Shown here: piece after piece, positions 1 to 64,000 of the stretch
Position numbering within the stretch: the first letter of the stretch is position 1
Layout: each line of letters begins with the position of its first letter
From: Pseudomonadota bacterium
GTDB taxonomy: Bacteria; Desulfobacterota; Desulfobulbia; Desulfobulbales; Desulfocapsaceae
Reading direction: 5' to 3'
Length of the DNA stretch: 64,000 bases
Assembly: GCA_018817385.1 (NCBI GenBank)
Contig: JAHIUA010000063.1
Span: 1-64,000, forward strand
Notes under the pieces: model-generated
Database searches by the model: none
Seen by the model: only the letters and a program-made list of their open reading frames with translations
Told to the model about the DNA's origin: nothing
Program-made: the position numbers and the translations under genes

Positions 1-1764
1 ATCTGTGAGGTGGATAAACTCTGGCGCTGGATATTTGAACTGCCGGAGCTGGAAGTCTTCCGCCTGCGGGATGAATTAATCAAGGTGATAGAGAGACCGG
101 AGCTGCGACGCCCTCCACGTCCTGAACCTGATCCGTCGCCCATCGATCTCAACAGACCCATGTCAACCAGGATGAACATAGCTGCACTCGGACCCCAGCC
201 CGAACCGCCTGACATGCAGGCTCTGAGCTATGCTCCTCCTTCTCTGTCTCCGGAAGTAACGACAAAACTGATGTCCTCATCCTCCAGGGTCATCCGCAAT
301 ACACTTATCACCAACCTGGAGCTGATCCTGCCCTACCTTTGTCTGTGGCCTTACTGGTGGACTTTTCGTTGTGACGAAATCGCGGTGGTTGCAACAGATG
401 GTCTGGGTCGCTTTGAAACAGTCATTAAATATCTCTGCAATGGGGACAAGCCTGATCTCTACTTCTGGGTAGAGTATAAGATCACCAATGTATTCGAGAC
501 AGTTTATCATCCGCCGATCCCCTGTTACACGCACTGGGATTACAAATGCGGCAGTGAAGTAACCCTTGAGATTTCGGACCAGCGGGTACCCAGCTGTGAC
601 GACGAACCCGACCCCGTCGGATGCAAGGTGCAAATCATCTCCATCGGACGAAAGGTGAGCATGTCGGAGATCCATGGAAATGGTTCGACCATTGCCAATG
701 AGGGGCTCACAACCGACGGTGAACCTTTTGGAGGGAAGCTCGAACCCAGGGTCTGGTTCAGCCGGACAACGCTTCACAGTAAAGGAATCCGTTACTACCG
801 CTGGTCATATCGACGGCTTAGTGAAGGTGACGGCAGCCCGCTCACCACAGCCGGTCCCTGGATTCCAATGACCCGCACCGTCATTCGTCACTATGCAAAA
901 GTCACCGGTGATGATATCACCCACGTACCCTATATCCTTGGCCCGCAACCGGTGGGAATGGAATCGAATCTGTTTGAAATCAAACCGGCAGAGGTACCGG
1001 CAGGAGGAGTGGAATGGACGGTTATGGATGAGCGCGAGGATCTGGCCAGCGCCCACTTCGAAACCAGCAAACTGGGGACCGGCGCAGATGCCTGCGCAAA
1101 AGCCTTTGCTGGCGCCGGCAAATATGAACTCAAGCTGGAACTGTTCAAGGATGTCACCGGCGATCTGGTCGACTGGGATGCAGCAGGCATCCATATTGAT
1201 CTCGAGATAACCGATACAGCGGCACCTTTCGGTACCAGCACGGTAACCATGAATCCCGCTCCGGATTACAATCGTATCAAAAACGGTGCCATGCATACCG
1301 TGGCATTTCGGATGGTTCTGCGGGTGGACAACAACTGCTGCCAGGCAGAGCTTGATTCCTTAAGCGGAGTCGGTCTGACTCCGACGCCCTGCGGCTTTTA
1401 CGAGATAACCCCCACTGCGGGTGTGACCCTTGGCTTCACCGCCGGACATCCGAACAATTTCGCAACCTTCTCCTTCAGTGTGAAGCAGGCTGTGACCACC
1501 AATGTTTATCTCGCCAGTGCATCAGGCCGTGTCGGTACCTCGCCGATCCCAACAAACGACACACCGACTCCGAGCCATTCCTATACACTCAGCGGAACAG
1601 GACACTACAGCGAGTCCTTCAGTGCCTCGGAGCTTCTCGGCACCTGTACACGAGCGGCATTTTCCGAAGCCCTTCACGTATGGACAATGACCCAGGACGG
1701 CTATGGCAGGATATGGCCTCTTGACCGCTTCAATCATGCAGGGTTTGCCTTAACTCCCCCATAA
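1..1764 (+). CDS. Large hypothetical protein, C-terminal part (5' truncated by window)
   Basis: The reading frame is open from the first base: codons Ile-Cys-Glu precede the GTG at 10, so the real start lies upstream and at least 587 residues are visible. I do not recognise a family with certainty. Early segments (a stretch with WRWIFELPELEVFRLRDEL, and later GDKPDLYFWVEY) resemble, from memory, proteins with transthyretin/carboxypeptidase-regulatory-like repeats; this is inference. The rest is rich in Pro, Thr, Gly and aromatic residues with scattered Cys (CYTHWDYKC, DNNCC) and looks like beta-sandwich domains. No catalytic motif or membrane segment is visible in this part. A strong hairpin follows the stop. 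It may be a structural or surface protein. Confidence 0.6.
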   Translation: MCEVDKLWRWIFELPELEVFRLRDELIKVIERPELRRPPRPEPDPSPIDLNRPMSTRMNIAALGPQPEPPDMQALSYAPPSLSPEVTTKLMSSSSRVIRNTLITNLELILPYLCLWPYWWTFRCDEIAVVATDGLGRFETVIKYLCNGDKPDLYFWVEYKITNVFETVYHPPIPCYTHWDYKCGSEVTLEISDQRVPSCDDEPDPVGCKVQIISIGRKVSMSEIHGNGSTIANEGLTTDGEPFGGKLEPRVWFSRTTLHSKGIRYYRWSYRRLSEGDGSPLTTAGPWIPMTRTVIRHYAKVTGDDITHVPYILGPQPVGMESNLFEIKPAEVPAGGVEWTVMDEREDLASAHFETSKLGTGADACAKAFAGAGKYELKLELFKDVTGDLVDWDAAGIHIDLEITDTAAPFGTSTVTMNPAPDYNRIKNGAMHTVAFRMVLRVDNNCCQAELDSLSGVGLTPTPCGFYEITPTAGVTLGFTAGHPNNFATFSFSVKQAVTTNVYLASASGRVGTSPIPTNDTPTPSHSYTLSGTGHYSESFSASELLGTCTRAAFSEALHVWTMTQDGYGRIWPLDRFNHAGFALTPP

Positions 1765-1796
1765 CCGAAGCGACGGACAGCCTCAACGATAGAGGT

Positions 1797-1833
1797 GAAT
1801 ACCTGCCACCCCTGGAGGTGGTGGCAGGTATTC
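1797..1833 (+). terminator. Hairpin downstream of the first gene
   Basis: A perfect 14-bp stem (gaatacctgccacc at 1797-1810, its complement at 1820-1833) with a 9-base loop lies 33 bases after the stop. There is no U-run after it, so it may be a Rho-assisted or processing end rather than a classic intrinsic terminator. The rest of 1834-2059 shows no gene. Confidence 0.5.
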
Positions 1834-2046
1834 GTCTTGAAGGGCACGGCTGACTGGTTTTTCAAAAGGACTGGGAAAATCACCTTTTAGAGAAGCGTTT
1901 CTTCTATCTGCCAATGGACAAGGTTTCTTTTCTTCTCAAAAGGTCTTGGCACTGCGCCTTACTTTTTTACTTTTAATGCTAGCAGGTTACCATAGCTATG
2001 GCGCTAAATTCAACTGCATACCTGTTGGAACTGCTAAAAAACAGCA

Positions 2047-2062
2047 TGAGATCATGATCTCA
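2047..2062. repeat. 16-bp perfect palindrome at the kinase stop codon
   Basis: tgagatcatgatctca is a perfect palindrome that includes the minus-strand stop codon of the histidine kinase. It could be a protein-binding site or chance; it has no loop suitable for a terminator. Confidence 0.4.
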
Positions 2063-4039
2063 CAGCGGTAAGCGGATAATAAAATGAGTGCCTTTACCGA
2101 CCTCTGTCTCAAATTCAATACTCCCGCCATGTTTATCAACAACTACATCATGGCAGATCGCCAAACCCTGGCCGCTCCCCTTACCGACTTTCTTGGTTGT
2201 ATAAAAAGGTTCAAATATATGCGATTGGTTTTCTTCCGGGATACCATTGCCAGTATCACTGATACGGATCTCTATGCTCCGATCAAGCTGTTTAGTCCGG
2301 ATGGTGATGGTACCTTTTTTACCATCCGGAGTATCAACAAGCCTCTCTTCGATGGTATGGACGGCATTGATCAGCATATTAAGAATAACCTGACCCATTT
2401 CATCTGCCAGCAGCTGGATCTTGGGAAGATTTTGCTCTAAATCCAGTTCCACATCTGAAACGTATTTCCACTCATTACAGGCCACCGTAACAGTCGTCTT
2501 GATAATCTGATTGAGGTCGTACAATTCCTTTTCCTTGCTACCCGGATGAGAAAATTCCTTCATTGCCAAAACAATGGAACTGACCCGCTTGATCCCATCC
2601 TTGGACTGAGCGATGGCTTGGGGCAGTTCTTCGGCCAGATATTCCCAGTCTGCCTTCTCTAGCGCCTCATCAATGGCTTTCATGATTTCTGCAGGAGCGT
2701 TTTTACTGATTTCCCGAATCCGACCAATCAACTCATTGATTTCCCCTACGGCTTCAGCCATAAAATCAATGTTCGTTCCGATATATTGGGTGGGAGTATT
2801 GATCTCATGGGCAATACCCGCTGCCAGCCGGCCAACAGACTCTAATTTTTGAGCATGAAGTAACTGCGCCTGCAGATATTCCTTATCTTTCTCTGCCGTT
2901 ATCCGTTCGCTGATATCTCGAAATGATTCAATAACACCAACAATCTTTCCTGCAACAGAAAATGGGGTGGCGACCATCTCCACCGGGATCAACTTTCCGG
3001 AGGTGGTCTGTTTAACTGTCTCGCTCTGGACTCTCTTTTTGCCATCGAGCATCTGACGCAGGGTGCATGTTTCAGAATGACAGTGCTTGCTACTGAACTG
3101 CTCATAACATTTCATCCCTTTATTTTCAGCAAATGGGATAGTGCAGAACGCCGCCATCTCATTATTCACCTGAAGAACAGTAAAGTTTTTATCAATGACC
3201 CGCATGGCATCCCCAGATCCCTGGAAAATAGAGTTCAGCCGTTCATAGGTAATTGTCAGTTCCTCAAGCATATGGTTAAAGGATCGCCCCAGTTCGCCAA
3301 ATTCATCGACACTACTCAGCTCGACCCTGGCCGACATATTGCCTGCACCAATTGCTCTGGTTACTTTGAGCAGATGATTGACTGGTCTGATAATACTTTG
3401 ATAAAGATAGAAGCTCAAAAGGAGACCGATCAAGAGAATAATACTTTCCATGAATTGAACTTTTACGTACAATAAATGTTCTCTTTCACTGAGGGCCTTC
3501 AGATTCTGATGTAAGAGATCAATAAAAATAGTATTCTCACCGGCAATTTTGTCTTTAATCTCCTGGCCGAAGGCATCCAGCGATATCATTAAGCTCGCAG
3601 CGGCCTCATTGCTCTGAGGCTGTTGCAGCGCAAAAATATCTGCAACAATTCGCTCGAATTCAAGCAAGTCTTTCTCCAGTACGCTGACACGTTGATAACT
3701 GTCAGGAAATGACTTGAAAATATCAGATGAATACTCTTCTCCAGAAGAAAGCAATAGCTGCTTCAGGTTGTTAATATTTTCCCTGACACGCTCAATTGAC
3801 AAAGAAAAATCATTTTTCCCCTTTTCATCTCCGAGAATAAGATAATCATGGGGTATCATTATTGTATCTTCAATAGCACATTTGATATCACTACACTGCT
3901 TCTGGAGAATGGCAATCGATTCCATTTCGTTATGAAATCTTTGAATGAAATGATGATTTGTGACAGCAGTAAAAATACCAAGGCTTAAAAGAATCAAAAA
4001 TGTGGTGGCAAAGATCAGAATCTTCTTTCTTACTGACAT
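2060..4039 (-). CDS. Membrane sensor histidine kinase (TM-HAMP-PAS-HisKA-HATPase)
   Basis: 659 residues. Membrane segments lie near residues 7-27 and 196-215 and flank a helical periplasmic sensor of about 170 residues. A HAMP domain (about 216-268) and a PAS domain (about 268-383) with three cysteines (KCYEQF, KHC, ETC) follow. The HisKA box IAHEINTPTQ puts the phospho-acceptor at His411. The HATPase_c domain has an N box (LNMLINAVHTIEE), G1 (DTGNGIP) and G2 (GKGSGQGLA). There is no receiver domain and no adjacent regulator gene, so its partner is elsewhere. The kinase core is very similar to that of the REC-PAS-HK at 47980-49698, which suggests paralogy. The ligand is unknown. Confidence 0.92.
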   Translation of the reverse strand: MSVRKKILIFATTFLILLSLGIFTAVTNHHFIQRFHNEMESIAILQKQCSDIKCAIEDTIMIPHDYLILGDEKGKNDFSLSIERVRENINNLKQLLLSSGEEYSSDIFKSFPDSYQRVSVLEKDLLEFERIVADIFALQQPQSNEAAASLMISLDAFGQEIKDKIAGENTIFIDLLHQNLKALSEREHLLYVKVQFMESIILLIGLLLSFYLYQSIIRPVNHLLKVTRAIGAGNMSARVELSSVDEFGELGRSFNHMLEELTITYERLNSIFQGSGDAMRVIDKNFTVLQVNNEMAAFCTIPFAENKGMKCYEQFSSKHCHSETCTLRQMLDGKKRVQSETVKQTTSGKLIPVEMVATPFSVAGKIVGVIESFRDISERITAEKDKEYLQAQLLHAQKLESVGRLAAGIAHEINTPTQYIGTNIDFMAEAVGEINELIGRIREISKNAPAEIMKAIDEALEKADWEYLAEELPQAIAQSKDGIKRVSSIVLAMKEFSHPGSKEKELYDLNQIIKTTVTVACNEWKYVSDVELDLEQNLPKIQLLADEMGQVILNMLINAVHTIEERLVDTPDGKKGTITIRTKQLDRSIEIRISDTGNGIPEENQSHIFEPFYTTKKVGKGSGQGLAICHDVVVDKHGGSIEFETEVGKGTHFIIRLPL

Positions 4040-4432
4040 ACTCTTGTATTCCTCACAAATCGATTTGTTAGAGAAACATTATTTGTCATTTGTATAACGA
4101 ATAAAAGAAAATCCCATGGTCTGGCCTTCCTGCCCAGACGACAAGCCTTGCCAGCGCCCAGATTAAAAAAGAGCAATGAAACAGGGAACAATCAGTACCC
4201 AACCTGCCAGATCCAGCCGTGGAGTCTGAAAAAGAAAAAAACACCCACTGAGACCTCTCCACAGCTCGAACAGTATCATTATCGCGTATCCTGTGCAGGA
4301 GGTCAAATCCATTCCATCCAACGGTCAGAAAAGAAGACAGACCCGAAGAGCTTGATTTTTATGCTCATGGCCTGCCTCACCTGTTGGCAACACTGTTGGT
4401 TCACTACTTGTACAGTTTGTCACGCCGTGGCA

Positions 4433-4461
4433 TTGTCTCTTGGCGAGAGGTAGTATATTAT
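4433..4461 (+). promoter_or_regulatory. Sigma-70-type promoter for the riboswitch transcript
   Basis: TTGTCT (4433-4438), a 17-base spacer, then TATTAT (4456-4461). Transcription would start near 4468, about 30 bases before the c-di-GMP aptamer. The preceding stretch 4040-4430 holds no convincing gene or RNA; the short frames there are not supported. Confidence 0.65.
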
Positions 4462-4496
4462 ACCCAGAAGATTATTTGTTATGGCAATGCTTATAA

Positions 4497-4572
4497 AATA
4501 GAGCCAAACCTGTCGCAAGGCAGGGACGGAAAGCCTCGGAATTCAGCAATGAATTGGCCGGGCTGCCAAAGT
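4497..4572 (+). ncRNA. Cyclic di-GMP-I (GEMM-I) riboswitch aptamer
   Basis: The conserved GEMM-I core is readable: gccaaacc, a stem ctgtc/ggcag closed by a GCAA tetraloop, then ggacggaaagcc, a second stem-loop (cgg aattc...gaatt), and the 3' part ggccgggctgcc that acts as tetraloop receptor and closing strand. Known GEMM-I RNAs bind cyclic di-GMP and often control motility, adhesion and extracellular proteins. The 3' part of the aptamer is also the 5' arm of the following terminator, so binding and termination should compete. The only supported gene downstream is the secreted beta-helix protein at 4842. Confidence 0.88.
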
Positions 4573-4596
4573 AAACAGGGCGGCCCGGCCTTTTTA
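4556..4596 (+). terminator. Intrinsic terminator / expression platform of the GEMM riboswitch
   Basis: ggccgggctgcc (4556-4567) pairs with ggcggcccggcc (4579-4590) over 12 bp with one G.U, followed by TTTTTATT. Its 5' arm lies inside the aptamer, so ligand binding should sequester it and favour read-through (an ON switch by this logic). A 240-base leader then runs to the coding start. Confidence 0.85.
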
Positions 4597-4841
4597 TTGT
4601 TCAGAAGTCTGGCCTTTTGACCGTTACAAACAACTGGTCAGGTCTGGAGACCTACTCTGGAACCCGGTCTTCGCCGGAACAAGAGAAGAAAAAAGGTCCC
4701 AACAGGACTGACGACTCCGACAACATTGCAATGCGTTCCCGACATAGACAGATTGAGTTGCTCATTTTGAGCAGGATATCATCAAGAAACACTTTCTTTA
4801 AAAAATGCTGCCAGCAGCAAACAACAAAACAAGGAGTTATG

Positions 4842-6398
4842 ATGATGCGTCAAAAAACAGGGAGGAAAAAGGAGTTATCATGGAGTCTTGTCTTGGTCTT
4901 TCTTTCCGCACAAGCTGCCTGGTCTGCGGACATCTATGTCTCAGTTCCCGGCGGCGGTGACGGCAGTATCGCAAGTCCCATGGATCTGCAGGCCGCACTT
5001 GATCTTGCCCGTACAAATGGATCAGAAGACACCCTTTATCTGATGGCAGGGGAATATGATGCCTCCACAACCGGTGCTGACACCTACGAATACGGATCGG
5101 TCTCGAACGACGGCATGAAAACGACCCTTTCCGGAAGTTGGAACAGTACCTACACGGAGCAGAAAACCTTTGAGGCCCCTGTCACCAAGCTTGACGGCAA
5201 GGGAACAAGCAGGGTGCTGTCTGTTCACGCCGATGCTGTCAGCTTTGATTTTGCAATGGAATACATACAACTGGAGAACGGTATGATAACGAGCGGCGGC
5301 GGAAATGGCGCCGGTCTGCTGGCCTATACTGAAAACAGTGGCGAGCTCAATCTGACCTTGCATCATATCAGTTTTGAAGACAACAGGACCGTTATCGACA
5401 GCAGTAACAGATCCTATGGTGGCGGTATGTATAGCAACTGTTTTTTCGAGCTGACAGAAGGGCGTTTTAAGGATAACCAGGCCTACGGCGGTGGTGCCAT
5501 GTTCATTGCCGACAAGCCGGGTGGTGACAAATCCATGGCTCCGATTATTGATAATACCCTCTTTGAGGGGAATATATGCGGCAATGCCAGTTACCCGGGA
5601 CTTGTCGGCAGTACTATTTATTATTCCTGTTCACCCCGTATAACCAGATCCCTATTCACGGCCCCAGACTATACTGCCATTGGTTTTTATCCAAACTCAG
5701 CCCTTGACAGCGGCTATGGCGCGGGAACCTTGGCACTGGAAAATTCTGTTTTTTCCGGATTCAAGTCCTATCACTGGGGAGGGGCAATATCTCTCTGGGA
5801 CACAAGTGCCAATATCAGCAACTGTCTTTTTATCAACAACAGGGCAGGATACAGCGGCAGCGGAGCTGGTGGAGCCATCACCGTCTACGATTCCTCAGTG
5901 TTGACAGCTCAAAATACCACCGTCACCAACTGTACCTTTGTCGGCAACCGATCAAGCAGCGCGGCGGTGAGCGGCGGCGCCATCCATAACCGTGTCCAGG
6001 GAATAACAGTCATCAATTCAATTTTCTGGGATAACGGCAGCAATGGACTCTATAAAGAATCCGGCACCGGTACAGTCAGCTACTCGGACATCGAAGGTGG
6101 CGTGGCCAGCTCTTTGATGACAGATGGCGGCAACACTATCAACACGACTCCCTTGTTTGTTGACACCGCAGGGGAAGCAGACAACTGGGATCTTCGTCTG
6201 CAGAACGGCTCTCCCGCTATCGACACTGGTGACAACAACGCCCCCTATCTGACAACCCCTGACCTTGATGGAAACTTCCGTATATGGGACGGTAACCACG
6301 ACAGTACAGCAACAGTGGACATGGGCTGCTACGAGCTCATTGTGAAAAACTTCTCGTGGCCGACAGTTCTCCCGGCAATTATAGGGAAAGAGAAATAA
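4842..6398 (+). CDS. Secreted right-handed beta-helix (polymorphic outer membrane protein-like) protein
   Basis: About 518 residues from the ATG at 4842. The frame is open further upstream, but AAGGAG at 4831-4836 and a signal peptide beginning MMRQKTGRKK with a hydrophobic core ending AQAAWSA fix the start within three consecutive ATGs (4839, 4842, 4845). The body has repeated Gly-Gly-Ala/Gly-Asn motifs typical of right-handed parallel beta-helices (SYGGGMYSNC, YGGGAMFIAD, HWGGAISLWD, GAGGAITVYD, VSGGAIHNRV), each followed by short segments such as NNTLFEGN or NCTFVGN. The C-terminus ends PTVLPAIIGKEK without an evident autotransporter barrel. It lies directly downstream of a c-di-GMP riboswitch and terminator, so it is probably an exported surface or matrix protein made in response to c-di-GMP. 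Confidence 0.85.
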   Translation: MMRQKTGRKKELSWSLVLVFLSAQAAWSADIYVSVPGGGDGSIASPMDLQAALDLARTNGSEDTLYLMAGEYDASTTGADTYEYGSVSNDGMKTTLSGSWNSTYTEQKTFEAPVTKLDGKGTSRVLSVHADAVSFDFAMEYIQLENGMITSGGGNGAGLLAYTENSGELNLTLHHISFEDNRTVIDSSNRSYGGGMYSNCFFELTEGRFKDNQAYGGGAMFIADKPGGDKSMAPIIDNTLFEGNICGNASYPGLVGSTIYYSCSPRITRSLFTAPDYTAIGFYPNSALDSGYGAGTLALENSVFSGFKSYHWGGAISLWDTSANISNCLFINNRAGYSGSGAGGAITVYDSSVLTAQNTTVTNCTFVGNRSSSAAVSGGAIHNRVQGITVINSIFWDNGSNGLYKESGTGTVSYSDIEGGVASSLMTDGGNTINTTPLFVDTAGEADNWDLRLQNGSPAIDTGDNNAPYLTTPDLDGNFRIWDGNHDSTATVDMGCYELIVKNFSWPTVLPAIIGKEK

Positions 6399-6549
6399 CC
6401 CAACTACGATTCAAGAGGAAGAAGCAGGCCCTTGATACGGGCCGACCTGCACCTCTGTTTTGAAAAAAACAAACTGCCATTTATTCTCTGTTATTATCAG
6501 GAAGATCTGGCTACCATACCAAGGGAACTCAAGAAAAGGAGAACCAACC

Positions 6550-6909
6550 ATGAGTAACAACGTTGTTATTGTCTGTTCATGCGGCACAGATAATCCAAAC
6601 AGGTCAAGCCGAGCAATACATCTGGCTACAATTGCCCATAAGGAGGGAAAAAACGTTTCCCTCTTCCTCCTTGACGAGGCCGTTTATCTTGTCAAAAAAG
6701 GAATGATCAATCATCTCCAGGCTGCAACCGGAGATGTTGCCGATGATCTGATGACCTACCTCCAGGCCCATGATGTCCCTATCCTTGCCTGTACACCATG
6801 TGCCAAAAGTCGACAGATTTTTGAAGATGACCTGATCGATCGAGCAAGAATGGCTACCGCCGTGGAACTCATCAACCTCTGTTCCGATGCCGCTGTTATC
6901 AGTCTGTAA
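6550..6909 (+). CDS. DsrE-family protein
   Basis: 119 residues from the ATG at 6550, preceded by AAGGAG at 6535-6540; a longer open frame upstream has no ribosome site. The fold is recognisable as DsrE/DsrF-like: an N-terminal strand VVIVCSCGTDNP, a central LFLLDEAVYLVKKG helix, and ILACTPCAKSR near residue 80. Family members are small cytosolic proteins tied to sulfur transfer or of unknown role. The CSCG and CTPC cysteines could serve in persulfide or redox chemistry, but the substrate is unknown. No dsr genes are adjacent. It has no obvious operon partner. Confidence 0.8.
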   Translation: MSNNVVIVCSCGTDNPNRSSRAIHLATIAHKEGKNVSLFLLDEAVYLVKKGMINHLQAATGDVADDLMTYLQAHDVPILACTPCAKSRQIFEDDLIDRARMATAVELINLCSDAAVISL

Positions 6910-6929
6910 TGAAGAATAAAAGGCAACTG

Positions 6930-6954
6930 TTCAGGTAATAGCCAATAATTGGCA
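6930..6954. repeat. Dispersed 25-bp repeat, copy 1
   Basis: This sequence matches 18081-18105 at 23 of 25 positions and carries the dyad gccaa-taa-ttggc. Copy 1 runs into the hairpin after the DsrE-like gene. Confidence 0.5.
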
Positions 6955-6979
6955 TTCCCACCCCCCGGGTGGGAATGCC
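6951..6979 (+). terminator. Strong hairpin between convergent genes
   Basis: ggcattcccacc (6951-6962) and ggtgggaatgcc (6968-6979) form a perfect 12-bp stem with a 5-base loop. It lies between the DsrE-like gene and the convergent hydrolase gene. No T-run flanks it on either strand, so it is a terminator-like or protective hairpin. Confidence 0.55.
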
Positions 6980-7121
6980 TCAGCTAACAGACGATAGAGA
7001 ATCACTTTCTCAGACAAAGCTTCAAGAAAGCAAAAGCCCTGTTCCGCTGGGCCTCTGACCATACGGAACAGGTGGTGCGGGCAGATAATGTCCGGCACCA
7101 TAGAGAAATACAATGAAAGTC

Positions 7122-7964
7122 TCATTTGACCGACGCTGACAAGAAGTTAGCCAGCGCCTGCGTATAGGCCTCACCAGCCTGAAGAAAACCATCGTTATGG
7201 CCGCCGCGGAGTTCCAGGAACTGCTTTGGTTCATTGGCTGCTGCATACAGTGCCCTGCCATGCCTGAAAGGAATTATCTCGTCATCCCGGCTGTGCACCA
7301 CCAGTACCGGGCACGACACCCGCGGCAGCTGCTCCTGAACATTGTAGTCGAGGCGACTCAACAATCTGACGGGCAGAAAAGGATACAGTTCCGCTCCTAT
7401 ATCAGGCACAGAGGTGAAACCTGACTCAACAATCAATGCGCCGGGGGAATGGATGACTGCCTGGTGGACCGCCACGGCTGCACCGAGCGAACGACCGAAG
7501 AGGATGATACGAGACGGAGCTATAAAGCGCTCCCGGGTCAGGTATCTCCAGGCAGCCTCGACATCCAGGTAGGTTCCCGCCTCAGAAGGTCGACCCTGGC
7601 TGCGACCGTAGCCCCGGTAATCAAAAATCAGGGTGCTGTACCCCATCCTGTGAAAGAGAAACAGTGAATCAAGGCGGTGAGAAATATTACCCGCATTGCC
7701 ATGACAGAAGAGGATGACCCCTCGTTCTTCAAGGGCGGGAAGGAACCAGCCATCGAGGTGAATCTCGTCGCTGGTTACCAGCTCGATAGGCTCATAGATC
7801 AGGCCCAGCGCAGAAGGCGATCTCTCCACGGCCCGGGAGGGAAGATTGGGCTGAAACAGCAGCCGCCCCTGATAGAAATACAAAAAAACGAGAAAAAGGG
7901 CATAGCCGAGCACCGCCATCAGCAGGAGAGGAGTCAAACCGTTCATTGCCATACGTCCATGCAT
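7122..7964 (-). CDS. Membrane-anchored alpha/beta hydrolase (BEM46/YfhR-like)
   Basis: 280 residues. An N-terminal hydrophobic segment (LLLMAVLGYALFLVFLYFY) should anchor the enzyme, with the hydrolase domain behind it. The nucleophile elbow is GRSLGA, the acid is likely in HSRDDEIIPF, and the catalytic His in RGGHNDGF. HGNAGNISHR forms the oxyanion region. This pattern matches the serine-aminopeptidase/BEM46 group of alpha/beta hydrolases; the substrate is unknown. The start is uncertain: ATGs at 7964, 7952 and 7946 are in frame and none has a strong ribosome site. It is convergent with the DsrE-like gene. Confidence 0.85.
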   Translation of the reverse strand: MHGRMAMNGLTPLLLMAVLGYALFLVFLYFYQGRLLFQPNLPSRAVERSPSALGLIYEPIELVTSDEIHLDGWFLPALEERGVILFCHGNAGNISHRLDSLFLFHRMGYSTLIFDYRGYGRSQGRPSEAGTYLDVEAAWRYLTRERFIAPSRIILFGRSLGAAVAVHQAVIHSPGALIVESGFTSVPDIGAELYPFLPVRLLSRLDYNVQEQLPRVSCPVLVVHSRDDEIIPFRHGRALYAAANEPKQFLELRGGHNDGFLQAGEAYTQALANFLSASVK

Positions 7965-8305
7965 TTACTCTGTCCAGATCACAATGATTTTCTCATTCCC
8001 AGGCACATCAGCGCCTGATGGCCAGCTACCAGAGACACTTCTTCCCTTCCCTGTCCCTGAGGCCATTGGAGAAGGGAGATATTCCATTCTATTCTTTTCT
8101 CATTTCTTTATCCAGTAAATGCATGTCGTGGAGCACAGGCATTCCCCATCCACTCTCCAGTCATAGCCAATCTACCCCTGATTACAGTAAAACGACTGGC
8201 AGACACCTCACTAAAAAACATTGATCTTCAAGCGGATGTTTTGATATCTTTAGTATATCATTGTAAAAAAAGATTTAAGCTTTGCTGACGACCGAGGCCG
8301 ACATT

Positions 8306-8478
8306 AACGGGTGATCAGACAGAGTGGCCCCCCTGCTGATTAACCTGCCTGCCATTCACCCGTTCGGGTGCTCACCGACAACGATCAGCCGCGGGAGGGA
8401 AAAGGGACTCCCCCCGGTGATGAACGGTAAGCCGGCACTCAGTACAGTACCCCCCTGGGGGGTGAAATTCCCTTCACC
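8306..8478 (+). other. Structured leader with competing hairpins upstream of a histidine kinase
   Basis: In this gene-free stretch (7965-8510) the motifs ggtga and tcacc recur. aacgggtga (8306-8314) can pair with tcacccgtt (8356-8364), but that second strand can instead form caccc-gttc-gggtg (8357-8370). A further tcacc (8372-8376) can pair with ggtga at 8416-8420, and ggtgaa-attccc-ttcacc (8461-8478) is a hairpin 32 bases before the kinase start. The pattern suggests alternative RNA folds, but I recognise no known riboswitch class. Confidence 0.35.
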
Positions 8479-8510
8479 AACATGTTCACTCAAGAAGGCA
8501 TAGTTGAAAT

Positions 8511-9635
8511 ATGACTGCAAAAACAATACATTTTGAGCCCAAACTGATCAGTGACTTACTGGACATCATCCATAACGCCATCATTGTTATTAACTCAGAT
8601 AATCAGATTGTTTTTACCAACAGCCGTACTGCAGAAATGTTCGGTGTCTCAATAACTGAATTGAAAAAGAGTGATTTTTTCAATCTCTTTATGCCGGATG
8701 ATAAAAATATTTTGGTCGCCAACATCCTTCATATTATCCGCAATGAACGTGAATTCGAGGGTGAGGCCATGTTGAGGCGGCCGGACGGAACCAGCTTCAT
8801 GGGGATGATTTCCGGAACATACTTCCAGTGGGATAACAATCAGTGGGGCATGGCCTTTGCCATTCATGACCTTACTGCCCTGAAGGCTATCGAGCATTCC
8901 CTCAGGTGTTCGGAACGAATTGCCTTTCTTGGCCGTCTCATCGACAATATCAGTCATCAGATTCGTAATCCGGTCATGGTCATAGGGGGATTAGCCAAGC
9001 GCCTCGACTGCAAAGGCTCCTCCTCCAAGAAAGTTGAAACCATAAGAAGTGAAGCAAACCGTCTAGAGCAATTACTCGATACCCTGAACAACTTTATCAG
9101 CTTACGCTGCCCGATGCCTGAACGTCTGCCAATGACGGACCTCATTGGTATGGCAGAAACAACCCTCCGTCACAAAGTGGAGGCATATGGCTGCAAGTGG
9201 ATCAGCGAATATGATAAAGAGTTAGTGGGTGAAGATCTTCTCTTTGACAAGGGCCTTATGCTGGAGGCCCTGGAAACTATTATAATCAATGCCTGTGAGG
9301 CGTATCATAGCACTGCAGAAGAAAAAATTGTTCTCTTGCAAATTACCCACTCCAATGACCCTGCCCTGCCCTATGTGATCAACATTACCGATTACGGAAT
9401 AGGAATTCCCCGCGACACCCTCCAACATGTTTTTGGTCATTTTTATTCAAGTAAAACAAAACACATAGGAATGGGCCTGACCCTTGCCCAGAAGATTGTT
9501 GAAGAACAGAGGGGTACCCTGACCGTTTCCTCCGAGGCCGGAGAAGGCACTACTGTCAGCCTTCATCTGGTAAAAGAGAGAAGGCGCCTTATTCGAACTA
9601 CCAGGCTGGAGCAATTCAGACCAATTCTCCCCTGA
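8511..9635 (+). CDS. Cytosolic PAS sensor histidine kinase
   Basis: 374 residues with no membrane segment. A PAS domain (about 10-130) is followed by a HisKA helix IDNISHQIRNPV with phospho-acceptor His149, then HATPase_c with ETIIINACEAY (N box), DYGIGIP (G1) and HIGMGLTLAQ (G2). HQIRNP is a variant of the usual HEIRNP. It ends without a receiver domain, and no regulator gene is adjacent. The ribosome site before ATG 8511 is weak (agaagg at a long distance), so translation may depend on the structured leader. A second kinase follows 214 bases downstream on the same strand. Confidence 0.9.
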   Translation: MTAKTIHFEPKLISDLLDIIHNAIIVINSDNQIVFTNSRTAEMFGVSITELKKSDFFNLFMPDDKNILVANILHIIRNEREFEGEAMLRRPDGTSFMGMISGTYFQWDNNQWGMAFAIHDLTALKAIEHSLRCSERIAFLGRLIDNISHQIRNPVMVIGGLAKRLDCKGSSSKKVETIRSEANRLEQLLDTLNNFISLRCPMPERLPMTDLIGMAETTLRHKVEAYGCKWISEYDKELVGEDLLFDKGLMLEALETIIINACEAYHSTAEEKIVLLQITHSNDPALPYVINITDYGIGIPRDTLQHVFGHFYSSKTKHIGMGLTLAQKIVEEQRGTLTVSSEAGEGTTVSLHLVKERRRLIRTTRLEQFRPILP

Positions 9636-9742
9636 TCTGCCTGAGGTAGACTCCATCACTCCCTGGAGACAATTAAAGAACAGCACATTCTCCACATATC
9701 GATTAGTACAATAAATTTTCGGGTTCACTTTTGGCAGTACTG

Positions 9743-9796
9743 ATGTAAAATTAATACTAATACTGATTTACATTGTTAAGTCAGATAGGATAAAAT
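9743..9796 (+). promoter_or_regulatory. Promoter with overlapping dyad before the Cache hybrid kinase
   Basis: TTACAT (9768-9773), a 17-base spacer and TAAAAT (9791-9796) form a plausible promoter. The dyad atgtaaa (9743-9749) / tttacat (9767-9773) covers the -35 box and encloses the direct repeat taatactaatact, a layout typical of an operator. Confidence 0.5.
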
Positions 9797-9849
9797 TATC
9801 TACAACCTAACTGAAACAATCCTCCATCCCAGAGACGGACAAAGGACCT

Positions 9850-12111
9850 ATGAGTGACAACAATGTAAACAACTTAAAAGAGATGGCCCGTATCGTCATC
9901 CCTGCCCTGGTTGCTGTTTCCCTCTTCATTTTCTCCTCATTTTATCTCTTTATACCAAGCTATGAAAAGAGCTTACTTGAAGATAGAAAACAGATTTCAA
10001 AGGAACTTGTCCAATCTTCCTGGTATGTGATTCAGCATTTTGACCAGGAAGTCAACACCGGAACCTTCAGTCTCGAAGAGGCACAGGGAATAGCCGCCCA
10101 CATTTTGAAATCGGTGCGTTATGGAGATGACAACAAAAACTATTTCTGGATCAGCGATTTCACTCCGACCCTTATCATGCATCCCTACAGACCGGACCTG
10201 GAAGGAACAGACATGTCCAATTTTGTTGACCCCAGCGGCACCAAGGTTTTGATGGAGTTTATCAAAAAAGTCAGGAAGGATGAAGAAGGCTACATCCCAT
10301 ACATGTGGCAGTGGATGGACGACCCATCCAAGATTGTCCCCAAGCTCTCATTCATCAAAGAATATAAACCTTGGGGATGGATAATCGGCACAGGAATATA
10401 TCTTGAAGATGTCCAGTCGGAAATTGCCTTAATGACGAAAAAATTACTCATCGCCTCGGTCACTATCCTTTTCTTCGTCTTTCTCTTGGCTTGGTACCAG
10501 ATCTATCTGGCGGTCAAGGCGCTCAAGCTGCGACAAGAAGTGCTTGCGGATTTGGAATTTAAAAATCTAATCCTTTCAACCCAGCAGGAAACGTCACTTG
10601 ATGGCATTATGGTCGTCAACAAAAATGGCAAGATTATTTCCCACAATCAGCGTTTTCTGACCATGTGGGGCATCTCTGAAGAAGTTAGTGCCTCTAAAAA
10701 TGATACATTGGTCTTGCAGGCAATTCTCGAAAAACTTGTCGAACCGGAACACTATCTCCAACAAGTCAGATACCTTTATAAACACCAAAATGAGAAAAGC
10801 CTCGATGAAATTATCTTAAAAGATGAGCAGGTGTTTAACAGATATTCCTCACCCATGTTCGGACCAGACGGCGGCTACCTGGGCCGGGTATGGTATTTCC
10901 GCGACATTAGTTATCAAAAGCAGGCGGAAGGGGAAAAAAACGCACTCGAAACGCAGCTCCGACAAGCACAGAAGATGGAAGCCATCGGCACCTTGGCTGG
11001 CGGCATTGCGCATGATTTCAACAACATTCTCACCCCTATTCTTGGCTATTCCGAGATGGCACTGGATGATCTACCGCCTGACAGCCCTGCTGTTTCTGAT
11101 ATCCTGGAAGTCGTTTCCGCCGCCAACCGGGCAAAGGAATTAATTTTTCAGATTCTCACCTTCAGTCGCCAGACAGAGCAAGAGTGGAAACCTTTTAAAA
11201 TTCAGCCAGTTCTCAAAGAGGCGCTCAAATTATTACGGGGCTCCATTCCGAGCACTATCAAAATTGAACAACAAATTGATCCACAGTGTGGGCCAATATT
11301 TTCTAATCCTACCCAGGTACACCAAATCATCATGAATCTCTGCACCAATGCCTTCTACGCCATGAAAAAGACTGGTGGGGTCTTATCCGTCTCTTTGGAT
11401 CAGGTCGAACTTGGCTCAAAGGAACTGGGATCCACTATCAATCTGGATCCTGGTCCCTATGTGAGGCTTGAAGTGAGCGATAACGGTGTGGGCATGGACC
11501 GAGTAACCATGGAAAAAATTTTCGAGCCATACTTTACCACCAAACCCATGGGAAAAGGTACAGGGCTTGGACTTTCCGTAGTACATGGGATTATAAAACT
11601 CTGTAAGGGAGGAATTACTGTTACAAGTACGCCAGGCCTGGGCACCACCTTCCATCTCTATTTTCCAGTTGTTGAAGAAAAAAAACATGCTCCTGAAAAC
11701 GATAGTAACGCCCAAATCCCTACTGGTCATGAAAGAATCATGTTGGTGGATGATGAAGAAATAATAGTCAAGATGGGAAAGCAAATGTTAGAAAAACTTG
11801 GCTATCAGGTCTCAGATTTCACCAACAGCGAAGAAGCATTGCAGGCCTTTGTCAACGCACCTGAATCATTTGATCTTCTCATCACCGATCTGACAATGCC
11901 AGGACTTACGGGTATACAACTGGCCACGGAGATAATGCAACTCAGAGCTGAGCTGCCAGTTATTCTCTGCTCCGGATTCAGTGAAACAATGAGTGGGAAT
12001 AAGGCAAAATCCGTAGGAATTCGTGAATATGTCATGAAACCTATGATCAAGAAAGATTTGGCTCAGATAATACGAAAGGTGATGGATACGAAGGAGCAGC
12101 AGGTGGACTAG
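9850..12111 (+). CDS. Hybrid histidine kinase (sCache-TM-PAS-HisKA-HATPase-REC)
   Basis: 753 residues with AAAGGA just before the ATG. Membrane segments lie at about 14-35 and 198-218. Between them is a single-Cache (sCache_2-like) periplasmic sensor with NYFWISD, LIMHPYRPDLEGTD and WGWIIGTGIY, a set common in sensors of small organic acids. A PAS domain (about 235-360) is followed by HisKA GIAHDFNNIL with His388, HATPase_c ([30 protein letters not shown]), and a C-terminal receiver with Asp680 in LLITDLTMPG. The receiver implies a phosphorelay through a separate phosphotransfer protein or direct output. Kinase-REC parts resemble those at 44364 and 52260. Convergence with other genes is absent; EamA follows. 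Confidence 0.93.
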   Translation: MSDNNVNNLKEMARIVIPALVAVSLFIFSSFYLFIPSYEKSLLEDRKQISKELVQSSWYVIQHFDQEVNTGTFSLEEAQGIAAHILKSVRYGDDNKNYFWISDFTPTLIMHPYRPDLEGTDMSNFVDPSGTKVLMEFIKKVRKDEEGYIPYMWQWMDDPSKIVPKLSFIKEYKPWGWIIGTGIYLEDVQSEIALMTKKLLIASVTILFFVFLLAWYQIYLAVKALKLRQEVLADLEFKNLILSTQQETSLDGIMVVNKNGKIISHNQRFLTMWGISEEVSASKNDTLVLQAILEKLVEPEHYLQQVRYLYKHQNEKSLDEIILKDEQVFNRYSSPMFGPDGGYLGRVWYFRDISYQKQAEGEKNALETQLRQAQKMEAIGTLAGGIAHDFNNILTPILGYSEMALDDLPPDSPAVSDILEVVSAANRAKELIFQILTFSRQTEQEWKPFKIQPVLKEALKLLRGSIPSTIKIEQQIDPQCGPIFSNPTQVHQIIMNLCTNAFYAMKKTGGVLSVSLDQVELGSKELGSTINLDPGPYVRLEVSDNGVGMDRVTMEKIFEPYFTTKPMGKGTGLGLSVVHGIIKLCKGGITVTSTPGLGTTFHLYFPVVEEKKHAPENDSNAQIPTGHERIMLVDDEEIIVKMGKQMLEKLGYQVSDFTNSEEALQAFVNAPESFDLLITDLTMPGLTGIQLATEIMQLRAELPVILCSGFSETMSGNKAKSVGIREYVMKPMIKKDLAQIIRKVMDTKEQQVD

Positions 12112-12523
12112 GAGCCTATCCCCTCAGCAGCCGTCTCCTTGAAAAGATATTCTGCACAGACGAACTGCTCGCTCCTTCCCCTACAGCAATCACAGGGCCC
12201 CCCCGGAGCATCGCCGCCATTGTTGCCAATTCGGCGATTGCCCCTTTCCTCTCCTCAGTGCTGACAGCCCACCTCGCCCTTGTCCGCCGCCAAGCCTGTT
12301 GGTCTTGTCTTTTTTCATTTTCTCCTCCAAGAGTTTCGTCCTCCAAGAACCAGTAACTGAAAGCATCATCTCCACCTATCGACTGGTCCCATTTTCGCAG
12401 CATTTTTCTGCCCTGTCCTGCCCCTTATTGCGGGTTAGGGACAGAGAAAGAAGTTCCTTGCCATTCACAAAGATTCAAGTATAAGGAATTGATTTAATCA
12501 CTCATCATCCTAAGGCCTACAAC
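12112..12523. other. Intergenic stretch, no supported gene
   Basis: A minus-strand frame of 95 codons and a plus-strand frame of 61 codons exist here, but neither has a ribosome site or a recognisable sequence. I see no terminator or structured RNA with confidence. Confidence 0.4.
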
Positions 12524-13441
12524 TTGACTCTTATATCTGAAGATACTCTTTCCCGCAGTGTCCATATCCGCCTGGTCCTGACCATGATATTCTGGGGCGG
12601 CACCTTTGTTGCCGGACGTATGCTGGCTGAGGAGCTGCATCCACTGACTGCCTCCTCCTTCCGTTTCATCCTCGCCTCAGCCATGCTCCTCATAACGATC
12701 CTTATTCGGGATCGCTCCCTGCCCCGACTCAACAGAAGACAATGGGGGGCCATGACCCTGCTGGGGCTGACCGGTGTCTTTGCCTATAACATCTTCTTTT
12801 TTACCGGCCTCCAGACCGTGGAGGCAGGACGGGCGTCTATGATTATTGCCGCGAATCCTGTGGTGACTGCCTTTCTGGCCATACTCTTTCTGGGTGAACG
12901 GTGCAGCCTTTTAAGAGGGGCAGGTATGCTCCTGGCTGTCTGCGGAGCCCTGATCGTCATCTCCAGAGGAAATCCGGCTTCTTTCTTTCAGGGAAACAGC
13001 GGAGGAGCAGGCGAACTCTACATAGTGGGCTGCGTCTTGACGTGGTCCGCATACACTCTCATCGGCAAAAAGCTCCTCACAAATATCCAGCCCCTGGTGG
13101 TGGTGGCCTATTCCTGCAGCCTCGGTGCCATTTTTCTCGTCATTGTAACCCTATGCAGCGGACACCTGGTTGAGATCAACAAGCTGACCGGACAAGGAAT
13201 CGGCTGTCTCTTTTACTTTGCCTTTTTCGGCACCACCTTGGGTTTTATCTGGTTTTACGATGGGGTGAAAAAACTCGGGGCAGGCAGGGCAGCCATGTAT
13301 GTCAACCTGGTCCCGGTCAGCGGTGTGCTGCTTGGCGTCCTGCTCTTGGGCGAACATCTGGGAAGTTCTCTGCTCATCGGCGGTGCCCTTGTCTTTTCCG
13401 GCATCTACCTCATTAATCGTCGGCCCGCCACTCTGCAGTGA
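12524..13441 (+). CDS. EamA/DMT-family transporter
   Basis: 305 residues with ten predicted membrane helices in two EamA halves. The first helix is HIRLVLTMIFWGGTFVAGRML; the second half begins at about residue 165 (GELYIVGCVLTWSAYTLIGKK), and GLQTVEAGRASMI and GVKKLGAGRAAMYVNLVPV are the paired helix-4/helix-9 motifs. DMT proteins export or import metabolites such as amino acids; the substrate is not predictable. The start used is TTG 12524, with aaggcc upstream; GTG 12559 is an alternative that would still keep the first helix. A TetR gene follows 170 bases downstream, so it may be connected to efflux, but no matching operator was seen upstream of this gene. Confidence 0.88.
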   Translation: MTLISEDTLSRSVHIRLVLTMIFWGGTFVAGRMLAEELHPLTASSFRFILASAMLLITILIRDRSLPRLNRRQWGAMTLLGLTGVFAYNIFFFTGLQTVEAGRASMIIAANPVVTAFLAILFLGERCSLLRGAGMLLAVCGALIVISRGNPASFFQGNSGGAGELYIVGCVLTWSAYTLIGKKLLTNIQPLVVVAYSCSLGAIFLVIVTLCSGHLVEINKLTGQGIGCLFYFAFFGTTLGFIWFYDGVKKLGAGRAAMYVNLVPVSGVLLGVLLLGEHLGSSLLIGGALVFSGIYLINRRPATLQ

Positions 13442-13544
13442 ACCTTTAAATGGAACCGGTAAGCAACCCCAGTAGTTCCTGCCTTGGCGGCCTGAAAAAA
13501 ATCAAAGCGCAGGCCGCAGGCAGGAAAAGGCATTGAAAAAAATC

Positions 13545-13590
13545 TTGCCTTTTGAGTGAACACCCTCTATTATGTACCAAACGGTCAGTT
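13545..13590 (+). promoter_or_regulatory. Promoter and TetR operator of the TetR gene
   Basis: TTGCCT (13545-13550), exactly 17 bases, TATTAT (13568-13573), then gtaccaaacggtcagtt (13574-13590), an imperfect dyad at the expected transcription start. A close relative of this site lies at 14221-14239. The position predicts autorepression. Confidence 0.7.
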
Positions 13591-13610
13591 TCAAAAAGGT
13601 GAACCCTCAT

Positions 13611-14198
13611 ATGCTCAGTAAAGGTCAAGAAACCCAAAAACATATCCTGACAGAAAGCCGCAAACTTTTTACTGTCCAGGGATTTCAAAACACCAGCATC
13701 AGTCAAATCATTGCTGCCACTGGAGTAAAGAAGGGAAACCTCTATTATTATTTCCCAAGCAAAGAAGAACTTGGCCTTGCTGTGCTCATTGATGCCAGAG
13801 ATGAGTTTTTTCAGATTCTTGAGAGTTCCCTCGTCGGAGGAAACCCAGTTCTCAAAATCATCCACTCCTGTAACTCGATCCTGACATTGATACAGCAAAA
13901 AAACTTTGTCGGCGGCTGTCTCTTTGGCAATACAGCCCTGGAAATGACCGACTCAAACTCCAGATTCGGCAAGATTGTTCAAGATATTTTCAGCCACTGG
14001 GCGAAAAAGATCGAGTATGAATTAGAGCAGGCAGCCAGCAGCGGCCTTCTGAACAGCAAGATTCCAAGCACTTCTCTGGCAACGGCCATCGTCGCCATCC
14101 TCGAAGGTGGCATCATGCTTTCACGGCTCTATAAAAACAAAGAAGGACTTGAGGACTGTATTCTCGTCATTCATTCGTTGCTTGAGTGCAAGAAGTAG
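13611..14198 (+). CDS. TetR/AcrR-family transcriptional regulator
   Basis: 195 residues from ATG 13611, which has AAGGTGA upstream; the frame is open to 13572 but that would run through the promoter -10 and operator. The N-terminal helix-turn-helix reads ILTESRKLFTVQGFQNTSISQIIAATGVKKGNLYYYFPSKEEL, split here only as the usual TetR pattern. The C-terminal ligand domain has GGCLFGNTALEMTD, as in TetR regulators of the group with a TetR_C_6-like domain. It probably binds the shared dyad found in front of itself and of the lipoprotein gene at 14271, repressing both until an unknown ligand binds. Confidence 0.92.
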   Translation: MLSKGQETQKHILTESRKLFTVQGFQNTSISQIIAATGVKKGNLYYYFPSKEELGLAVLIDARDEFFQILESSLVGGNPVLKIIHSCNSILTLIQQKNFVGGCLFGNTALEMTDSNSRFGKIVQDIFSHWAKKIEYELEQAASSGLLNSKIPSTSLATAIVAILEGGIMLSRLYKNKEGLEDCILVIHSLLECKK

Positions 14199-14209
14199 GA
14201 AGATTTTTT

Positions 14210-14239
14210 TTGACATAAATTGTACCGTATGGTCGGTAC
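14210..14239 (+). promoter_or_regulatory. TetR operator upstream of the lipoprotein gene
   Basis: tgtaccgtatggtcggtac (14221-14239) shares the core tacc-N4-ggtc-N-gt with the site at 13574-13590. TTGACA at 14210-14215 just before it is a good -35, although no clear -10 at standard spacing is visible. The coding start is 31 bases downstream. Confidence 0.6.
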
Positions 14240-14270
14240 TGAAATGATCGCCGCATACTGGAGGTGTGCC

Positions 14271-14813
14271 ATGATGAAGAGTAGAAAGATGAATATCGCC
14301 AACACCAGGGAACTGCCCTGGAATTATAAACAAGCAGGCCGGCAGCCCCTGCGAGTATTCCCGATCCTCCTGATGATCCTGCTCTCACAACTCGTCAGTG
14401 GATGTGCGAATCATTCCAACCAGGCAACAGAGGGGACCACGACTTCCGGGGCCAGACTTGTTGATATGGGCAATGGCATCTGTCAGGACACCAAAACAGG
14501 GAAAATGTGGCAAGTGGAAAGCAGTCAGGAGATCATCAAATCTCTGGCAGAAGCCCAAAGCTATAGCGCCAACCTGGAAGAAGGTGGCTATCATGACTGG
14601 CGACTGCCCATGATCTCAGAACTCTACGATCTCTATATAATCTTCGATCTCCACGAAAACGGAAACTGTAATCTGGACCCGGAAGGAACATACTGGTCAG
14701 GCGAGGCAGACCTTGAGGATCGGGTCGGCACCTGGGAACTGGATGACAACTGTGACCCGGAACGTCAATATGTTCCCAAGAAACGAGGTCATGTCCGGGC
14801 AATTCGTCCTTAA
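14271..14813 (+). CDS. Lipoprotein with DUF1566/Lcl-like C-terminal domain
   Basis: 180 residues from ATG 14271 with GGAGGTG upstream. A long N-terminal region leads into a hydrophobic segment ending LVSGC, a lipobox, so the mature protein should be lipid-anchored at Cys. The C-terminal part (LVDMGNGICQDTKTGKMW, GGYHDWRLPMISEL, YWSGEAD, GHVRAIRP) fits the DUF1566 (Lcl C-terminal) pattern found in secreted and surface proteins. It has four further cysteines. It follows the TetR gene, and the operator between them suggests TetR control. Function unknown. Confidence 0.8.
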   Translation: MMKSRKMNIANTRELPWNYKQAGRQPLRVFPILLMILLSQLVSGCANHSNQATEGTTTSGARLVDMGNGICQDTKTGKMWQVESSQEIIKSLAEAQSYSANLEEGGYHDWRLPMISELYDLYIIFDLHENGNCNLDPEGTYWSGEADLEDRVGTWELDDNCDPERQYVPKKRGHVRAIRP

Positions 14814-15180
14814 CCCCAATTGCTCATTAGCAGAAACTGGGTACATCCAATTTCCAACCCCACGCTGCGTAGACAAGAGAACAAAAGGGCAGACTGAACA
14901 TTCGGCCATAGGGGTCACAGGCAGCTATGGCCGAATGTTCACCACACCTCAGAGACGACAACAAGGAAGAGCCCACCCTCCAGGCTGAAGCTGCTTCAGC
15001 CCCTCCGCCACAGCCCAATCCCAGATAAGCTGAGCGCGCGCAAAAGCCAGTGCCCGGCACCAGCATCCCTGCCAGCCATCATGACCACCGATGTGGGGAG
15101 GAGAAAGGGGGATTAAAACGAGGCTCTGATTCGTGTCTGCCTCAGCCACAAATACAACAGAATCAGAAAGCAACAGCACA
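14814..15180. other. Intergenic stretch with one strong inverted repeat
   Basis: No gene is supported between the lipoprotein gene and the convergent LysE gene. The only conspicuous element is the inverted repeat at 14895-14941; short frames over it lack ribosome sites. Confidence 0.5.
14895..14941. repeat. 17-bp perfect inverted repeat, 13-base loop
   Basis: tgaacattcggccatag (14895-14911) is exactly complementary to 14925-14941. It sits between convergent genes and has no T-run, so it may be a bidirectional transcript end or a small repeat element. Confidence 0.7.
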
Positions 15181-15810
15181 TTAAGAAGTCAGGGCCAGGC
15201 GAAGACCAAGAACGACAAAGAGCCCCCCGACCAGGGACTTGAGAAGGCGGGGCAGTGTGGTGCCAGGTTTGATTTTGAGGGCCAGGGTCGAGGCAAAGAG
15301 GGCAAAGAGAATATTGACCAGGGTACCGTTCACATTAAAGAGGGCCCCGAGGAAAAGAAAGGCCAAGGCTGGACTTTCTGCCCTAGGAGAGACAAACTGG
15401 GGCAGGAGTGCCATGAAAAAGAGAGCCACCTTGGGATTAAGAATATTGACCAGGGCCGCCTGCCAGAAAATTTTCAGCAGGGGCAACGGAGAAGATGATC
15501 GCGGCTCTCGGCCCTTCTTCTCTTGCAGACTGAGGAAGGTGGTTATTCCCAGGTAGAGGAGATAGGCCGCCCCCGCATATTTGATCACCGAAAAGGCCAG
15601 GGCAGAAGAGACCAGGATCATAGAGAGGCCGAGGGCGGCAGCCAGGACATGAACGACACATCCTGCCCCGACACCTAAGGCAGCAACCACTCCAGCCTTG
15701 CTGCCCTGGACAACACTCCGGTTGGTGACATAGAGGACATCCACACCAGGAGTGATATTGAGGAGCAATCCGGCAAGGACAAAAACACCCAGATCAACGA
15801 CTCCGAACAT
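15181..15810 (-). CDS. LysE-family amino-acid exporter
   Basis: 209 residues, preceded by AGGAGA eight bases before ATG 15810. The N-terminus GLLLNITPGVDVLYVTNRSVVQGSKAG, read in parts, is the LysE/RhtB signature (N-I-T-P-G with a following G-x-x-A-G), and six hydrophobic helices follow, with FLNPKVALFFMALLPQFV-like sequence (ILNPKVALFFMALLPQF) at about 120-136. LysE proteins export amino acids or derivatives across the inner membrane. The substrate is not predictable. It is downstream of and in the same direction as rph, separated by 132 bases. Confidence 0.92.
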   Translation of the reverse strand: MFGVVDLGVFVLAGLLLNITPGVDVLYVTNRSVVQGSKAGVVAALGVGAGCVVHVLAAALGLSMILVSSALAFSVIKYAGAAYLLYLGITTFLSLQEKKGREPRSSSPLPLLKIFWQAALVNILNPKVALFFMALLPQFVSPRAESPALAFLFLGALFNVNGTLVNILFALFASTLALKIKPGTTLPRLLKSLVGGLFVVLGLRLALTS

Positions 15811-15942
15811 GCTGTGTTCTCCTGAGACAATGGAAGGGGATGCAAGCCATATCCTCTTTGCTCCTCAACACCTGGTTTTTCAGGACAACCAAGGCCCACC
15901 AGCGGACAATTCGCAAAAGCAGCCTAACCCCACACGCCATCT

Positions 15943-16644
15943 TTATTTCCAGAGCTCGAAGAGCTCTCTAATCCCTTTTTCAGCCAAAGCGGTCATGGCC
16001 TGAAAGTCTTCACCACTGAAGGGAGTTCCCTCCGCAGTGGACTGGATCTCGATCCATCTGCCGTCACCACTCATGACAAAATTGGCATCGACCTCGGCCC
16101 GGGAATCTTCGGAATAATCAAGGTCAAGGCAGAGTTCACCGTCGATACCTCCTACGGATATTGCCGCCACCGGCAATATTTCCGGCATTTCCGCCAATCG
16201 TCCGTTGGCCACCAGTTTTAGCAGGGCCAGGCGCAGGGCCAGGGCTCCTCCGGTGATGGAAGCCGTGCGGGTTCCACCGTCGGCGTTTAAGACATCGCAG
16301 TCCACACGCAGGGTTCGTTCACCGATTTTTGCCAGATCCACCATCATGCGCAGACTGCGACCGATGAGGCGTTGGATCTCAGAAGTCCGCCCTGATCGCC
16401 CGCCGACACTCTCACGCTTATAACGAGACGAGGTGGCACAGGGCAGCATCCCATATTCTGCCGTAATCCAGCCCTTCCCGGTATCCTTGAGAAAGGGCGG
16501 TACCTGTTCTTCTATACTCACCCCGCACAAAACATGGGTGCCGCCCATGCGGATGAGGAGGGAGGCATCGGCTCCGGGCTGAAAACCCCACTCCAGCGAA
16601 ATCTCTCGCAGGCTGTCATTACTTCTATTGTTTAATCGATTCAT
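15943..16644 (-). CDS. rph: Ribonuclease PH
   Basis: 233 residues, close to the family length. It trims tRNA 3' ends using phosphate. Visible hallmarks are an N-terminal segment [36 protein letters not shown], the RNase PH signature near [16 protein letters not shown] with its basic residues, [19 protein letters not shown] (phosphate site, read as two parts) and the C-terminal [10 protein letters not shown]. Normal order and no missing motifs. It sits downstream of paaK with an 86-base gap that has a small hairpin. Confidence 0.97.
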
Positions 16645-16693
16645 ATCAGTTCCCGAAGGATACCTGCAGGTTTTAGAAACTCTCTATTGTGAA

Positions 16694-16716
16694 GAAGCTT
16701 CCCCGTAACGGGGATA
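16694..16716 (-). terminator. Weak hairpin between paaK and rph
   Basis: On the minus strand gctt-at-ccccg pairs with cgggg-aagc, followed by ttcttc. The stem is bulged and the tail poor, so this is a tentative call. Confidence 0.25.
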
Positions 16717-16730
16717 AGCTCCAGCACAAT

Positions 16731-18029
16731 TCAAATCTTTCTCTTGTCGATTACGCGTTGGCCCTTGCCCTCAAAACGTTCCAGGGTCTTCTCCTCTACA
16801 AGCTTGACTTCGACGCTGATACCCAGCTCGGAATTGAGCTGTTTTTTAATGGTATCGATGAGGGCCCGTTGTTTGCTCATCTGATCGGAGAACAGGGACT
16901 CCTTGACCTCCACCATCACTGTCGCACGATCCTGATGGTTTTCGCGCTCAACAATGATTCGATAATGGGGCTCGGTGCCGTCTATGTTAAAAAGGATGGA
17001 TTCAATCTGGGTGGGAAAGACGTTCACACCCTTGATGATCAGCATATCATCGGTTCGGCCCAGGATACGATGCATACGGCGAAAAGTTCGGCCACAGGGA
17101 CAGGGTCCGGGCAGGAGACGAGTCAGGTCCCTGGTCCGATAACGAATCATGGGAAAGGCCTCCTTGGTGAGTGTGGTTATCACCAGTTCCCCCACTTCGC
17201 CTTCCGCCACCGGCTCCAGCGTTTCCGGGTCAAGAATCTCCACCAAAAAATGATCCTCATTGATATGGAGGCCGTTACATTCTTCACATTCTCCGGCCAC
17301 CCCAGGTCCCATGACCTCGGAAAGTCCGTAATTATCGGTGGCCCTGATGCCAAGTTTTTCATTAATCTCCCGACGCATGGCCTCGGACCAGGGCTCGGCC
17401 CCAAAAAGACCTACTCTCAGGGACAATCCTGCCGGATTAATCCCCATATCAAAGAGGACATCGGCAATGTTCAAAGCATAAGAGGGCGTACAGACCAGAG
17501 CCGTGGTCTTGAAATCCTGCATGATCTGAATCTGACGCTTGGTGTTACCCGCCGAAATTGGAATAACCGAGGCCCCCAGCCGCTCTGCCCCGTAGTGGAT
17601 ACCAAAGCCGCCGGTGAAGAGACCGTAGCCAAAGGCAATCTGGATGACATCATCGGCAGTGACGCCGGCAGCACAGAGGACACGGGCCACCAGATCAGAC
17701 CAGTTTTTGATATCATTTTTGGTGTACCCCACCACTGTGGCCTGACCAGTCGTCCCGGATGAAGAATGGACCCGAACCACTTCCCTGAGCGGCACCGCAA
17801 AGAGCCCATACGGATAACTGTCCCGGAGATCCTGCTTCGTGGTAAAGGGCAGCTTACGGATGTCTTCAAGGGAATTAAAACCCTCATAATCCAGTTTCAT
17901 CTCGCTGAACTGCTGCCGATAAAACGGGACATGGGTGCCGACCCGATATAAGGTAGATTGAAGACGTTCCAACTGGAGTTGTTCCAGAGCACCACGACTC
18001 ATGCATTCTTTATCTTCCTGCCAATACAT
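16731..18029 (-). CDS. paaK: Phenylacetate-CoA ligase, copy 1 (AMP-forming)
   Basis: 432 residues. The ANL-family adenylation motif [14 protein letters not shown], the motif [12 protein letters not shown], and the C-terminal [20 protein letters not shown] identify a PaaK-type aryl-CoA ligase, which activates phenylacetate or related aryl acids with ATP and CoA. A second copy lies at 23580-24887; both start with a similar YW-E-N-terminus, which supports the chosen start despite a poor ribosome site. With iorAB and liv genes in the same run, the likely role is handling arylacetates made from aromatic amino acids, or the reverse direction, aryl-acid activation. Gap to livF is 136 bases and contains a dispersed repeat. 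Confidence 0.93.
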
Positions 18030-18080
18030 AATTAATCAGTAGTTTTAAGTTTTAAATTTTATATGGAAAGCGAGTACCTA

Positions 18081-18105
18081 TTCAGATAATACCCAATAAT
18101 TGGCA
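18081..18105. repeat. Dispersed 25-bp repeat, copy 2
   Basis: 23 of 25 bases match 6930-6954, including ccaataattggc. It lies in the gap between livF and paaK. Confidence 0.5.
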
Positions 18106-18165
18106 AACAACCCCTCTGTAACTGTTTAGCAGTGCTTTATATTCGTTCACTTTCTGTCAGCAAAT

Positions 18166-18894
18166 TCATTGTTTTTCCGTCCTCTCACGCCCCAGGTAAG
18201 CGCGTTGGACATCCTGATTGGCTAAAAGATCTTCTGCAGGCCCCTGAAGAATTATTTTGCCAGTCTCCATGACATAGCCTCGATCGGCAATCCCCAGGGC
18301 AGCCTTGGCATTCTGTTCCACAAGAAGTACGGTGTTTCCTTCCTCCCGCAAACGGACAATGATCTGAAAAATCTCTTTGACTATCAGGGGAGCAAGCCCG
18401 GTTGAAGGCTCATCCATCATGACCAGCGAGGGTTTGGACATGAGTGCCCTGCCTATGGCCAGCATCTGCTGCTCGCCTCCGGAAAGGGTTCCTGCCAGCT
18501 GTTCCCTGCGATCACGAAGGATGGGAAAACGTTCATACTGATGTTGCAGAAGATCGGCCAGGACCTGCTTTCCCTGTTTCTGGAGGACATGACCGCCAAG
18601 AAGGAGGTTTTCTTCCACAGTCATGGCCGCAAAGACCTGACGCCCTTCAGGGACCATCACACATCCCAGAGCAGGAATAGCATCGGCCTTGACTTTCAGG
18701 GTATTGGTACCCTTGAAGTCGGCCTCGCCGGTGGTGGCCTTGACCAGACCGGCAATGGTAGAGAGGAGAGTGGTTTTCCCGGCCCCATTGGCCCCGATGA
18801 TGGTCACGATTTCACCTGGGTCCACATGCATGGAGACATGCTTGAGGACCCTGATCTTTCCGTATCCGGATTGGAGGTTGCGAATTTTCAGCAT
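18166..18894 (-). CDS. livF: Branched-chain amino-acid ABC transporter ATPase LivF
   Basis: 242 residues. Walker A GANGAGKTT, the LivF hallmark MVPEGRQVFAAMTVEENLLLG (in parts), signature LSGGEQQMLAIGRAL, Walker B PSLVMMDEPSTGL and switch LLVEQNAKAAL are all present. It is one of two ATPases that drive the Liv importer in the order livK-livH-livM-livG-livF on the minus strand. Forty-seven bases separate it from livG. Substrates could be branched-chain or aromatic amino acids, given the neighbouring ior and paaK genes. Confidence 0.97.
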   Translation of the reverse strand: MLKIRNLQSGYGKIRVLKHVSMHVDPGEIVTIIGANGAGKTTLLSTIAGLVKATTGEADFKGTNTLKVKADAIPALGCVMVPEGRQVFAAMTVEENLLLGGHVLQKQGKQVLADLLQHQYERFPILRDRREQLAGTLSGGEQQMLAIGRALMSKPSLVMMDEPSTGLAPLIVKEIFQIIVRLREEGNTVLLVEQNAKAALGIADRGYVMETGKIILQGPAEDLLANQDVQRAYLGRERTEKQ

Positions 18895-18941
18895 AATTTT
18901 CTAGTTCAAAAACAAATTCCGATAACTGAAGAGATCAGCCA

Positions 18942-19700
18942 TCACTCTTCCCCGAGATAAATCTTAATGACCTCTGGATCCTGTTGGATGGTTGCCGGCA
19001 CATCCTCAGCAATTTTTTCTCCAAAACAGAGGACCACAATCTCATCGGAGATATCCATGACCAGAGACATGTCATGTTCCACCAGCAGGACCGTGATCCC
19101 AAGATCGCGAATCTTGGTGATCAGACGGCCAACCTCTGCAGTTTCATAGATATTCAGCCCAGCGGCCGGTTCGTCGAGAAGAAGGAGTGAGGGTTCCAGG
19201 GCCAGGGCCCGAGCCAGCTCCACTGCCCGCTGCTGGCCGAAGGCAAGACTCACGGCATCGGTGTGGGCATGTTCCTCAATCTCCAGCAAGGCCAGGAGCT
19301 CCATGGATTTTTCCCGGATATCCCTCTCCTCTTTCCAGGTCCAGGGCATACGGAACATCGAAGCAAGAAACCCTGCATGGGATCGGACATGCCGTCCAAC
19401 CATAACATTTTCAAGGGCAGTCATGCCATTGAACATCTTGATGTTCTGAAAGGTCCTGGCCATTCCCAACGAGGCGACTTGAAAAGGTTTTTTCCCTTTC
19501 AAGTCCTTTCCCTGAAAAAATACGGACCCGGAAGTGGCGGGAAAGGTGCCGGAAATCATATTGAAGAGGGTCGTCTTGCCTGCTCCATTCGGTCCGATCA
19601 CCGCCTTAATCTGGCCTGGCTCCACCCGAAAAGAGACATCATTGACGGCATGGAGACCGCCAAATCGCTTATGTAGCTGTTTGAGTTCCAAGAGTGCCAT
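18942..19700 (-). CDS. livG: Branched-chain amino-acid ABC transporter ATPase LivG
   Basis: 252 residues. Walker A GPNGAGKTTLFNMISG, the LivG segment GMARTFQNIKMFNGMTALENV, signature LAFGQQRAVELARAL (LSFGxQR type, as usual in LivG), Walker B PSLLLLDEPAAGLN and H-loop VLLVEHDM. It pairs with LivF in the ATPase heterodimer. The start is four bases after the livM stop, so translation is probably coupled. Confidence 0.97.
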   Translation of the reverse strand: MALLELKQLHKRFGGLHAVNDVSFRVEPGQIKAVIGPNGAGKTTLFNMISGTFPATSGSVFFQGKDLKGKKPFQVASLGMARTFQNIKMFNGMTALENVMVGRHVRSHAGFLASMFRMPWTWKEERDIREKSMELLALLEIEEHAHTDAVSLAFGQQRAVELARALALEPSLLLLDEPAAGLNIYETAEVGRLITKIRDLGITVLLVEHDMSLVMDISDEIVVLCFGEKIAEDVPATIQQDPEVIKIYLGEE

Positions 19701-19704
19701 CTTT

Positions 19705-20781
19705 TTATACCTCCCCTTCCCTGTCCGCTTTGTTTCTACCTGGCAGCAGTCTCAGGCAGGAGCGGATATTGATGCTCAGAATACCGTTGGGAGCAAAAAG
19801 CATAATCAGGATCAGGATCAGACCAAAGACCGCATCATCATAGGACCCGAAACTTCCGCGCAGGGAGAAAAAATTGAGCACTATCCCCATGAGCAAAGTT
19901 CCCCAGAGATTGGCCATGCCACCCACGGCCACAATAGCCACATAGCGTACCGATTTCATCACCCCGGCCTCGGATGGTCCTATTCCGCCGTTGTAATGGG
20001 TGAGAAAGACGCCGGCAATAGCGGCAAAAACGGCGGAAAGAACAAAGGTTTGCAGCTTGAAACGAGCTGTGTTGACCCCCATGGCATCGGCGGCCTCATC
20101 GGAGCCGTGGATTCCACGCAGGGCACGCCCCACCCGGGAGTCCATCAGATTGAGAAGGAGTAGCATGCCAATGAGAAGAAGCCCCCAGGCAATATAGTAG
20201 TTCTGGACTCGATCTCCAAAACTTCCACTTACGCTGAGGCCCGGCAAGAGGACAAAGGCAGGGACCTCTGAGATCCCGTCGGCCTCACCAAAATACTCAG
20301 TAGCCAGGGCTATCCGGTAGACGATAATCCCGAATCCGAGAGTAGCCATGGCCAGATAATGCCCCTTGAGTTTGAGGACCGGAATACCGATGGCCACGGC
20401 AATGAGGGCCGCAGTCAAAACGGCGATACCACAGGCAGCCCAGGGAGTAAAGACCAACAGGGAATCACCATAGATGTCTTGACCGACAAAGAGAAAGCCT
20501 GCAGAATCAAACAGCTTCACCAGGAAGGAGTCCTGATAGGGAATCAGACTGCGGGTGGTGAGAGCAGCCGAGATATATCCGCCAATGGCGAAGAAGCCGG
20601 CATGGCCAATGGATATTTGCCCGGCATAGCCCATAAGGGCACAAAGACCAATGATCAGCAGGGAATAGTAGGCCGACATGGTCATCTGAGTCAGATAATA
20701 CATGGTGTCGGTGGCGCTGGTCAGGATATGGAGGCCAATCACGGCAACGAGCAGGGGCAGGATGGAAAGAATTTTTTTCAT
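19705..20781 (-). CDS. livM: Branched-chain amino-acid ABC transporter permease LivM
   Basis: 358 residues with about nine hydrophobic helices. The segment LIIGLCALMGYAGQISIGHAGFFAIGGY is the typical LivM N-terminal motif; LKLKGHYLAMATLGFG and the EAA-like loop DEAADAMGVNTARFKLQTF are also seen. It forms the membrane channel with LivH. Gaps of four bases on both sides (livH and livG) show a tight operon. Confidence 0.97.
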   Translation of the reverse strand: MKKILSILPLLVAVIGLHILTSATDTMYYLTQMTMSAYYSLLIIGLCALMGYAGQISIGHAGFFAIGGYISAALTTRSLIPYQDSFLVKLFDSAGFLFVGQDIYGDSLLVFTPWAACGIAVLTAALIAVAIGIPVLKLKGHYLAMATLGFGIIVYRIALATEYFGEADGISEVPAFVLLPGLSVSGSFGDRVQNYYIAWGLLLIGMLLLLNLMDSRVGRALRGIHGSDEAADAMGVNTARFKLQTFVLSAVFAAIAGVFLTHYNGGIGPSEAGVMKSVRYVAIVAVGGMANLWGTLLMGIVLNFFSLRGSFGSYDDAVFGLILILIMLFAPNGILSINIRSCLRLLPGRNKADREGEV

Positions 20782-20785
20782 TATT

Positions 20786-21676
20786 CTAAAACTCCTTCAA
20801 TCCTGTTGCCTCTTTGGATCCGAACAGGCCTTGGGGACGGACAAAGAGAATAGCAAGCAGGATAGCAATGGAAATGGCATCCTGAAAAGCAAGAGGCACC
20901 ACAGAAACGGAAAAAGCCTCGATAATACCAAGAAGCAGTCCGGCTGCCACAGCGCCGCCAGAACTTCCGAGTCCCCCAAGGATGGCCACAGTAAAGCCCT
21001 TGATAGCCAATCCGGTCCCCATATCATACTGACTGTAGGTAATGGGTGACATGACACAGCCAGCCAGGGCGCCCATACCAGCACTGAGGACAAAGGAGAG
21101 GGTCACCATATTCTGGGTATTAATACCACAGAGGACAGCTGCCTTGCGATTGGAAGCGCAGGCCCGCATCTCCCTGCCCACGGCAGTGGTTTTAAAAAAA
21201 ATCCCCAGACAGACCATCATCAGGGCAGAGGCTCCGACCACCCACAAGACCTGCGGAGAAATCCGTGCCCCCAGTACCGGAACGGAGCTAATCGCGTTGC
21301 CGAAAAAATAGGGCAGCGAACGGATACTTTCTCCCCAGATATGAATAGCCACCTCACGGCAGAGAATAGAGATGCCGATGGTGATAGTGACCATGCGCAT
21401 GACCGAGGGAGACTTCAACCAGCGGATAAAGCAGATTTCAATCAGGGCCCCGATGAGCATAGTGATTGCCACAGCCAAAAAGATGGCAAGGGGCAGTGGC
21501 ATAAAGTTCAAGAGAGTGATGGCGATCATCCCTCCGAACATGACAAACTCACCCTGAGCAAAATTAATGATGCCGGTGGTATTGTAAATAATATTGAAAC
21601 CAATGGCGACAATGGCATAAATACTGCCATAGGTGATTCCGGCCATAAGGTACTGGATAGAAAGTTCGAGAGTCAT
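20786..21676 (-). CDS. livH: Branched-chain amino-acid ABC transporter permease LivH
   Basis: 296 residues, all membrane helices. The N-terminal ITYGSIYAIVAIGFNIIYNTTGIINFAQGEFVMFGG, read in parts, is the LivH signature, and the cytoplasmic loop REMRACASNRKAAVLCGINT is the ABC-contact EAA-like loop. Partner permease of LivM. A terminator-like hairpin separates it from livK upstream, which should lower its expression relative to the binding protein. Confidence 0.97.
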   Translation of the reverse strand: MTLELSIQYLMAGITYGSIYAIVAIGFNIIYNTTGIINFAQGEFVMFGGMIAITLLNFMPLPLAIFLAVAITMLIGALIEICFIRWLKSPSVMRMVTITIGISILCREVAIHIWGESIRSLPYFFGNAISSVPVLGARISPQVLWVVGASALMMVCLGIFFKTTAVGREMRACASNRKAAVLCGINTQNMVTLSFVLSAGMGALAGCVMSPITYSQYDMGTGLAIKGFTVAILGGLGSSGGAVAAGLLLGIIEAFSVSVVPLAFQDAISIAILLAILFVRPQGLFGSKEATGLKEF

Positions 21677-21750
21677 AAAAACACAAATTCACCCTGAGGG
21701 CATAAAACAGTGTTCAAGGCACAATATCCTGCCTGAAAACGGATTGATAG

Positions 21751-21786
21751 CAAAAAGCCGGGCTGAGAACATTCTCCCAGCCCGGC
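21751..21786 (-). terminator. Attenuating terminator between livK and livH
   Basis: gccgggctg (21757-21765) pairs perfectly with cagcccggc (21778-21786); on the minus strand the stem is followed by TTTTTG. It lies 30 bases after the livK stop, so it probably leaves most transcripts ending after livK and lets some continue into livHMGF. Confidence 0.8.
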
Positions 21787-21815
21787 AAATCTGACGTCAG
21801 TGAAATACTGATCTC

Positions 21816-22970
21816 TTATTTTCCGGTGTAGCTGACAAACTTAGCATCTTTAACGATCATCATCTGGAAGGCATCGATATCAAGACCATTATGATCTTCG
21901 GCAGAAAAATTGAAGATCCCGCCGGTCCCGGCAAAGTTCTGCAGGCCTTCAATGGCTGCACGAACCTTATCCCGATCATTTCCAGCCTCGGCAACAGCTG
22001 CCATGAGGATGCTGAAGGCATCATAGGCATGGCCACCAAAGGTGGATACGGGCTCTGCATACTTGTCTTCGTAATTTTTCTTGTACTCTAAGAGCAGACT
22101 CTTCTGGGGATGATCGTCAGCCAGGGTGTCGGCAATAAGGAGACGTCCTGCGGGGAAAATAATTCCTTCGGCTGCGGGACCGGCAGCCTCCACATACTTA
22201 ATATTGCCAAAACCGTGGCTCTGGAAAAGGGGCACATCCCAACCGGCCTGACGCATGTTTTTGGCCACAATGGCCTGGGCAGGAACGATGGACCAGTTGA
22301 CCACGGCCTGGACGTCCTTGTTCGCCTTAATTTTGGCAACCACTGCCGAGAGATCATTCGATTTGCTATCATAGACCTCTGCCTCAACCACCTCGATATT
22401 GAACTCGGGGGCGATTTTCAACAGCTGTTCCTTTCCGGCCTTACCAAAACCGGTATTCCCGGCAAGAACGGCAATCTTGCTGATCCCCATCTTATTCATT
22501 TCCATAAAGATCTTTTGGGCGGCAAAAGAATCATTCTGCGGAGTCTTGAAGACATAGGCAGCAACAGGGTTAACGATAACCTCGGCGGCTGCACAGGAGA
22601 GGAGCGGGGTTTTGGCCTCTTCACAGATAGTTTTGATCTTCAGGGTCTCACCGGAGGTGGAGGGTCCGATAATGGCCAGGACATTCTCCTCTTCGATCAA
22701 CTGTTTGGCAAAGGAAATGGCCTTTTCCGGACTGCCCGCAGAATCCTTGATGATCAATTCAATCATATTGCCGTTGATCCCGCCACGGCTGTTCACCTCT
22801 TCAACCATCATTTCCAGAGTGCGAGCCTCAGGACCACCGAGGAAGGAAGCACCACCGGTGACTGCGAGAATGGCTCCGACTTTGATATTCTCCGCCCAGG
22901 CTGCGGCCGGAACAACAATAAAAGTGACGGCCACCACGGCCATGAGAAACTTTGATACCAATTTTTTCAT
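21816..22970 (-). CDS. livK: Periplasmic branched-chain amino-acid binding protein LivK
   Basis: 384 residues. A clear signal peptide (MKKLVSKFLMAVVAVTFIVVPAAAWA, in parts) ends at Ala-Trp-Ala before ENIKVGAI. The mature part is a type I periplasmic-binding fold: GAILAVTGGASFLGGPEARTL, GPSTSGETL, and AYDAFSILMAAVAEAG. It captures amino acids or related acids for LivHMGF. It is the first liv gene, follows an ACT-domain gene, and is separated from it by a terminator-like hairpin. Confidence 0.95.
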   Translation of the reverse strand: MKKLVSKFLMAVVAVTFIVVPAAAWAENIKVGAILAVTGGASFLGGPEARTLEMMVEEVNSRGGINGNMIELIIKDSAGSPEKAISFAKQLIEEENVLAIIGPSTSGETLKIKTICEEAKTPLLSCAAAEVIVNPVAAYVFKTPQNDSFAAQKIFMEMNKMGISKIAVLAGNTGFGKAGKEQLLKIAPEFNIEVVEAEVYDSKSNDLSAVVAKIKANKDVQAVVNWSIVPAQAIVAKNMRQAGWDVPLFQSHGFGNIKYVEAAGPAAEGIIFPAGRLLIADTLADDHPQKSLLLEYKKNYEDKYAEPVSTFGGHAYDAFSILMAAVAEAGNDRDKVRAAIEGLQNFAGTGGIFNFSAEDHNGLDIDAFQMMIVKDAKFVSYTGK

Positions 22971-22991
22971 CTTCTTTCTCCCTCCTCCAAA

Positions 22992-23025
22992 TTAAAAAGA
23001 ATGACAGGGCACATTCCTCCCTGCC
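22992..23025 (-). terminator. Possible terminator upstream of livK
   Basis: On the minus strand ggcaggg pairs with ccctgtc (one G.U), followed shortly by TTCTTTTTAA. It is 20 bases before the livK start and would insulate livK from the upstream genes, implying a separate livK promoter that I could not identify. Confidence 0.4.
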
Positions 23026-23128
23026 AAAGGATAGTTCCGGAAAACACCGGAGGTCTATTGGCAATTCATCTCATCCTCATACACCCCTGATCCAGCAACA
23101 TCGTCAGCCTGCGATCTTTGCCCTCAAC

Positions 23129-23560
23129 CTACAAGGCACAAATTTCCTTGCCGCTGAGAAGGGTATAGCCGGTACGCTGCAAAGCCTCTATCGCTTTATC
23201 CATGGCATCAAAACGAAAGATGAGAACGGCATTTTCCCCAGTCTTGTTGACAAAGGCATACATGTATTCCACGTTCAGTTGTTCTTCTTCAATGGTCTTC
23301 AGAACACCTGCCAGGCCGCCGGTCTTATCGGCAACCTCCACGGCAACGACATTGGTGATGCCGACGGTAAAGCCATTGGACTTCAAGGCGGCCTTGGCCT
23401 TTTCCACGTTGTCGACGATAAGCCGCAAGATACCAAAATCAGCGGTATCGGCAACGGAAAGGGCTCGAATATTGATATGTTCTGCCGCCAGAGTTGCCGT
23501 GATCTCGGCCAACCGTCCCGATTTATTCTCTAAAAAAACTGCAATCTGTTCAACCTTCAT
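23129..23560 (-). CDS. Tandem ACT-domain protein
   Basis: 143 residues with AGGAGG upstream of ATG 23560. Two ACT domains are visible: [23 protein letters not shown] at the N-terminus and [23 protein letters not shown] from about residue 70. ACT domains bind small ligands, usually amino acids. Proteins of this type commonly sit beside PaaK-like ligases, here with a 19-base gap to the second paaK. It probably senses an aromatic or branched-chain amino acid and modulates the pathway; the target is unknown. Confidence 0.9.
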
Positions 23561-23579
23561 GCCAACTCCTCCTAACTTC

Positions 23580-24887
23580 CTACAATTTCCTGTTGTCGAT
23601 TACCCGCTGGGCCTTCCCTTCACTGCGCTGAATGGTCTTGTGTTCTACCAGTTTAACCTTACAGGTAACACCCAGCATATCTTTAATATCGGCCTGAATA
23701 CGTTTGCTCAGATTCTCGAGATTTTTGACCTCATCTGAGAAGATATCTTCACTGACTTCCACCTCCACAGCCATGGTATCCATATTTCCTTCCCGGTTGA
23801 CCACAATCTGATAATGGGGTTCCACTCCTTCGGTACCCATGAGCACATGCTCAATCTGGGAGGGGAAGACATTGACGCCGCGGATAATAAGCATATCGTC
23901 GGTACGTCCAGTGACCTTTTCCATACGCACCAGGGTTCGCCCGCAGGCGCAGTCATCATACATGAGCCTGGAGATATCCTTGGTTCGATAGCGAATAAGG
24001 GGAAAGGCCTCTTTGGTAAGCGTTGTGAAGACCAGTTCGCCTTTTTCGCCGGGGGGAAGGACCTCGCCGGTCTCCGGATCAATGATTTCCGGGAGGAAAT
24101 GATCTTCGAAGACATGCATCCCTTTTTCTCCTTCCAGGCACTGCATGGCCACACCCGGTCCCATGATCTCCGACAGGCCGTAAATATCCACGGCCTTGAT
24201 GTTCAGTTTGCGCTCCACCTCATCCCGCATATTCTCACTCCAGGGCTCTGCCCCGAAGATCCCCACCCGCAGAGCCAGAGACTGGGGATCGACCCCCAAG
24301 CCTACCATGGTCTCAGCCAGATTGAGGGCATAGGAGGGAGTCGCCATGAGGACCGTGGATTTGAAATCCTTCATGATGGTGATCTGGCGCTTGGTATTGC
24401 CGCCTGAAACAGGAATAACAGTGGCCCCCAGTCGTTCAATCCCGTAGTGAGCACCAAGACCGCCGGTAAAGAGACCGTAGCCATAGGCATTATGGACCAT
24501 GTCCTGGGAGGTGGCTCCGGCACAGGTCAGGGCTCTGGCCATCAGGCCAGCCCAGGTCTTGATATCTTTTTTGGTATAGCCAACCACCGTAGGTTTGCCA
24601 GTGGTACCGGAAGAGGCATGAACCCTGACAACCCGATCCATGGGCACAGTAAAGAGGCCAAAGGGATAGTTATCGCGGAGATCATCTTTGACCGTAAAGG
24701 GTAACTTGGCCAGATCCGCCAGGGACTGGATATCAGCAGGCTTGACGCCAGAGGCATCCATCTTCTCACGATACGGGGCAACAGTCTCATAGACTCGTGT
24801 CACCAGCTTCTGAAGACGTTTCAACTGAATAGACTCCAGCCCCACCCGAGGCAGAGTTTCCATCTCCTCTTCCCAATATAGTGTCAT
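23580..24887 (-). CDS. paaK: Phenylacetate-CoA ligase, copy 2 (AMP-forming)
   Basis: 435 residues with GGAG upstream of ATG 24887. It has [33 protein letters not shown] and [20 protein letters not shown], the PaaK set. It differs from copy 1 in many positions, so the two are old paralogues rather than a recent duplication. Copy 2 is next to the ACT gene and downstream of iorAB, from which a long hairpin separates it. Expected reaction: aryl acid + ATP + CoA to aryl-CoA + AMP + PPi; exact substrate (phenylacetate, indoleacetate or other) is unknown. Confidence 0.93.
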
Positions 24888-25001
24888 AACTCACTCCAAC
24901 GTTAGCTAACATAGTAAAAACACGGCTCGAAACAGTTACCAATCACAAGGGGAGGGTGCAGCAACCAGTTGGTGTTCTACCCAGAAATCGATAACCGCTC
25001 A

Positions 25002-25086
25002 CAGGTGCTGAACCTTTGCGTAATCAGTGTGGTCAGCGACACACCAGTCTGCTGACCACACTGATTACGCAAAGATTCGGTGCCTG
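25002..25086. repeat. Long inverted repeat between iorB and paaK copy 2
   Basis: A perfect 24-bp stem (25014-25037 with 25051-25074) has a 13-base loop. After one mismatch it continues for 11 more pairs (25002-25012 with 25076-25086), three of them G-U only if read as plus-strand RNA; on the minus strand these become A-C mismatches. No T-run flanks it. It fills most of the 209-base gap in an otherwise tight operon. It could be an mRNA-processing hairpin, a small mobile repeat or a plus-strand RNA. Confidence 0.8.
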
Positions 25087-25096
25087 GGGACGGTTA

Positions 25097-25678
25097 CTAA
25101 GAGCTGGTTTGACGACCGGCGCGAAACGCCTTTATATTCACCTCACGAAATCGCTCCGGAACCCGTGTGTTAATAATCTCCTCATATACCTCAGCAGCCA
25201 TGGGCAAAAAATTCGACATGGCTCCGACCATCACCACATTGGCAGCCTTCACCTCACCCACATCCCTGGCAATATCAAAGGCAGCCACTGTCACCACCTG
25301 AATACCCTGAGAGGTAATGGCATCCAACACATCCAGAGGATAGGCGACCTGGCCCATAGCCACGGATGGCGGTTTGATCTGCTGGGTATTAACAATCACC
25401 TTGCTCTCTTTATGGAGATAGGGCAGATAACGGGCAGCCTCCATCATCTCGAATGAGACCAGGATATCCGCCTTGCCCGGTTCAATCAGAGGCGAATAGA
25501 CCTTTTCACCGTAACGCAGCTGGGCCGTTACCGAACCACCACGTTGGGCCATGCCGTGAACTTCACTCTTTTTGGCATCATATCCGGCAGAAAGCAGAGC
25601 GTAAGCCGTGATCTCACTGGCCAGAAGGATGCCCTGACCGCCGACTCCGGAAAAGAGAATGTTTCCTATTGCTCCCAT
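25097..25678 (-). CDS. iorB: Indolepyruvate:ferredoxin oxidoreductase beta subunit
   Basis: 193 residues. The N-terminus NILFSGVGGQGILLASEITAYALL is the gamma-type domain of 2-oxoacid:ferredoxin oxidoreductases, followed by SEVHGMAQRGGSVTAQLRYG, both typical of IorB. With IorA it oxidises aryl pyruvates to aryl-CoA with reduction of ferredoxin in the cytoplasm. It starts three bases after the iorA stop, so the two are translationally linked. Confidence 0.96.
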   Translation of the reverse strand: MGAIGNILFSGVGGQGILLASEITAYALLSAGYDAKKSEVHGMAQRGGSVTAQLRYGEKVYSPLIEPGKADILVSFEMMEAARYLPYLHKESKVIVNTQQIKPPSVAMGQVAYPLDVLDAITSQGIQVVTVAAFDIARDVGEVKAANVVMVGAMSNFLPMAAEVYEEIINTRVPERFREVNIKAFRAGRQTSS

Positions 25679-25681
25679 CTC

Positions 25682-27490
25682 CTATTCCCCCTTCCTGTTA
25701 ATTGCTTCAAACTTGCACAGGGCAGCACACTGACCGCAGCCGTTACATTGCACTTCCGTAATCACAGCAAAACCCTTCTGTTTTTTCTTATAGCCCAGGG
25801 CCTCCGCCTCCTCAGGAGTCAGCGGTGTCCAGCTGATAGCGGGGCATCCAAGCTGGACACAGGACCTGCAACCACTGCAGTTCTCGGTAGTTGTCAGGTA
25901 GGGTATATGCTGCGCCTTTTTCATCTCCGGGATAAGCACACAAGGTGCCCTGGAGATAAGCACTGACATTTCATCCCGGTCCAGGGCAGTCTTCAGGGCA
26001 GTTTTGCATGCACTGATATCATGGGGATTGACCTCATCCACATGTTTGACACCCACTGCCCGACACAGCTCTTCCAGATCGATGCTGTTAGCCGGTTCAC
26101 CCTTGATATTGCAGCCTGAGGCAGGATTGTTTTGCTGCCCGGTCATGGCTGTAATGCGATTATCAAGAATGATGAGAACTGAAGCGGAATTATTATAGAC
26201 TGAGTTAATCAGGCCAGTGATACCGGAATGAATAAAGGTGGAATCGCCAATCACCGAGACCAGTTTTCCCTTGCCCGCAGCCCCCAGAGCCTTGGCCATG
26301 CCATGGGCTATGGTCACCGAGGCGCCCATACAGACACAGGAATCCATGGCAGAAAGGGGCGGCAGAAACCCAAGGGTGTAACAGCCGATATCGCCTGAAA
26401 CGAAGATGTCCTTCATCCTCGAGAGGTTGTAAAAGACTCCGCGGTGCGGACAGCCGGCACACATGTTGGGTGGACGCATGGGCAGGTCCGGGGCGGAAAA
26501 GAGTTTCGGGGCAGAGCCGGGATCAATGGCCTTACGGACGATGGCAGTATTGAGTTCGCCCTGATTAGGGATACAATCCTTGCCATGACAGGCAACCCCC
26601 ATGGCCTTGATGTGGTGCTCAAGGAAGGGATCGAGTTCTTCGACGACAAACAACTCATCGACCGTTGCGGCAAAGGCCTTGATTTTTTCTTCGGGCAGGG
26701 GCCAACTCATACCGAGCTTGAGAACTGTGGCCTCGGGAAATGCCTCCTTGACATAGAGGTAGGAAACACCGCCGGTAATAAAACCACGTTTGCGGTCTCC
26801 TGCTTCCACTCTGTTATATTCATCGGTCTCTGCAATCTTCCGCAGCTCCCCCATACGCTCCTCCACCACCTTTCTCCGGTTGCGGGCATTTCCAGGCAGC
26901 ATGACAAACTTGGCAGGCATTTTTTCAATTCCACATGTTGCTGCGGAAGTCATCATCTCGCCCTTACTCACCACCCCCTTGACATGAGCAACACGGGTGG
27001 TGATGCGAAAGAGAACCGGGGTGTCCAGGCGCTCGGAGAGTTCAAATGCCTCTTTTAAAAGCGTTTTGGCCTCAGAAGGATCAGAGGGCTCAAGCATTGG
27101 CAGCTTGGCAGCATAGGCATAATTACGATTATCCTGCTCATTCTGCGAAGAATGCATCTCCGGATCATCGGCGGTCAAAACAACCAATCCTCCCCGACCA
27201 CCGGTATAGGACGCGGTAAAGAGGGGATCGGCAGCCACATTGACTCCCACATGCTTCATGGTCGCCAGGGCGCGAACTCCAGCAAAAGAGGCTCCGATGG
27301 CTACTTCAAGACCAACCTTTTCATTGGGGGCCCATTCGGTATAGACACCTTCATATCTGGAAAGATTTTCCATGATTTCCGTGGATGGTGTTCCGGGATA
27401 CCCCGAGGCTACCTTGACTCCTGCCTCGTAGGCAGCGAGGGCAATGGCCTCGTTTCCGGACATCCAGAGTACCGTACTGCTATCTGTCAC
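25682..27490 (-). CDS. iorA: Indolepyruvate:ferredoxin oxidoreductase alpha subunit
   Basis: 602 residues from a GTG at 27490 with AGGTGA five bases upstream. An N-terminal pyrimidine-binding domain (GNEAIALAAYEAGVKVASGYPGTPSTE, in parts), a TPP-binding domain (GDIGCYTLG, then GDSTFIHSGITGLINSVYNN), and a C-terminal two-cluster ferredoxin domain (CSGCRSCVQLGC and CNGCGQCAALC) occur in the usual order. It makes aryl-acetyl-CoA from transaminated aromatic amino acids. No aminotransferase or ADP-forming acyl-CoA synthetase is in the window; the two PaaK ligases may provide the ligase step. Confidence 0.97.
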   Translation of the reverse strand: MTDSSTVLWMSGNEAIALAAYEAGVKVASGYPGTPSTEIMENLSRYEGVYTEWAPNEKVGLEVAIGASFAGVRALATMKHVGVNVAADPLFTASYTGGRGGLVVLTADDPEMHSSQNEQDNRNYAYAAKLPMLEPSDPSEAKTLLKEAFELSERLDTPVLFRITTRVAHVKGVVSKGEMMTSAATCGIEKMPAKFVMLPGNARNRRKVVEERMGELRKIAETDEYNRVEAGDRKRGFITGGVSYLYVKEAFPEATVLKLGMSWPLPEEKIKAFAATVDELFVVEELDPFLEHHIKAMGVACHGKDCIPNQGELNTAIVRKAIDPGSAPKLFSAPDLPMRPPNMCAGCPHRGVFYNLSRMKDIFVSGDIGCYTLGFLPPLSAMDSCVCMGASVTIAHGMAKALGAAGKGKLVSVIGDSTFIHSGITGLINSVYNNSASVLIILDNRITAMTGQQNNPASGCNIKGEPANSIDLEELCRAVGVKHVDEVNPHDISACKTALKTALDRDEMSVLISRAPCVLIPEMKKAQHIPYLTTTENCSGCRSCVQLGCPAISWTPLTPEEAEALGYKKKQKGFAVITEVQCNGCGQCAALCKFEAINRKGE

Positions 27491-27548
27491 GTTTTCACCT
27501 GTATCGATTCATTGATGAGAAAATATCTGCTCCAACAGCAGCATTTAT

Positions 27549-29261
27549 CTACTGATTGTCTGCTTCTGTTTTGGCCGTGAACGGATAGATCAAAAGAGTT
27601 GAGGTGTCGCCGCTCAGCATATTCATAATCCCACCCTGAGTCACCACACCGACATAGAGCCGGTCCTCCCCATCCGCTGTTTTAAGATGTTCGGATTCCA
27701 GTTCATAATCTACCACATAGCCATCTATACGCTTTGTCTGCCAGATCTCTTCCAGTCCAAGACCGTTCCACTTCATCCCCATGGCCATACCAGTGGGGAA
27801 ATTCTGCACATCTCGGACAACAGAGGTCAGGCTGGAGGCATTCTTATTGAGAATCACATCATCAATCCCATCTTGATCGAGGTCTTTAATGATAATACGG
27901 GAGGGAACCCAGATCTTCTGAAACTGCTCTCCTTTGCCGTCCGTCAACTCGTCATAGTCTCGAGAGGTTGGCCTCGCGAGAAGATTCTCACCACCGACAA
28001 AGCGTTTTGTCTGGCCGTAATACTCCTGGCTCTTCCACAGCATCTTGCCGCCGCTTTCCATGACCCGCAGCTTGCTCAACTCATCCAGGACTACGATCTC
28101 CCAGTCACCGTCACCATCGAGATCGCCAATGGCAAAATTAAAGAGCACCAGGGTGTCAGGAAGGGGCAAAGGCTGGTCAATAACCAGCTTGTCGCCATCT
28201 TGGATCAGACTGTAGATGGGCCCACCAATGGCCTTGCCATTCTTAGGAAATTTCTGGCCACCGAGGATGGTTCCATAACCCGGCACCATAAGGGGACGGA
28301 TATAAAATCTGGCCTGCTCAAATAAGGTCGTCAACTCTGTCCCATTCCACTCCATACCCCATGAACCAGGCATACTGGTATCAGCGGCACTGATATAGAT
28401 CTCGGACTTGCCATTATTATTGAGGTCTGCCACGTTCACGGCATGAATCTTGTATCGGGCAGGAAGTGTGGTCCTGGCAATCTCATTGAGACGATTGTTG
28501 TTGAGATGGTAGACCATAACATTCTGTCTGTCGGCCATGACCACATCCGGACTGCCATCTCCGTCTACATCCCCCACAGCTATTGCCTCCAGGGAAAGAT
28601 CGATATTGGAAGCCTTGACAAAGCGTTGGCCGCCATCAATCCATTTACTCGATGCCCCACCATAATATCCACCGCTCTTCATATAGGTTCGATCAGGATG
28701 GGCCGTTTCATAGGGACTTGCCGCTACCGGTTCCTGGGCGCGAACTGCAGCATATTGTTGCGGACGCTTTTTGCCAAAGACCTCGGCTGCCACATCCCAG
28801 GACAGAGAATCTATGGCCTTCATCACTTCTCCTTCCGAAGCAGCTGTGGCATAAAATGTCTGACTTTTGTTCTCCGCTGCCGAATAGACCTTGGCATCAA
28901 AGCTCATGCCGACTCCCAAAACGGTCACAGAGCCATACATGAGGTACTCGGCGCCCACCTTTTTGGCAAAGGCTGCCACTTTATCTGCAGTGAGAGAACC
29001 ACCAGCCACTTTCAGGGCCGCATCGACCGCAGCCTTATCGACCACAGCAATGCCTGCCTCTGCCGAAAGTCGGCTGATCAGCATCTCCCTCATCCCCTCA
29101 CGAAGATAACTCAGATCCTTGGCACTGTTAACAGTAAAGGGTAAAAATGCCATCTCCGCTTGTTTTTCCGAGGCATTAACTACTGCGAAAGACTGGAGCA
29201 ACACTAAACAGCAGAGAAACAAAATCGATTGCATCACACTTTTTTTCATAATTGATCTCAT
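27549..29261 (-). CDS. Secreted FG-GAP-repeat protein with CsgG/FlgO-like N-terminal domain
   Basis: 570 residues with a signal peptide (hydrophobic core SILFLCCLVLLQSF, cleavage near VNA). Residues about 35-165 (MAFLPFTVN, LREGMREMLISRLSAEAGIAVVD, GAEYLMYGSVTVLG) resemble the FlgO/CsgG/TolB-like domain that determines outer-membrane assembly proteins. The rest holds four FG-GAP/VCBS-type beta-propeller repeats with Ca-binding-like loops: GDVDGDGSPDVV, ADLNNNGKSEIY, GDLDGDGDWEIV and KDLDQDGIDDVI. MKKS at 29249 is an alternative start. A role on the cell surface is likely. It lies 58 bases upstream of iorA in the same direction but is probably functionally unrelated. Confidence 0.8.
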   Translation of the reverse strand: MRSIMKKSVMQSILFLCCLVLLQSFAVVNASEKQAEMAFLPFTVNSAKDLSYLREGMREMLISRLSAEAGIAVVDKAAVDAALKVAGGSLTADKVAAFAKKVGAEYLMYGSVTVLGVGMSFDAKVYSAAENKSQTFYATAASEGEVMKAIDSLSWDVAAEVFGKKRPQQYAAVRAQEPVAASPYETAHPDRTYMKSGGYYGGASSKWIDGGQRFVKASNIDLSLEAIAVGDVDGDGSPDVVMADRQNVMVYHLNNNRLNEIARTTLPARYKIHAVNVADLNNNGKSEIYISAADTSMPGSWGMEWNGTELTTLFEQARFYIRPLMVPGYGTILGGQKFPKNGKAIGGPIYSLIQDGDKLVIDQPLPLPDTLVLFNFAIGDLDGDGDWEIVVLDELSKLRVMESGGKMLWKSQEYYGQTKRFVGGENLLARPTSRDYDELTDGKGEQFQKIWVPSRIIIKDLDQDGIDDVILNKNASSLTSVVRDVQNFPTGMAMGMKWNGLGLEEIWQTKRIDGYVVDYELESEHLKTADGEDRLYVGVVTQGGIMNMLSGDTSTLLIYPFTAKTEADNQ

Positions 29262-29320
29262 TGGTTAGAACTGTTCCTAAAATAGAGGTATTTTTGTTGA
29301 CGTCCAACCCCTCTAGCAAA

Positions 29321-29349
29321 ATTGCATCTGTTCTTTAAAAAAGTGTCAA
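29321..29349 (-). promoter_or_regulatory. Possible promoter of the FG-GAP protein gene
   Basis: On the minus strand TTGACA (29344-29349) and TGCAAT (29321-29326) are separated by 17 bases. The -35 is perfect but the -10 is poor. Confidence 0.4.
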
Positions 29350-29553
29350 ACTACCCTGAAAACCGACCATCAGGCAAGGTTTTTTTCAGAACAAGAAAGC
29401 GGAAACCCATTTGCTTTTTTTCTCTCCCCTCTCTTTCAGCCACTTTTTATTTTGAGCAAAATTTTGCTGCAAAGCTTCTCCTGACAACTCTTCAACCAAG
29501 CCCTCTGCCACAAATAAAGAAGAAAGTTTTCAGGGCATTATTTAAAAAAATAC

Positions 29554-29613
29554 TTGACTAAAGACGACTTCAACAGTATCAAGGGCTTAACTAAAACTGA
29601 CTGTGCAGTCAGT
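29554..29613 (+). promoter_or_regulatory. Promoter and operator of the TetR-SulP operon
   Basis: TTGACT (29554-29559), 17 bases, TATCAA (29577-29582), then actgactg-tg-cagtcagt (29596-29613), a dyad with perfect 8-base half-sites at about +7 to +24. This is a typical TetR operator position and ends 28 bases before the regulator's start codon. Confidence 0.7.
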
Positions 29614-29641
29614 CAGCACAAGCAACCTTCCGGCAAGAGCA

Positions 29642-30235
29642 ATGCACCCCCCACGTTCTAGAAAAGAAGCAATCCTGCAAACCGCTACCCGATTCTTTTC
29701 GGAGAAAGGTTTCCGCGATACCTCCATGAGCGAGATCGCCAAAGTAACCGGTGTTGCTGACGGAACAATTTTCTATCATTTCAAGACCAAAGGTGAACTC
29801 TTCCTTGCAGTACTGAAAAATTTCAAGGAAAGTATCATCGGAGAACTTGAAGCCTTCGAAGCTACTGCCGAGTTCAGCACCGGCTTGGATATGGTGGAAG
29901 GAACAATTGCTTTTTATTTTTCTCTTGCCGAAAGAATGGAGGAACGTTTTTTGTTACTCCACCGTCACTACCCCTACAAACTTGCCATGGACAATCCCCA
30001 TTGTCGCAAGTACCTCGAAGAGATTTACACCTGTTTTATCAATCTTTTCAGCCAGGCCATCCTCCAAGGGCAGAAAGACGGATCCATTCGAGAGCTGCAC
30101 AGCAAAAAACAGGCTCTCCTCCTCTTTACTCTTGTGGATGGCCTGGTTCGATTGGAAACCTATAACCTATTCAAGGCCGGTCCTCTCTACAATGACCTTA
30201 TAGATTCCTGTCGCTATATGCTGGAAAACAGATAA
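29642..30235 (+). CDS. TetR/AcrR-family regulator
   Basis: 197 residues from ATG 29642; the frame opens at 29603, but that codon lies inside the operator dyad. The DNA-binding part reads RSRKEAILQTATRFFSEKGF and DTSMSEIAKVTGVADGTIFYHF in the standard TetR pattern. The ligand-binding half has no recognisable signature. It precedes the SulP permease by 53 bases on the same strand, so it probably regulates that transporter together with itself through the dyad at 29596-29613. Confidence 0.92.
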   Translation: MHPPRSRKEAILQTATRFFSEKGFRDTSMSEIAKVTGVADGTIFYHFKTKGELFLAVLKNFKESIIGELEAFEATAEFSTGLDMVEGTIAFYFSLAERMEERFLLLHRHYPYKLAMDNPHCRKYLEEIYTCFINLFSQAILQGQKDGSIRELHSKKQALLLFTLVDGLVRLETYNLFKAGPLYNDLIDSCRYMLENR

Positions 30236-30288
30236 CAAGAAGCGAAGCACACTTTTATCAACCCACCACACAAAAGAGCCCACTCACT

Positions 30289-32448
30289 ATGATCCTTGCA
30301 AAAATTTTCCCATTCCTACTCTGGTTCAAGGGGTACAAGCTGGACGAATTCAAGCTGGACCTGATGGCCGGCATCACGGTTGCACTGGTTCTGATCCCTC
30401 AGTCCATGGCGTATGCCCAGCTTGCCGGCCTGCCTGCTTACTATGGCCTGTACGCCGCTTTTCTGCCCCCTATGGTGGCAGCTCTCTTTGGTTCCAGTCG
30501 TCAACTTGGTACCGGCCCGGTGGCCGTCGTCTCTCTGATGTCGGCCGCATCCCTTGAACCGCTTGCCACAGCTGGTTCTCCTGAGTTCATCGCTTACTCC
30601 ATCGTTCTCGCTCTGGTTGTCGGGATCTTTCAATTCTCTCTTGGTGTATTGCGTCTAGGAATGGTGGTTAACTTCCTCTCCCATCCTGTCATCAACGGCT
30701 TTACCAATGCTGCTGCCATCATCATTGCCTCCTCGCAGTTCTCCAAGTTTTTTGGGGTCTATGTCGATAAGGCACCGCATCATTATGAAACCATGACCCG
30801 GGTTTTCCAAGCGGCAATGGACTACACCCATCTCCCCACCCTTGCCTACGGCGTCGGTGCCGTGGTCATTATGGTCACCTTGAGAAAGATCAACCCAAGA
30901 ATCCCCAGTGTACTGGTCGCTGTCGCCATCACTACCCTGCTCTCGTATTCTACCAAATACAACGACGATGCCTATGCTCCTGTTACAGCGATCAAAGCTC
31001 CTGGTATCGAAGCAAAAATTCACGAGTATAACGAAGTCACCACACGTATCAAGAGTCATGGCGAAGAGCGGGCCCGCCTCGGCAATACTGCCGATGATCT
31101 GCGTAAGGAGCAATCCGGAGGCCATGGTGGTGGTCCGTCAGTGGAACTTCTCAACCTTGAGAACGAAGTAAAGATCCTGACCGTCCACATGAATCATGGC
31201 AAAGAGGAAGCGCACCTCCTCCGCAAAGATCTCAGAGATATGAAATTTGAAGCAGTCAAGGAGGGAGAGGCCTACACCTTTTACCCTAAAGACGCCATCC
31301 CCGCAGGGATCGAGACCTCTGGCAAAACCTGGCGCCTGAAGGTAAGCAATTCTGTCCTCGACACCAGCAAACTGACCTTGATGGGCGGTGGTGCCATTGT
31401 CGGAAAGATCCCAGAGGGGCTGCCGACCCTGACCCTGCCTGAGCTGACTTCCAAGAGTTTTTTCAAACTGCTGCCCACAGCCATTATTATCTCCCTGCTT
31501 GGCTTCATGGAAGCCATTGCCATTGCCAAGGCCATGGCTGCCAAGACCGGCCAGAAACTTGACCCCAATCAGGAGTTGATAGGTCAAGGCCTTGCCAACA
31601 TGCTGGGATCTGTCGGATCCAGTTACGCGGTTTCCGGTTCATTTTCCCGTTCGGCCGTCAATCTGCAGGCCGGGGCAGTCTCCGGTATCTCCTCAGTAGT
31701 CACATCCCTGATGGTTGTCCTGACCCTGCTCTTTTTCACCCCCTTACTCTATCATCTGCCCCAGGCTACTCTGGCTGCGGTTATCATGATGGCAGTTATC
31801 GGCCTGATCAACATCAAAGGATTCATTCATTCCTACAAGGCTCAATGGTATGACGGCGTCATCTCCGTCCTCAGCTTTCTTGTCACCCTCTACTTTGCCC
31901 CCCATCTTGATAAGGGTATCATGGTCGGCTTTGTCCTCTCCATGGGCGTATTCCTCTACAAATCCATGCGTCCGGTTGTGGCCGAGCTGTCCATGAGCGA
32001 AGACAAGGTACTCAAGAGTTCAGAGTATTACCGCCTCAAGGGTTGCCGACATATCTCGGTAGTTCGTTTTGACGGTGCCCTCTTCTTTGCCAATGCCAGC
32101 TATCTCGACGAGCAGGTGGCCAAATTCAGGAGCGAACGCCCGGAACTCCGTTATATCCTCCTGGATGCCAAAGGGATCAATGAGATGGATGCCTCGGGTG
32201 AGGAGGCCCTGGCCATGATAGTCGATCGTCTGCGTGCAGCAGGACTCGGCTTTGCCATGTGTGGCGTCAAAGGTCAGGTCATGGCTGTCATGGAACGAAC
32301 CCACCTGATAGATAAAATCGGCATGGAAAATCTGTATCCGGATACGAGCAGTGCCGTGGCCGACATCATCACCAAGATCCACACAGACAGTGACCTGCCC
32401 ACAGAAGGCTGTCATAACTGTCCGCTGACCAAGTATATCCCGGCCTAA
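30289..32448 (+). CDS. SulP-family anion permease with STAS domain and extra soluble insertion
   Basis: 719 residues. The SulP signature is present early (LMAGITVALVLIPQSMAYAQLAGLPAYYGLY, in parts), with GTGPVAVVSLM and the conserved GSYAVSGSFSRSAVN-like segment (SSYAVSGSFSRSAVNLQAG). A STAS domain fills about residues 590-700 with DASGEEAL. Between YSTKYN (224) and GGGAIVGKIPEGLP (366) lies an insertion of roughly 140 residues, rich in charged residues and predicted coiled coil (EYNEVTTRIKSHGEERARLG, VELLNLENEVKILTVHMNHG), which ordinary SulP proteins lack. The C-terminus ends with a CHNC motif. SulP proteins move sulfate, bicarbonate or other anions with proton or sodium; the substrate here is unknown. 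It is in an operon with TetR. Confidence 0.93.
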   Translation: MILAKIFPFLLWFKGYKLDEFKLDLMAGITVALVLIPQSMAYAQLAGLPAYYGLYAAFLPPMVAALFGSSRQLGTGPVAVVSLMSAASLEPLATAGSPEFIAYSIVLALVVGIFQFSLGVLRLGMVVNFLSHPVINGFTNAAAIIIASSQFSKFFGVYVDKAPHHYETMTRVFQAAMDYTHLPTLAYGVGAVVIMVTLRKINPRIPSVLVAVAITTLLSYSTKYNDDAYAPVTAIKAPGIEAKIHEYNEVTTRIKSHGEERARLGNTADDLRKEQSGGHGGGPSVELLNLENEVKILTVHMNHGKEEAHLLRKDLRDMKFEAVKEGEAYTFYPKDAIPAGIETSGKTWRLKVSNSVLDTSKLTLMGGGAIVGKIPEGLPTLTLPELTSKSFFKLLPTAIIISLLGFMEAIAIAKAMAAKTGQKLDPNQELIGQGLANMLGSVGSSYAVSGSFSRSAVNLQAGAVSGISSVVTSLMVVLTLLFFTPLLYHLPQATLAAVIMMAVIGLINIKGFIHSYKAQWYDGVISVLSFLVTLYFAPHLDKGIMVGFVLSMGVFLYKSMRPVVAELSMSEDKVLKSSEYYRLKGCRHISVVRFDGALFFANASYLDEQVAKFRSERPELRYILLDAKGINEMDASGEEALAMIVDRLRAAGLGFAMCGVKGQVMAVMERTHLIDKIGMENLYPDTSSAVADIITKIHTDSDLPTEGCHNCPLTKYIPA

Positions 32449-32467
32449 GGCCAGCTTTCAGCAAATC

Positions 32468-32509
32468 AAAAAGGCCGCTGCCCCAAATGGGTCAGCGGCC
32501 TTTTTTTTT
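32468..32509 (+). terminator. Intrinsic terminator after the SulP gene
   Basis: ggccgctg (32473-32480) pairs with cagcggcc (32493-32500), with AAAAA before and nine T after, so it works on both strands. It lies between the convergent SulP gene and the GGDEF gene. Confidence 0.9.
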
Positions 32510-32641
32510 GGGATGGCAGGAAAACATTGACTGCCGTCTCTGCCTTTCCTCATTCCAATCTCCTCCAACTGGAGGAGAAGACTCGCAAGGCAACAGGACA
32601 GTTCGGCCTGACAGAGAAAAAACTCCCCTCCTCCCTTTCCC

Positions 32642-34147
32642 TTAGAATGTTCCCAATTCCACCCTGTTCCGTCCATTTTGCTTGGCCCTGTACAGAGCTT
32701 GATCACCGGACTCAATAAGTGCGGCACGGCTTATTGCCAACTGAGTCAGATCGCTGGCAGCAAGCCCTATACTTATGGTAACAGAAATCAACTTTCCGTT
32801 ATACTCAATCTCTTTCTGCTCAACGCCTCTCCGCAGGCGCTGGGCGAGCACCTTTGCCCCGCTGGCCCCGGTTACAGGGAGAACAACAGCAAACTCTTCT
32901 CCCCCGTAGCGGGCAACGAAGTCACAATTACGTACCAGAGAGACGAGGACTTGACTCACCTCTTTCAAGACCTTGTCGCCTGCGGGATGTCCGTAGTTAT
33001 CGTTGACACTCTTAAAAAAATCGATATCCACCATCAGCATGGCAATGGGATGTCCATAGCGACCTCCCCGTTCCAGTTCTGCTTGCAGTACTTCCTGAAA
33101 ATGTCGATGATTATAGAGACCGGTCAGACCATCACGCACGGCAAGTTCACGGAGACTGTCATTTGCCTGTTTCAGCTCCATGGCAAGTTTTTCAGCACTC
33201 TGCTTTGCCTGCTTCAGTTCAAGAACAATCTGTTCATAGGAGAGATTCAGGCGCCCCAGTTCCTCATTTGCCTCCTGCATGATCTGAGAAAAGGGCTTGA
33301 TTTCTCCCGGATCAATGGCGAACAGATCCAGGACCTCACGAGCCCTCTCACCAACGGCGTCAATCAGACGATCTATTTGTTCACCGGAAAGATGCCAGTT
33401 CCTGGCCAGACCGAGGTGCACCTCTCCGGATTTACTGTTACTGCGGACGCCATGATACATGGCTGAAATCTTATCGGCAAAATCAAGTACCAGGGCCGCC
33501 TGTCTATACTCTTCATCCGGAGCCTCAGAGTGATGGAAACGGATCGGTTGACAGATCGAACTGGGCAGGTTCCACGATTTGAGAAAATGACAACCGACCT
33601 CTGCGTGATCATAGCCAAACTGTTCCTTTTCCGTTGTACAGAGACTTTTGCCACTGACGCGCTTATCATTCAAGACCGTGGTATAGGCACTGGGATCGGA
33701 GAGAAAGAGGATCATCACCCCGATATCCTGTAATAAGGCTGAGGCGAAGATATCCTGATCTTTAAAGGCGATATTTTTTCCCAGCACCTCAGCAGCAACT
33801 GCGGCAGTGATCGCCCGTCGCCAAAAAAGATTGAGGTCAAAACTCCCCTGGGGGGCATCCTGAAAATCCTGCACAATAACAAAAGAAAGGGCTATATTTT
33901 TCAGGGCATCAGTACCGATCATGGCCGTGGCCTGGGCCAGGGAGTTGACGGGTTTAACAAGTCCGTAGAGGGAGGAATTAGCAATTTTCAGGATGCGGAC
34001 ACTCAGGGCGGGATCTGCGGCGATGATCCGAGCCAGATCATCAAACGAATTATCCTCCTGTTGAACCGCCTCAAGAATTTTCAAGGCAATGGCAGGTGGC
34101 GAAGGTAACCTGCATTTTTCATCAAAGAAGTCCTCAATACTGTCCAT
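32642..34147 (-). CDS. HDOD-GGDEF diguanylate cyclase
   Basis: 501 residues from ATG 34147; GTG 34168 is in frame but lacks a ribosome site, whereas AAGGG lies nine bases before the ATG. The N-terminal HDOD domain (LPSPPAIALKILEAV, ADPALSVRILKIANSSLYGL) carries QD instead of the HD pair. A helical linker leads to a GGDEF domain with DGLTGLYNHR, DIDFFKSVND and the active-site sequence YGGEEF at about residues 414-419. An RxxD inhibitory site (RNCD, about 406-409) precedes it by five residues, so activity should be product-inhibited. It should make c-di-GMP, the ligand of the riboswitch at 4.5 kb. Confidence 0.93.
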   Translation of the reverse strand: MDSIEDFFDEKCRLPSPPAIALKILEAVQQEDNSFDDLARIIAADPALSVRILKIANSSLYGLVKPVNSLAQATAMIGTDALKNIALSFVIVQDFQDAPQGSFDLNLFWRRAITAAVAAEVLGKNIAFKDQDIFASALLQDIGVMILFLSDPSAYTTVLNDKRVSGKSLCTTEKEQFGYDHAEVGCHFLKSWNLPSSICQPIRFHHSEAPDEEYRQAALVLDFADKISAMYHGVRSNSKSGEVHLGLARNWHLSGEQIDRLIDAVGERAREVLDLFAIDPGEIKPFSQIMQEANEELGRLNLSYEQIVLELKQAKQSAEKLAMELKQANDSLRELAVRDGLTGLYNHRHFQEVLQAELERGGRYGHPIAMLMVDIDFFKSVNDNYGHPAGDKVLKEVSQVLVSLVRNCDFVARYGGEEFAVVLPVTGASGAKVLAQRLRRGVEQKEIEYNGKLISVTISIGLAASDLTQLAISRAALIESGDQALYRAKQNGRNRVELGTF

Positions 34148-34323
34148 ACCCTTGTTTCCCTTGCTCACTTTTAAAAAAGAAGACCCTTGTCATTTCAGTG
34201 CGCTCAATTAATCATTATCATACTCAGGTGAGAAGTACCAGACAAAGATGTTATCCTTTTCTCAGGGAAAAACAGAAATAAACCACTGCCGAATTCATCA
34301 TCCGGCAATGCCTCTCTCCCCCA

Positions 34324-36294
34324 CTACTCCTTCTCCTCCAGCCTCTCAATTTCTTCCTGGGCCGTTTCCCACTTTTCATACCAGTGCTGAAGCCTGCTGA
34401 CACATTCATCATAGTCAGCAGAGGTCGCTGTCCAGGCCTTCTGATCCTGATACAGATCCGGATCAGCCATGAGGGCCTCAAGCTCTATCTTTTCATCTTC
34501 GAGCTTCTCCACCTGCTTTTCTGCCTCTTCAGCCTTCTTCTTCCAGGGACCAATCCTGAGGTTGCGTTCCTGGCGATCTTGGGCCTCCAGCTTTCGTTTT
34601 TCCTTGCGCGAGCCTTGTGAGTGCGGGGTATCCTCTTTGGAGGAAGAGACACCTTCCCCTTTCTCCGCACTGTCCTGCGCAGCTGCTTCGACCTCTATCT
34701 TGTGCAGATAGTCACTGATATTTCCCTCATACACAGCAACCTGACCCTCCTTCACCTCCACTACCTTATTGACAAAACTGTCAAGGAAGTAACGGTTATG
34801 AGAAACCACCAGAAGAAAGCCATCATACTGGGCCATGGCCTCTTGGAGAACCTCCTGAGAGCTCATATCCAGATGGTTAGTGGGCTCATCCAAAAGCATG
34901 CAGTTGGCTGGTGTTGCGATCATCTTGGCCAGGGCCAATCGACTCTTTTCCCCACCGGAGAGAACCGAGACCTTTTTATCCACATCTTCGCCCCGGAAAA
35001 GGAAGGCCCCCAGGAGAGAGCGTATGCGGGTGATGGGCATACCCTTGACAGAAAGCGACAAGGTTTCAAGAGCAGTGAGAGAGGGTGAGAGTTCCTGGGC
35101 CTGATGCTGGCCGAAGTAGGAGAGCTGGACATTGTGTCCCAGCTTCACCTCACCCGAATCCATGGCTATAGCACCGCTGATGATCTTGAGCAGGGTCGAT
35201 TTTCCAGCCCCATTCACTCCCACCACTGCCACCTTGTCACCGCGCTGGAACTGAAAACTTACATCTTTAAACACATCTTTTCCAGCAAAGGCCTTGCACA
35301 AGTGCTCTACCTGGAGCACATCCCTACCCGAGGCCGGAGCCGGTGGAAAGCTGAAACGGATCTGCCTGTCCTCATCCCCGATTTCGAGCAGATCCATCTT
35401 TTCCAGTTGCTTGACACGACTCTGCACCTGTTTCGCCTTGGTGGATTTTGAACGGAAGCGATCGACAAAACGCATGGTCTGCTTGATCTGGGCCTGCTGA
35501 TTGTCATAAGCAGCTTTCTCAATGGTCCGCCGTTCTGCCTTTTCTTTCTCATAATAGGAATAGTTGCCCTTATAGATCGACAACTTGCCCAGACTCAACT
35601 CCCAGGTCGTCGTGGTCACCTTGTCGAGAAAAGCCCGATCGTGGGAAATTATAACCATGGCCCCCTTGTAGGAACGGAGAAAATCCTCCACCCAGGTGAG
35701 CGAACTGAGATCCAGGTGATTGGTGGGTTCATCAAGGAGAAGAAGCGAAGGCGCGGCCAGCAGCAGCTTGGCCAGCATCAGACGCATGATCCAGCCACCG
35801 GAAAAAGAAGAGGCCGGCTTATCCATATCCTCCTGATGAAAGCCCAGACCCAAAAGGATTTTTTCAATCCGGGCTCGCATGGTGTATATACCGCTGCCCT
35901 CCAGTCGATGCTGGATTTCCCCCTGCCGCAGAAGCATCTGGGCAAACGCTTCCGACTCATGATCCACCGAAGCAAGTTCCTGATGAAGACTGTCTGCCTC
36001 CTTCTGCAGCTCGAGGAGTTCGGCAAAGGCACTCTCCGCCTCTTCATAGAGGCTCTGCCCGGAGACCAGGGCACTGGACTCCTGGGGCAAATAGGCCACG
36101 CTAAAATACTTTGCCCGATTGAGGACCCCGTCATCACAGGTGCTGACCCCTGCCATAATTTTGAGCAGAGTTGATTTCCCGGCTCCATTGACCCCCAGCA
36201 GACCAATACGGTTTCCTTCATGCACCTGAAGCGAGAGATCTTTAAACAGGTGCTTTTCTCCAAAACGAATATCCAGATGATTAAGCGATAACAT
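34324..36294 (-). CDS. ABC-F family ATPase
   Basis: 656 residues with two ABC domains and no membrane helix. Walker A GVNGAGKSTLLK occurs twice, with signatures FSGGWIMRLMLA and LSGGEKSRLALA and Walker B LLLLDEPTNHLDL and CMLLDEPTNHLDM. Between them is the ABC-F linker, and the C-terminus is a charged coiled coil (KKKAEEAEKQVEKLEDEK...), as in the Uup/YheS branch. ABC-F proteins act on ribosomes in translation or antibiotic protection; this one is most likely a housekeeping member. Its start overlaps the end of the radical SAM gene upstream by 14 bases, indicating coupling. Confidence 0.95.
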   Translation of the reverse strand: MLSLNHLDIRFGEKHLFKDLSLQVHEGNRIGLLGVNGAGKSTLLKIMAGVSTCDDGVLNRAKYFSVAYLPQESSALVSGQSLYEEAESAFAELLELQKEADSLHQELASVDHESEAFAQMLLRQGEIQHRLEGSGIYTMRARIEKILLGLGFHQEDMDKPASSFSGGWIMRLMLAKLLLAAPSLLLLDEPTNHLDLSSLTWVEDFLRSYKGAMVIISHDRAFLDKVTTTTWELSLGKLSIYKGNYSYYEKEKAERRTIEKAAYDNQQAQIKQTMRFVDRFRSKSTKAKQVQSRVKQLEKMDLLEIGDEDRQIRFSFPPAPASGRDVLQVEHLCKAFAGKDVFKDVSFQFQRGDKVAVVGVNGAGKSTLLKIISGAIAMDSGEVKLGHNVQLSYFGQHQAQELSPSLTALETLSLSVKGMPITRIRSLLGAFLFRGEDVDKKVSVLSGGEKSRLALAKMIATPANCMLLDEPTNHLDMSSQEVLQEAMAQYDGFLLVVSHNRYFLDSFVNKVVEVKEGQVAVYEGNISDYLHKIEVEAAAQDSAEKGEGVSSSKEDTPHSQGSRKEKRKLEAQDRQERNLRIGPWKKKAEEAEKQVEKLEDEKIELEALMADPDLYQDQKAWTATSADYDECVSRLQHWYEKWETAQEEIERLEEKE

Positions 36295-37354
36295 ATTTCA
36301 TTGTACCCCGTTGCATGGTTTTGTCCGTACTGAGTTCCAGCCGTTCTTTGAGTCCCAGGTCCTGCAGGCGCTTCATATTCAGCCGTTTCGGACCAACAAA
36401 GGCAGAGATATCCCGATCCGAAATACGCAGCCTGAGGCGATTTTCCGGCGGACAGGAAGCAAGCAGTCTGCGCACACGCCTGAACCATTGACGAGCTGCT
36501 ACCAATTCTCCAAAGGCGGGATGATAGGGTCCTGCCAAGAGTTCTTTTTCTAGTGATGTCGAGGCCTGTAAGCCCATGCGGACGATTGGAATCCCAGCCT
36601 CATCCAGCATCTCTTTAGCCCGACTGCAGAGAGCAATTGCCCGGTTCATGCTCAGGGGCCGATACTCTCCCCGGCGATACTGTTCAGCCAGCCCGGAGCC
36701 ATTAATGACCAATGTCGGATAGAGTCGGACAAAGGCGGGTTCGAGTTCCAGAACCTGCTCCAGGGTGCTGAAAAAAGAGCTGCTTGTCTCTCCGGGAAGA
36801 CCCGGCATAAGTTGAATCCCCAGCTCTATCCCTTTCTCTTTCAGAATCCGGGCAGCCCTGAGAGAATCGTCACTGCTGTGCCCCCGCTTTGAGGCCACCA
36901 GCACCCTGTCATCCAGGGATTGAACACCAAGCTCCACTGTCTGAACCCCATTCCTCAGCAAAAATGCACAGATTTTCTCATCCACACAGTCGGGTCGAGT
37001 GGAGAGGCGGATGGATGTCACCTCTCCTCTCTGGAGAAAGGGCTGGGCAGCACCCAACAATCTCTCCTGGCGAGTCTGGGAGAGACAGGTAAAAGAACCT
37101 CCATAGAAGGCAACCTGCACCCCACTCTGAGTGCGGGAATGGTCAAGCCATTCTCTTATGGTCTGTCGAACCAGAGTTGCATCGTCCTCGTCCCGGCCGC
37201 TCCTGCCACTGATGGAAAGCTGATTACAGAAGAGGCAGTGACAGGGACAGCCCTGATGGGGAATAAAAACAGGAATAACAAGAGTCATATCTGATAACTT
37301 TTCAAATGGTTGAGCTGAGGAAAAGAGAGCTTGCCGATCAAAGGACGACACCAT
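36281..37354 (-). CDS. Elp3-like radical SAM protein
   Basis: 357 residues. The CX3CX2C motif is CPCHCLFC near residue 40, followed by VAFYGGSFTCLSQ and RLSTRPDCVDEKICAFL, GVQTVELGVQSLDD and GIQLMPGLPGETSSSF, the pattern of Elp3/YgeP-type radical SAM enzymes that modify RNA or act on unknown substrates. ATG 37288 is an alternative start that would omit 22 residues before MTLVIPVFIPHQGC and may be the true one. It precedes the ABC-F gene and overlaps it. Confidence 0.88.
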   Translation of the reverse strand: MVSSFDRQALFSSAQPFEKLSDMTLVIPVFIPHQGCPCHCLFCNQLSISGRSGRDEDDATLVRQTIREWLDHSRTQSGVQVAFYGGSFTCLSQTRQERLLGAAQPFLQRGEVTSIRLSTRPDCVDEKICAFLLRNGVQTVELGVQSLDDRVLVASKRGHSSDDSLRAARILKEKGIELGIQLMPGLPGETSSSFFSTLEQVLELEPAFVRLYPTLVINGSGLAEQYRRGEYRPLSMNRAIALCSRAKEMLDEAGIPIVRMGLQASTSLEKELLAGPYHPAFGELVAARQWFRRVRRLLASCPPENRLRLRISDRDISAFVGPKRLNMKRLQDLGLKERLELSTDKTMQRGTMKYVIA

Positions 37355-37440
37355 TTCCGAAGGTCTCTTCAGTCTTCGTTCCCAAGTCCACTTGTGGCCA
37401 CAGCCTGGCTACTTCCTGGGAAGCGCCTTCTCCCCATCTC

Positions 37441-38184
37441 CTACGCTAAAAAGCGGGCGATCACATCATCCAGTCCAGCAAGGGTCGCGGTGGCGGCACG
37501 CTGCTCGGCCTCTTTCTTCGATCCGGCAACACCGGTACCAAGTGGAGTATCACGAAACAGGACCGAGACGGTGAAGACCTTTTGATGGGAAGGCCCCTCT
37601 TCTAAATCAAGTCGATAGGATGGAGCTTCGTTAAACTTCTCCTGCAATGCCTCCTGCAGCCTGCTCTTGGCATCTGCCATCAGCAATTCTTCCTTTTTGG
37701 CACCAATGGCCGGAACAAAAAAACGGCTGATAATCGCTTCCACCGTGACATAATCACTGTCTTCAAAGATTGCCCCGATTACTGCCTCGTAGGCACAGGA
37801 AAGAATAGAAGACTTATTCCGGCCATTGGAGGCATCTTCCCCTTTTCCCAGACAGAGATATTCTCCCAACTGAATGTTCCGGGCCATGGCTGCCAGATGA
37901 TTTTCATTGACCAGCGAGGAGCGCAGTCGAGTCAACTCGCCTTCCCGCATCTCCGGAAAATGGGTGCAGAGGGTGTACCCTATGACCAGGTCGAGAACTG
38001 CATCACCAAGAAATTCTAAAATCTCATTATTTTTATCGATCCGGGCCTGTTCAAAAGCAAAAGAAGAATGAATCAAAGCTTTTTGTAACAGGCGCAGATC
38101 GGTAAAACGGTATCCAAGGACCTGTTCCAAAACTGCCAGGTCATTCTTGTTCCGTTGTACCAACGAATCAATATCCATCACCAT
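37441..38184 (-). CDS. rnc: Ribonuclease III
   Basis: 247 residues. It has an RNase III domain with the signature NEILEFLGDAVLDLVIG, a second acidic site at ESDYVTVEAII-like DSDYVTVEAIIS, and a C-terminal dsRNA-binding domain (SRLQEALQEKFNEAPSYRLD...; GSKKEAEQRAATATLA). It processes rRNA precursors and other double-stranded RNA. AAGGAG lies before the start; ATG 38178 is an alternative with better spacing. It is divergent from the tRNA gene. Confidence 0.96.
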   Translation of the reverse strand: MVMDIDSLVQRNKNDLAVLEQVLGYRFTDLRLLQKALIHSSFAFEQARIDKNNEILEFLGDAVLDLVIGYTLCTHFPEMREGELTRLRSSLVNENHLAAMARNIQLGEYLCLGKGEDASNGRNKSSILSCAYEAVIGAIFEDSDYVTVEAIISRFFVPAIGAKKEELLMADAKSRLQEALQEKFNEAPSYRLDLEEGPSHQKVFTVSVLFRDTPLGTGVAGSKKEAEQRAATATLAGLDDVIARFLA

Positions 38185-38191
38185 TTTCTCC

Positions 38192-38219
38192 TTGTGAAAA
38201 AAACAAACTATGGTATAAG
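38192..38219 (+). promoter_or_regulatory. Promoter of tRNA-Cys
   Basis: TTGTGA (38192-38197), a 16-base spacer and TATAAG (38214-38219). A small leader hairpin gtgcc-gatta-ggcac (38229-38243) precedes the tRNA. Confidence 0.6.
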
Positions 38220-38248
38220 GTTGGGGTCGTGCCGATTAGGCACCTTTT

Positions 38249-38324
38249 GGCGGCGTAGCCAAGCGGCTAAGGCACTGGTCTGCAAAACCATGATTCAGCG
38301 GTTCAAATCCGCTCGCCGCCTCCA
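38249..38324 (+). tRNA. tRNA-Cys (GCA)
   Basis: A full cloverleaf is readable. The acceptor arm ggcggcg (38249-38255) pairs with cgccgcc (38314-38320), the anticodon stem ctggt/accat-type pairs around the loop with anticodon GCA (tct-gca-aaa), and the T arm is agcgg-ttcaaat-ccgct. The discriminator is T at 38321, and CCA is encoded at 38322-38324. The U73 discriminator is the known identity element of tRNA-Cys. A terminator follows. Confidence 0.96.
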
Positions 38325-38332
38325 GCAATTCC

Positions 38333-38371
38333 AAGGCGATACCCTCTACAACAGGTTATCGCCTTTTTTTT
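38333..38371 (+). terminator. Intrinsic terminator after tRNA-Cys
   Basis: aaggcgata (38333-38341) pairs with tatcgcctt (38357-38365), followed by further T residues (TTTTTT). Confidence 0.88.
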
Positions 38372-38382
38372 ATGCCCAACAT

Positions 38383-38421
38383 AAAAAAATGGGGGCAGGC
38401 TTAGCCCTCCCCCCATTCAAA
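38383..38421 (-). terminator. Terminator of glycogen phosphorylase gene
   Basis: On the minus strand aatggggg (complement of 38410-38417) pairs with cccccatt (38388-38395 complement), followed by TTTTT. It is 58 bases past the stop. Confidence 0.75.
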
Positions 38422-38479
38422 AAAGTCTTATAGCATAAAACGTGCTTTGCAGCACCTTTTTCCTTTTCCGCCAATCAGA

Positions 38480-40987
38480 TCAGGTAAGTTTTTCCACCGG
38501 GATCCCCCATATCTCCTCCGCATACTGACGAATAGTTCGGTCTGTGGAAAATTTTCCCATCCGGGCCACATTGAGGATGGCCATCCGCGTCCACTGCTCC
38601 TGATCGGCAAAAGCCTTACCCACCCGTTGCTGGCACTCCAGATACGATTCAAAGTCACGCAAGAGGAGATAGGGATCCTGGGGGTTCATCAAACTCTCCA
38701 CCAGAGGCCTGAACAGCTCTTTATTCCCACGGCTGAAAGCACCATTACCCAGACTTGCCATGACCTCATTTACCACCGGGTTTTCATCACAGATCTGTTG
38801 CGGCGAACGACTGCTATTGAGACGTTCATACTCTGCCTCTGCAGCGGTCAGGCCAAAGATGAAAATATTTTTAGAACCCACCTCTTCCAGGATTTCGATG
38901 TTGGCCCCATCCAGCGTACCGATGGTAAGGGCACCATTCAGGGAAAACTTCATATTCCCTGTCCCCGAGGCCTCGGTACCGGCAGTGGAAATCTGTTCCG
39001 AGAGATCTGCCGCCGGCATGATCACCTCAGCCTGGGAGACATTATAATTGGGCAGAAAAACCACTCGCAGCCGCTTGCCGACCCGAGGATCATTATTAAT
39101 CACATCAGCCACTGAGGTGATCAGCTTGATAATAAGCTTGGCTATCCAGTAAGATGGTGCAGCCTTACCGGCAAAAATGATCACTCGTGACGCCAACTCT
39201 CGCTCTGGATACTTTATCATCTGATGATAAAGACTGATGATGTGCAAACAATTGAGCAGCTGTCTCTTGTATTCATGGATTCGCTTCACCTGAACATCAA
39301 ACATGGCGTAAGGGTCCACCGCCACCCCGCAGAGTTCATGGATGAGCAGAGCCAGCCGCTTCTTATTGCCCAGCTTGACCTCCTGCCACTTCCGACAAAA
39401 TGTCTTGTCATCCACCAGAGGTGCCAGACCGTGCAACTGATCCAGATCAGTGATCCAGCCAGTACCGATCTGGCCGCTGATCAGATCGGATAAACCCGGA
39501 TTAGCGAGCAGGAGCCAGCGTCGGGGGGTGATGCCGTTGGTCTTGGAATTGAACTTCCCGGGATAAAATTCATTAAAGGTGGGAAATATATTTTCCTTCA
39601 GCAATTTGGCATGCAGTTCTGCCACTCCGTTGACCGAATGGCTACCGATAATGGCCAGATGGGCCATACGGATCTTTTTCCCTTCCCAATTCTCTTCAAT
39701 GATGGACATGGTCTGCAAGCGATGAATATCACCGGGATACTGTTGTTTGACCATATCGAGAAAGCGCTGATTGATTTCATAGATAATCTGCAGGTGACGG
39801 GGCAGGACCCTGTCCATCATCTCCACAGTCCACTTCTCCAACGCCTCCGGCATCAGGGTATGATTCGTATAGGCAAAGGTATTGATACAGACTGTCCAGG
39901 CCTTTTCCCAATTTAATCCCTCTTCATCCAGAAGCAGACGCATAAGCTCAGGAATGGCAATGGCCGGATGGGTATCATTGAGCTGGACAGCGACTCTATC
40001 GCTGAATTTGCTGAAATCATGATGTTTTTTCTTATAGCGACGCATAATATCCTGAAAGGTCGCAGCCACAAAAAAGTACTGCTGTTTCAAGCGCAGCTCC
40101 TGACCCGCAAGATTGTGGTCTGGCGGATAGAGGACCTTGGAGATGGTCTCAGAACTGACTTTGGACTGGACAGCACCAATATAATCACCATGACTGAAAT
40201 AGTTGAGGTCAAGTTCTCGAGAGGCCCGAGCCGTCCACAGGCGCATATTGATGACATGATCATTTTCATAGCCAGGGACCATGATATCACAGGGCATGGC
40301 CATAACATCTGTGGTATCCACCCACTTCACCCGGTAATTCCCTTCACTATCCTGATAGGTGGATACGCGACCATAAAAATGAACGGGAAAGACGGGCATC
40401 TTGCGGTCAAATTCCCAGGGTGTCCCGTAGCGCAGCCAGTTATCCGGGCTCTCCACCTGATAGCCATCAATCAGCTGCTGGTAGAACAGGCCGTACTCAT
40501 AGCGAATCCCGTAGCCATAGGCAGGAATCTTGAGAGTGGCAATGGAATCCATGAAACAGGCGGCAAGACGACCAAGCCCACCGTTGCCAAGGGCCGCATC
40601 TTCTTCCTCTTCGGCCAGAATATTCAGATCATAGCCCAGCTCTTCCACAGCCCCCTTCACCTGATCATAAATCCCCAGGTTGATAATAGCGTTGCTCAGT
40701 GAACGACCAATCAGAAACTCCAGGGAAAGATAATAGACCCGTTTCTTTTCTTTATCGTAATAGGCCTTCTGCGTATCGATCCACTTCTCGGTCATGATGT
40801 CCCGGAGGGTATAGGCCAGGGCCTTGTAGATATCACTCTTCCCGGCCCGCTCCGGATCACGTCCCTGAAAACTCATAACATGATGGAGGATGTTTTTTTT
40901 CAGGGATTCCACCGTGGTCGGACACATATCTGCTGGCGGAATTTTACTGACAATTTTGCACTGCTTTGCTCTTTTTGGGGGGGACAT
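38480..40987 (-). CDS. glgP: Glycogen phosphorylase
   Basis: 835 residues from ATG 40987, which has AGGTGA five bases upstream; GTG 40996 is an in-frame alternative. It releases glucose-1-phosphate from glycogen or maltodextrin, with pyridoxal phosphate bound on a lysine. The signature EASGTGNMKFSLNGALTIG is at the C-terminal third, with NDTHPAIAIPELMRLL, ERVHEYKRQLLN-like KRIHEYKRQLLN and the N-terminal YYLSLEFLIGRSLSNAI. Length and motifs match the bacterial GlgP family. It is transcribed convergently with tRNA-Cys. No other glycogen genes are in the window. Confidence 0.97.
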   Translation of the reverse strand: MSPPKRAKQCKIVSKIPPADMCPTTVESLKKNILHHVMSFQGRDPERAGKSDIYKALAYTLRDIMTEKWIDTQKAYYDKEKKRVYYLSLEFLIGRSLSNAIINLGIYDQVKGAVEELGYDLNILAEEEEDAALGNGGLGRLAACFMDSIATLKIPAYGYGIRYEYGLFYQQLIDGYQVESPDNWLRYGTPWEFDRKMPVFPVHFYGRVSTYQDSEGNYRVKWVDTTDVMAMPCDIMVPGYENDHVINMRLWTARASRELDLNYFSHGDYIGAVQSKVSSETISKVLYPPDHNLAGQELRLKQQYFFVAATFQDIMRRYKKKHHDFSKFSDRVAVQLNDTHPAIAIPELMRLLLDEEGLNWEKAWTVCINTFAYTNHTLMPEALEKWTVEMMDRVLPRHLQIIYEINQRFLDMVKQQYPGDIHRLQTMSIIEENWEGKKIRMAHLAIIGSHSVNGVAELHAKLLKENIFPTFNEFYPGKFNSKTNGITPRRWLLLANPGLSDLISGQIGTGWITDLDQLHGLAPLVDDKTFCRKWQEVKLGNKKRLALLIHELCGVAVDPYAMFDVQVKRIHEYKRQLLNCLHIISLYHQMIKYPERELASRVIIFAGKAAPSYWIAKLIIKLITSVADVINNDPRVGKRLRVVFLPNYNVSQAEVIMPAADLSEQISTAGTEASGTGNMKFSLNGALTIGTLDGANIEILEEVGSKNIFIFGLTAAEAEYERLNSSRSPQQICDENPVVNEVMASLGNGAFSRGNKELFRPLVESLMNPQDPYLLLRDFESYLECQQRVGKAFADQEQWTRMAILNVARMGKFSTDRTIRQYAEEIWGIPVEKLT

Positions 40988-41192
40988 TATACTCACCTGT
41001 ATATCTCATTTATGATTCCACTTGCCACAGTCAATACCATAGCGACCGACAGATAACGATTTCTGTACGTTTCCAAAACCTTATCCAGATGCTACCAAAT
41101 CCTCATGAAAAAAGAAAAAAAATAATCCATTTCCTCTCCCTTCTTCATCCTGCTCTGACCTGATCCCCTTTACATTCCTCTGCAGAATCGAT
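40988..41192. other. Divergent intergenic stretch between glgP and the TPR operon
   Basis: No gene is supported. Transcription of glgP should begin somewhere here on the minus strand, but I saw no convincing promoter; the plus-strand frame has no ribosome site. Confidence 0.3.
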
Positions 41193-41220
41193 TTGACAGT
41201 GCAGGAATCCTGGCTATATT
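41193..41220 (+). promoter_or_regulatory. Near-consensus promoter for the TPR-cysE-cysK genes
   Basis: TTGACA (41193-41198), 16 bases, TATATT (41215-41220). The 5' leader to the ATG at 41400 would be about 170 bases, with no obvious riboswitch. Confidence 0.7.
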
Positions 41221-41399
41221 TTCATGAACAGGCCTTTCGGAAGAGAGAAGTATTGAGTAAAGAGGTAATGACGCTCCACTTTCGCAAAATTTTATGCTAC
41301 AAGAGAGCTTCAACAATCGCTTAACATACGGTGCGGCTGGCCAAATTGTTTCCCCCCATGCACCGCAACGACGTAACAGAGAAAAAAGGATATCGGAAG

Positions 41400-42023
41400 A
41401 TGACAGAAAAAAGTGGGTTGGTCAAAAAAGAAACGTTAATCTATGCCCTGCTTATTGGTTTTGTAGCAGGATTCATCAGCGGAGCCATTTTTGCCGTATA
41501 CAAACTGGGTCCCAACACCACATCCAGACAAGTTTCAGGAACAGCCAACACCGCCACCTCACCTCAACTGAACAACCAGCAGATGGAGGCCATTGCCAAC
41601 CTGGAAGCCGAGGTTACGGCCAACAAAGACAACTTAGAGGCCTGGACCAGATTGGGCCACCTTTACTATGACACCGAACAACCGGACAAGGCCATCAAGG
41701 CCTATACCCAGTCTCTGGCACTGGATCCGAACAATGCAGATGTGTGGACGGATATGGGAGTCATGTACCGGAGAAACAAACAACCAGACAAAGCCATTGA
41801 GTCTTTTGAGAAGGCTTTTTCCATTCAACCCGGTCATGAACCTTCACGCCTGAACAAGGGAATTGTTCTCCTCTATGATATGGATAACCCCCAGGGGGCC
41901 ATTGCCGCCTGGGAAGAGCTCCTGGCCATATCTCCTCAGGCCAAACTGAGCAGCGGCATGCCCCTGCAACAGGCGGTGGATGAGATTAAGAAAGAACTGG
42001 CCACCATGACGCCAGCTGAATAA
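41400..42023 (+). CDS. Membrane-anchored TPR protein
   Basis: 207 residues from ATG 41400 with AAAGGA upstream; the open frame extends to 41331 but without a ribosome site. One N-terminal membrane segment (LIYALLIGFVAGFISGAIFAV) is followed by a linker and tandem tetratricopeptide repeats (AWTRLGHLYYDTEQPDKAIKAY and VWTDMGVMYRRNKQPDKAIESF, each read in parts), which bind protein partners. A function cannot be named. It is 11 bases ahead of cysE, and co-transcription with cysEK is likely. Confidence 0.88.
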   Translation: MTEKSGLVKKETLIYALLIGFVAGFISGAIFAVYKLGPNTTSRQVSGTANTATSPQLNNQQMEAIANLEAEVTANKDNLEAWTRLGHLYYDTEQPDKAIKAYTQSLALDPNNADVWTDMGVMYRRNKQPDKAIESFEKAFSIQPGHEPSRLNKGIVLLYDMDNPQGAIAAWEELLAISPQAKLSSGMPLQQAVDEIKKELATMTPAE

Positions 42024-42034
42024 CAGGAACGGAA

Positions 42035-43003
42035 ATGACATCTAGCATTCATATCCCGGAACACTGTGATCACGAGGCCTACAGCTCCGCCTGCCTGAAT
42101 GACAAGGTACCACCAGTGGTCAAAGCCCTGGTGGACGCCTGGCAGACCGAAGACTGTTTTGACCACGTGGGTCCTGTCCCCATTCCTTCCCACAAGGCGA
42201 TTATTGATATCATCTACCAGGTACGGCAGATCCTTTTCCCCGGCTATTTCACCAAGACCAAGCTCCACGCCTCCAATCTTGAGTACTATCTGGGAAAAGA
42301 GGCCTCAGAACTCTACGAACGGCTGACCCATGAAATCATCATGGCCATTCGTCACGATTGCCGGCGCAGCAACCTGCCCTGCACCCAATGCGAAGAAAGG
42401 GGACACCGCATGGCGCTCTCCTTTATCCAAACCCTGCCCGGCATCTCGGCCCTGCTCTCCACCGATATCCGGGCAACACTGGAAGGAGACCCGGCCACCG
42501 CAAGTTCCGACGAGGTCATTTTCTGCTATCCCGGCCTGCTGGCCACCTCCATCTATCGAATGGCCCACGAGCTTTACCTCCTGCAAGTGCCCATCATCCC
42601 CCGCATCATGACCGAGCATGCCCACAGTCTCACCGGAATCGACATCCACCCGGGTGCCTCCATCGGGCCGGGATTTTTCATCGATCATGGCACCGGCGTC
42701 GTTATCGGCGAAACCACCCGGATCGGCGCCAACGTCCGTCTCTACCAGGGGGTGACCCTGGGTGCCCTGTCCCTGCCCAAAGATGCTGGCAAGACATTAC
42801 AGCATGTCAAACGCCATCCTACCATAGAAGACGATGTCATTATCTACGCCAACACCACCATCCTCGGCGGCAACACAGAAATCGGGGCGCGATCAGTCAT
42901 CGGAGGAAATATCTGGCTCACCGAAAGCGTCCCCCCTGACACCAAGGTTATGCTCAAACGGCCGGAACTGATCTACTCGGGAAGAAAGGTCGAGATGTCG
43001 TGA
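42035..43003 (+). CDS. cysE: Serine O-acetyltransferase
   Basis: 322 residues. It acetylates serine to O-acetylserine, the first step of cysteine synthesis. An N-terminal helical domain is followed by a left-handed beta-helix: SLTGIDIHPGASIGPGFFIDHGTGVVIGETTRIG (in parts), YQGVTLGALS, HPTIEDDVIIYANTTILGGNTEIG. The hexapeptide repeats and acetyl-CoA site match SATs. The longer N-terminal domain is typical of the EpsC-like branch. It lies directly before cysK, and the two form the cysteine-synthase complex. Confidence 0.95.
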   Translation: MTSSIHIPEHCDHEAYSSACLNDKVPPVVKALVDAWQTEDCFDHVGPVPIPSHKAIIDIIYQVRQILFPGYFTKTKLHASNLEYYLGKEASELYERLTHEIIMAIRHDCRRSNLPCTQCEERGHRMALSFIQTLPGISALLSTDIRATLEGDPATASSDEVIFCYPGLLATSIYRMAHELYLLQVPIIPRIMTEHAHSLTGIDIHPGASIGPGFFIDHGTGVVIGETTRIGANVRLYQGVTLGALSLPKDAGKTLQHVKRHPTIEDDVIIYANTTILGGNTEIGARSVIGGNIWLTESVPPDTKVMLKRPELIYSGRKVEMS

Positions 43004-43079
43004 AGGTAGTACAAGGTTACAGCCCTCCTCCCTGCACGGAGTATTCAACTTAGCTGTTCAATCAAAGGAGCCTATTTCC

Positions 43080-43994
43080 ATGACCTGTTCCATAACCGCC
43101 ACCGTAGGAAACACTCCGCTGCTATCCCTCACCCGTCTCTGTCCGGACTGTCAGGCCCAGATCCTTGCCAAACAGGAATCCCGTAATCCCATGGGCAGTG
43201 TCAAGGACCGTATTGCCTTGGCCATGATTGAGAGAGGCGAACAAGACGGTCTCATCCGCAGGGGAAGCACCATCATCGAGGCCACCTCGGGCAATACCGG
43301 ACTAGGACTGGCCTTTGTCTGTGCCCAAAGGGGGCTGTCCTTGATTCTCACCATGCCGGAAAGCATGTCCCTGGAACGGAGAGCACTCCTCAAACATCTG
43401 GGGGCCTGCCTTGTCCTCACTCCGGCAGCCAAAGGCATGAAGGGTGCCATCGAAGCGGCCGAGGAACTCCTGCAACGCACCCCCGACAGTTTCATGCCCA
43501 GACAGTTTGATAATCCGGCAAATCCAGAAATTCATCGTAAGACGACTGCTGAAGAGATCTGGCAGGCCACAGCAGGGAACATTGATATTTTTGTGGCAGG
43601 CGTGGGAACCGGAGGCACCTTGACCGGAGTTGCCGGAAGACTTAAAGAAAAAAACCCGGCGCTTCTTGCCGTCGCAGTTGAGCCTGCCGACTCTCCGGTC
43701 CTTTCCGGAGGTACGCCTGGCCCGCATAAGATTCAAGGCATCGGAGCAGGGTTCATTCCTTCCATCCTCCAGACCGAACTCATCAATCGCATCATCCCCG
43801 TTACAAACCACGATGCCATGGATACAGCCAGGCTGCTTGCCACAAAAGAGGGCCTGCTGGTTGGCATCTCCTCAGGGGCAGCAGCCTGGGCGGCCATGCT
43901 CCTCGGGCGAGAGGTGGAAAACCGCAAAAAAACCATTGTCACCATCCTTCCCGATACCGGTGAACGTTACCTCAGCACTGACCTCATGGGATAA
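43080..43994 (+). CDS. cysK: Cysteine synthase (O-acetylserine sulfhydrylase)
   Basis: 304 residues, preceded by AAGGAG. The PLP-binding lysine is in NPMGSVKDRIALAMIE, followed by EATSGNTGLGLAFVCAQRG and the GTGGTLTGVAGRL phosphate loop and ISSGAAAWAAMLL near the end. It joins O-acetylserine and sulfide to cysteine. CysK and CysM are hard to separate by eye; adjacency to cysE favours CysK function. The gap to cysE is 76 bases. Confidence 0.95.
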   Translation: MTCSITATVGNTPLLSLTRLCPDCQAQILAKQESRNPMGSVKDRIALAMIERGEQDGLIRRGSTIIEATSGNTGLGLAFVCAQRGLSLILTMPESMSLERRALLKHLGACLVLTPAAKGMKGAIEAAEELLQRTPDSFMPRQFDNPANPEIHRKTTAEEIWQATAGNIDIFVAGVGTGGTLTGVAGRLKEKNPALLAVAVEPADSPVLSGGTPGPHKIQGIGAGFIPSILQTELINRIIPVTNHDAMDTARLLATKEGLLVGISSGAAAWAAMLLGREVENRKKTIVTILPDTGERYLSTDLMG

Positions 43995-44363
43995 CAGGAA
44001 AACAGGCAATATCTTTCCCTGCTTTACCCCTCACTCAAACCGGAACGCAGTGCAAGAGGAATCAAGGTTACGAAAGAGGCAAACAGCCTGTACATGCTGC
44101 CGCATCCGGATTCAAGGCAGTTTAGAGCCATCCTCATATTTTTCTTTGAATATCAATTAGATTTCTCCCAGCTTAATGCCTCCTTCTTATTTGACTCTTG
44201 GCCCCTCTTTATCATAGACTATAAACGAGTTGAAAAGAGTTACAGTTCTTTTTCCGTCAACTGCTTCACCCCTGAAGCTCTACACAATTGCCCTTATCAT
44301 AAACAGCAGTCCAAGCTGTGCTCCATCAATTGGATTTTTTAAAAAAATGATGAAACATCCCAA
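43995..44363. other. Intergenic stretch, no supported gene
   Basis: Between cysK and the signalling operon there is no gene with a ribosome site. ttgact at 44192 with tagact 18 bases on is a possible promoter for the following operon, but unconvincing. Confidence 0.35.
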
Positions 44364-45944
44364 ATGAAAACAGCTCCTTCCACCACCATTCTGACCATCG
44401 AGGATGACCGACTGGTGCGCAGGGGCATCGCCTCTTACCTGGAGGGACTTGGTTATTTAGTCCTTCAGGCCAGGGATGGAGCGGAAGGTCTTGAGATATT
44501 TCGCAGGGCCCATCCTGACCTTGTCCTCACTGATCTCCGTCTGCCGAAACTTGATGGTATGGAGCTCCTCTCTGCCATCCAGGAAAAATCTCCAGACACT
44601 CCTGTTATCATTGTTTCCGGTATGGGTACCCTGGAAGACGCTATCAAGGCCCTGAAGCTTGGGGCCCAGGATTATGTAACCAAGCCGATCACTGACATGG
44701 CCCTGCTCAAATATGCCGCTGACCGTGCTCTGGAACGAGCCGCACTGGTCAGGGAGAACAGACAATATCAGTCTTTTCTTGAAGGTGAAGTCCAAAAAAA
44801 AAATGCTGAACTGCAGCAGGCTCAGAAACTCGAAGCCATCGGCACCCTGGCCAGTGGGATTGCCCATGACTTCAATAACATCCTTGCCGCCATCATGGGC
44901 TTTACCGAACTTGCTCTTCTTGAGACAACAGAGAGCAGTAAAACAATTGACTATCTGCATCAGGTGCAAAAGGCCAGTCACCGGGCAAAAGACCTTATTG
45001 CCCAGATCCTGACCTTCAGCCGGAAGACAGATACGAAACGATATCCGATTATGGCTGCAGGCATCGTTAAAGAGGCCTTGAAATTTACTCAGGCAACACT
45101 GCCGACGACAGCCCAAATCAAGCAACACATCAATGCACAAGAGAAAATAATCTTGGCAGATCCCAATGAAATCCACCAGATAATTACCAACCTGTGCACC
45201 AATGCCTTCCATGCCCTGCCTGATGAACAGGGGACAATCATAGTAACCCTTGATGAGTTCTGCATCACGGCAGACGAGTTGGACAAGCACCCTCTCCTGG
45301 CAGGCGGCAACTATCTCCAACTTACCGTCAGTGACGATGGTTGCGGTATGGACTTGGAAATACTGAACACTATTTTTGACCCCTTTTTCACCACTAAAGA
45401 AAAAGGACAGGGCACAGGTCTTGGTCTTTCCGTGGTCCATGGTATCGTCACTGACTGCGGCGGCACCATCAGGGTAACGAGTGAACCGGGCAAGGGCTCA
45501 ACCTTTAGCCTCCTGTTTCCAGTGATAGAGGATACTGCCAGCCAAGAAATCGAGGCCGTTGTCTCCCCGCCCGGAGGCAATGAGCGTATCCTTTTTGTCG
45601 ACGATGAAGAGGATTTACGCCTACTGGCCAAGCGGATGCTCAGCTATCTCGGTTACGCGGTCGTCTGCTGCTCTTCCGGTCAGCACGCCTTGGAAAAACT
45701 CAAAGAGGATAGAAGCGGTTTTGACCTGGTTATCACCGACCAATCCATGCCCCAGATGCCCGGGACAGAACTGGTAAGGGAACTGCTCACCATCAGTCCG
45801 GGTCTGCCAATCCTCCTCTGCACCGGCTACAGCTCCATGATTGATAAAGAAAAGGCCCTGACCATGGGAATCAGAGGGTTCCTCCTGAAACCGCTCTCCA
45901 TCAGCAGAATGGCCCAAGAGATCCGAACAATTCTTGACAAGTAG
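44364..45944 (+). CDS. REC-HisKA-HATPase-REC hybrid kinase
   Basis: 526 residues, no membrane segment. A first receiver has Asp57 (LVLTDLRLPKLDG) and Lys107. A coiled-coil joins HisKA GIAHDFNNIL with His168, HATPase_c (NLCTNAFHAL; DDGCGMD; GQGTGLGLSVVHG) and a second receiver with Asp459 (LVITDQSMPQMPG). Two receivers on one kinase suggest input from another kinase and output to a later step. It starts the five-gene operon and is 12 bases from the heme-sensor kinase. The ribosome site is weak. Confidence 0.94.
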   Translation: MKTAPSTTILTIEDDRLVRRGIASYLEGLGYLVLQARDGAEGLEIFRRAHPDLVLTDLRLPKLDGMELLSAIQEKSPDTPVIIVSGMGTLEDAIKALKLGAQDYVTKPITDMALLKYAADRALERAALVRENRQYQSFLEGEVQKKNAELQQAQKLEAIGTLASGIAHDFNNILAAIMGFTELALLETTESSKTIDYLHQVQKASHRAKDLIAQILTFSRKTDTKRYPIMAAGIVKEALKFTQATLPTTAQIKQHINAQEKIILADPNEIHQIITNLCTNAFHALPDEQGTIIVTLDEFCITADELDKHPLLAGGNYLQLTVSDDGCGMDLEILNTIFDPFFTTKEKGQGTGLGLSVVHGIVTDCGGTIRVTSEPGKGSTFSLLFPVIEDTASQEIEAVVSPPGGNERILFVDDEEDLRLLAKRMLSYLGYAVVCCSSGQHALEKLKEDRSGFDLVITDQSMPQMPGTELVRELLTISPGLPILLCTGYSSMIDKEKALTMGIRGFLLKPLSISRMAQEIRTILDK

Positions 45945-45956
45945 CAAAGCAGAGAG

Positions 45957-47987
45957 ATGAAAAGATTCGATTTGAAACAGCCGGCCGCTTTTTTCCCAGC
46001 GAGAGGCCACCACAAAACAAATGATGTCATGACAGAAGCGAGTCCACCCCGGAAACCATCATTTCCCTTGCAGCGTAACGCCATTATTCTGGCAACGGCA
46101 TGGACAGCACTCATCATTCTGGGGGCGAGCTGGCACCTTTTTGAGGCGTACCAGAACACGTTAAAATCAGCATACATTTCGGCGACACGCTCAATTGAAA
46201 AGGATCTGACATACCGGCGCTGGGCCGCCGGTCACGGTGGCGTTTATGTACCGGTGACCGAAGAGACGCCCCCCAACCCCTTCCTGTCGCACCTGGCGAA
46301 TCGCGACGTCACAACCACGTCCGGACAAAAACTGACCCTGATCAATCCGGCCTATATGACACGCCAGGCCTATACAATCGGGCACAAATACTACGGCCAC
46401 CAAGACCATATCACCAGCCTCAAGCCACTTCGCCCTGAAAACAGTCCAGATATATGGGAAACCAAAGCGCTACAAGCGTTTGCCCAGGACAAGACCGAGG
46501 TAAGCGAACCGGCAAAAATCGGAACCACAGACTACCTGCGTCTCATGCGGCCACTGACCATCGAGACCACCTGTCTGAAATGCCACGCCTCACAGGGCTA
46601 CAAGGTGGGCGACCTGCGGGGCGGGATCAGCATATCTGTTCCTTTGCAGCCATGGTGGAGACTCATGTATACTCATGCGACTGCCGCCATCATGAGCTAC
46701 GCTCTCGCCTTACTACTGGGCCTTTTTGGTATTAGATTCGCCACCTTGCGCATAGGACAGCATATCCGTATGCGTGATCAGGCTGAGGAAGAACTGCAAA
46801 AGGCATTGACAGAATACGCCGATCTTTACAATAACGCTCTGGATATGCTCGTCTCGGTGGATACCGACAATGCCCGGGTAATTCAATGCAACCAAACCCT
46901 GCTTGCGAACCTGGGTTACAGCAGGACAGAAATCATCGGCCACCCGATTTTTGACCTCTACCACCCCAACTGTCTGGAGGAGATCAAAAACGACATCTTT
47001 CCTACCTTTTTAAAGACAGGAGTCATTACCAACAAAGAACTGAAACTAAAGCGCAAGGATGGCTCCTTCCTGTCCGTGATCCTTAATCTCTCGGCCATTC
47101 GTGATAAAGATGGCAGAATCATTCAAAGCAGGTCCGTCCTACATGACATCACTGAGCAGAAATGGATGAGAAAACAGTTCATCATCAGTGAAAAAATGAC
47201 CACCATCGCCGGGTTGGCCGCAGGTGTTGCCCATGAAATCAACACCCCGCTGTCAGGAATCCTCCAATCGATTCAACTCATTGAAATGGGACTTGACCCG
47301 GAGCAGGAACAGAACCGTAGTCTTGCCGCCGACTGCGGTATAGAGCTTCCAAATGTCCAACGCTACCTGCAAAAAAAAGAGCTTGATTTCTTCCTCAACG
47401 GCATCAAAAGCTCTGCCACCACGGCAGCACATATAATCTCTGACCTGCTCCAGTTTAGCCGCCCACAGGTAAGTGAGCGCACTTCAGTCAACCTGGCTGA
47501 ACTGATCGACCGTTCCATAGAACTTACGAAGACAGATTACTCCCTGAAAAAGGAGTACAACATTCTCAATGTGGAGTTCATACGAAACTACAGCCCAGAG
47601 CTGCCGGAAGTCAACTGCATGGCCATGGAGATAGAGCAGGTCCTCATCAATCTTATCAAAAACAGCTGTCAGGCCATGGCCGGAGAGGGAGGCCCGACAG
47701 CCCCGCACATCATTGTCCGCACAAAGCAGAAGGACAAGATGGCAGTGATTGAAGTGGAGGATAATGGCCCGGGCATAGAGGAGAAGATAAGCCGCCAGAT
47801 CTTTGATCCTTTTTTTACCACCAAAGATATCGGCAAAGGGACCGGCCTCGGTCTTGCTACGTCCTATTCCATTATCTGTGACAGGCATGGCGGAACCTTA
47901 GAGGTAACGAGCAGACCCGACAACGAGACAAAATTTATCATAGAACTCCCTCTCACAGGAGTCAGCAGGAGCAACAAAAATGATTAA
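45957..47987 (+). CDS. Heme-c (CXXCH) membrane sensor histidine kinase
   Basis: 676 residues. Membrane helices at about 41-58 and 237-262 enclose a periplasmic domain that fits the DUF3365/Tll0287-like pattern: NPAYMTRQ, and the heme-c binding CLKCH (Cys206, Cys209, His210). This predicts a covalent heme c and redox or gas sensing. Then HAMP-free linker, PAS (about 285-400), His[14 protein letters not shown] (His426) and HATPase_c ([29 protein letters not shown]). ATG 46029 (MTEASPP) is an alternative start. It overlaps the following REC-PAS-HK by eight bases. Its receiver partners are in the same operon. Confidence 0.93.
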
Positions 47988-49698
47988 GAACGCAGGGACA
48001 ATTCTGATTGCTGAGGACGACCCGCTGGTTCGCAAGACAATGGGTCATTATCTCACGGCAAATGGCTTTATCGTCCTTGAGGCCTCGAATGGCAGCGCGG
48101 CCTTAGAGATCTTCAGGGAAAAAAAACCTGACCTCCTTCTGACTGACCTGCGTATGCCAAAGCTGGACGGCATGCTCCTTATCCAGGCAGTGGTAAAAGA
48201 AGATCCACATATTCCGGTGATTATTTTCTCTGGCATGGGAACCATGAGTGATGTCATTGAAGCTCTGCGCGCCGGGGCCTGGGATTATCTTACCAAGCCC
48301 ATAACAGATCTGGATATTCTCGGTCACAGTATCAACAAGGCCCTGGAACGTGTTGGCCTGCTGCATCAGGAAAAAAGATACCAGGCCAGTCTTGAGAAGG
48401 AGGTCCAGAAGCGTACCCTGGAATTGCAGCAACAAAACAGCCGACTCGAACAGGAGATGAAAGAGCGACAGATCCAGGAGGCCCTGGTTCTCCAGGCCAA
48501 ACAGGAGTGGGAACGTACCGTTGACGCCATGCCGGATATGATAGCCATTATTGACATTGAACACAGCATTGTTCGGATGAATAAGACCATGCTTGATCAA
48601 CTCGGTAAGTCCTACAATGAAGTGTTGGGAACAAAATGCTTTCTCTGCGTCCATGACAGAGAGGAGTCGCCCGACTACTGCCCACATAGCAAACTCCTCG
48701 AGGACGGCAGAAGTCATCGGGTTGAAATTTACGAAGAACGTCTTGGCGGACACTGCGAGATCAGCGTCACTCCTTATTATGACCCTGACGGCTCTCTTCT
48801 CGGTTCCGTCCACATTGCCAGAAATATAAATGAACAAAAAATAGCTGCACGGGAAAAAGAAAAATTACAGTCCCAGCTCCTCCACGCCCAGAAACTTGAA
48901 TCAGTGGGTCAGCTGGCAGCCGGCATTGCCCATGAAATCAACACCCCCATCCAGTTCATCGGCACCAACATCGCTTTTCTCGATGAGGCCGATCAGGATA
49001 TCAGTGATTTCATGACCCAGATTCAGGAAATTGCCAAGAGAGCACCCCAGAAAATCAATGCTGCAATGGACAAGGCCCTGGAAGAACTGGATTGGGCTTA
49101 CCTGGCCGAAGAGATTCCCTTGGCTATCAAACAATCTTACGAGGGCGTTAAACGGGTCAGATCCATTATCCAAGCCATGAAGGAATTCTCTCACCCGGGC
49201 AGCAAGAACAAGGAATTGCTGGATCTCAACCGAATCATCAACACTACGGTGACGGTTGCCCGTAACGAATGGAAATACGTGGCCGACATGGAACTGGATC
49301 TGGATCCGGAACTGCCGAAAGTTCCTCTCTTGGCAGATGAAATGGGCCAGGTTGTCCTGAATATGTTGGTCAATGCCGCCCATGCCATCGCTGAAAACCT
49401 GGATAACAAGCGGGCGGCCGACAAGGGCAGAATCACCATCACGACAAGAAAGACTCGGACTGGAGTAGAACTGCGTATCCAGGACACGGGAATAGGTATG
49501 CCGAAGGAGGTGCAACGCCGTATCTTCGATCCTTTTTATACCACCAAGAAAGTAGGCAAGGGGACCGGTCAGGGACTGGCAATCAGCCACGATGTTATTG
49601 TTGACAAACACCAGGGAACAATTGAGGTTGAATCGACAGTGACTGAAGGCACAACCTTTATTATCCAACTGCCGTTACAAGATGGAGAGACCCAATGA
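47980..49698 (+). CDS. REC-PAS-HisKA-HATPase kinase
   Basis: 572 residues, soluble. An N-terminal receiver (Asp56 in LLLTDLRMPKLDG), a coiled coil, and a PAS domain (about 175-290) with cysteines at about 220, 223 and 234 (KCFLC, YCPHS), then HisKA IAHEINTPIQ with His318 and HATPase_c (NMLVNAAHAI; DTGIGMP; GKGTGQGLA). The cysteines could bind a metal or a cluster, but no spacing class is assigned. The receiver suggests it is phosphorylated by another kinase in this operon. The kinase core is very similar to that of 2060-4039. It overlaps both neighbours (eight and four bases). Confidence 0.94.
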   Translation: MIKNAGTILIAEDDPLVRKTMGHYLTANGFIVLEASNGSAALEIFREKKPDLLLTDLRMPKLDGMLLIQAVVKEDPHIPVIIFSGMGTMSDVIEALRAGAWDYLTKPITDLDILGHSINKALERVGLLHQEKRYQASLEKEVQKRTLELQQQNSRLEQEMKERQIQEALVLQAKQEWERTVDAMPDMIAIIDIEHSIVRMNKTMLDQLGKSYNEVLGTKCFLCVHDREESPDYCPHSKLLEDGRSHRVEIYEERLGGHCEISVTPYYDPDGSLLGSVHIARNINEQKIAAREKEKLQSQLLHAQKLESVGQLAAGIAHEINTPIQFIGTNIAFLDEADQDISDFMTQIQEIAKRAPQKINAAMDKALEELDWAYLAEEIPLAIKQSYEGVKRVRSIIQAMKEFSHPGSKNKELLDLNRIINTTVTVARNEWKYVADMELDLDPELPKVPLLADEMGQVVLNMLVNAAHAIAENLDNKRAADKGRITITTRKTRTGVELRIQDTGIGMPKEVQRRIFDPFYTTKKVGKGTGQGLAISHDVIVDKHQGTIEVESTVTEGTTFIIQLPLQDGETQ

Positions 49699-50912
49699 AC
49701 AAAAAAAAGATCCTTTTTGTCGATGATGAGGCCAATATCCTCTCAGGATTAAAGCGAATGCTGCATTCAATGCGCAAAGAATTTGATTTTAAATTTGCCG
49801 AGAGCGGCAAGGAAGCCCTTGAACTTATGTCCGATACCACATTCGACTTGGTGATTTCAGATATGCGTATGCCGGGTATGGACGGAGCAACATTGCTCAC
49901 GGAAATACAGAAACGCCACCCCTATTCCATTCGAATCATGCTCACCGGACAGGCCGATGAAGAATCGGTATTGCGGACAGTGGGTGTTGCCCATCAGTTT
50001 CTCGCTAAACCATGTGAAACAGAACATCTCAAGGAGGTACTCTTGCGGGCAAGTGCCTTGCACGATCTCATCTCCCAGGATGCACTGAAACAGATAGTCT
50101 CGCAACTTGACACCTTACCCAGTGTACCTGAGGTCTATGCAAGACTACGCAAGGCCATGGCAGATCCGGACATTTCCATGGCTGATGTTGCTGAAATTAT
50201 AGAGGAAGACATGGCCATGAGCGCCAAGGTCCTCCAATTAGTGAACTCAGCATTCTTCGGTCTTTTTCAAAAAGTGGAGAGTCCAAGCCGGGCGGTAAAT
50301 CTTTTAGGACTTGATACAGTAAAAAACCTGGTCCTGGGTGTTGGCGCTTTTTCTGAGATCAAGGCATCCTCAACAGTTTTTTCTGTCAAAAAACTGTGGG
50401 CCCACAGTATGATGGTGGGAACCTTGGCCAAGAAAATCGCTATGAGTGAATCGGACGACAAGGAGCTCATCGATAACTGTTTTATTGCTGGTCTCCTCCA
50501 TGACATCGGCAAACTGGTATTGCTTGCGCAAATGGGAGAGAAGTATGAGCAAGCTGTCCTCCTTGCCAAAGAGAGACAAGTCTCTCTTTGCACGGCCGAA
50601 AAGGAGATCTTTGACACGGTTCATGGAGATATTGGCGCCTATCTTATGGGCTTATGGGGAATGCCCGGAGCGGTGGTGGAAGCCATTGGCTTTCACCACC
50701 GCCTGGAGGATTATCCAAACGAGAAATTCAACCCTGCAATTGCTGTCCATACCGCCAATGCCTTTTATTATGAAAATCGCCCTGATGAAATCACTGGTGC
50801 GCCCCATGGAATTGCCATGGCCCATTTACAAAGCTTGTCCTTAGGTGATACCATAGACCACTGGCGTAACCTCTGTGCTGAATCATTTGAACAGGATAGC
50901 AAAGATGACTGA
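49695..50912 (+). CDS. REC-HDOD response regulator
   Basis: 405 residues. A receiver (Asp56 in LVISDMRMPGMDG) is followed by an HDOD domain (about 130-330): LPSVPEVYARLRKAM, DMAMSAKVLQLVNSAFFGL, and the pair His269-Asp270 in AGLLHDIGKLVL, which is the HD motif most HDOD proteins lack. It starts by an ATGA overlap with the kinase gene. HDOD-output regulators are often linked to second-messenger or motility control, but the biochemical activity is unproven. Confidence 0.93.
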   Translation: MNKKKILFVDDEANILSGLKRMLHSMRKEFDFKFAESGKEALELMSDTTFDLVISDMRMPGMDGATLLTEIQKRHPYSIRIMLTGQADEESVLRTVGVAHQFLAKPCETEHLKEVLLRASALHDLISQDALKQIVSQLDTLPSVPEVYARLRKAMADPDISMADVAEIIEEDMAMSAKVLQLVNSAFFGLFQKVESPSRAVNLLGLDTVKNLVLGVGAFSEIKASSTVFSVKKLWAHSMMVGTLAKKIAMSESDDKELIDNCFIAGLLHDIGKLVLLAQMGEKYEQAVLLAKERQVSLCTAEKEIFDTVHGDIGAYLMGLWGMPGAVVEAIGFHHRLEDYPNEKFNPAIAVHTANAFYYENRPDEITGAPHGIAMAHLQSLSLGDTIDHWRNLCAESFEQDSKDD

Positions 50913-52035
50913 CAAAATTCTACTAGTCGATGACGAACCGAATATTCTCCAATCCATGCAACGTCAATTGCGAAGGCGTTTTGAGATAATAACTGCAGAG
51001 AGTGGAGCTGAAGCCCTGGCAAAATTAAAAGAGCAGGGACCTTTTGCCGTCATCGTTTCGGATATGCGCATGCCCGGCATGGATGGGGTACAACTTCTCA
51101 GCAGGGTGAAGATCAGTTTTCCTGATACAGTTCGCATTATGCTCACCGGGAATGCGGACCAGGAAACCGCCACTGAAGCAGTGAACGTAGGTCAGATTTT
51201 TCGTTTCCTGAACAAACCCTGTTCCACCGCCGTCTTAGCAACAGCCATTGCCCTTGCAGTGCGACAGTACAACTTGATTACCGCCGAAAAAGAACTCCTC
51301 AACAAGACAGTGAAAGGCAGTATCACGGTTATGGCCGAATTGCTCAGTCTCGCCAATGCCACTGCCTTCAGCAGTGGCTACAGAATCAAACCAATGGTTA
51401 AACACATTGCCCAGGAACTCCAAGTAGCCAACCCCTGGCAGTATGAAGTGGCAGCATTGATGTCTCAAATAGGATGTATCACCCTGCCCAGTGATATTTT
51501 ACACAAGCTGCATGCAGGTATCACCCTCTCAGAAGATGAGCAGAAGATGTATGAAAATCATCCTAAAGTAGGGAGCAAGCTCATCCGCAAGATTCCCAGG
51601 TTGGAAAAAGTCGCGGCCATGATTGAACACCAGCTTTGCTCTTTTGACGGTTGCAGTGAGAGAGCCTCCCTGGAAGAAGAGGTCAGCCTTGGTGCCGACA
51701 CCCTGAAGGCAGCCATAGAATACGATCTTTTACGTCAGCAGGACCAAGGACACCTGGAGACCCTCAAGGACATGCGCAAACAGCCAGGCAGGTACAACCC
51801 CGACATACTGAATATCCTGGAGAGGCACAAACCAGCTGAAGTACATACTACAATCAAAAATCTGAGTTTTAAAGATATCATTCCCGGCATGATTGCGGTT
51901 GAGGATGTTTTTGCCAAGAATGGCACCATGCTTATTCCCAAAAATCAGGAGATCACCTGGCCTGTCATTCAGAGTCTGACAAATTTTGAAAAGCATATAG
52001 GTATTGTCGAACCGATCCGTGTGCTCACGGTTTGA
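50905..52035 (+). CDS. REC with degenerate HD-GYP-like domain
   Basis: 376 residues from ATG 50905, within eight bases of overlap with the REC-HDOD gene; the frame continues upstream but has no site there. The receiver has Asp53 (VIVSDMRMPGMDG) and LNKPCS. The output part aligns in shape with HD-GYP phosphodiesterases (INxx..HPxxG; here ENHPKVGSKLI and EHQL) but the expected HD pair is Ser187-Gln188 (ALMSQIGCITLP), and no GYP is present. It is therefore probably not a c-di-GMP hydrolase and may be a binding or regulatory protein. The stop codon is at the start of a repeat tract. Confidence 0.9.
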   Translation: MTDKILLVDDEPNILQSMQRQLRRRFEIITAESGAEALAKLKEQGPFAVIVSDMRMPGMDGVQLLSRVKISFPDTVRIMLTGNADQETATEAVNVGQIFRFLNKPCSTAVLATAIALAVRQYNLITAEKELLNKTVKGSITVMAELLSLANATAFSSGYRIKPMVKHIAQELQVANPWQYEVAALMSQIGCITLPSDILHKLHAGITLSEDEQKMYENHPKVGSKLIRKIPRLEKVAAMIEHQLCSFDGCSERASLEEEVSLGADTLKAAIEYDLLRQQDQGHLETLKDMRKQPGRYNPDILNILERHKPAEVHTTIKNLSFKDIIPGMIAVEDVFAKNGTMLIPKNQEITWPVIQSLTNFEKHIGIVEPIRVLTV

Positions 52036-52183
52036 GGGGTGCGGTGTGCGGTGTGCGGTGTGCGGTGTGCGGTGTGCGGTTTGAGGTTTGCGGTTTGAGG
52101 TTTGAGGTTTGCGGTTTGTGGTGTGCGGGTTGCGGGTTGCGGGGTGCGGGTTGCGGGTTGCGGGGTGCGGTTGTGGGGTGAGG
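52029..52183. repeat. G-rich heptanucleotide tandem repeat tract
   Basis: About 150 bases of variants of a 7-base unit: gtgcggt repeated, then ttgcggt / ttgaggt variants, then ttgcggg units. The plus strand is almost free of C runs and G-rich, with many GGG and GG steps that could form G-quadruplex structures. It begins inside the last codons of the regulator gene and ends before the convergent hybrid kinase. Confidence 0.93.
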
Positions 52184-52259
52184 AAAAAGATAAGGATATG
52201 TCAGGGCGTATTCAAAAAGAACAGCCCGTCAACACCATGTTACTTGTTCGCCAGGAACC

Positions 52260-54971
52260 TTATTGCTTATCCAGCACCTCCCGGACGGCATCCAGAAGTT
52301 CATCTCCGTACATCGGTTTGAAAACATATTTTTTTATACCCATGGCCAGGGCCTTTTCTTCGGAAACGATATCACTGTGTCCGGTACACATGATAATGGG
52401 CAGAGACGGCTTGATTTCCAGCACAGCCTGGGCCAGTTCCGCCCCGGTGAGCCCCGGCATGGTCTGATCGGTGATAAGCAGATCAAAGGTGTCTGCCTGA
52501 CTGCGAAACTTCTCAAAAGCCTTCCTGCTGTCTAAAAAGGCACTCACCTGATAGCCATGGTTTTGCAGACGTTTTTCATTTATTTTCACCAGAAGTGGTT
52601 CATCATCCACCAACAATATTTTCTCCTTATGGCTGCTTGTTCCTGCCCTGTCTTTCGGCTCTTTACCAAGAGCTTGGCCTTCTGATTCCAGCGTTATCGG
52701 TAAGTAAACGGAAAAAGTGCTCCCCTTTCCGAGAAGGCTTTCCACCTCAATAAATCCTTTGCAGTCCTCGACAGCACCGTGGACAACAGCCAGCCCCAGA
52801 CCAGTACCTCTTCCCACTTCTTTAGTGGTAAAATAGGGTTCAAAAATCCGAGCAATGGTCGACTGATCCATGCCGCTACCGTTATCTCTGACAGTGAGGA
52901 CCACAAAGGAACCGCTACCGACAGACCGCTCACTAAGAATTTCCCCGGCACTGAGCTCCCGTCTATGCAAGCCCACAGACAAGGTTCCCTTCTGCTCAGC
53001 CATGGCATGGAGAGCATTGGTACAGAGGTTGACAGTAATCTGATGGATGACGGTGGGGTCAGCCAATACTGTTCCACAATCAGGATCAATCTCTTCTCTT
53101 ATCTCAACAGTTGTGGGCATGGTCGCCCGCAGCATCTTCAATGCTTCCAGGACAACCAGATGGGGAGAGAGGAGCTGCTTTTCACTGGCAGCCCGACAAC
53201 TCAAGGTGAGAATCTGTTTAACAAGGCTCGCTGCTCGCTTCCCTGCCCTGAGAACTTCTCCAATATTCTTTCCCGTCTCACTCTCTGCCGGAACCGCTTG
53301 TTGGATAAATTCAGCGTATCCCAAGATTGCAGAAAGAATATTATTAAAATCATGGGCTATTCCACCAGCCATGGTGCCAATGGCCTCCATTTTCTGAGAG
53401 TGGAGCAGTTCTTTTTCAAGATTTTTCAGATCAGAGATATCCTTGCCGACGTGAACAATATATTCGAGTTTCCCCAGTTCATCAAATACCGGAGCGGCCG
53501 AGACCAAAAAGGTTTTCCCCAGCTTTTCATGATGTATCTCCCGGCGACAGGGCGCCAGGCTCTTTTTGGTCTCCAGGAGGGGGCAATCCTGGCAGGGCTC
53601 GTCTGAGCCATGAAAGAGTTCATAGCAGTGATGACCAACGATTTCCATACCGGGAGAAGCAAGTAGGGTATATGCGGCTTGATTGGCCTTGACTATATGG
53701 AGGTCAGTATCATGGAGGGTGACGATATCAAAAAACGAATTGAAGGTTCGATCCCACCGCTCTTTGCTTTTGCGAATAGCCCGCTCCACCTCTTTCCGCT
53801 CCGTAACATCATGGGCGATACCATTACTGGAGACAAACCTTCCCTGCTCATCATAGGAAAAGCTGACGGTCCACAGCATATCATGGACAGTACCTGTTTT
53901 CTGGTTGACTTGTCGATTTTCAATTTTTGACTGAACAATTTGTCTGCTGCGGCAATTTCCAAACCAGCTTGCTGTCATCTCAAGATCATCCGGATGAATA
54001 AAATCAAAGAAGCTTTGGCCTATCAGCTGTCCAGGCTCATGGCCAAATATTTCTTTGCTCATGTGATTGACATAGAGCAGTTTTCCCTCCGCATCCACCT
54101 GGGTTATCAGGTCAATGGTTCCTTCCACCAGTTCCTCATATCTCTGTTCCATCTTCTTACGCTGGGTTATATCTAAAGCAATGGCTGCAAAAACAGGCCG
54201 ATCACGATACTCTGTTTTCTGAAGATGGACCTCTACAGGATAGAGAGAGCCATCCTTTCGTTTGTGAACAGTCTCAAAAACGACTTTTTCCTTTTGCCCA
54301 TTTTCTAATGATGCTGCATTTTCGGCAAAGAAAGATGCACTGATCTCGGGATTGATATCCAGGGGAGTCATTTCCATGAATTCGGCCAGAGAGTATCCCA
54401 AATTTGCCCGTGCCCCTTCATTGACGAACAAAAACGTGTAGCTGTCTGCATCAAAGAGATAAATCTCATTGAGCGATTTTTCGATGATCTGGGTTAAGTT
54501 TTTCTCCTGGTTGAGGGACTGACGCAATTCGCCTGTTCGCTCTTCGACCATGGATTCAAGACGTTCGTGATAATTGCGCAACTCCTCTTCATCCTGTTTC
54601 CGTTTCATCGCCAGTTCGACGGTGGCCGGAAGAATTTTAAGATAGTTGCCTCCGGGATCTTTGATAAGATAGTCGCTGGCGCCTAACTTCATGGCCTCAA
54701 CAGCCACTTCTTCATTTCCGGTGCCGGTTGTTACAATAACCGGCAGGCCCTGGAACTTATCAAAGAGTTCAAAAGAGACCCCGTCGCCGAGCCAGTAATC
54801 GGAGATAACCACATCGAAGCTGTTTGCTTGCAAAATTCTCTTTGCCTCAGCAACGGACCCGGCAATGGTGTAGTCATAAGGCAGTCCCTTCTTCTTGACA
54901 TACCTCTCAAAGGCCATCTGGTCGACCTTGTCATCCTCAACGAGGAGAAGACGAATTACGTTATCTTTCAC
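52260..54971 (-). CDS. REC-PASx3-HisKA-HATPase-REC hybrid kinase
   Basis: 903 residues, soluble. The first receiver has Asp58 (VVISDYWLGDG), then three PAS domains at about 155-275, 280-395 and 405-515. The third has cysteines at 449, 460 and 463 (HCYELF, PCQDCPL). HisKA GIAHDFNNIL has His540; HATPase_c has NLCTNALHAM, DNGSGMD and GRGTGLGLAVVHG. A C-terminal receiver has Asp835 (LLITDQTMPGLTG). Two receivers and three PAS modules indicate a multi-input phosphorelay. It faces the plus-strand operon across the repeat tract and lies about 90 bases from the Rcp1-like regulator. Confidence 0.94.
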   Translation of the reverse strand: MKDNVIRLLLVEDDKVDQMAFERYVKKKGLPYDYTIAGSVAEAKRILQANSFDVVISDYWLGDGVSFELFDKFQGLPVIVTTGTGNEEVAVEAMKLGASDYLIKDPGGNYLKILPATVELAMKRKQDEEELRNYHERLESMVEERTGELRQSLNQEKNLTQIIEKSLNEIYLFDADSYTFLFVNEGARANLGYSLAEFMEMTPLDINPEISASFFAENAASLENGQKEKVVFETVHKRKDGSLYPVEVHLQKTEYRDRPVFAAIALDITQRKKMEQRYEELVEGTIDLITQVDAEGKLLYVNHMSKEIFGHEPGQLIGQSFFDFIHPDDLEMTASWFGNCRSRQIVQSKIENRQVNQKTGTVHDMLWTVSFSYDEQGRFVSSNGIAHDVTERKEVERAIRKSKERWDRTFNSFFDIVTLHDTDLHIVKANQAAYTLLASPGMEIVGHHCYELFHGSDEPCQDCPLLETKKSLAPCRREIHHEKLGKTFLVSAAPVFDELGKLEYIVHVGKDISDLKNLEKELLHSQKMEAIGTMAGGIAHDFNNILSAILGYAEFIQQAVPAESETGKNIGEVLRAGKRAASLVKQILTLSCRAASEKQLLSPHLVVLEALKMLRATMPTTVEIREEIDPDCGTVLADPTVIHQITVNLCTNALHAMAEQKGTLSVGLHRRELSAGEILSERSVGSGSFVVLTVRDNGSGMDQSTIARIFEPYFTTKEVGRGTGLGLAVVHGAVEDCKGFIEVESLLGKGSTFSVYLPITLESEGQALGKEPKDRAGTSSHKEKILLVDDEPLLVKINEKRLQNHGYQVSAFLDSRKAFEKFRSQADTFDLLITDQTMPGLTGAELAQAVLEIKPSLPIIMCTGHSDIVSEEKALAMGIKKYVFKPMYGDELLDAVREVLDKQ

Positions 54972-55063
54972 GAATGTTCCCTTCTTTGATCAGAACCAGG
55001 TTCCTCTGCTGGCGCATTACCGCTTCTTTGATTGTGCCGACAAATGGGTGTATCCATATCTGC

Positions 55064-55477
55064 TTATTCCGGCAACTCACTCAAGGTCCAGTAGAGGTCG
55101 ATTGTTTTTATGACCTCTACAAATTTTCGATAATCGACCGGTTTGACCATGTATCCAGCCACTCCTAATTTAAAGCTGTCGACCTTATCCTGATCTTCTC
55201 TGGATGTAGTAAGGACAATCACAGGAATTTTTTTCAGGCTATCATCTTCTTTGATTCGCTGGAGAAATTCGATACCATTCATCCTCGGCATATTGAGGTC
55301 AAGTAATATAATGCCCGGTTGTTCGTTTTCAGGATTTTCGAGAAAGGCCAAGGCCTTCTCACCATCTTCGGCAATATCCAGCCTGTTAGTTATCTTGATT
55401 TCTTTTAAGGCCCGTTGAACCGTCATGGCATCGACCTGATCGTCTTCCACCAGAAGAATGGGCTTAGAGCTTCTCAT
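55064..55477 (-). CDS. Rcp1-like single-domain response regulator
   Basis: 137 residues from ATG 55477, with AAGGAG seven bases upstream. It is a receiver only: EDDQVDAMTVQRALKEI, phospho-acceptor Asp60 in ILLDLNMPRMNGIEFL, and VLTTSREDQDKV. DDQVD, in place of the usual DDE, is typical of the Rcp1/CheY-like partners of phytochrome-type kinases. It overlaps the end of the HK gene at 55464, so it is the likely partner. No output domain. Confidence 0.93.
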   Translation of the reverse strand: MRSSKPILLVEDDQVDAMTVQRALKEIKITNRLDIAEDGEKALAFLENPENEQPGIILLDLNMPRMNGIEFLQRIKEDDSLKKIPVIVLTTSREDQDKVDSFKLGVAGYMVKPVDYRKFVEVIKTIDLYWTLSELPE

Positions 55478-57548
55478 CTTTTTCTCCTTTTTTGGGTAAG
55501 CTAAAAAAGAATGTAGCCCCTTTGCCCGTTTCCGACTCCACCCAGACAGAACCGCCATAGAGATTGACAATCTTTTTGACCAGAGTCAGACCGATGCCGG
55601 TACTTTCGTGCTCATCGCGGGGCGTCAATGTCTGGAATATCTGAAATATCTTATCATGATACCTCCTGTCAATTCCAGGGCCATTATCAGACACACTGAA
55701 TTTCCAGAATGTTCCTTCATCAACACAGCCTACCGTGATCAGCCCTCCATCCTTATCCATATATTTTATGGCATTTCCAATAAGGTTCTGGAAGACCTGT
55801 TGCATACGGGTGGAGTCTTTGCAGACCACGGGCAATTTATTTTCCAAGAATATCTCAATCGTCTTCTCTGCTGCGAGGTTGTCAATGACCTGCTCGACCA
55901 GGATGTTCAGGTCCAACCGTTCTTCCTTTTTGTTGATCCGGCCAATTCGTGAGTAGCGCAGGATACCATCGATAAGACCATCCATGCGTTTAACTCTTTG
56001 CAGAATCAAATTCATCTGTGCCTTCCCCTCTTCATCAAATCCTGCAGAATAGTCCTCCGCAATCCAGTGGGTAAGCTGAGCGATGGCTCGCAGCGGTGCT
56101 TTCAGATCATGGGACACCACATAGGCAAAGTCTTTCAACTCCTTGTTGGCAGCATCATAGTCGCTATTTACTTTCTGAAGTTCTTCTCTGGACTTATTCA
56201 CATCTTCCAGAAGGTATGTAAGGGCTTTGCTGGATTTTTCGACTTTGTCCGTCTTTTCCTGCAATTCTTCTGTCCGTTTTTGAACCAGTCCCTCCAACTG
56301 ATTGCGATATTGGGACAATTCAGCTTCTGCCTGCATGCGCCGAGTCACATCAGCCAATGAAACAAATATCTTCGACCATGAATCCTCATAGCCGGGTACC
56401 ACTGTCAGTCGCAATACCACCTGAATTTCATGGCCTTGAAGCGTTTTATTGACAGTCTGTAACTCAAAATTATATTTTCCCTCAGCGAGACAAATAAGTT
56501 CTTCTCGAAACGCCTCATAGGCATTCTGTCCGAAGACCATATCCAGTTGCCCAAAAAGCAGGTCCTTGGTATCCGCGCCAAATATTTTCAGGGTTTCCCG
56601 GTTTACATCTACAATCTTAATCAGCTGTGCACCGGTATCGACGGATTCCGGATGGCTTGTAAAATAGGATCTAAAATCAGTAACCCCTGAAGAACGAAGT
56701 TGATCAATATATTTCCTGACAGCCGAAAAATCTTCTTCCCATAACGAAATAGGTGCCTCTTCAAACAACCCCCGATACCTCCTTTCACTTTTCCGTAGTG
56801 ACTCCTCCATCTGCTTGCGTTCAGTGATTTCCCCTTGCAGCTGATGGTAGGATGCATGCAAAGTCTTTCGCATTTCATTGATAGCCTTTACAACTATATC
56901 AAATTCATCTGCTGCTCTGTTATTTTGCTTACGATTCAGAACAAAAGGTTTTTCCAACGTATGCAGATCCAAGGCATTGGCATACCTTGCCAGGGCATGT
57001 AGATGTCGGCCTACCAAGAAATAGAAGATAAAAAAGATAAACCCCGAAACCATAAATGTCTTGATACTTTGGGAAATGATAATGACAATGGCCTTTTCGG
57101 TTAAGCGATCATACAAATTTTCCAAGGTGTAAATGATATGAAGCCTTCCCAATGGAATCGTTTTGTTACCATAGGTATAAGACAGAAGAAAATCTTTTTT
57201 GATTACATGTGCATCTGGAATCTCTCCAACTTTTGCCACAGTTTCATTACCATACACTACATCGGCATACTGCATATCAGGCAATTTCACTATCCCTTCG
57301 AGTTGTATCTGTAAAAGCTCTGTATCAGAGAGCCAAAGACTGTTGACAATACCGTCAAGGTAGCTCACTTCAATCTGACTGACACTTTTTTCTATTGAAT
57401 CAAGACCATACCTGTAGTCACCGTAGAGCTGAACCACTATCAAAACCAAGGTAACAGTAGAACTGAACAGAAAAATATATAAAATAATTTTTTGGACAAT
57501 ACCCCGGCCAAAAATCGACTTTTCTCTCTTATCTTCAGGCAAGGGCAT
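55464..57548 (-). CDS. Membrane histidine kinase with phytochrome-type HisKA
   Basis: 694 residues. Membrane segments at about 20-42 and 164-180 flank a periplasmic sensor of about 120 residues; a HAMP-like linker, a PAS domain (about 255-400), a long coiled coil, and HisKA VSHDLKAPLRAI with His480 follow. HATPase_c has NLIGNAIKYM, DNGPGID and STGIGLTLVKKIV. HDLKAPL is the motif of Cph1-like kinases. The upstream gene (by six bases) encodes a periplasmic solute-binding protein, so this kinase may sense a ligand through it. The overlapping Rcp1-like regulator is its probable target. Confidence 0.93.
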   Translation of the reverse strand: MPLPEDKREKSIFGRGIVQKIILYIFLFSSTVTLVLIVVQLYGDYRYGLDSIEKSVSQIEVSYLDGIVNSLWLSDTELLQIQLEGIVKLPDMQYADVVYGNETVAKVGEIPDAHVIKKDFLLSYTYGNKTIPLGRLHIIYTLENLYDRLTEKAIVIIISQSIKTFMVSGFIFFIFYFLVGRHLHALARYANALDLHTLEKPFVLNRKQNNRAADEFDIVVKAINEMRKTLHASYHQLQGEITERKQMEESLRKSERRYRGLFEEAPISLWEEDFSAVRKYIDQLRSSGVTDFRSYFTSHPESVDTGAQLIKIVDVNRETLKIFGADTKDLLFGQLDMVFGQNAYEAFREELICLAEGKYNFELQTVNKTLQGHEIQVVLRLTVVPGYEDSWSKIFVSLADVTRRMQAEAELSQYRNQLEGLVQKRTEELQEKTDKVEKSSKALTYLLEDVNKSREELQKVNSDYDAANKELKDFAYVVSHDLKAPLRAIAQLTHWIAEDYSAGFDEEGKAQMNLILQRVKRMDGLIDGILRYSRIGRINKKEERLDLNILVEQVIDNLAAEKTIEIFLENKLPVVCKDSTRMQQVFQNLIGNAIKYMDKDGGLITVGCVDEGTFWKFSVSDNGPGIDRRYHDKIFQIFQTLTPRDEHESTGIGLTLVKKIVNLYGGSVWVESETGKGATFFFSLPKKGEKDEKL

Positions 57549-57554
57549 AATTGT

Positions 57555-58256
57555 TTATTGAAAATCCTCAGCAACCAAGCTTTGATAGGTGCCGTCTTTT
57601 TTCATTTTTTTCAGGTTTCTTACTATTTCAGGCACCAGGTCTTCATGTTTCTTGTGCACATACAAAAACATGTCGCTGACGACTATGGGCGGCTGCAAGG
57701 CCTTGATATCGGAATAACCAAGTTTTTTTAACACCTCCATTCCACTAGCCTGTCCAAAAACACCAACATCTGCCCGCTCTTTTTCAAGAAATGTGAACAG
57801 AAGTTCTTCATTTTTGATGGCAGTCTGGGCCTTGGCATTCCTCAACTCCCGCTCGCAATTTTTCCAACCGTTGACATAGACCACATGGTAGGGGAGGAGA
57901 CTTTCCCAGCCACTGACTGAAATATCAGTATTTTTAGAAAAAGCGACAATGCGATTCACCGCAATCTTTTCCGGTACTCTGATGAGATTCGGATATGCCT
58001 GGGTTATGATATCTGTTCTTAAAAAATTTCCGTCTTCAATACCGTTATTGGCATTTTCCAGCGACCTCTTGGATGGCATGGAAATAATTTTTAGTTCTAT
58101 TCCCATGCGTTTGAAGCATTCTTTAAGGACTCCATTCATGGCTTGGGCACGAGCATGGCCTTGATCGTCTCCAGTTGTAAATGTAAGTGTTGTCTGTGCG
58201 CTTGCCCCAGATGAGAAGACAAAAATCAACAAGATGGAGGTCATCAAAATTTTCAC
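57555..58256 (-). CDS. Periplasmic solute-binding protein (SBP_bac_3-like)
   Basis: 233 residues from a GTG at 58256 with a perfect GGAGGG six bases upstream; upstream codons to 58298 lack a site. A signal peptide (VKILMTSILLIFVFSSGASA) is followed by LTFTTGDDQGHARAQAMNG and a family-3-type binding fold (IKIISMPSKRSLENANNG-like, GVFGQASGMEVLKKLGYSD). No permease or ATPase is nearby; instead it sits six bases before the HK gene. It probably serves as a soluble sensor for the kinase rather than a transporter component. Ligand unknown. Confidence 0.88.
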   Translation of the reverse strand: MKILMTSILLIFVFSSGASAQTTLTFTTGDDQGHARAQAMNGVLKECFKRMGIELKIISMPSKRSLENANNGIEDGNFLRTDIITQAYPNLIRVPEKIAVNRIVAFSKNTDISVSGWESLLPYHVVYVNGWKNCERELRNAKAQTAIKNEELLFTFLEKERADVGVFGQASGMEVLKKLGYSDIKALQPPIVVSDMFLYVHKKHEDLVPEIVRNLKKMKKDGTYQSLVAEDFQ

Positions 58257-58388
58257 GAATCCCTCCTTTGCTCGCAATCCCTGGACGTTCCGCAACAAAA
58301 CATTGTTCCCCCTTATCAGACAAGACCCTGGAAAGAGATTTGAGAAAAGGCCATGCTTCCCTCCTCTTTTTTATGCTTCCAGGAAAAA

Positions 58389-59855
58389 TCAGTCCTCTTG
58401 CTCCTCAAACGCCTGCAGCCTGTCCCTGAGCTCCTTTATCCTGAACTCCCGCCCTACAAAAAGATCATTCATCCGTTCAAGGTCTCTATTCTTTACTTCC
58501 AACTCAAGGGTTCGTTCGCTGACCAATTCCTCCAGATGATTATAGTATCTCTTCAATTCTTCCTCTGCCTGTCTGCGCTCTGTAATATCATTCATGGCGA
58601 CAAGGGCAATTTGGCCCAGATTGGTGACCTTAAATTCTACACGATGAACCGTACCGTCTTTGCTGGTTATCTCCCAATCCTGCTTTTCAATTTCTTTGCT
58701 CCCCTCTGCAACCGACGCCAGGGCTTCCTGCCACGATTTTTGTACCGATTGGCGATACCTTTCATCAGGATAGGCAGTCAGCCACCATTCTTCCATCGTC
58801 GAAATATCTTCAAGGGTGTAACCAAACAATGCAGTGAACTTATTATTATAAAGAACGACATGTTGATCAGGATCAATGACGACCATAGGAATGGGCGCCC
58901 GGATGATTACTGTTTCAAATCGATCTTTACTTGCCCGCAACGCATCTTCTGCCTGTTGACGAACTGCAATTTCATCCACAAGCAACTTGTTGGTTGTGGA
59001 AAGAGCCTTTGTCTGCTCCCTCACGCTACGTTGCAGGCGTTGGGCCTGGGCCCATGAAAAGTGAATGAGGAGCACAGTCGAGAGCAGGAAGCCTCCTCCT
59101 AAGCCCCAGAGTACCAGACGGGTCCACACAAGGGGCGGGGCTGCACCTGCTCTCCAGTGCAATTCAATGGTCCATTTGCTGTCAGCCACCAAAACTGATA
59201 GCCCATATACCTCTCCAGAACTCCTCTCCGCCCCCCAAAAAACCCGCCCCCTGCCATCCAGCAAGCGAACACCAAATTGATCTAAATTTACCCCTGCAAG
59301 AGCCTCTGACAACAACACCGAGACATCATAGACACCTATTGCCAGTCCCATGAATCTGTCCGCCACAAAAATCGGAGATCTGACGACAAGCCCTGTACCG
59401 CCTTGCCGGAGTCTCAGCGGCCCTTGCAGCGATGCCTGCCTCTGATCGATTGCTTTTCTAACAGATGGGCCACGCTCAGGATCCGCCAGTAAAATCATTG
59501 GCCTGCTGACAGTGATCTCATTCTCTTGAGAGGGGTATACATAGCTTACCCGGGTGCTGGAGTCTGCATACTGAAGGGCACGGATGGGGGGATTTGATTG
59601 CAAAAGCATCGCTGCAAAAGCGGCAAACTCTGCAGCCGTTGTCTCTGGATGCAAGGCAAATAAGGAAGAGAGCGCTTCTACGGCATTAAACCGGGAGACA
59701 AGGGCATTTTCAAGACGTATCTTGCACAATTTCGCCGTGCTGTGCAGTTCTGTCTGCCTTGCCGCACGCCAATGGCTTCCCTGCAACCTGTCAGTAACGA
59801 CCAAGACGCCAATACCCATACAGATTATGGCGAATAAGAGTATTTTTTTTAACAC
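58389..59855 (-). CDS. CHASE-PAS membrane sensor protein without kinase domain
   Basis: 488 residues. Helices at about 5-22 and 243-267 enclose a CHASE-type periplasmic domain (SLFALHPETTAAEFAAFAAM, ALQYADSS, GLVVRSPIFV); a PAS domain (about 307-432) ends with MNDITERRQAEEEL and is followed by a coiled coil finishing ERMNDLFVGREFRIKELRDRL. That C-terminal motif is known from PAS proteins, but neither HisKA nor HATPase nor an output domain follows. The next gene starts 132 bases away with an unrelated protein. It may signal through an unlinked kinase via its coiled coil. Confidence 0.88.
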   Translation of the reverse strand: MLKKILLFAIICMGIGVLVVTDRLQGSHWRAARQTELHSTAKLCKIRLENALVSRFNAVEALSSLFALHPETTAAEFAAFAAMLLQSNPPIRALQYADSSTRVSYVYPSQENEITVSRPMILLADPERGPSVRKAIDQRQASLQGPLRLRQGGTGLVVRSPIFVADRFMGLAIGVYDVSVLLSEALAGVNLDQFGVRLLDGRGRVFWGAERSSGEVYGLSVLVADSKWTIELHWRAGAAPPLVWTRLVLWGLGGGFLLSTVLLIHFSWAQAQRLQRSVREQTKALSTTNKLLVDEIAVRQQAEDALRASKDRFETVIIRAPIPMVVIDPDQHVVLYNNKFTALFGYTLEDISTMEEWWLTAYPDERYRQSVQKSWQEALASVAEGSKEIEKQDWEITSKDGTVHRVEFKVTNLGQIALVAMNDITERRQAEEELKRYYNHLEELVSERTLELEVKNRDLERMNDLFVGREFRIKELRDRLQAFEEQED

Positions 59856-60173
59856 CCCGGTCCCCTGGTTGCAGTCATTCCCTGGCTGACAGATTCCATG
59901 TGCATCCCATAATGATTATATGACACATTCTCATATCAACCTAACCTTATTCCATGCAACTACACATAAATGTTATGCCATCTCAGCCCTTGCTCGCAGG
60001 CGATAGTGCCCCACCCTCACAGATTCAGGAAGCAGGAGTTTGTCCAGGAATAGCTATGTTAGCAAAAATCGAGGCATTCATGAAAAAGAGACGCAGCCAT
60101 CTACCTAATAGTACAAGCATTATTTTTTTAAACAACGAAACGGTTGGGGAAAAGGGCATCCTCGGTCCGGCGC
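59856..60173. other. Intergenic stretch, no supported gene
   Basis: I see no gene, terminator or structured RNA with confidence between the CHASE-PAS gene and the methyltransferase gene. Confidence 0.4.
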
Positions 60174-60722
60174 CTAGAGCAGCCAGGGAATAAACATCCT
60201 CGTCCGTTGCATGTAATCCACATAGGCTGTACCGAAAAACTGAATATTCTCCTGTTCCTCCACCTTGGCTACAGCGATGAGTAAGGCACTCACCAGGAGA
60301 ATCAGGCCACTATTGAGTGGGGTAATATGTTTGAGGTAGGCACCCCAAGCGAGAAAAAGGAGGGAACTGTACATCGGATGACGCACATATCGAAACAGCC
60401 CCTCTTCCACAATATGGACAGTATTTTCAAAAGAGAGGTTCGCCGGCATCTCCTCCCGTTCAGCATACCCGCCACGCTGTTTGAGCATCAGCAGAGACTG
60501 GACGACAAAGACAATCGAGGCGAGCAGGAGAAGCCAGGAGACGAGGTGCAGGGCTGAAAAAGGGTCGCGGAACCAGTAGGGATGGTTCAACAGGACCAGG
60601 AGTAGAATCCCTTCAAAAACAAAAAAACGGTAAAAACCGTGTGTACCCGGATGGGCCAGGGCACGCCAGGAGAAACGAACAAAAAACAGGGTGCAGATGA
60701 TGAAGAGAGCAATGCGTATCAT
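60174..60722 (-). CDS. ICMT-like integral membrane methyltransferase
   Basis: 182 residues with five or so hydrophobic helices. The conserved end EEGLFRYVRHPMYSSLLFLAWGAYL and the following VAKVEEQENIQFFGTAYVDYM are the isoprenylcysteine carboxyl methyltransferase/PEMT-like SAM-binding pattern (R-HP-Y, then EE...FG..Y..Y). Bacterial members methylate lipids or other hydrophobic compounds. It is 65 bases from the FAD oxidoreductase in the same direction and probably belongs to the same cluster. Confidence 0.9.
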   Translation of the reverse strand: MIRIALFIICTLFFVRFSWRALAHPGTHGFYRFFVFEGILLLVLLNHPYWFRDPFSALHLVSWLLLLASIVFVVQSLLMLKQRGGYAEREEMPANLSFENTVHIVEEGLFRYVRHPMYSSLLFLAWGAYLKHITPLNSGLILLVSALLIAVAKVEEQENIQFFGTAYVDYMQRTRMFIPWLL

Positions 60723-60787
60723 GACAGACTCCTGACTATGCCTTCCCGGTGACTGGTTTCACTGCTCATCCTGCTTAGCTCTGGCCC

Positions 60788-62278
60788 TCACAACCGCACC
60801 ATTTCTCTGAATTCATCCGCCCCCAGGATCGATTTAACCGTACTGAAGGAGCCGAGAATAGTACCAATCATTCCCGGAGCCATCACGTTCTGACCGGCAA
60901 GGTACAATCCTTTTACGGAAGTGCGATTGAGCATGGCTGTGGCCAGCATCTGACTGGAAGAACGCAGCACCCCATAGGCACTGCCAGCAGGGCTGTTCAC
61001 CCAATCCCGCATGGTCAGGGGAGTGTAGGCATCGAGTATCTTCAAGTCCTTGAAAGAACCAAACAGCCCCTCGGCCTCCCTGAGCAAGTGCTGAGAGTGT
61101 CTTTCTTTTGCTTCATAGTAGTCATTACCACGACGACCGCTTTTTGTATGCGCCCATGGCGCCCACAATTCATCCTTGCCAGAGCTGAGAATCGAAAGAA
61201 GATTGACGCCTTCCCTTTCGCTCCTGCGGATCTGATAATATCTGAGATCCGGCACGTTCCCAGCTGAATCTGTGTCTACCTTGAAGATATTATAGGGAAT
61301 TTCAGGATGCCTGTGGCCATCCAGCCGGGCATGAAGCGAAAAAATGCCGTGGGTATCTTCCAGGCCACTGATCCGCTGCCGATACGAGGGCTTCACTGCC
61401 CCTTGGGGAAGCATCTCTAAGACCACCTTCGGATGGACGGCTCCAATAACCGTTGAACCAGGCAGGAACTCTCCTGATGTCAGCTCCAATCCTTTAACCA
61501 CCCGGGAACGGACATGGATCTTGCTTATTTCCGCAGCGGTAACAATCTTGCCCCCCAACTCTTGCAGACGCCCAGCCAGGGCATCTGCCATATCCGAGCC
61601 ACTCCCCTGCAAACGGTACGAAGAAGAGACATAGGAGGCCAACGCCATATTATGATAGTATGCCGGGCAATCCTGCAAAGGTACCCCAATCCAGCAAGAA
61701 GGAATAGCGAAGATACTGCGCAGGCCCGGTGAACAGCCAAGATCGTCTAACACCGCCCCCAGGGGCTGGGATTGATCAAGCAGGGAAAAATCGTTTTGCC
61801 TGGCATACAGTAAATCCAGGCCATGCAGTTGGTCGGCTGCCTTGCGGATGGGATCGACTATTTTGGTTATGGTTTCCCGTTCTTTTGGAAAAGTCTCTTT
61901 GAGCCTCTCTGCAAAGGCATCCAGTCCTTCCGGTAAGTCAAATGTCGGCGGATGATTTCCAGAGGTGGTATCGAAAAGATAGCGGTCAATAATACCATCC
62001 TGGCCCATACGCGACACGGGAATCGCGGCCGTAACCCCTAAATAATCAAAAAATTTGCGGAGAATTTGTCCCTGGTCGAGCGAGCCAAGGTAATGGACTC
62101 CCACAGCACACTCAATCCCATCGCGGGTGTAACTGCGCATCAGACCACCCACTTGCCTGTTCTTCTCCAGGACGGTGACGTCAAAACCAAGCTTGGCAAG
62201 TATAATTCCACTGCTCAGGCCGCCGACACCGGAACCGATGATCAGAACATCTTGAGGAATAGATGAATGCGGTACCAT
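60788..62278 (-). CDS. FAD-dependent oxidoreductase, carotenoid-isomerase/RetSat-like
   Basis: 496 residues. The N-terminal dinucleotide motif is IIGSGVGGLSSGIILAKLG followed by VLEKNRQVGGLMRSY, as in phytoene desaturase/CrtISO and all-trans-retinol saturase proteins. SYRLQGSGSDMADALAGRLQ (mid) and the C-terminal LYLAGQNVMAPGMIGTILGS also match that group. Such enzymes desaturate, saturate or isomerise polyenes or similar lipids. No carotenoid genes are in view, so the substrate could be a different isoprenoid or lipid. It is separated by three bases from the radical SAM gene. Confidence 0.9.
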   Translation of the reverse strand: MVPHSSIPQDVLIIGSGVGGLSSGIILAKLGFDVTVLEKNRQVGGLMRSYTRDGIECAVGVHYLGSLDQGQILRKFFDYLGVTAAIPVSRMGQDGIIDRYLFDTTSGNHPPTFDLPEGLDAFAERLKETFPKERETITKIVDPIRKAADQLHGLDLLYARQNDFSLLDQSQPLGAVLDDLGCSPGLRSIFAIPSCWIGVPLQDCPAYYHNMALASYVSSSYRLQGSGSDMADALAGRLQELGGKIVTAAEISKIHVRSRVVKGLELTSGEFLPGSTVIGAVHPKVVLEMLPQGAVKPSYRQRISGLEDTHGIFSLHARLDGHRHPEIPYNIFKVDTDSAGNVPDLRYYQIRRSEREGVNLLSILSSGKDELWAPWAHTKSGRRGNDYYEAKERHSQHLLREAEGLFGSFKDLKILDAYTPLTMRDWVNSPAGSAYGVLRSSSQMLATAMLNRTSVKGLYLAGQNVMAPGMIGTILGSFSTVKSILGADEFREMVRL

Positions 62279-62281
62279 GTG

Positions 62282-63331
62282 CTAGTTACAGGTCCCAGCT
62301 TTTTTCAGGCCGGCGTTGCGCCAACAGGTGGGGTCTGAAGCCAGATAATCCCCGGTAAGCTGGTAGGCTGCGCCGCGACAGCCATAACATTCTTCCGCCT
62401 TTTCACAGTCACGACACTCGCCCTTGATCATTTCCCGGTAATTTTTCAGATTATTGATGACTTCACTGTTTTTCAGGATATGAGCCAACCTGTTGTTGCG
62501 TATATTATCCAGCGGAATAGTGACCCCGACACAGGGCATGACATCCCCCCTGGCTGTCACCAGACAAGAGACCTGATGACGCATACATTTATTGCCCACC
62601 AGTGGCGGTTGCGGTTCCCAATGACGGCCATATTTTTCCTTATCGATCTCCGAAAGCCGTGAAAACAAGTGCTTCAAGGCTTGCGCATCTACTGAGAGCC
62701 AGCTATTTTCGAGGGCATTTTCCTGGGGAGTAATCACCTCAAAATAGGGCTCTATGCCCTCATCGCGCAGCCACTGCCACATCTCCGGCAGCTCGCCAAG
62801 ATTCTGCTGGCAGATGATGGTGCTCATAGCCAGAAACAGATGCGGCGCCGGATAGCCGGCCTGTTTCAAGTTGGCGAATGCGCTTTGGATAATGTCAAAG
62901 GCACCGGTTCTGCCGGCCAATTGGTCCTGAATTTCCCTGTTTCTTGAGTTCAATTTCAAGACCACCCGCACTTGAGCCTGGGCCAGAATCGCAGCAAGCT
63001 CAGGAGTCAGGCCGCTTCCATTGGTAAACATTTCAATTTCAAAGTTATGCTCATGAAGAAAGGATATCATTTCAACAAGGTGGGGATAAATACTTGGTTC
63101 ACCACCCAAAATAATAATCTTTCGTGCCCCCATTTCCTTGGCCTGGAGGAGAACATCCCTGAGTTCCTCTCGGGATAGCTCATCTGTACAGTCACGTTTC
63201 TCGGGAACATAGCAGTAGGAGCAGCGAAAATTGCAAATCCGGCTGAATTCGATTTCCATGGACAATAGCCTGCCTGCGGCCACCGCTTCCTTTATTTCCT
63301 GCTCGGTAAATTCAAGATTATATAACTGCAT
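62282..63331 (-). CDS. Radical SAM/SPASM protein
   Basis: 349 residues. The CX3CX2C motif is CNFRCSYC at residues 33-40, then GGEPSIYPHL and the C-terminal SPASM-like cysteines: CMRHQVSCLVT, VMPCVGV, CRDCEKAEECYGCRG and DPTCWR. SPASM radical SAM enzymes carry additional Fe-S clusters and modify peptides or small molecules. No precursor-peptide gene is recognisable nearby. It starts the visible three-gene set that ends in the ICMT-like gene and follows the B12-type radical SAM gene by about 117 bases. Confidence 0.92.
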   Translation of the reverse strand: MQLYNLEFTEQEIKEAVAAGRLLSMEIEFSRICNFRCSYCYVPEKRDCTDELSREELRDVLLQAKEMGARKIIILGGEPSIYPHLVEMISFLHEHNFEIEMFTNGSGLTPELAAILAQAQVRVVLKLNSRNREIQDQLAGRTGAFDIIQSAFANLKQAGYPAPHLFLAMSTIICQQNLGELPEMWQWLRDEGIEPYFEVITPQENALENSWLSVDAQALKHLFSRLSEIDKEKYGRHWEPQPPLVGNKCMRHQVSCLVTARGDVMPCVGVTIPLDNIRNNRLAHILKNSEVINNLKNYREMIKGECRDCEKAEECYGCRGAAYQLTGDYLASDPTCWRNAGLKKAGTCN

Positions 63332-63448
63332 TATTCATTTTCGCCTGCAATCAGGTCACTCGTATAAGATTGGTAAAAATTTGACTTCCTGGCGATGCCT
63401 CGACAGAGAGACGAGAGACTTCGCAATCGTCGCTTTTCTGCCCCATCA

Positions 63449-64000
63449 TCAATAGTCTTCCAGATCAGTAAAGGTGTTCATCCGCTCCCAGCGCTGAACT
63501 TCCCGCTGGTAACGTCCCTCCCATCCATATTTCTTCAGCACTCGTTGATAGTGGAGCTTCAAGAAGGGCTTAAAGAGAAAGCGCCAGATCCCGGTCCAGA
63601 GTTTTCCCTGCTTACGGGCCGGCGTCGGTGGATTCCACCAGCTGAGCACCACCTGACGCTGATACCAGTAATTATACTGCAGTTCTTCAGAATCAAGATA
63701 CCTGGTGCGTACATTGGCCCAGAGTCCATTATATTTTTTATAATTTGCCCTGTTGGTGATCAAATCTTCCGCCAACAGATGCTCACGCATACCTGTTTTC
63801 GGATAAGGGGTGAGGATCTGGCAATAGGCCGCATCCGCGCCAATATCCTTAAAAAATTCATAGTTCTCTTTGATGGACTGGACATCATCCTCGGGAAAGC
63901 CGAAAATCAGGCCACCAATTACCATCATTCCGTATTTGTGGCAATTTTCAACGGCCTTTTTCGAGGCAGCCACAATATCTCCCTTGCCGGCAGCCGCCAG
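63449..64000 (-). CDS. B12-binding-type radical SAM protein, C-terminal part (truncated by window)
   Basis: The frame is open to the last base: codons Leu-Ala-Ala-Ala-Gly-Lys-Gly-Asp-Ile precede the first GTG, so the 5' part is outside and at least 183 residues are visible. HKYGMMVIGGLIFGFPEDDVQSIKENYEFFKDIGADAAYCQILTPYPKTGM, read in parts, is the C-terminal half of the radical SAM barrel of BchE/HpnP-like cobalamin-dependent enzymes; the Fe-S and B12 motifs would be upstream. Such enzymes often methylate hydrophobic compounds, for example hopanoids. Confidence 0.85.
   Translation of the reverse strand: MAAAGKGDIVAASKKAVENCHKYGMMVIGGLIFGFPEDDVQSIKENYEFFKDIGADAAYCQILTPYPKTGMREHLLAEDLITNRANYKKYNGLWANVRTRYLDSEELQYNYWYQRQVVLSWWNPPTPARKQGKLWTGIWRFLFKPFLKLHYQRVLKKYGWEGRYQREVQRWERMNTFTDLEDY

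What the first reader, a model, noticed from the sequence alone, without database searches (positions are those of the whole stretch)
4433..6398. c-di-GMP riboswitch with terminator ahead of a secreted beta-helix protein
Promoter, GEMM-I aptamer, mutually exclusive terminator and a signal-peptide beta-helix gene line up over 2 kb. It gives a direct link from c-di-GMP to a probable surface or matrix protein that is not a known riboswitch target to me.
Basis: partly seen in the sequence, partly recalled or inferred. Interest (0 to 1): 0.75.

Follow-up and report, generated by a model that had tools for sequence, protein, structure and literature searches.

The report
Riboswitch regulon of tagged secreted proteins
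A bacterial RNA switch that should respond to the signal molecule c-di-GMP sits in front of a secreted protein, and it is one of 21 such switches in a genome whose targets are mostly exported proteins, several ending in a similar short, apparently unnamed peptide tag.

Summary
Window 4494-4571 scores 64.2 bits against Rfam RF01051 (cut-off 35) and 59.3 against RF03167 (cut-off 59). A strong terminator (4556-4590 plus U-tract) reuses the aptamer's 3' strand, which predicts a c-di-GMP ON switch of the pilM type. Pocket bases G20, A47 and C92 are those expected for c-di-GMP, not cGAMP. A secreted choice-of-anchor Q / possible beta-helix protein follows (ATG 4839, stop 6398).

Alone this is an ordinary class-I riboswitch with a new target. 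It is one of 21 copies in a Desulfocapsa-like genome; 19 of 20 first genes held pass a crude export-signal rule. Six of the 20, the window's included, carry versions of F-[P/S]-W-[P/N]-[M/L]-F-L-P-A-I, usually just before the stop. I counted 79 distinct such ends. No NCBIfam or Pfam model reaches its cut-off on the tag in the proteins scanned, no held paper contains its letters, and it tracks neither exosortase nor sortase.

My reading: c-di-GMP switches on secreted proteins, several delivered through a terminal tag. Shown: sequence, architecture, enrichment. Inferred: ligand, switching direction, tag function. Against: in four related genomes only 1 of 30 strict tags lies behind a riboswitch.

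The parts
4433..4461 (+). sigma-70-like promoter, TTGTCT-17-TATTAT
   Evidence: 9 of 12 matches; such sites also arise by chance
4493..4571 (+). GEMM-I (c-di-GMP-I) aptamer
   Evidence: RF01051 64.2 bits; RF03167 59.3 bits
4503..4503 (+). G20 equivalent (G expected for c-di-GMP, A in cGAMP riboswitches)
   Evidence: register; numbering recalled from the Vc2 structure
4504..4529 (+). pocket pair C21-G46 (4504 with 4529), G-C in Vc2 (recalled) and in the RF03167 consensus; followed by A47 equivalent at 4530
4566..4566 (+). C92 equivalent, the ligand-pairing C, inside the terminator's 5' arm
   Evidence: numbering recalled
4556..4595 (+). intrinsic terminator: 5' arm 4556-4567 shared with the aptamer, 3' arm 4579-4590, U-tract 4591-4595
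4831..4836 (+). Shine-Dalgarno-like AAGGAG
   Evidence: sequence
4839..6398 (+). exported protein gene, 519 aa from the first of three ATGs
4839..4928 (+). signal peptide (MMMRQKTGRKKELSWSLVLVFLSAQAAWSA)
   Evidence: read by eye; crude hydrophobicity rule; no trained predictor run
5553..5999 (+). possible right-handed beta-helix region
   Evidence: PF13229 23.9 bits, below its cut-off of 25.9
6186..6338 (+). choice-of-anchor Q domain, residues 450-500
   Evidence: NF041518 29.3 bits, cut-off 25
6351..6395 (+). C-terminal tag FSWPTVLPAIIGKEK, residues 505-519 (T and V where most tags have M/L and F)

Best explanation
Transcription starts near 4468 and RNA polymerase makes the aptamer first. Without ligand, the aptamer's 3' strand is taken over by the terminator and transcription stops at about 4591-4595. 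With c-di-GMP bound, the ligand holds C4566 and P3 together, the terminator cannot form, and the 519-aa exported protein is made. The same kind of switch is present 21 times in this Desulfocapsa-like genome and places a set of mostly exported proteins under c-di-GMP control. Several of these, this one included, end in a version of F-x-W-P/N-M/L-F-L-P-A-I plus 2-9 residues, which I read as a terminal sorting or docking tag that takes unrelated exported domains to a common place, most likely the cell surface or matrix. My confidence by step: class-I aptamer 0.95; c-di-GMP as ligand 0.85; ON switch 0.85; exported product 0.9; tag is a real conserved motif 0.95; tag is a delivery or anchoring signal 0.6.
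For: RNA. The 21 aptamers covary over the structure I gave, P1 left out (95.0% of cells paired against 83.2% in shuffles; covariation score 0.431 against 0.199, 0 of 500 shuffles). All 21 keep G20, C21-G46 and A47; 20 of 21 keep C92. In 19 of 21 the terminator overlaps the aptamer 3' end by 13-24 nt, as in the Geobacter pilM ON switch (passages of PMC9262584). The genome has 35 GGDEF matches in 34 frames to supply ligand. Targets: of 66 first-gene rows in five genomes, 53 have a signal-like N-terminus, 12 carry the tag (loose pattern; 11 distinct genes) and 11 carry a second motif, against 98, 1 and 4 of 195 other ORFs in the same stretches. Tag: 22 relaxed hits in the genome against 3 for the reversed pattern, 13 of the 22 convincing; 96 strict hits in 144 genomes against 2 reversed. 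F two before the W in 76 of 79 although no search asked for it. C-terminal in 55 of 64 hits in records titled as Desulfobacterota or 'Deltaproteobacteria' against 0 of 19 elsewhere. Tagged proteins carry FG-GAP, RCC1, PD40 or GEVED domains in 6 of 10 scanned, and the tag follows choice_anch_Q by a few residues in the window and L091. One tagged family, 71-76% identical, keeps both riboswitch and tag in G000, G018 and G023, two genera.
Against: Nothing here is biochemical. P1 is nearly absent in this copy. The window's own tag deviates from the consensus at two core positions, so only the relaxed pattern finds it. The window protein has only weak relatives in three of the other 85 genomes searched, so gene plus riboswitch is not conserved as a unit. 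Tag and riboswitch are largely independent outside this genome: with the strict pattern 5 of 11 tags in G000 lie within 5 kb downstream of a GEMM-I, but 1 of 7 in G018 and 0 of 8, 0 of 3 and 0 of 12 in G001, G002 and G023 (hand count, put through; 19 of the 21 GEMM-I of G018 were listed; two of the five in G000 are neighbours behind one riboswitch). A model search of the 80 loci found one weak hit (12.8 bits), and of 43 other pattern-hit loci one strong hit that lies after, not before, the tagged gene (L069), although many of those stretches end before the gene start. No processing or receptor gene was found for the tag. Nine of the 22 relaxed hits in this genome look like chance, and 9 of the 64 hits are not near a stop of a long frame. 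A promoter-like site at 4753-4782, after the terminator, could bypass the switch.
Confidence: 0.65

Rival explanations
1. The switch works as described but the tag is not a signal: it is a structural capping strand or an inherited leftover of duplicated modules.
For: Some tagged genes are related copies: one BLAST cluster of 21 ORFs (17 tagged) spans 19 of the 77 tagged loci, and L023 and L061 are 57% identical. Hydrophobic strands can cap a beta-helix.
Against: The motif occurs on proteins with unrelated domains (FG-GAP, RCC1, PD40, GEVED).
Confidence: 0.25
2. The RNA senses another cyclic dinucleotide, as the RF03167 'c-di-GMP-I-GGC' label or the cGAMP riboswitches of Geobacter might suggest.
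For: RF03167 is the clan winner for the window and for 9 of 19 other copies scanned, with up to 71.1 bits. One copy (L026) has U at the C92 position. All 21 copies have C21-G46, where the RF03167 consensus has G-C.
Against: The window passes RF03167 by only 0.3 bits and its consensus has G where this RNA has A47. cGAMP riboswitches carry A at position 20 (recalled), and GEMM-I with G20A binds cGAMP (passages of PMC6274999); here it is G in all 21.
Confidence: 0.12
3. The riboswitch controls little: the gene is mainly driven by the promoter-like site at 4753-4782, or the short terminated RNA is the product.
For: 248 nt separate the terminator from the ATG, with a promoter-like match in between.
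Against: Such matches occur by chance (1.8 +/- 1.3 expected). First ORFs of this genome begin from within 50 nt to several hundred nt after the aptamer, yet exported products recur (ORF starts are the first possible start codons). The 4596-4845 leader shows no special structure (z -1.0).
Confidence: 0.1

Closest known systems
c-di-GMP-I (GEMM-I) riboswitch, Rfam RF01051
   Same: Aptamer fold, pocket bases G20/A47/C92, score well over the cut-off.
   Different: Poor P1; inner pair C21-G46 in all 21 copies. Many copies per genome are not new: G. sulfurreducens has 17 GEMM-I riboswitches (passages of PMC8835794 and PMC6456294).
pilM cGAMP riboswitch of Geobacter metallireducens (PMC9262584, passages)
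   Same: ON switch in which the terminator takes the aptamer's own strand, including the ligand-pairing C.
   Different: That RNA senses cGAMP; this one has G20 and should sense c-di-GMP.
C. difficile c-di-GMP-II riboswitches before the adhesins CD2831 and CD3246 (PMC11477304, passages)
   Same: c-di-GMP raises surface proteins through a riboswitch; a title in its reference list speaks of c-di-GMP-regulated sortase substrates.
   Different: Other aptamer class, Gram-positive host, sortase known. Here class I, Gram-negative host, unknown tag partner.
C-terminal sorting signals: MYXO-CTERM/myxosortase (abstract of PMC11980579), PEP-CTERM/exosortase and GlyGly-CTERM/rhombosortase (listing; details recalled)
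   Same: Short conserved C-terminal motif on many unrelated exported proteins of one lineage.
   Different: No transmembrane helix or basic tail after the motif, which is followed by only 2-9 residues, and it can sit just after the signal peptide instead. No NCBIfam or Pfam model reaches its cut-off on it in the proteins scanned.
choice-of-anchor Q domain (NF041518)
   Same: Domain present just before the tag in the window protein and L091.
   Different: The model covers the domain, not this tag.

Membership tests
c-di-GMP-I riboswitch (RF01051) | Covariance score at or above the gathering score | tested here: met
   64.2 against 35 bits
c-di-GMP-I riboswitch (RF01051) | G20, A47, C92 in the pocket | tested here: met
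   4503 G, 4530 A, 4566 C; numbering recalled
c-di-GMP-I riboswitch (RF01051) | P1 stem closing the aptamer | tested here: inconclusive
   1 of 3 canonical pairs in this copy; 3 of 3 in 5 of the other 20, fewer in the rest
c-di-GMP-I riboswitch (RF01051) | c-di-GMP binding | not testable with these tools
   needs in-line probing or ITC
c-di-GMP-I-GGC (RF03167) | Gathering score | tested here: met
   59.3 against 59 bits
c-di-GMP-I-GGC (RF03167) | G at model position 37, the A47 site, as in the consensus (that this defines the class is my inference) | tested here: not met
   A in the window and in all 21 copies
cGAMP riboswitch (GEMM-Ib) | A at position 20 (recalled) | tested here: not met
   G in all 21 copies
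Transcriptional ON switch of the pilM type | Terminator arm overlaps the aptamer, so the two folds exclude each other | tested here: met
   4556-4567 shared; direction of switching not measured
choice-of-anchor Q (NF041518) | Curated cut-off | tested here: met
   29.3 against 25 bits
Right-handed beta-helix (PF13229) | Gathering score | tested here: not met
   23.9 against 25.9 bits; fold model uninformative
PEP-CTERM / exosortase | Tag followed by a membrane helix and basic tail (recalled); exosortase present where the tag is | tested here: not met
   2-9 residues follow the motif. This genome has one exosortase, but tag-rich G001, G019 (72% complete), G023 and G039 show none, while G008-G010, without strict tags, have one each
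LPXTG / sortase | LPXTG-type motif with membrane tail (recalled); sortase present where the tag is | tested here: not met
   Many tags read LPAITG, close to LPXTG by eye, but have no tail. This genome has one sortase; tag-rich G018, G023, G039 show none
MYXO-CTERM, GlyGly-CTERM | Motif with invariant Cys, or Gly-Gly, followed by a membrane helix | tested here: not met
   No helix after any of 79 tags and no invariant Cys; several tags do have Gly-Gly after the core. The processing enzymes were not searched for

The most novel reading that the evidence does not exclude
Desulfobulbales use a transmembrane-free terminal tag, FPWPMFLPAI, working at either end of the mature protein, as the address for an undescribed surface-delivery or docking system. 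In this Desulfocapsa-like lineage c-di-GMP loads that system by switching on tagged cargo through many copies of one riboswitch type.
Probability: 0.4. Interest if true: 0.82.

Novelty: new variant of a known kind. Interest (0 to 1): 0.6.

Why it matters
Class-I c-di-GMP riboswitches are well known, so the window alone adds one target. The regulon gives a testable list of about 20 genes that c-di-GMP should switch on in an environmental bacterium of the sulfur cycle. The shared tag points to a protein-delivery route with no name in the libraries searched. A terminal tag without a membrane anchor, able to sit at either end of the mature protein, would not fit the C-terminal sorting signals that I know from Gram-negative bacteria.

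Tried and rejected
RF03167 (GGC variant) as the class: rejected on the A47 position. cGAMP sensing: rejected on G20. Exosortase and sortase as tag partners: presence does not follow the tag. Neighbour clustering around 77 tagged loci showed no recurrent gene that I could recognise as a processing gene; the larger untagged clusters were, by eye, a sensor-like protein (9 loci) and an unidentified protein (6 loci). The window protein's own conservation is too low to support a conserved gene-riboswitch pair. Single-sequence structure prediction failed, so no fold search was run; no PDB match at E 0.1. The 250-nt leader after the terminator is not specially structured. Model search of tagged loci outside this genome was nearly empty, but many loci end before the gene start, so whole-genome coordinates were used instead. 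Literature: no held paper contains the letters WPMFLPA, FPWPMF, WNLFLPA or FLPAITG, nor KVVVIPL, DKVVVVPL or NKVVVIPL; three held papers mention the GGC/UAU variant names, and the one opened (PMC11124144, passages) uses the name as a drawing template. The paper that I believe defined the variants (recalled) is not held.

Counts and rows dropped: only tags 8-17 residues before a stop with at least 80 codons upstream were counted, so the range 10-17 is partly imposed (68 after removing repeats, plus 11 of this genome typed). Of the 28 loci outside this genome that one search examined, 22 had the motif within 17 residues of a stop. In one search, 71 aptamers were taken from five genomes (21 of 21, 19 of 21, 12 of 12, 8 of 8, 11 of 11); five had no first ORF of 100 aa within 1.6 kb, leaving 66 rows. 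Two genes with tandem riboswitches (L224, L252) count twice. Background ORFs include second genes of the same transcripts and some counted twice where stretches overlap. Its regular expressions are looser than the search patterns. One dropped row (L229) has a short tagged ORF. The taxon split was made by me from record titles, and its riboswitch-distance counts were typed in; only 80 of 108 stretches were listed. Outputs were cut.

Full report
CHECK. Rfam names RF03167 at 4494-4571 (59.3 bits, cut-off 59); RF01051 scores 64.2 bits against 35 and is the third best of 21 over-cut-off copies in the genome. The region folds far better than shuffled sequence (z -4.8). The terminator is 4556-4590 with U-tract 4591-4595, and its 5' arm is the aptamer's own 3' strand.

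LIGAND. The RF03167 consensus printed has G where the window has A47 (4530). Position 20 (4503) is G, as in c-di-GMP riboswitches; A is the cGAMP state (recalled), and GEMM-I with G20A binds cGAMP (passages of PMC6274999). C92 is 4566. Numbering is recalled from the Vc2 structure. All 21 genomic copies share G20, C21-G46 and A47 and 20 share C92; L026 has U. RF03167 is nevertheless the clan winner for the window and 9 of 19 other copies scanned. c-di-GMP is the best guess. P1 is poor in this copy (1 of 3 pairs) and incomplete in most others, a real caveat for affinity.

SWITCHING. In the Geobacter pilM riboswitch the terminator takes the aptamer strand including the ligand-pairing C, and ligand prevents it (passages of PMC9262584). 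The window has the same geometry: C4566 lies in the terminator arm, and the terminator fold is about 12 kcal/mol better than the aptamer-constrained fold without ligand. Of the 21 copies, 19 show this overlap by script. L015 has a visible terminator that the script missed (sequence). L036 has a separate terminator starting 5 nt after the aptamer. I infer ON switches for all but L036.

REGULON. Downstream genes are mostly exported (by eye). By a crude hydrophobicity rule, 19 of 20 first genes in this genome and 53 of 66 rows in five genomes have a signal-like N-terminus, against 98 of 195 other ORFs in the same stretches (the rule also passes membrane proteins). Targets include an FG-GAP protein (L022), and by eye repeat and beta-helix-like proteins, a small three-CxxCH cytochrome (L028) and a membrane protein resembling an alginate O-acetyltransferase (L039), which fits adhesion or matrix building. 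Large GEMM-I sets are known: G. sulfurreducens has 17 (passages of PMC8835794 and PMC6456294).

TAG. The window protein ends FSWPTVLPAIIGKEK. A relaxed DNA pattern gave 22 hits in the genome against 3 for its reversed control; 13 of the 22 are convincing: in 11 the W lies 12-15 residues before a stop, in one 36, and one (C33) lies right after a signal peptide. One of the 11 (the second C64 hit) lies in a very short frame. The other 9 look like chance. Seven of the 13, behind six riboswitches, are downstream of a GEMM-I on the same strand. A strict pattern, which misses the window's own version, gave 96 hits in 26 of 144 genomes against 2 reversed. A scan of genome contigs for W-P-M-F-[L/V/I/M/F]-P-A-[I/M] gave 108 stretches, 80 listed; 55 of 64 hits in records titled as Desulfobacterota or 'Deltaproteobacteria' are C-terminal, against 0 of 19 in other records. 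Phenylalanine two before the W is present in 76 of 79 tags though never asked for.

WHAT THE TAG IS. Of ten tagged proteins scanned, six have Pfam domains, namely FG-GAP, RCC1, PD40 or GEVED, some with InlB-type or thrombospondin repeats near the end. A choice-of-anchor Q domain over its cut-off precedes the tag by a few residues in the window and L091, and by about 90 residues in L146; L071 is below the cut-off and L140 shows it only by alignment. Tagged proteins are signal-like without later membrane helices in 41 of 64 cases, against 60 of 222 neighbours. Nothing like a membrane helix follows the tag. Of ten 40-residue ends, none reached a cut-off in NCBIfam or Pfam; the weak hits were repeats beside the tag and, over the tag itself, DUF4820 at E 0.22-0.49 in three (10-11 bits, cut-off 27). 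Exosortase and sortase presence do not track it. It can also lie just after an apparent signal peptide (C33/L031, L065, L132, and a variant in L220). I therefore favour a docking or delivery tag read by an unknown partner over a cleavage signal.

LINK BETWEEN TAG AND SWITCH. With strict patterns, 6 of 41 tags in five genomes have a GEMM-I within 5 kb upstream, expected 0.33, but 5 of the 6 are in this genome and two of those lie behind one riboswitch. By looser motif, 12 of 66 first-gene rows (11 distinct genes) against 1 of 195 others. One protein family, 71-76% identical, has tag and GEMM-I in G000, G018 (a variant tag) and, with two riboswitches, G023. The tag is also common without a riboswitch: none of the strict tags of G001, G019 or G023 lies behind a listed GEMM-I. 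So the riboswitch has recruited some tagged cargo; it does not define the tag.

SECOND MOTIF. A pattern for [D/N/H]-K-V-V-V-I-P-L gave 28 hits in eight genomes against 1 reversed, all 28 in five genomes; 11 of them lie within 1.5 kb after a GEMM-I, expected 0.07, with 5 of 6 in G018. In the riboswitch targets shown it follows the signal peptide directly; the other hits were not examined.

ORGANISM. Same-genus handles match records titled Desulfocapsa sp. (for example G018 C22 and JAQYVF010000080.1 share length and hit position), but so does G023 of another genus (C185 and VMSP01000136.1), so I say only Desulfocapsa-like; NCBI places Desulfocapsa in Desulfobulbales. The window's own record is not named.

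VERDICT. The riboswitch is a new member of a known class with a reasonable new target. The regulon and the unnamed tag are what lift the interest.

Noticed in passing
L021, L026, L031, L211, L212, L214, L215, L219, L225, L233, L242 (targets of GEMM-I in G000, G018, G002, G001): A second motif, like D/N-K-V-V-V-I-P-L, near the N-terminus of many riboswitch targets, right after the signal peptide where I looked; 11 of 28 pattern hits lie within 1.5 kb after a GEMM-I. No held paper contains the letters searched.
   Followed up: partly
L245, L248, L249, L250, L251, L253 (genome G023): Six dispersed copies, about 85-95% identical over some 270 bp or more, holding an upstream palindrome of roughly 50 bp, the aptamer and the terminator, in front of genes that look unrelated: perhaps a spreading riboswitch cassette.
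   Followed up: partly
L025, L027, L028, L030, L032, L034, L038 (genome G000): Seven riboswitch copies sharing about 130-260 bp of promoter-aptamer-terminator sequence at about 78-87% identity in the rows shown; three have a perfect TGAATnnnnATTCA repeat upstream.
   Followed up: partly
L026, reverse strand 7012-7086: The only one of 21 aptamers with U at the C92 position, which might change ligand preference.
   Followed up: no
L224 (G018) 5033-5235 and L252 (G023) 5305-5759: Tandem GEMM-I copies, separated by 53 nt and about 300 nt, in front of one gene.
   Followed up: no
L036, reverse strand 6999-7075: Aptamer followed by a separate terminator that does not overlap it, so its logic may differ from the other copies.
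   Followed up: no
L226 (G002): GEMM-I ahead of a gene run whose proteins look like PilT-type twitching ATPases (by eye).
   Followed up: no
window 32663-33142, reverse strand: A GGDEF domain in a 515-aa frame, a possible local source of c-di-GMP.
   Followed up: no
window 10-1764, forward strand: A 584-aa frame near the window start with no NCBIfam or Pfam match at E 0.01.
   Followed up: no
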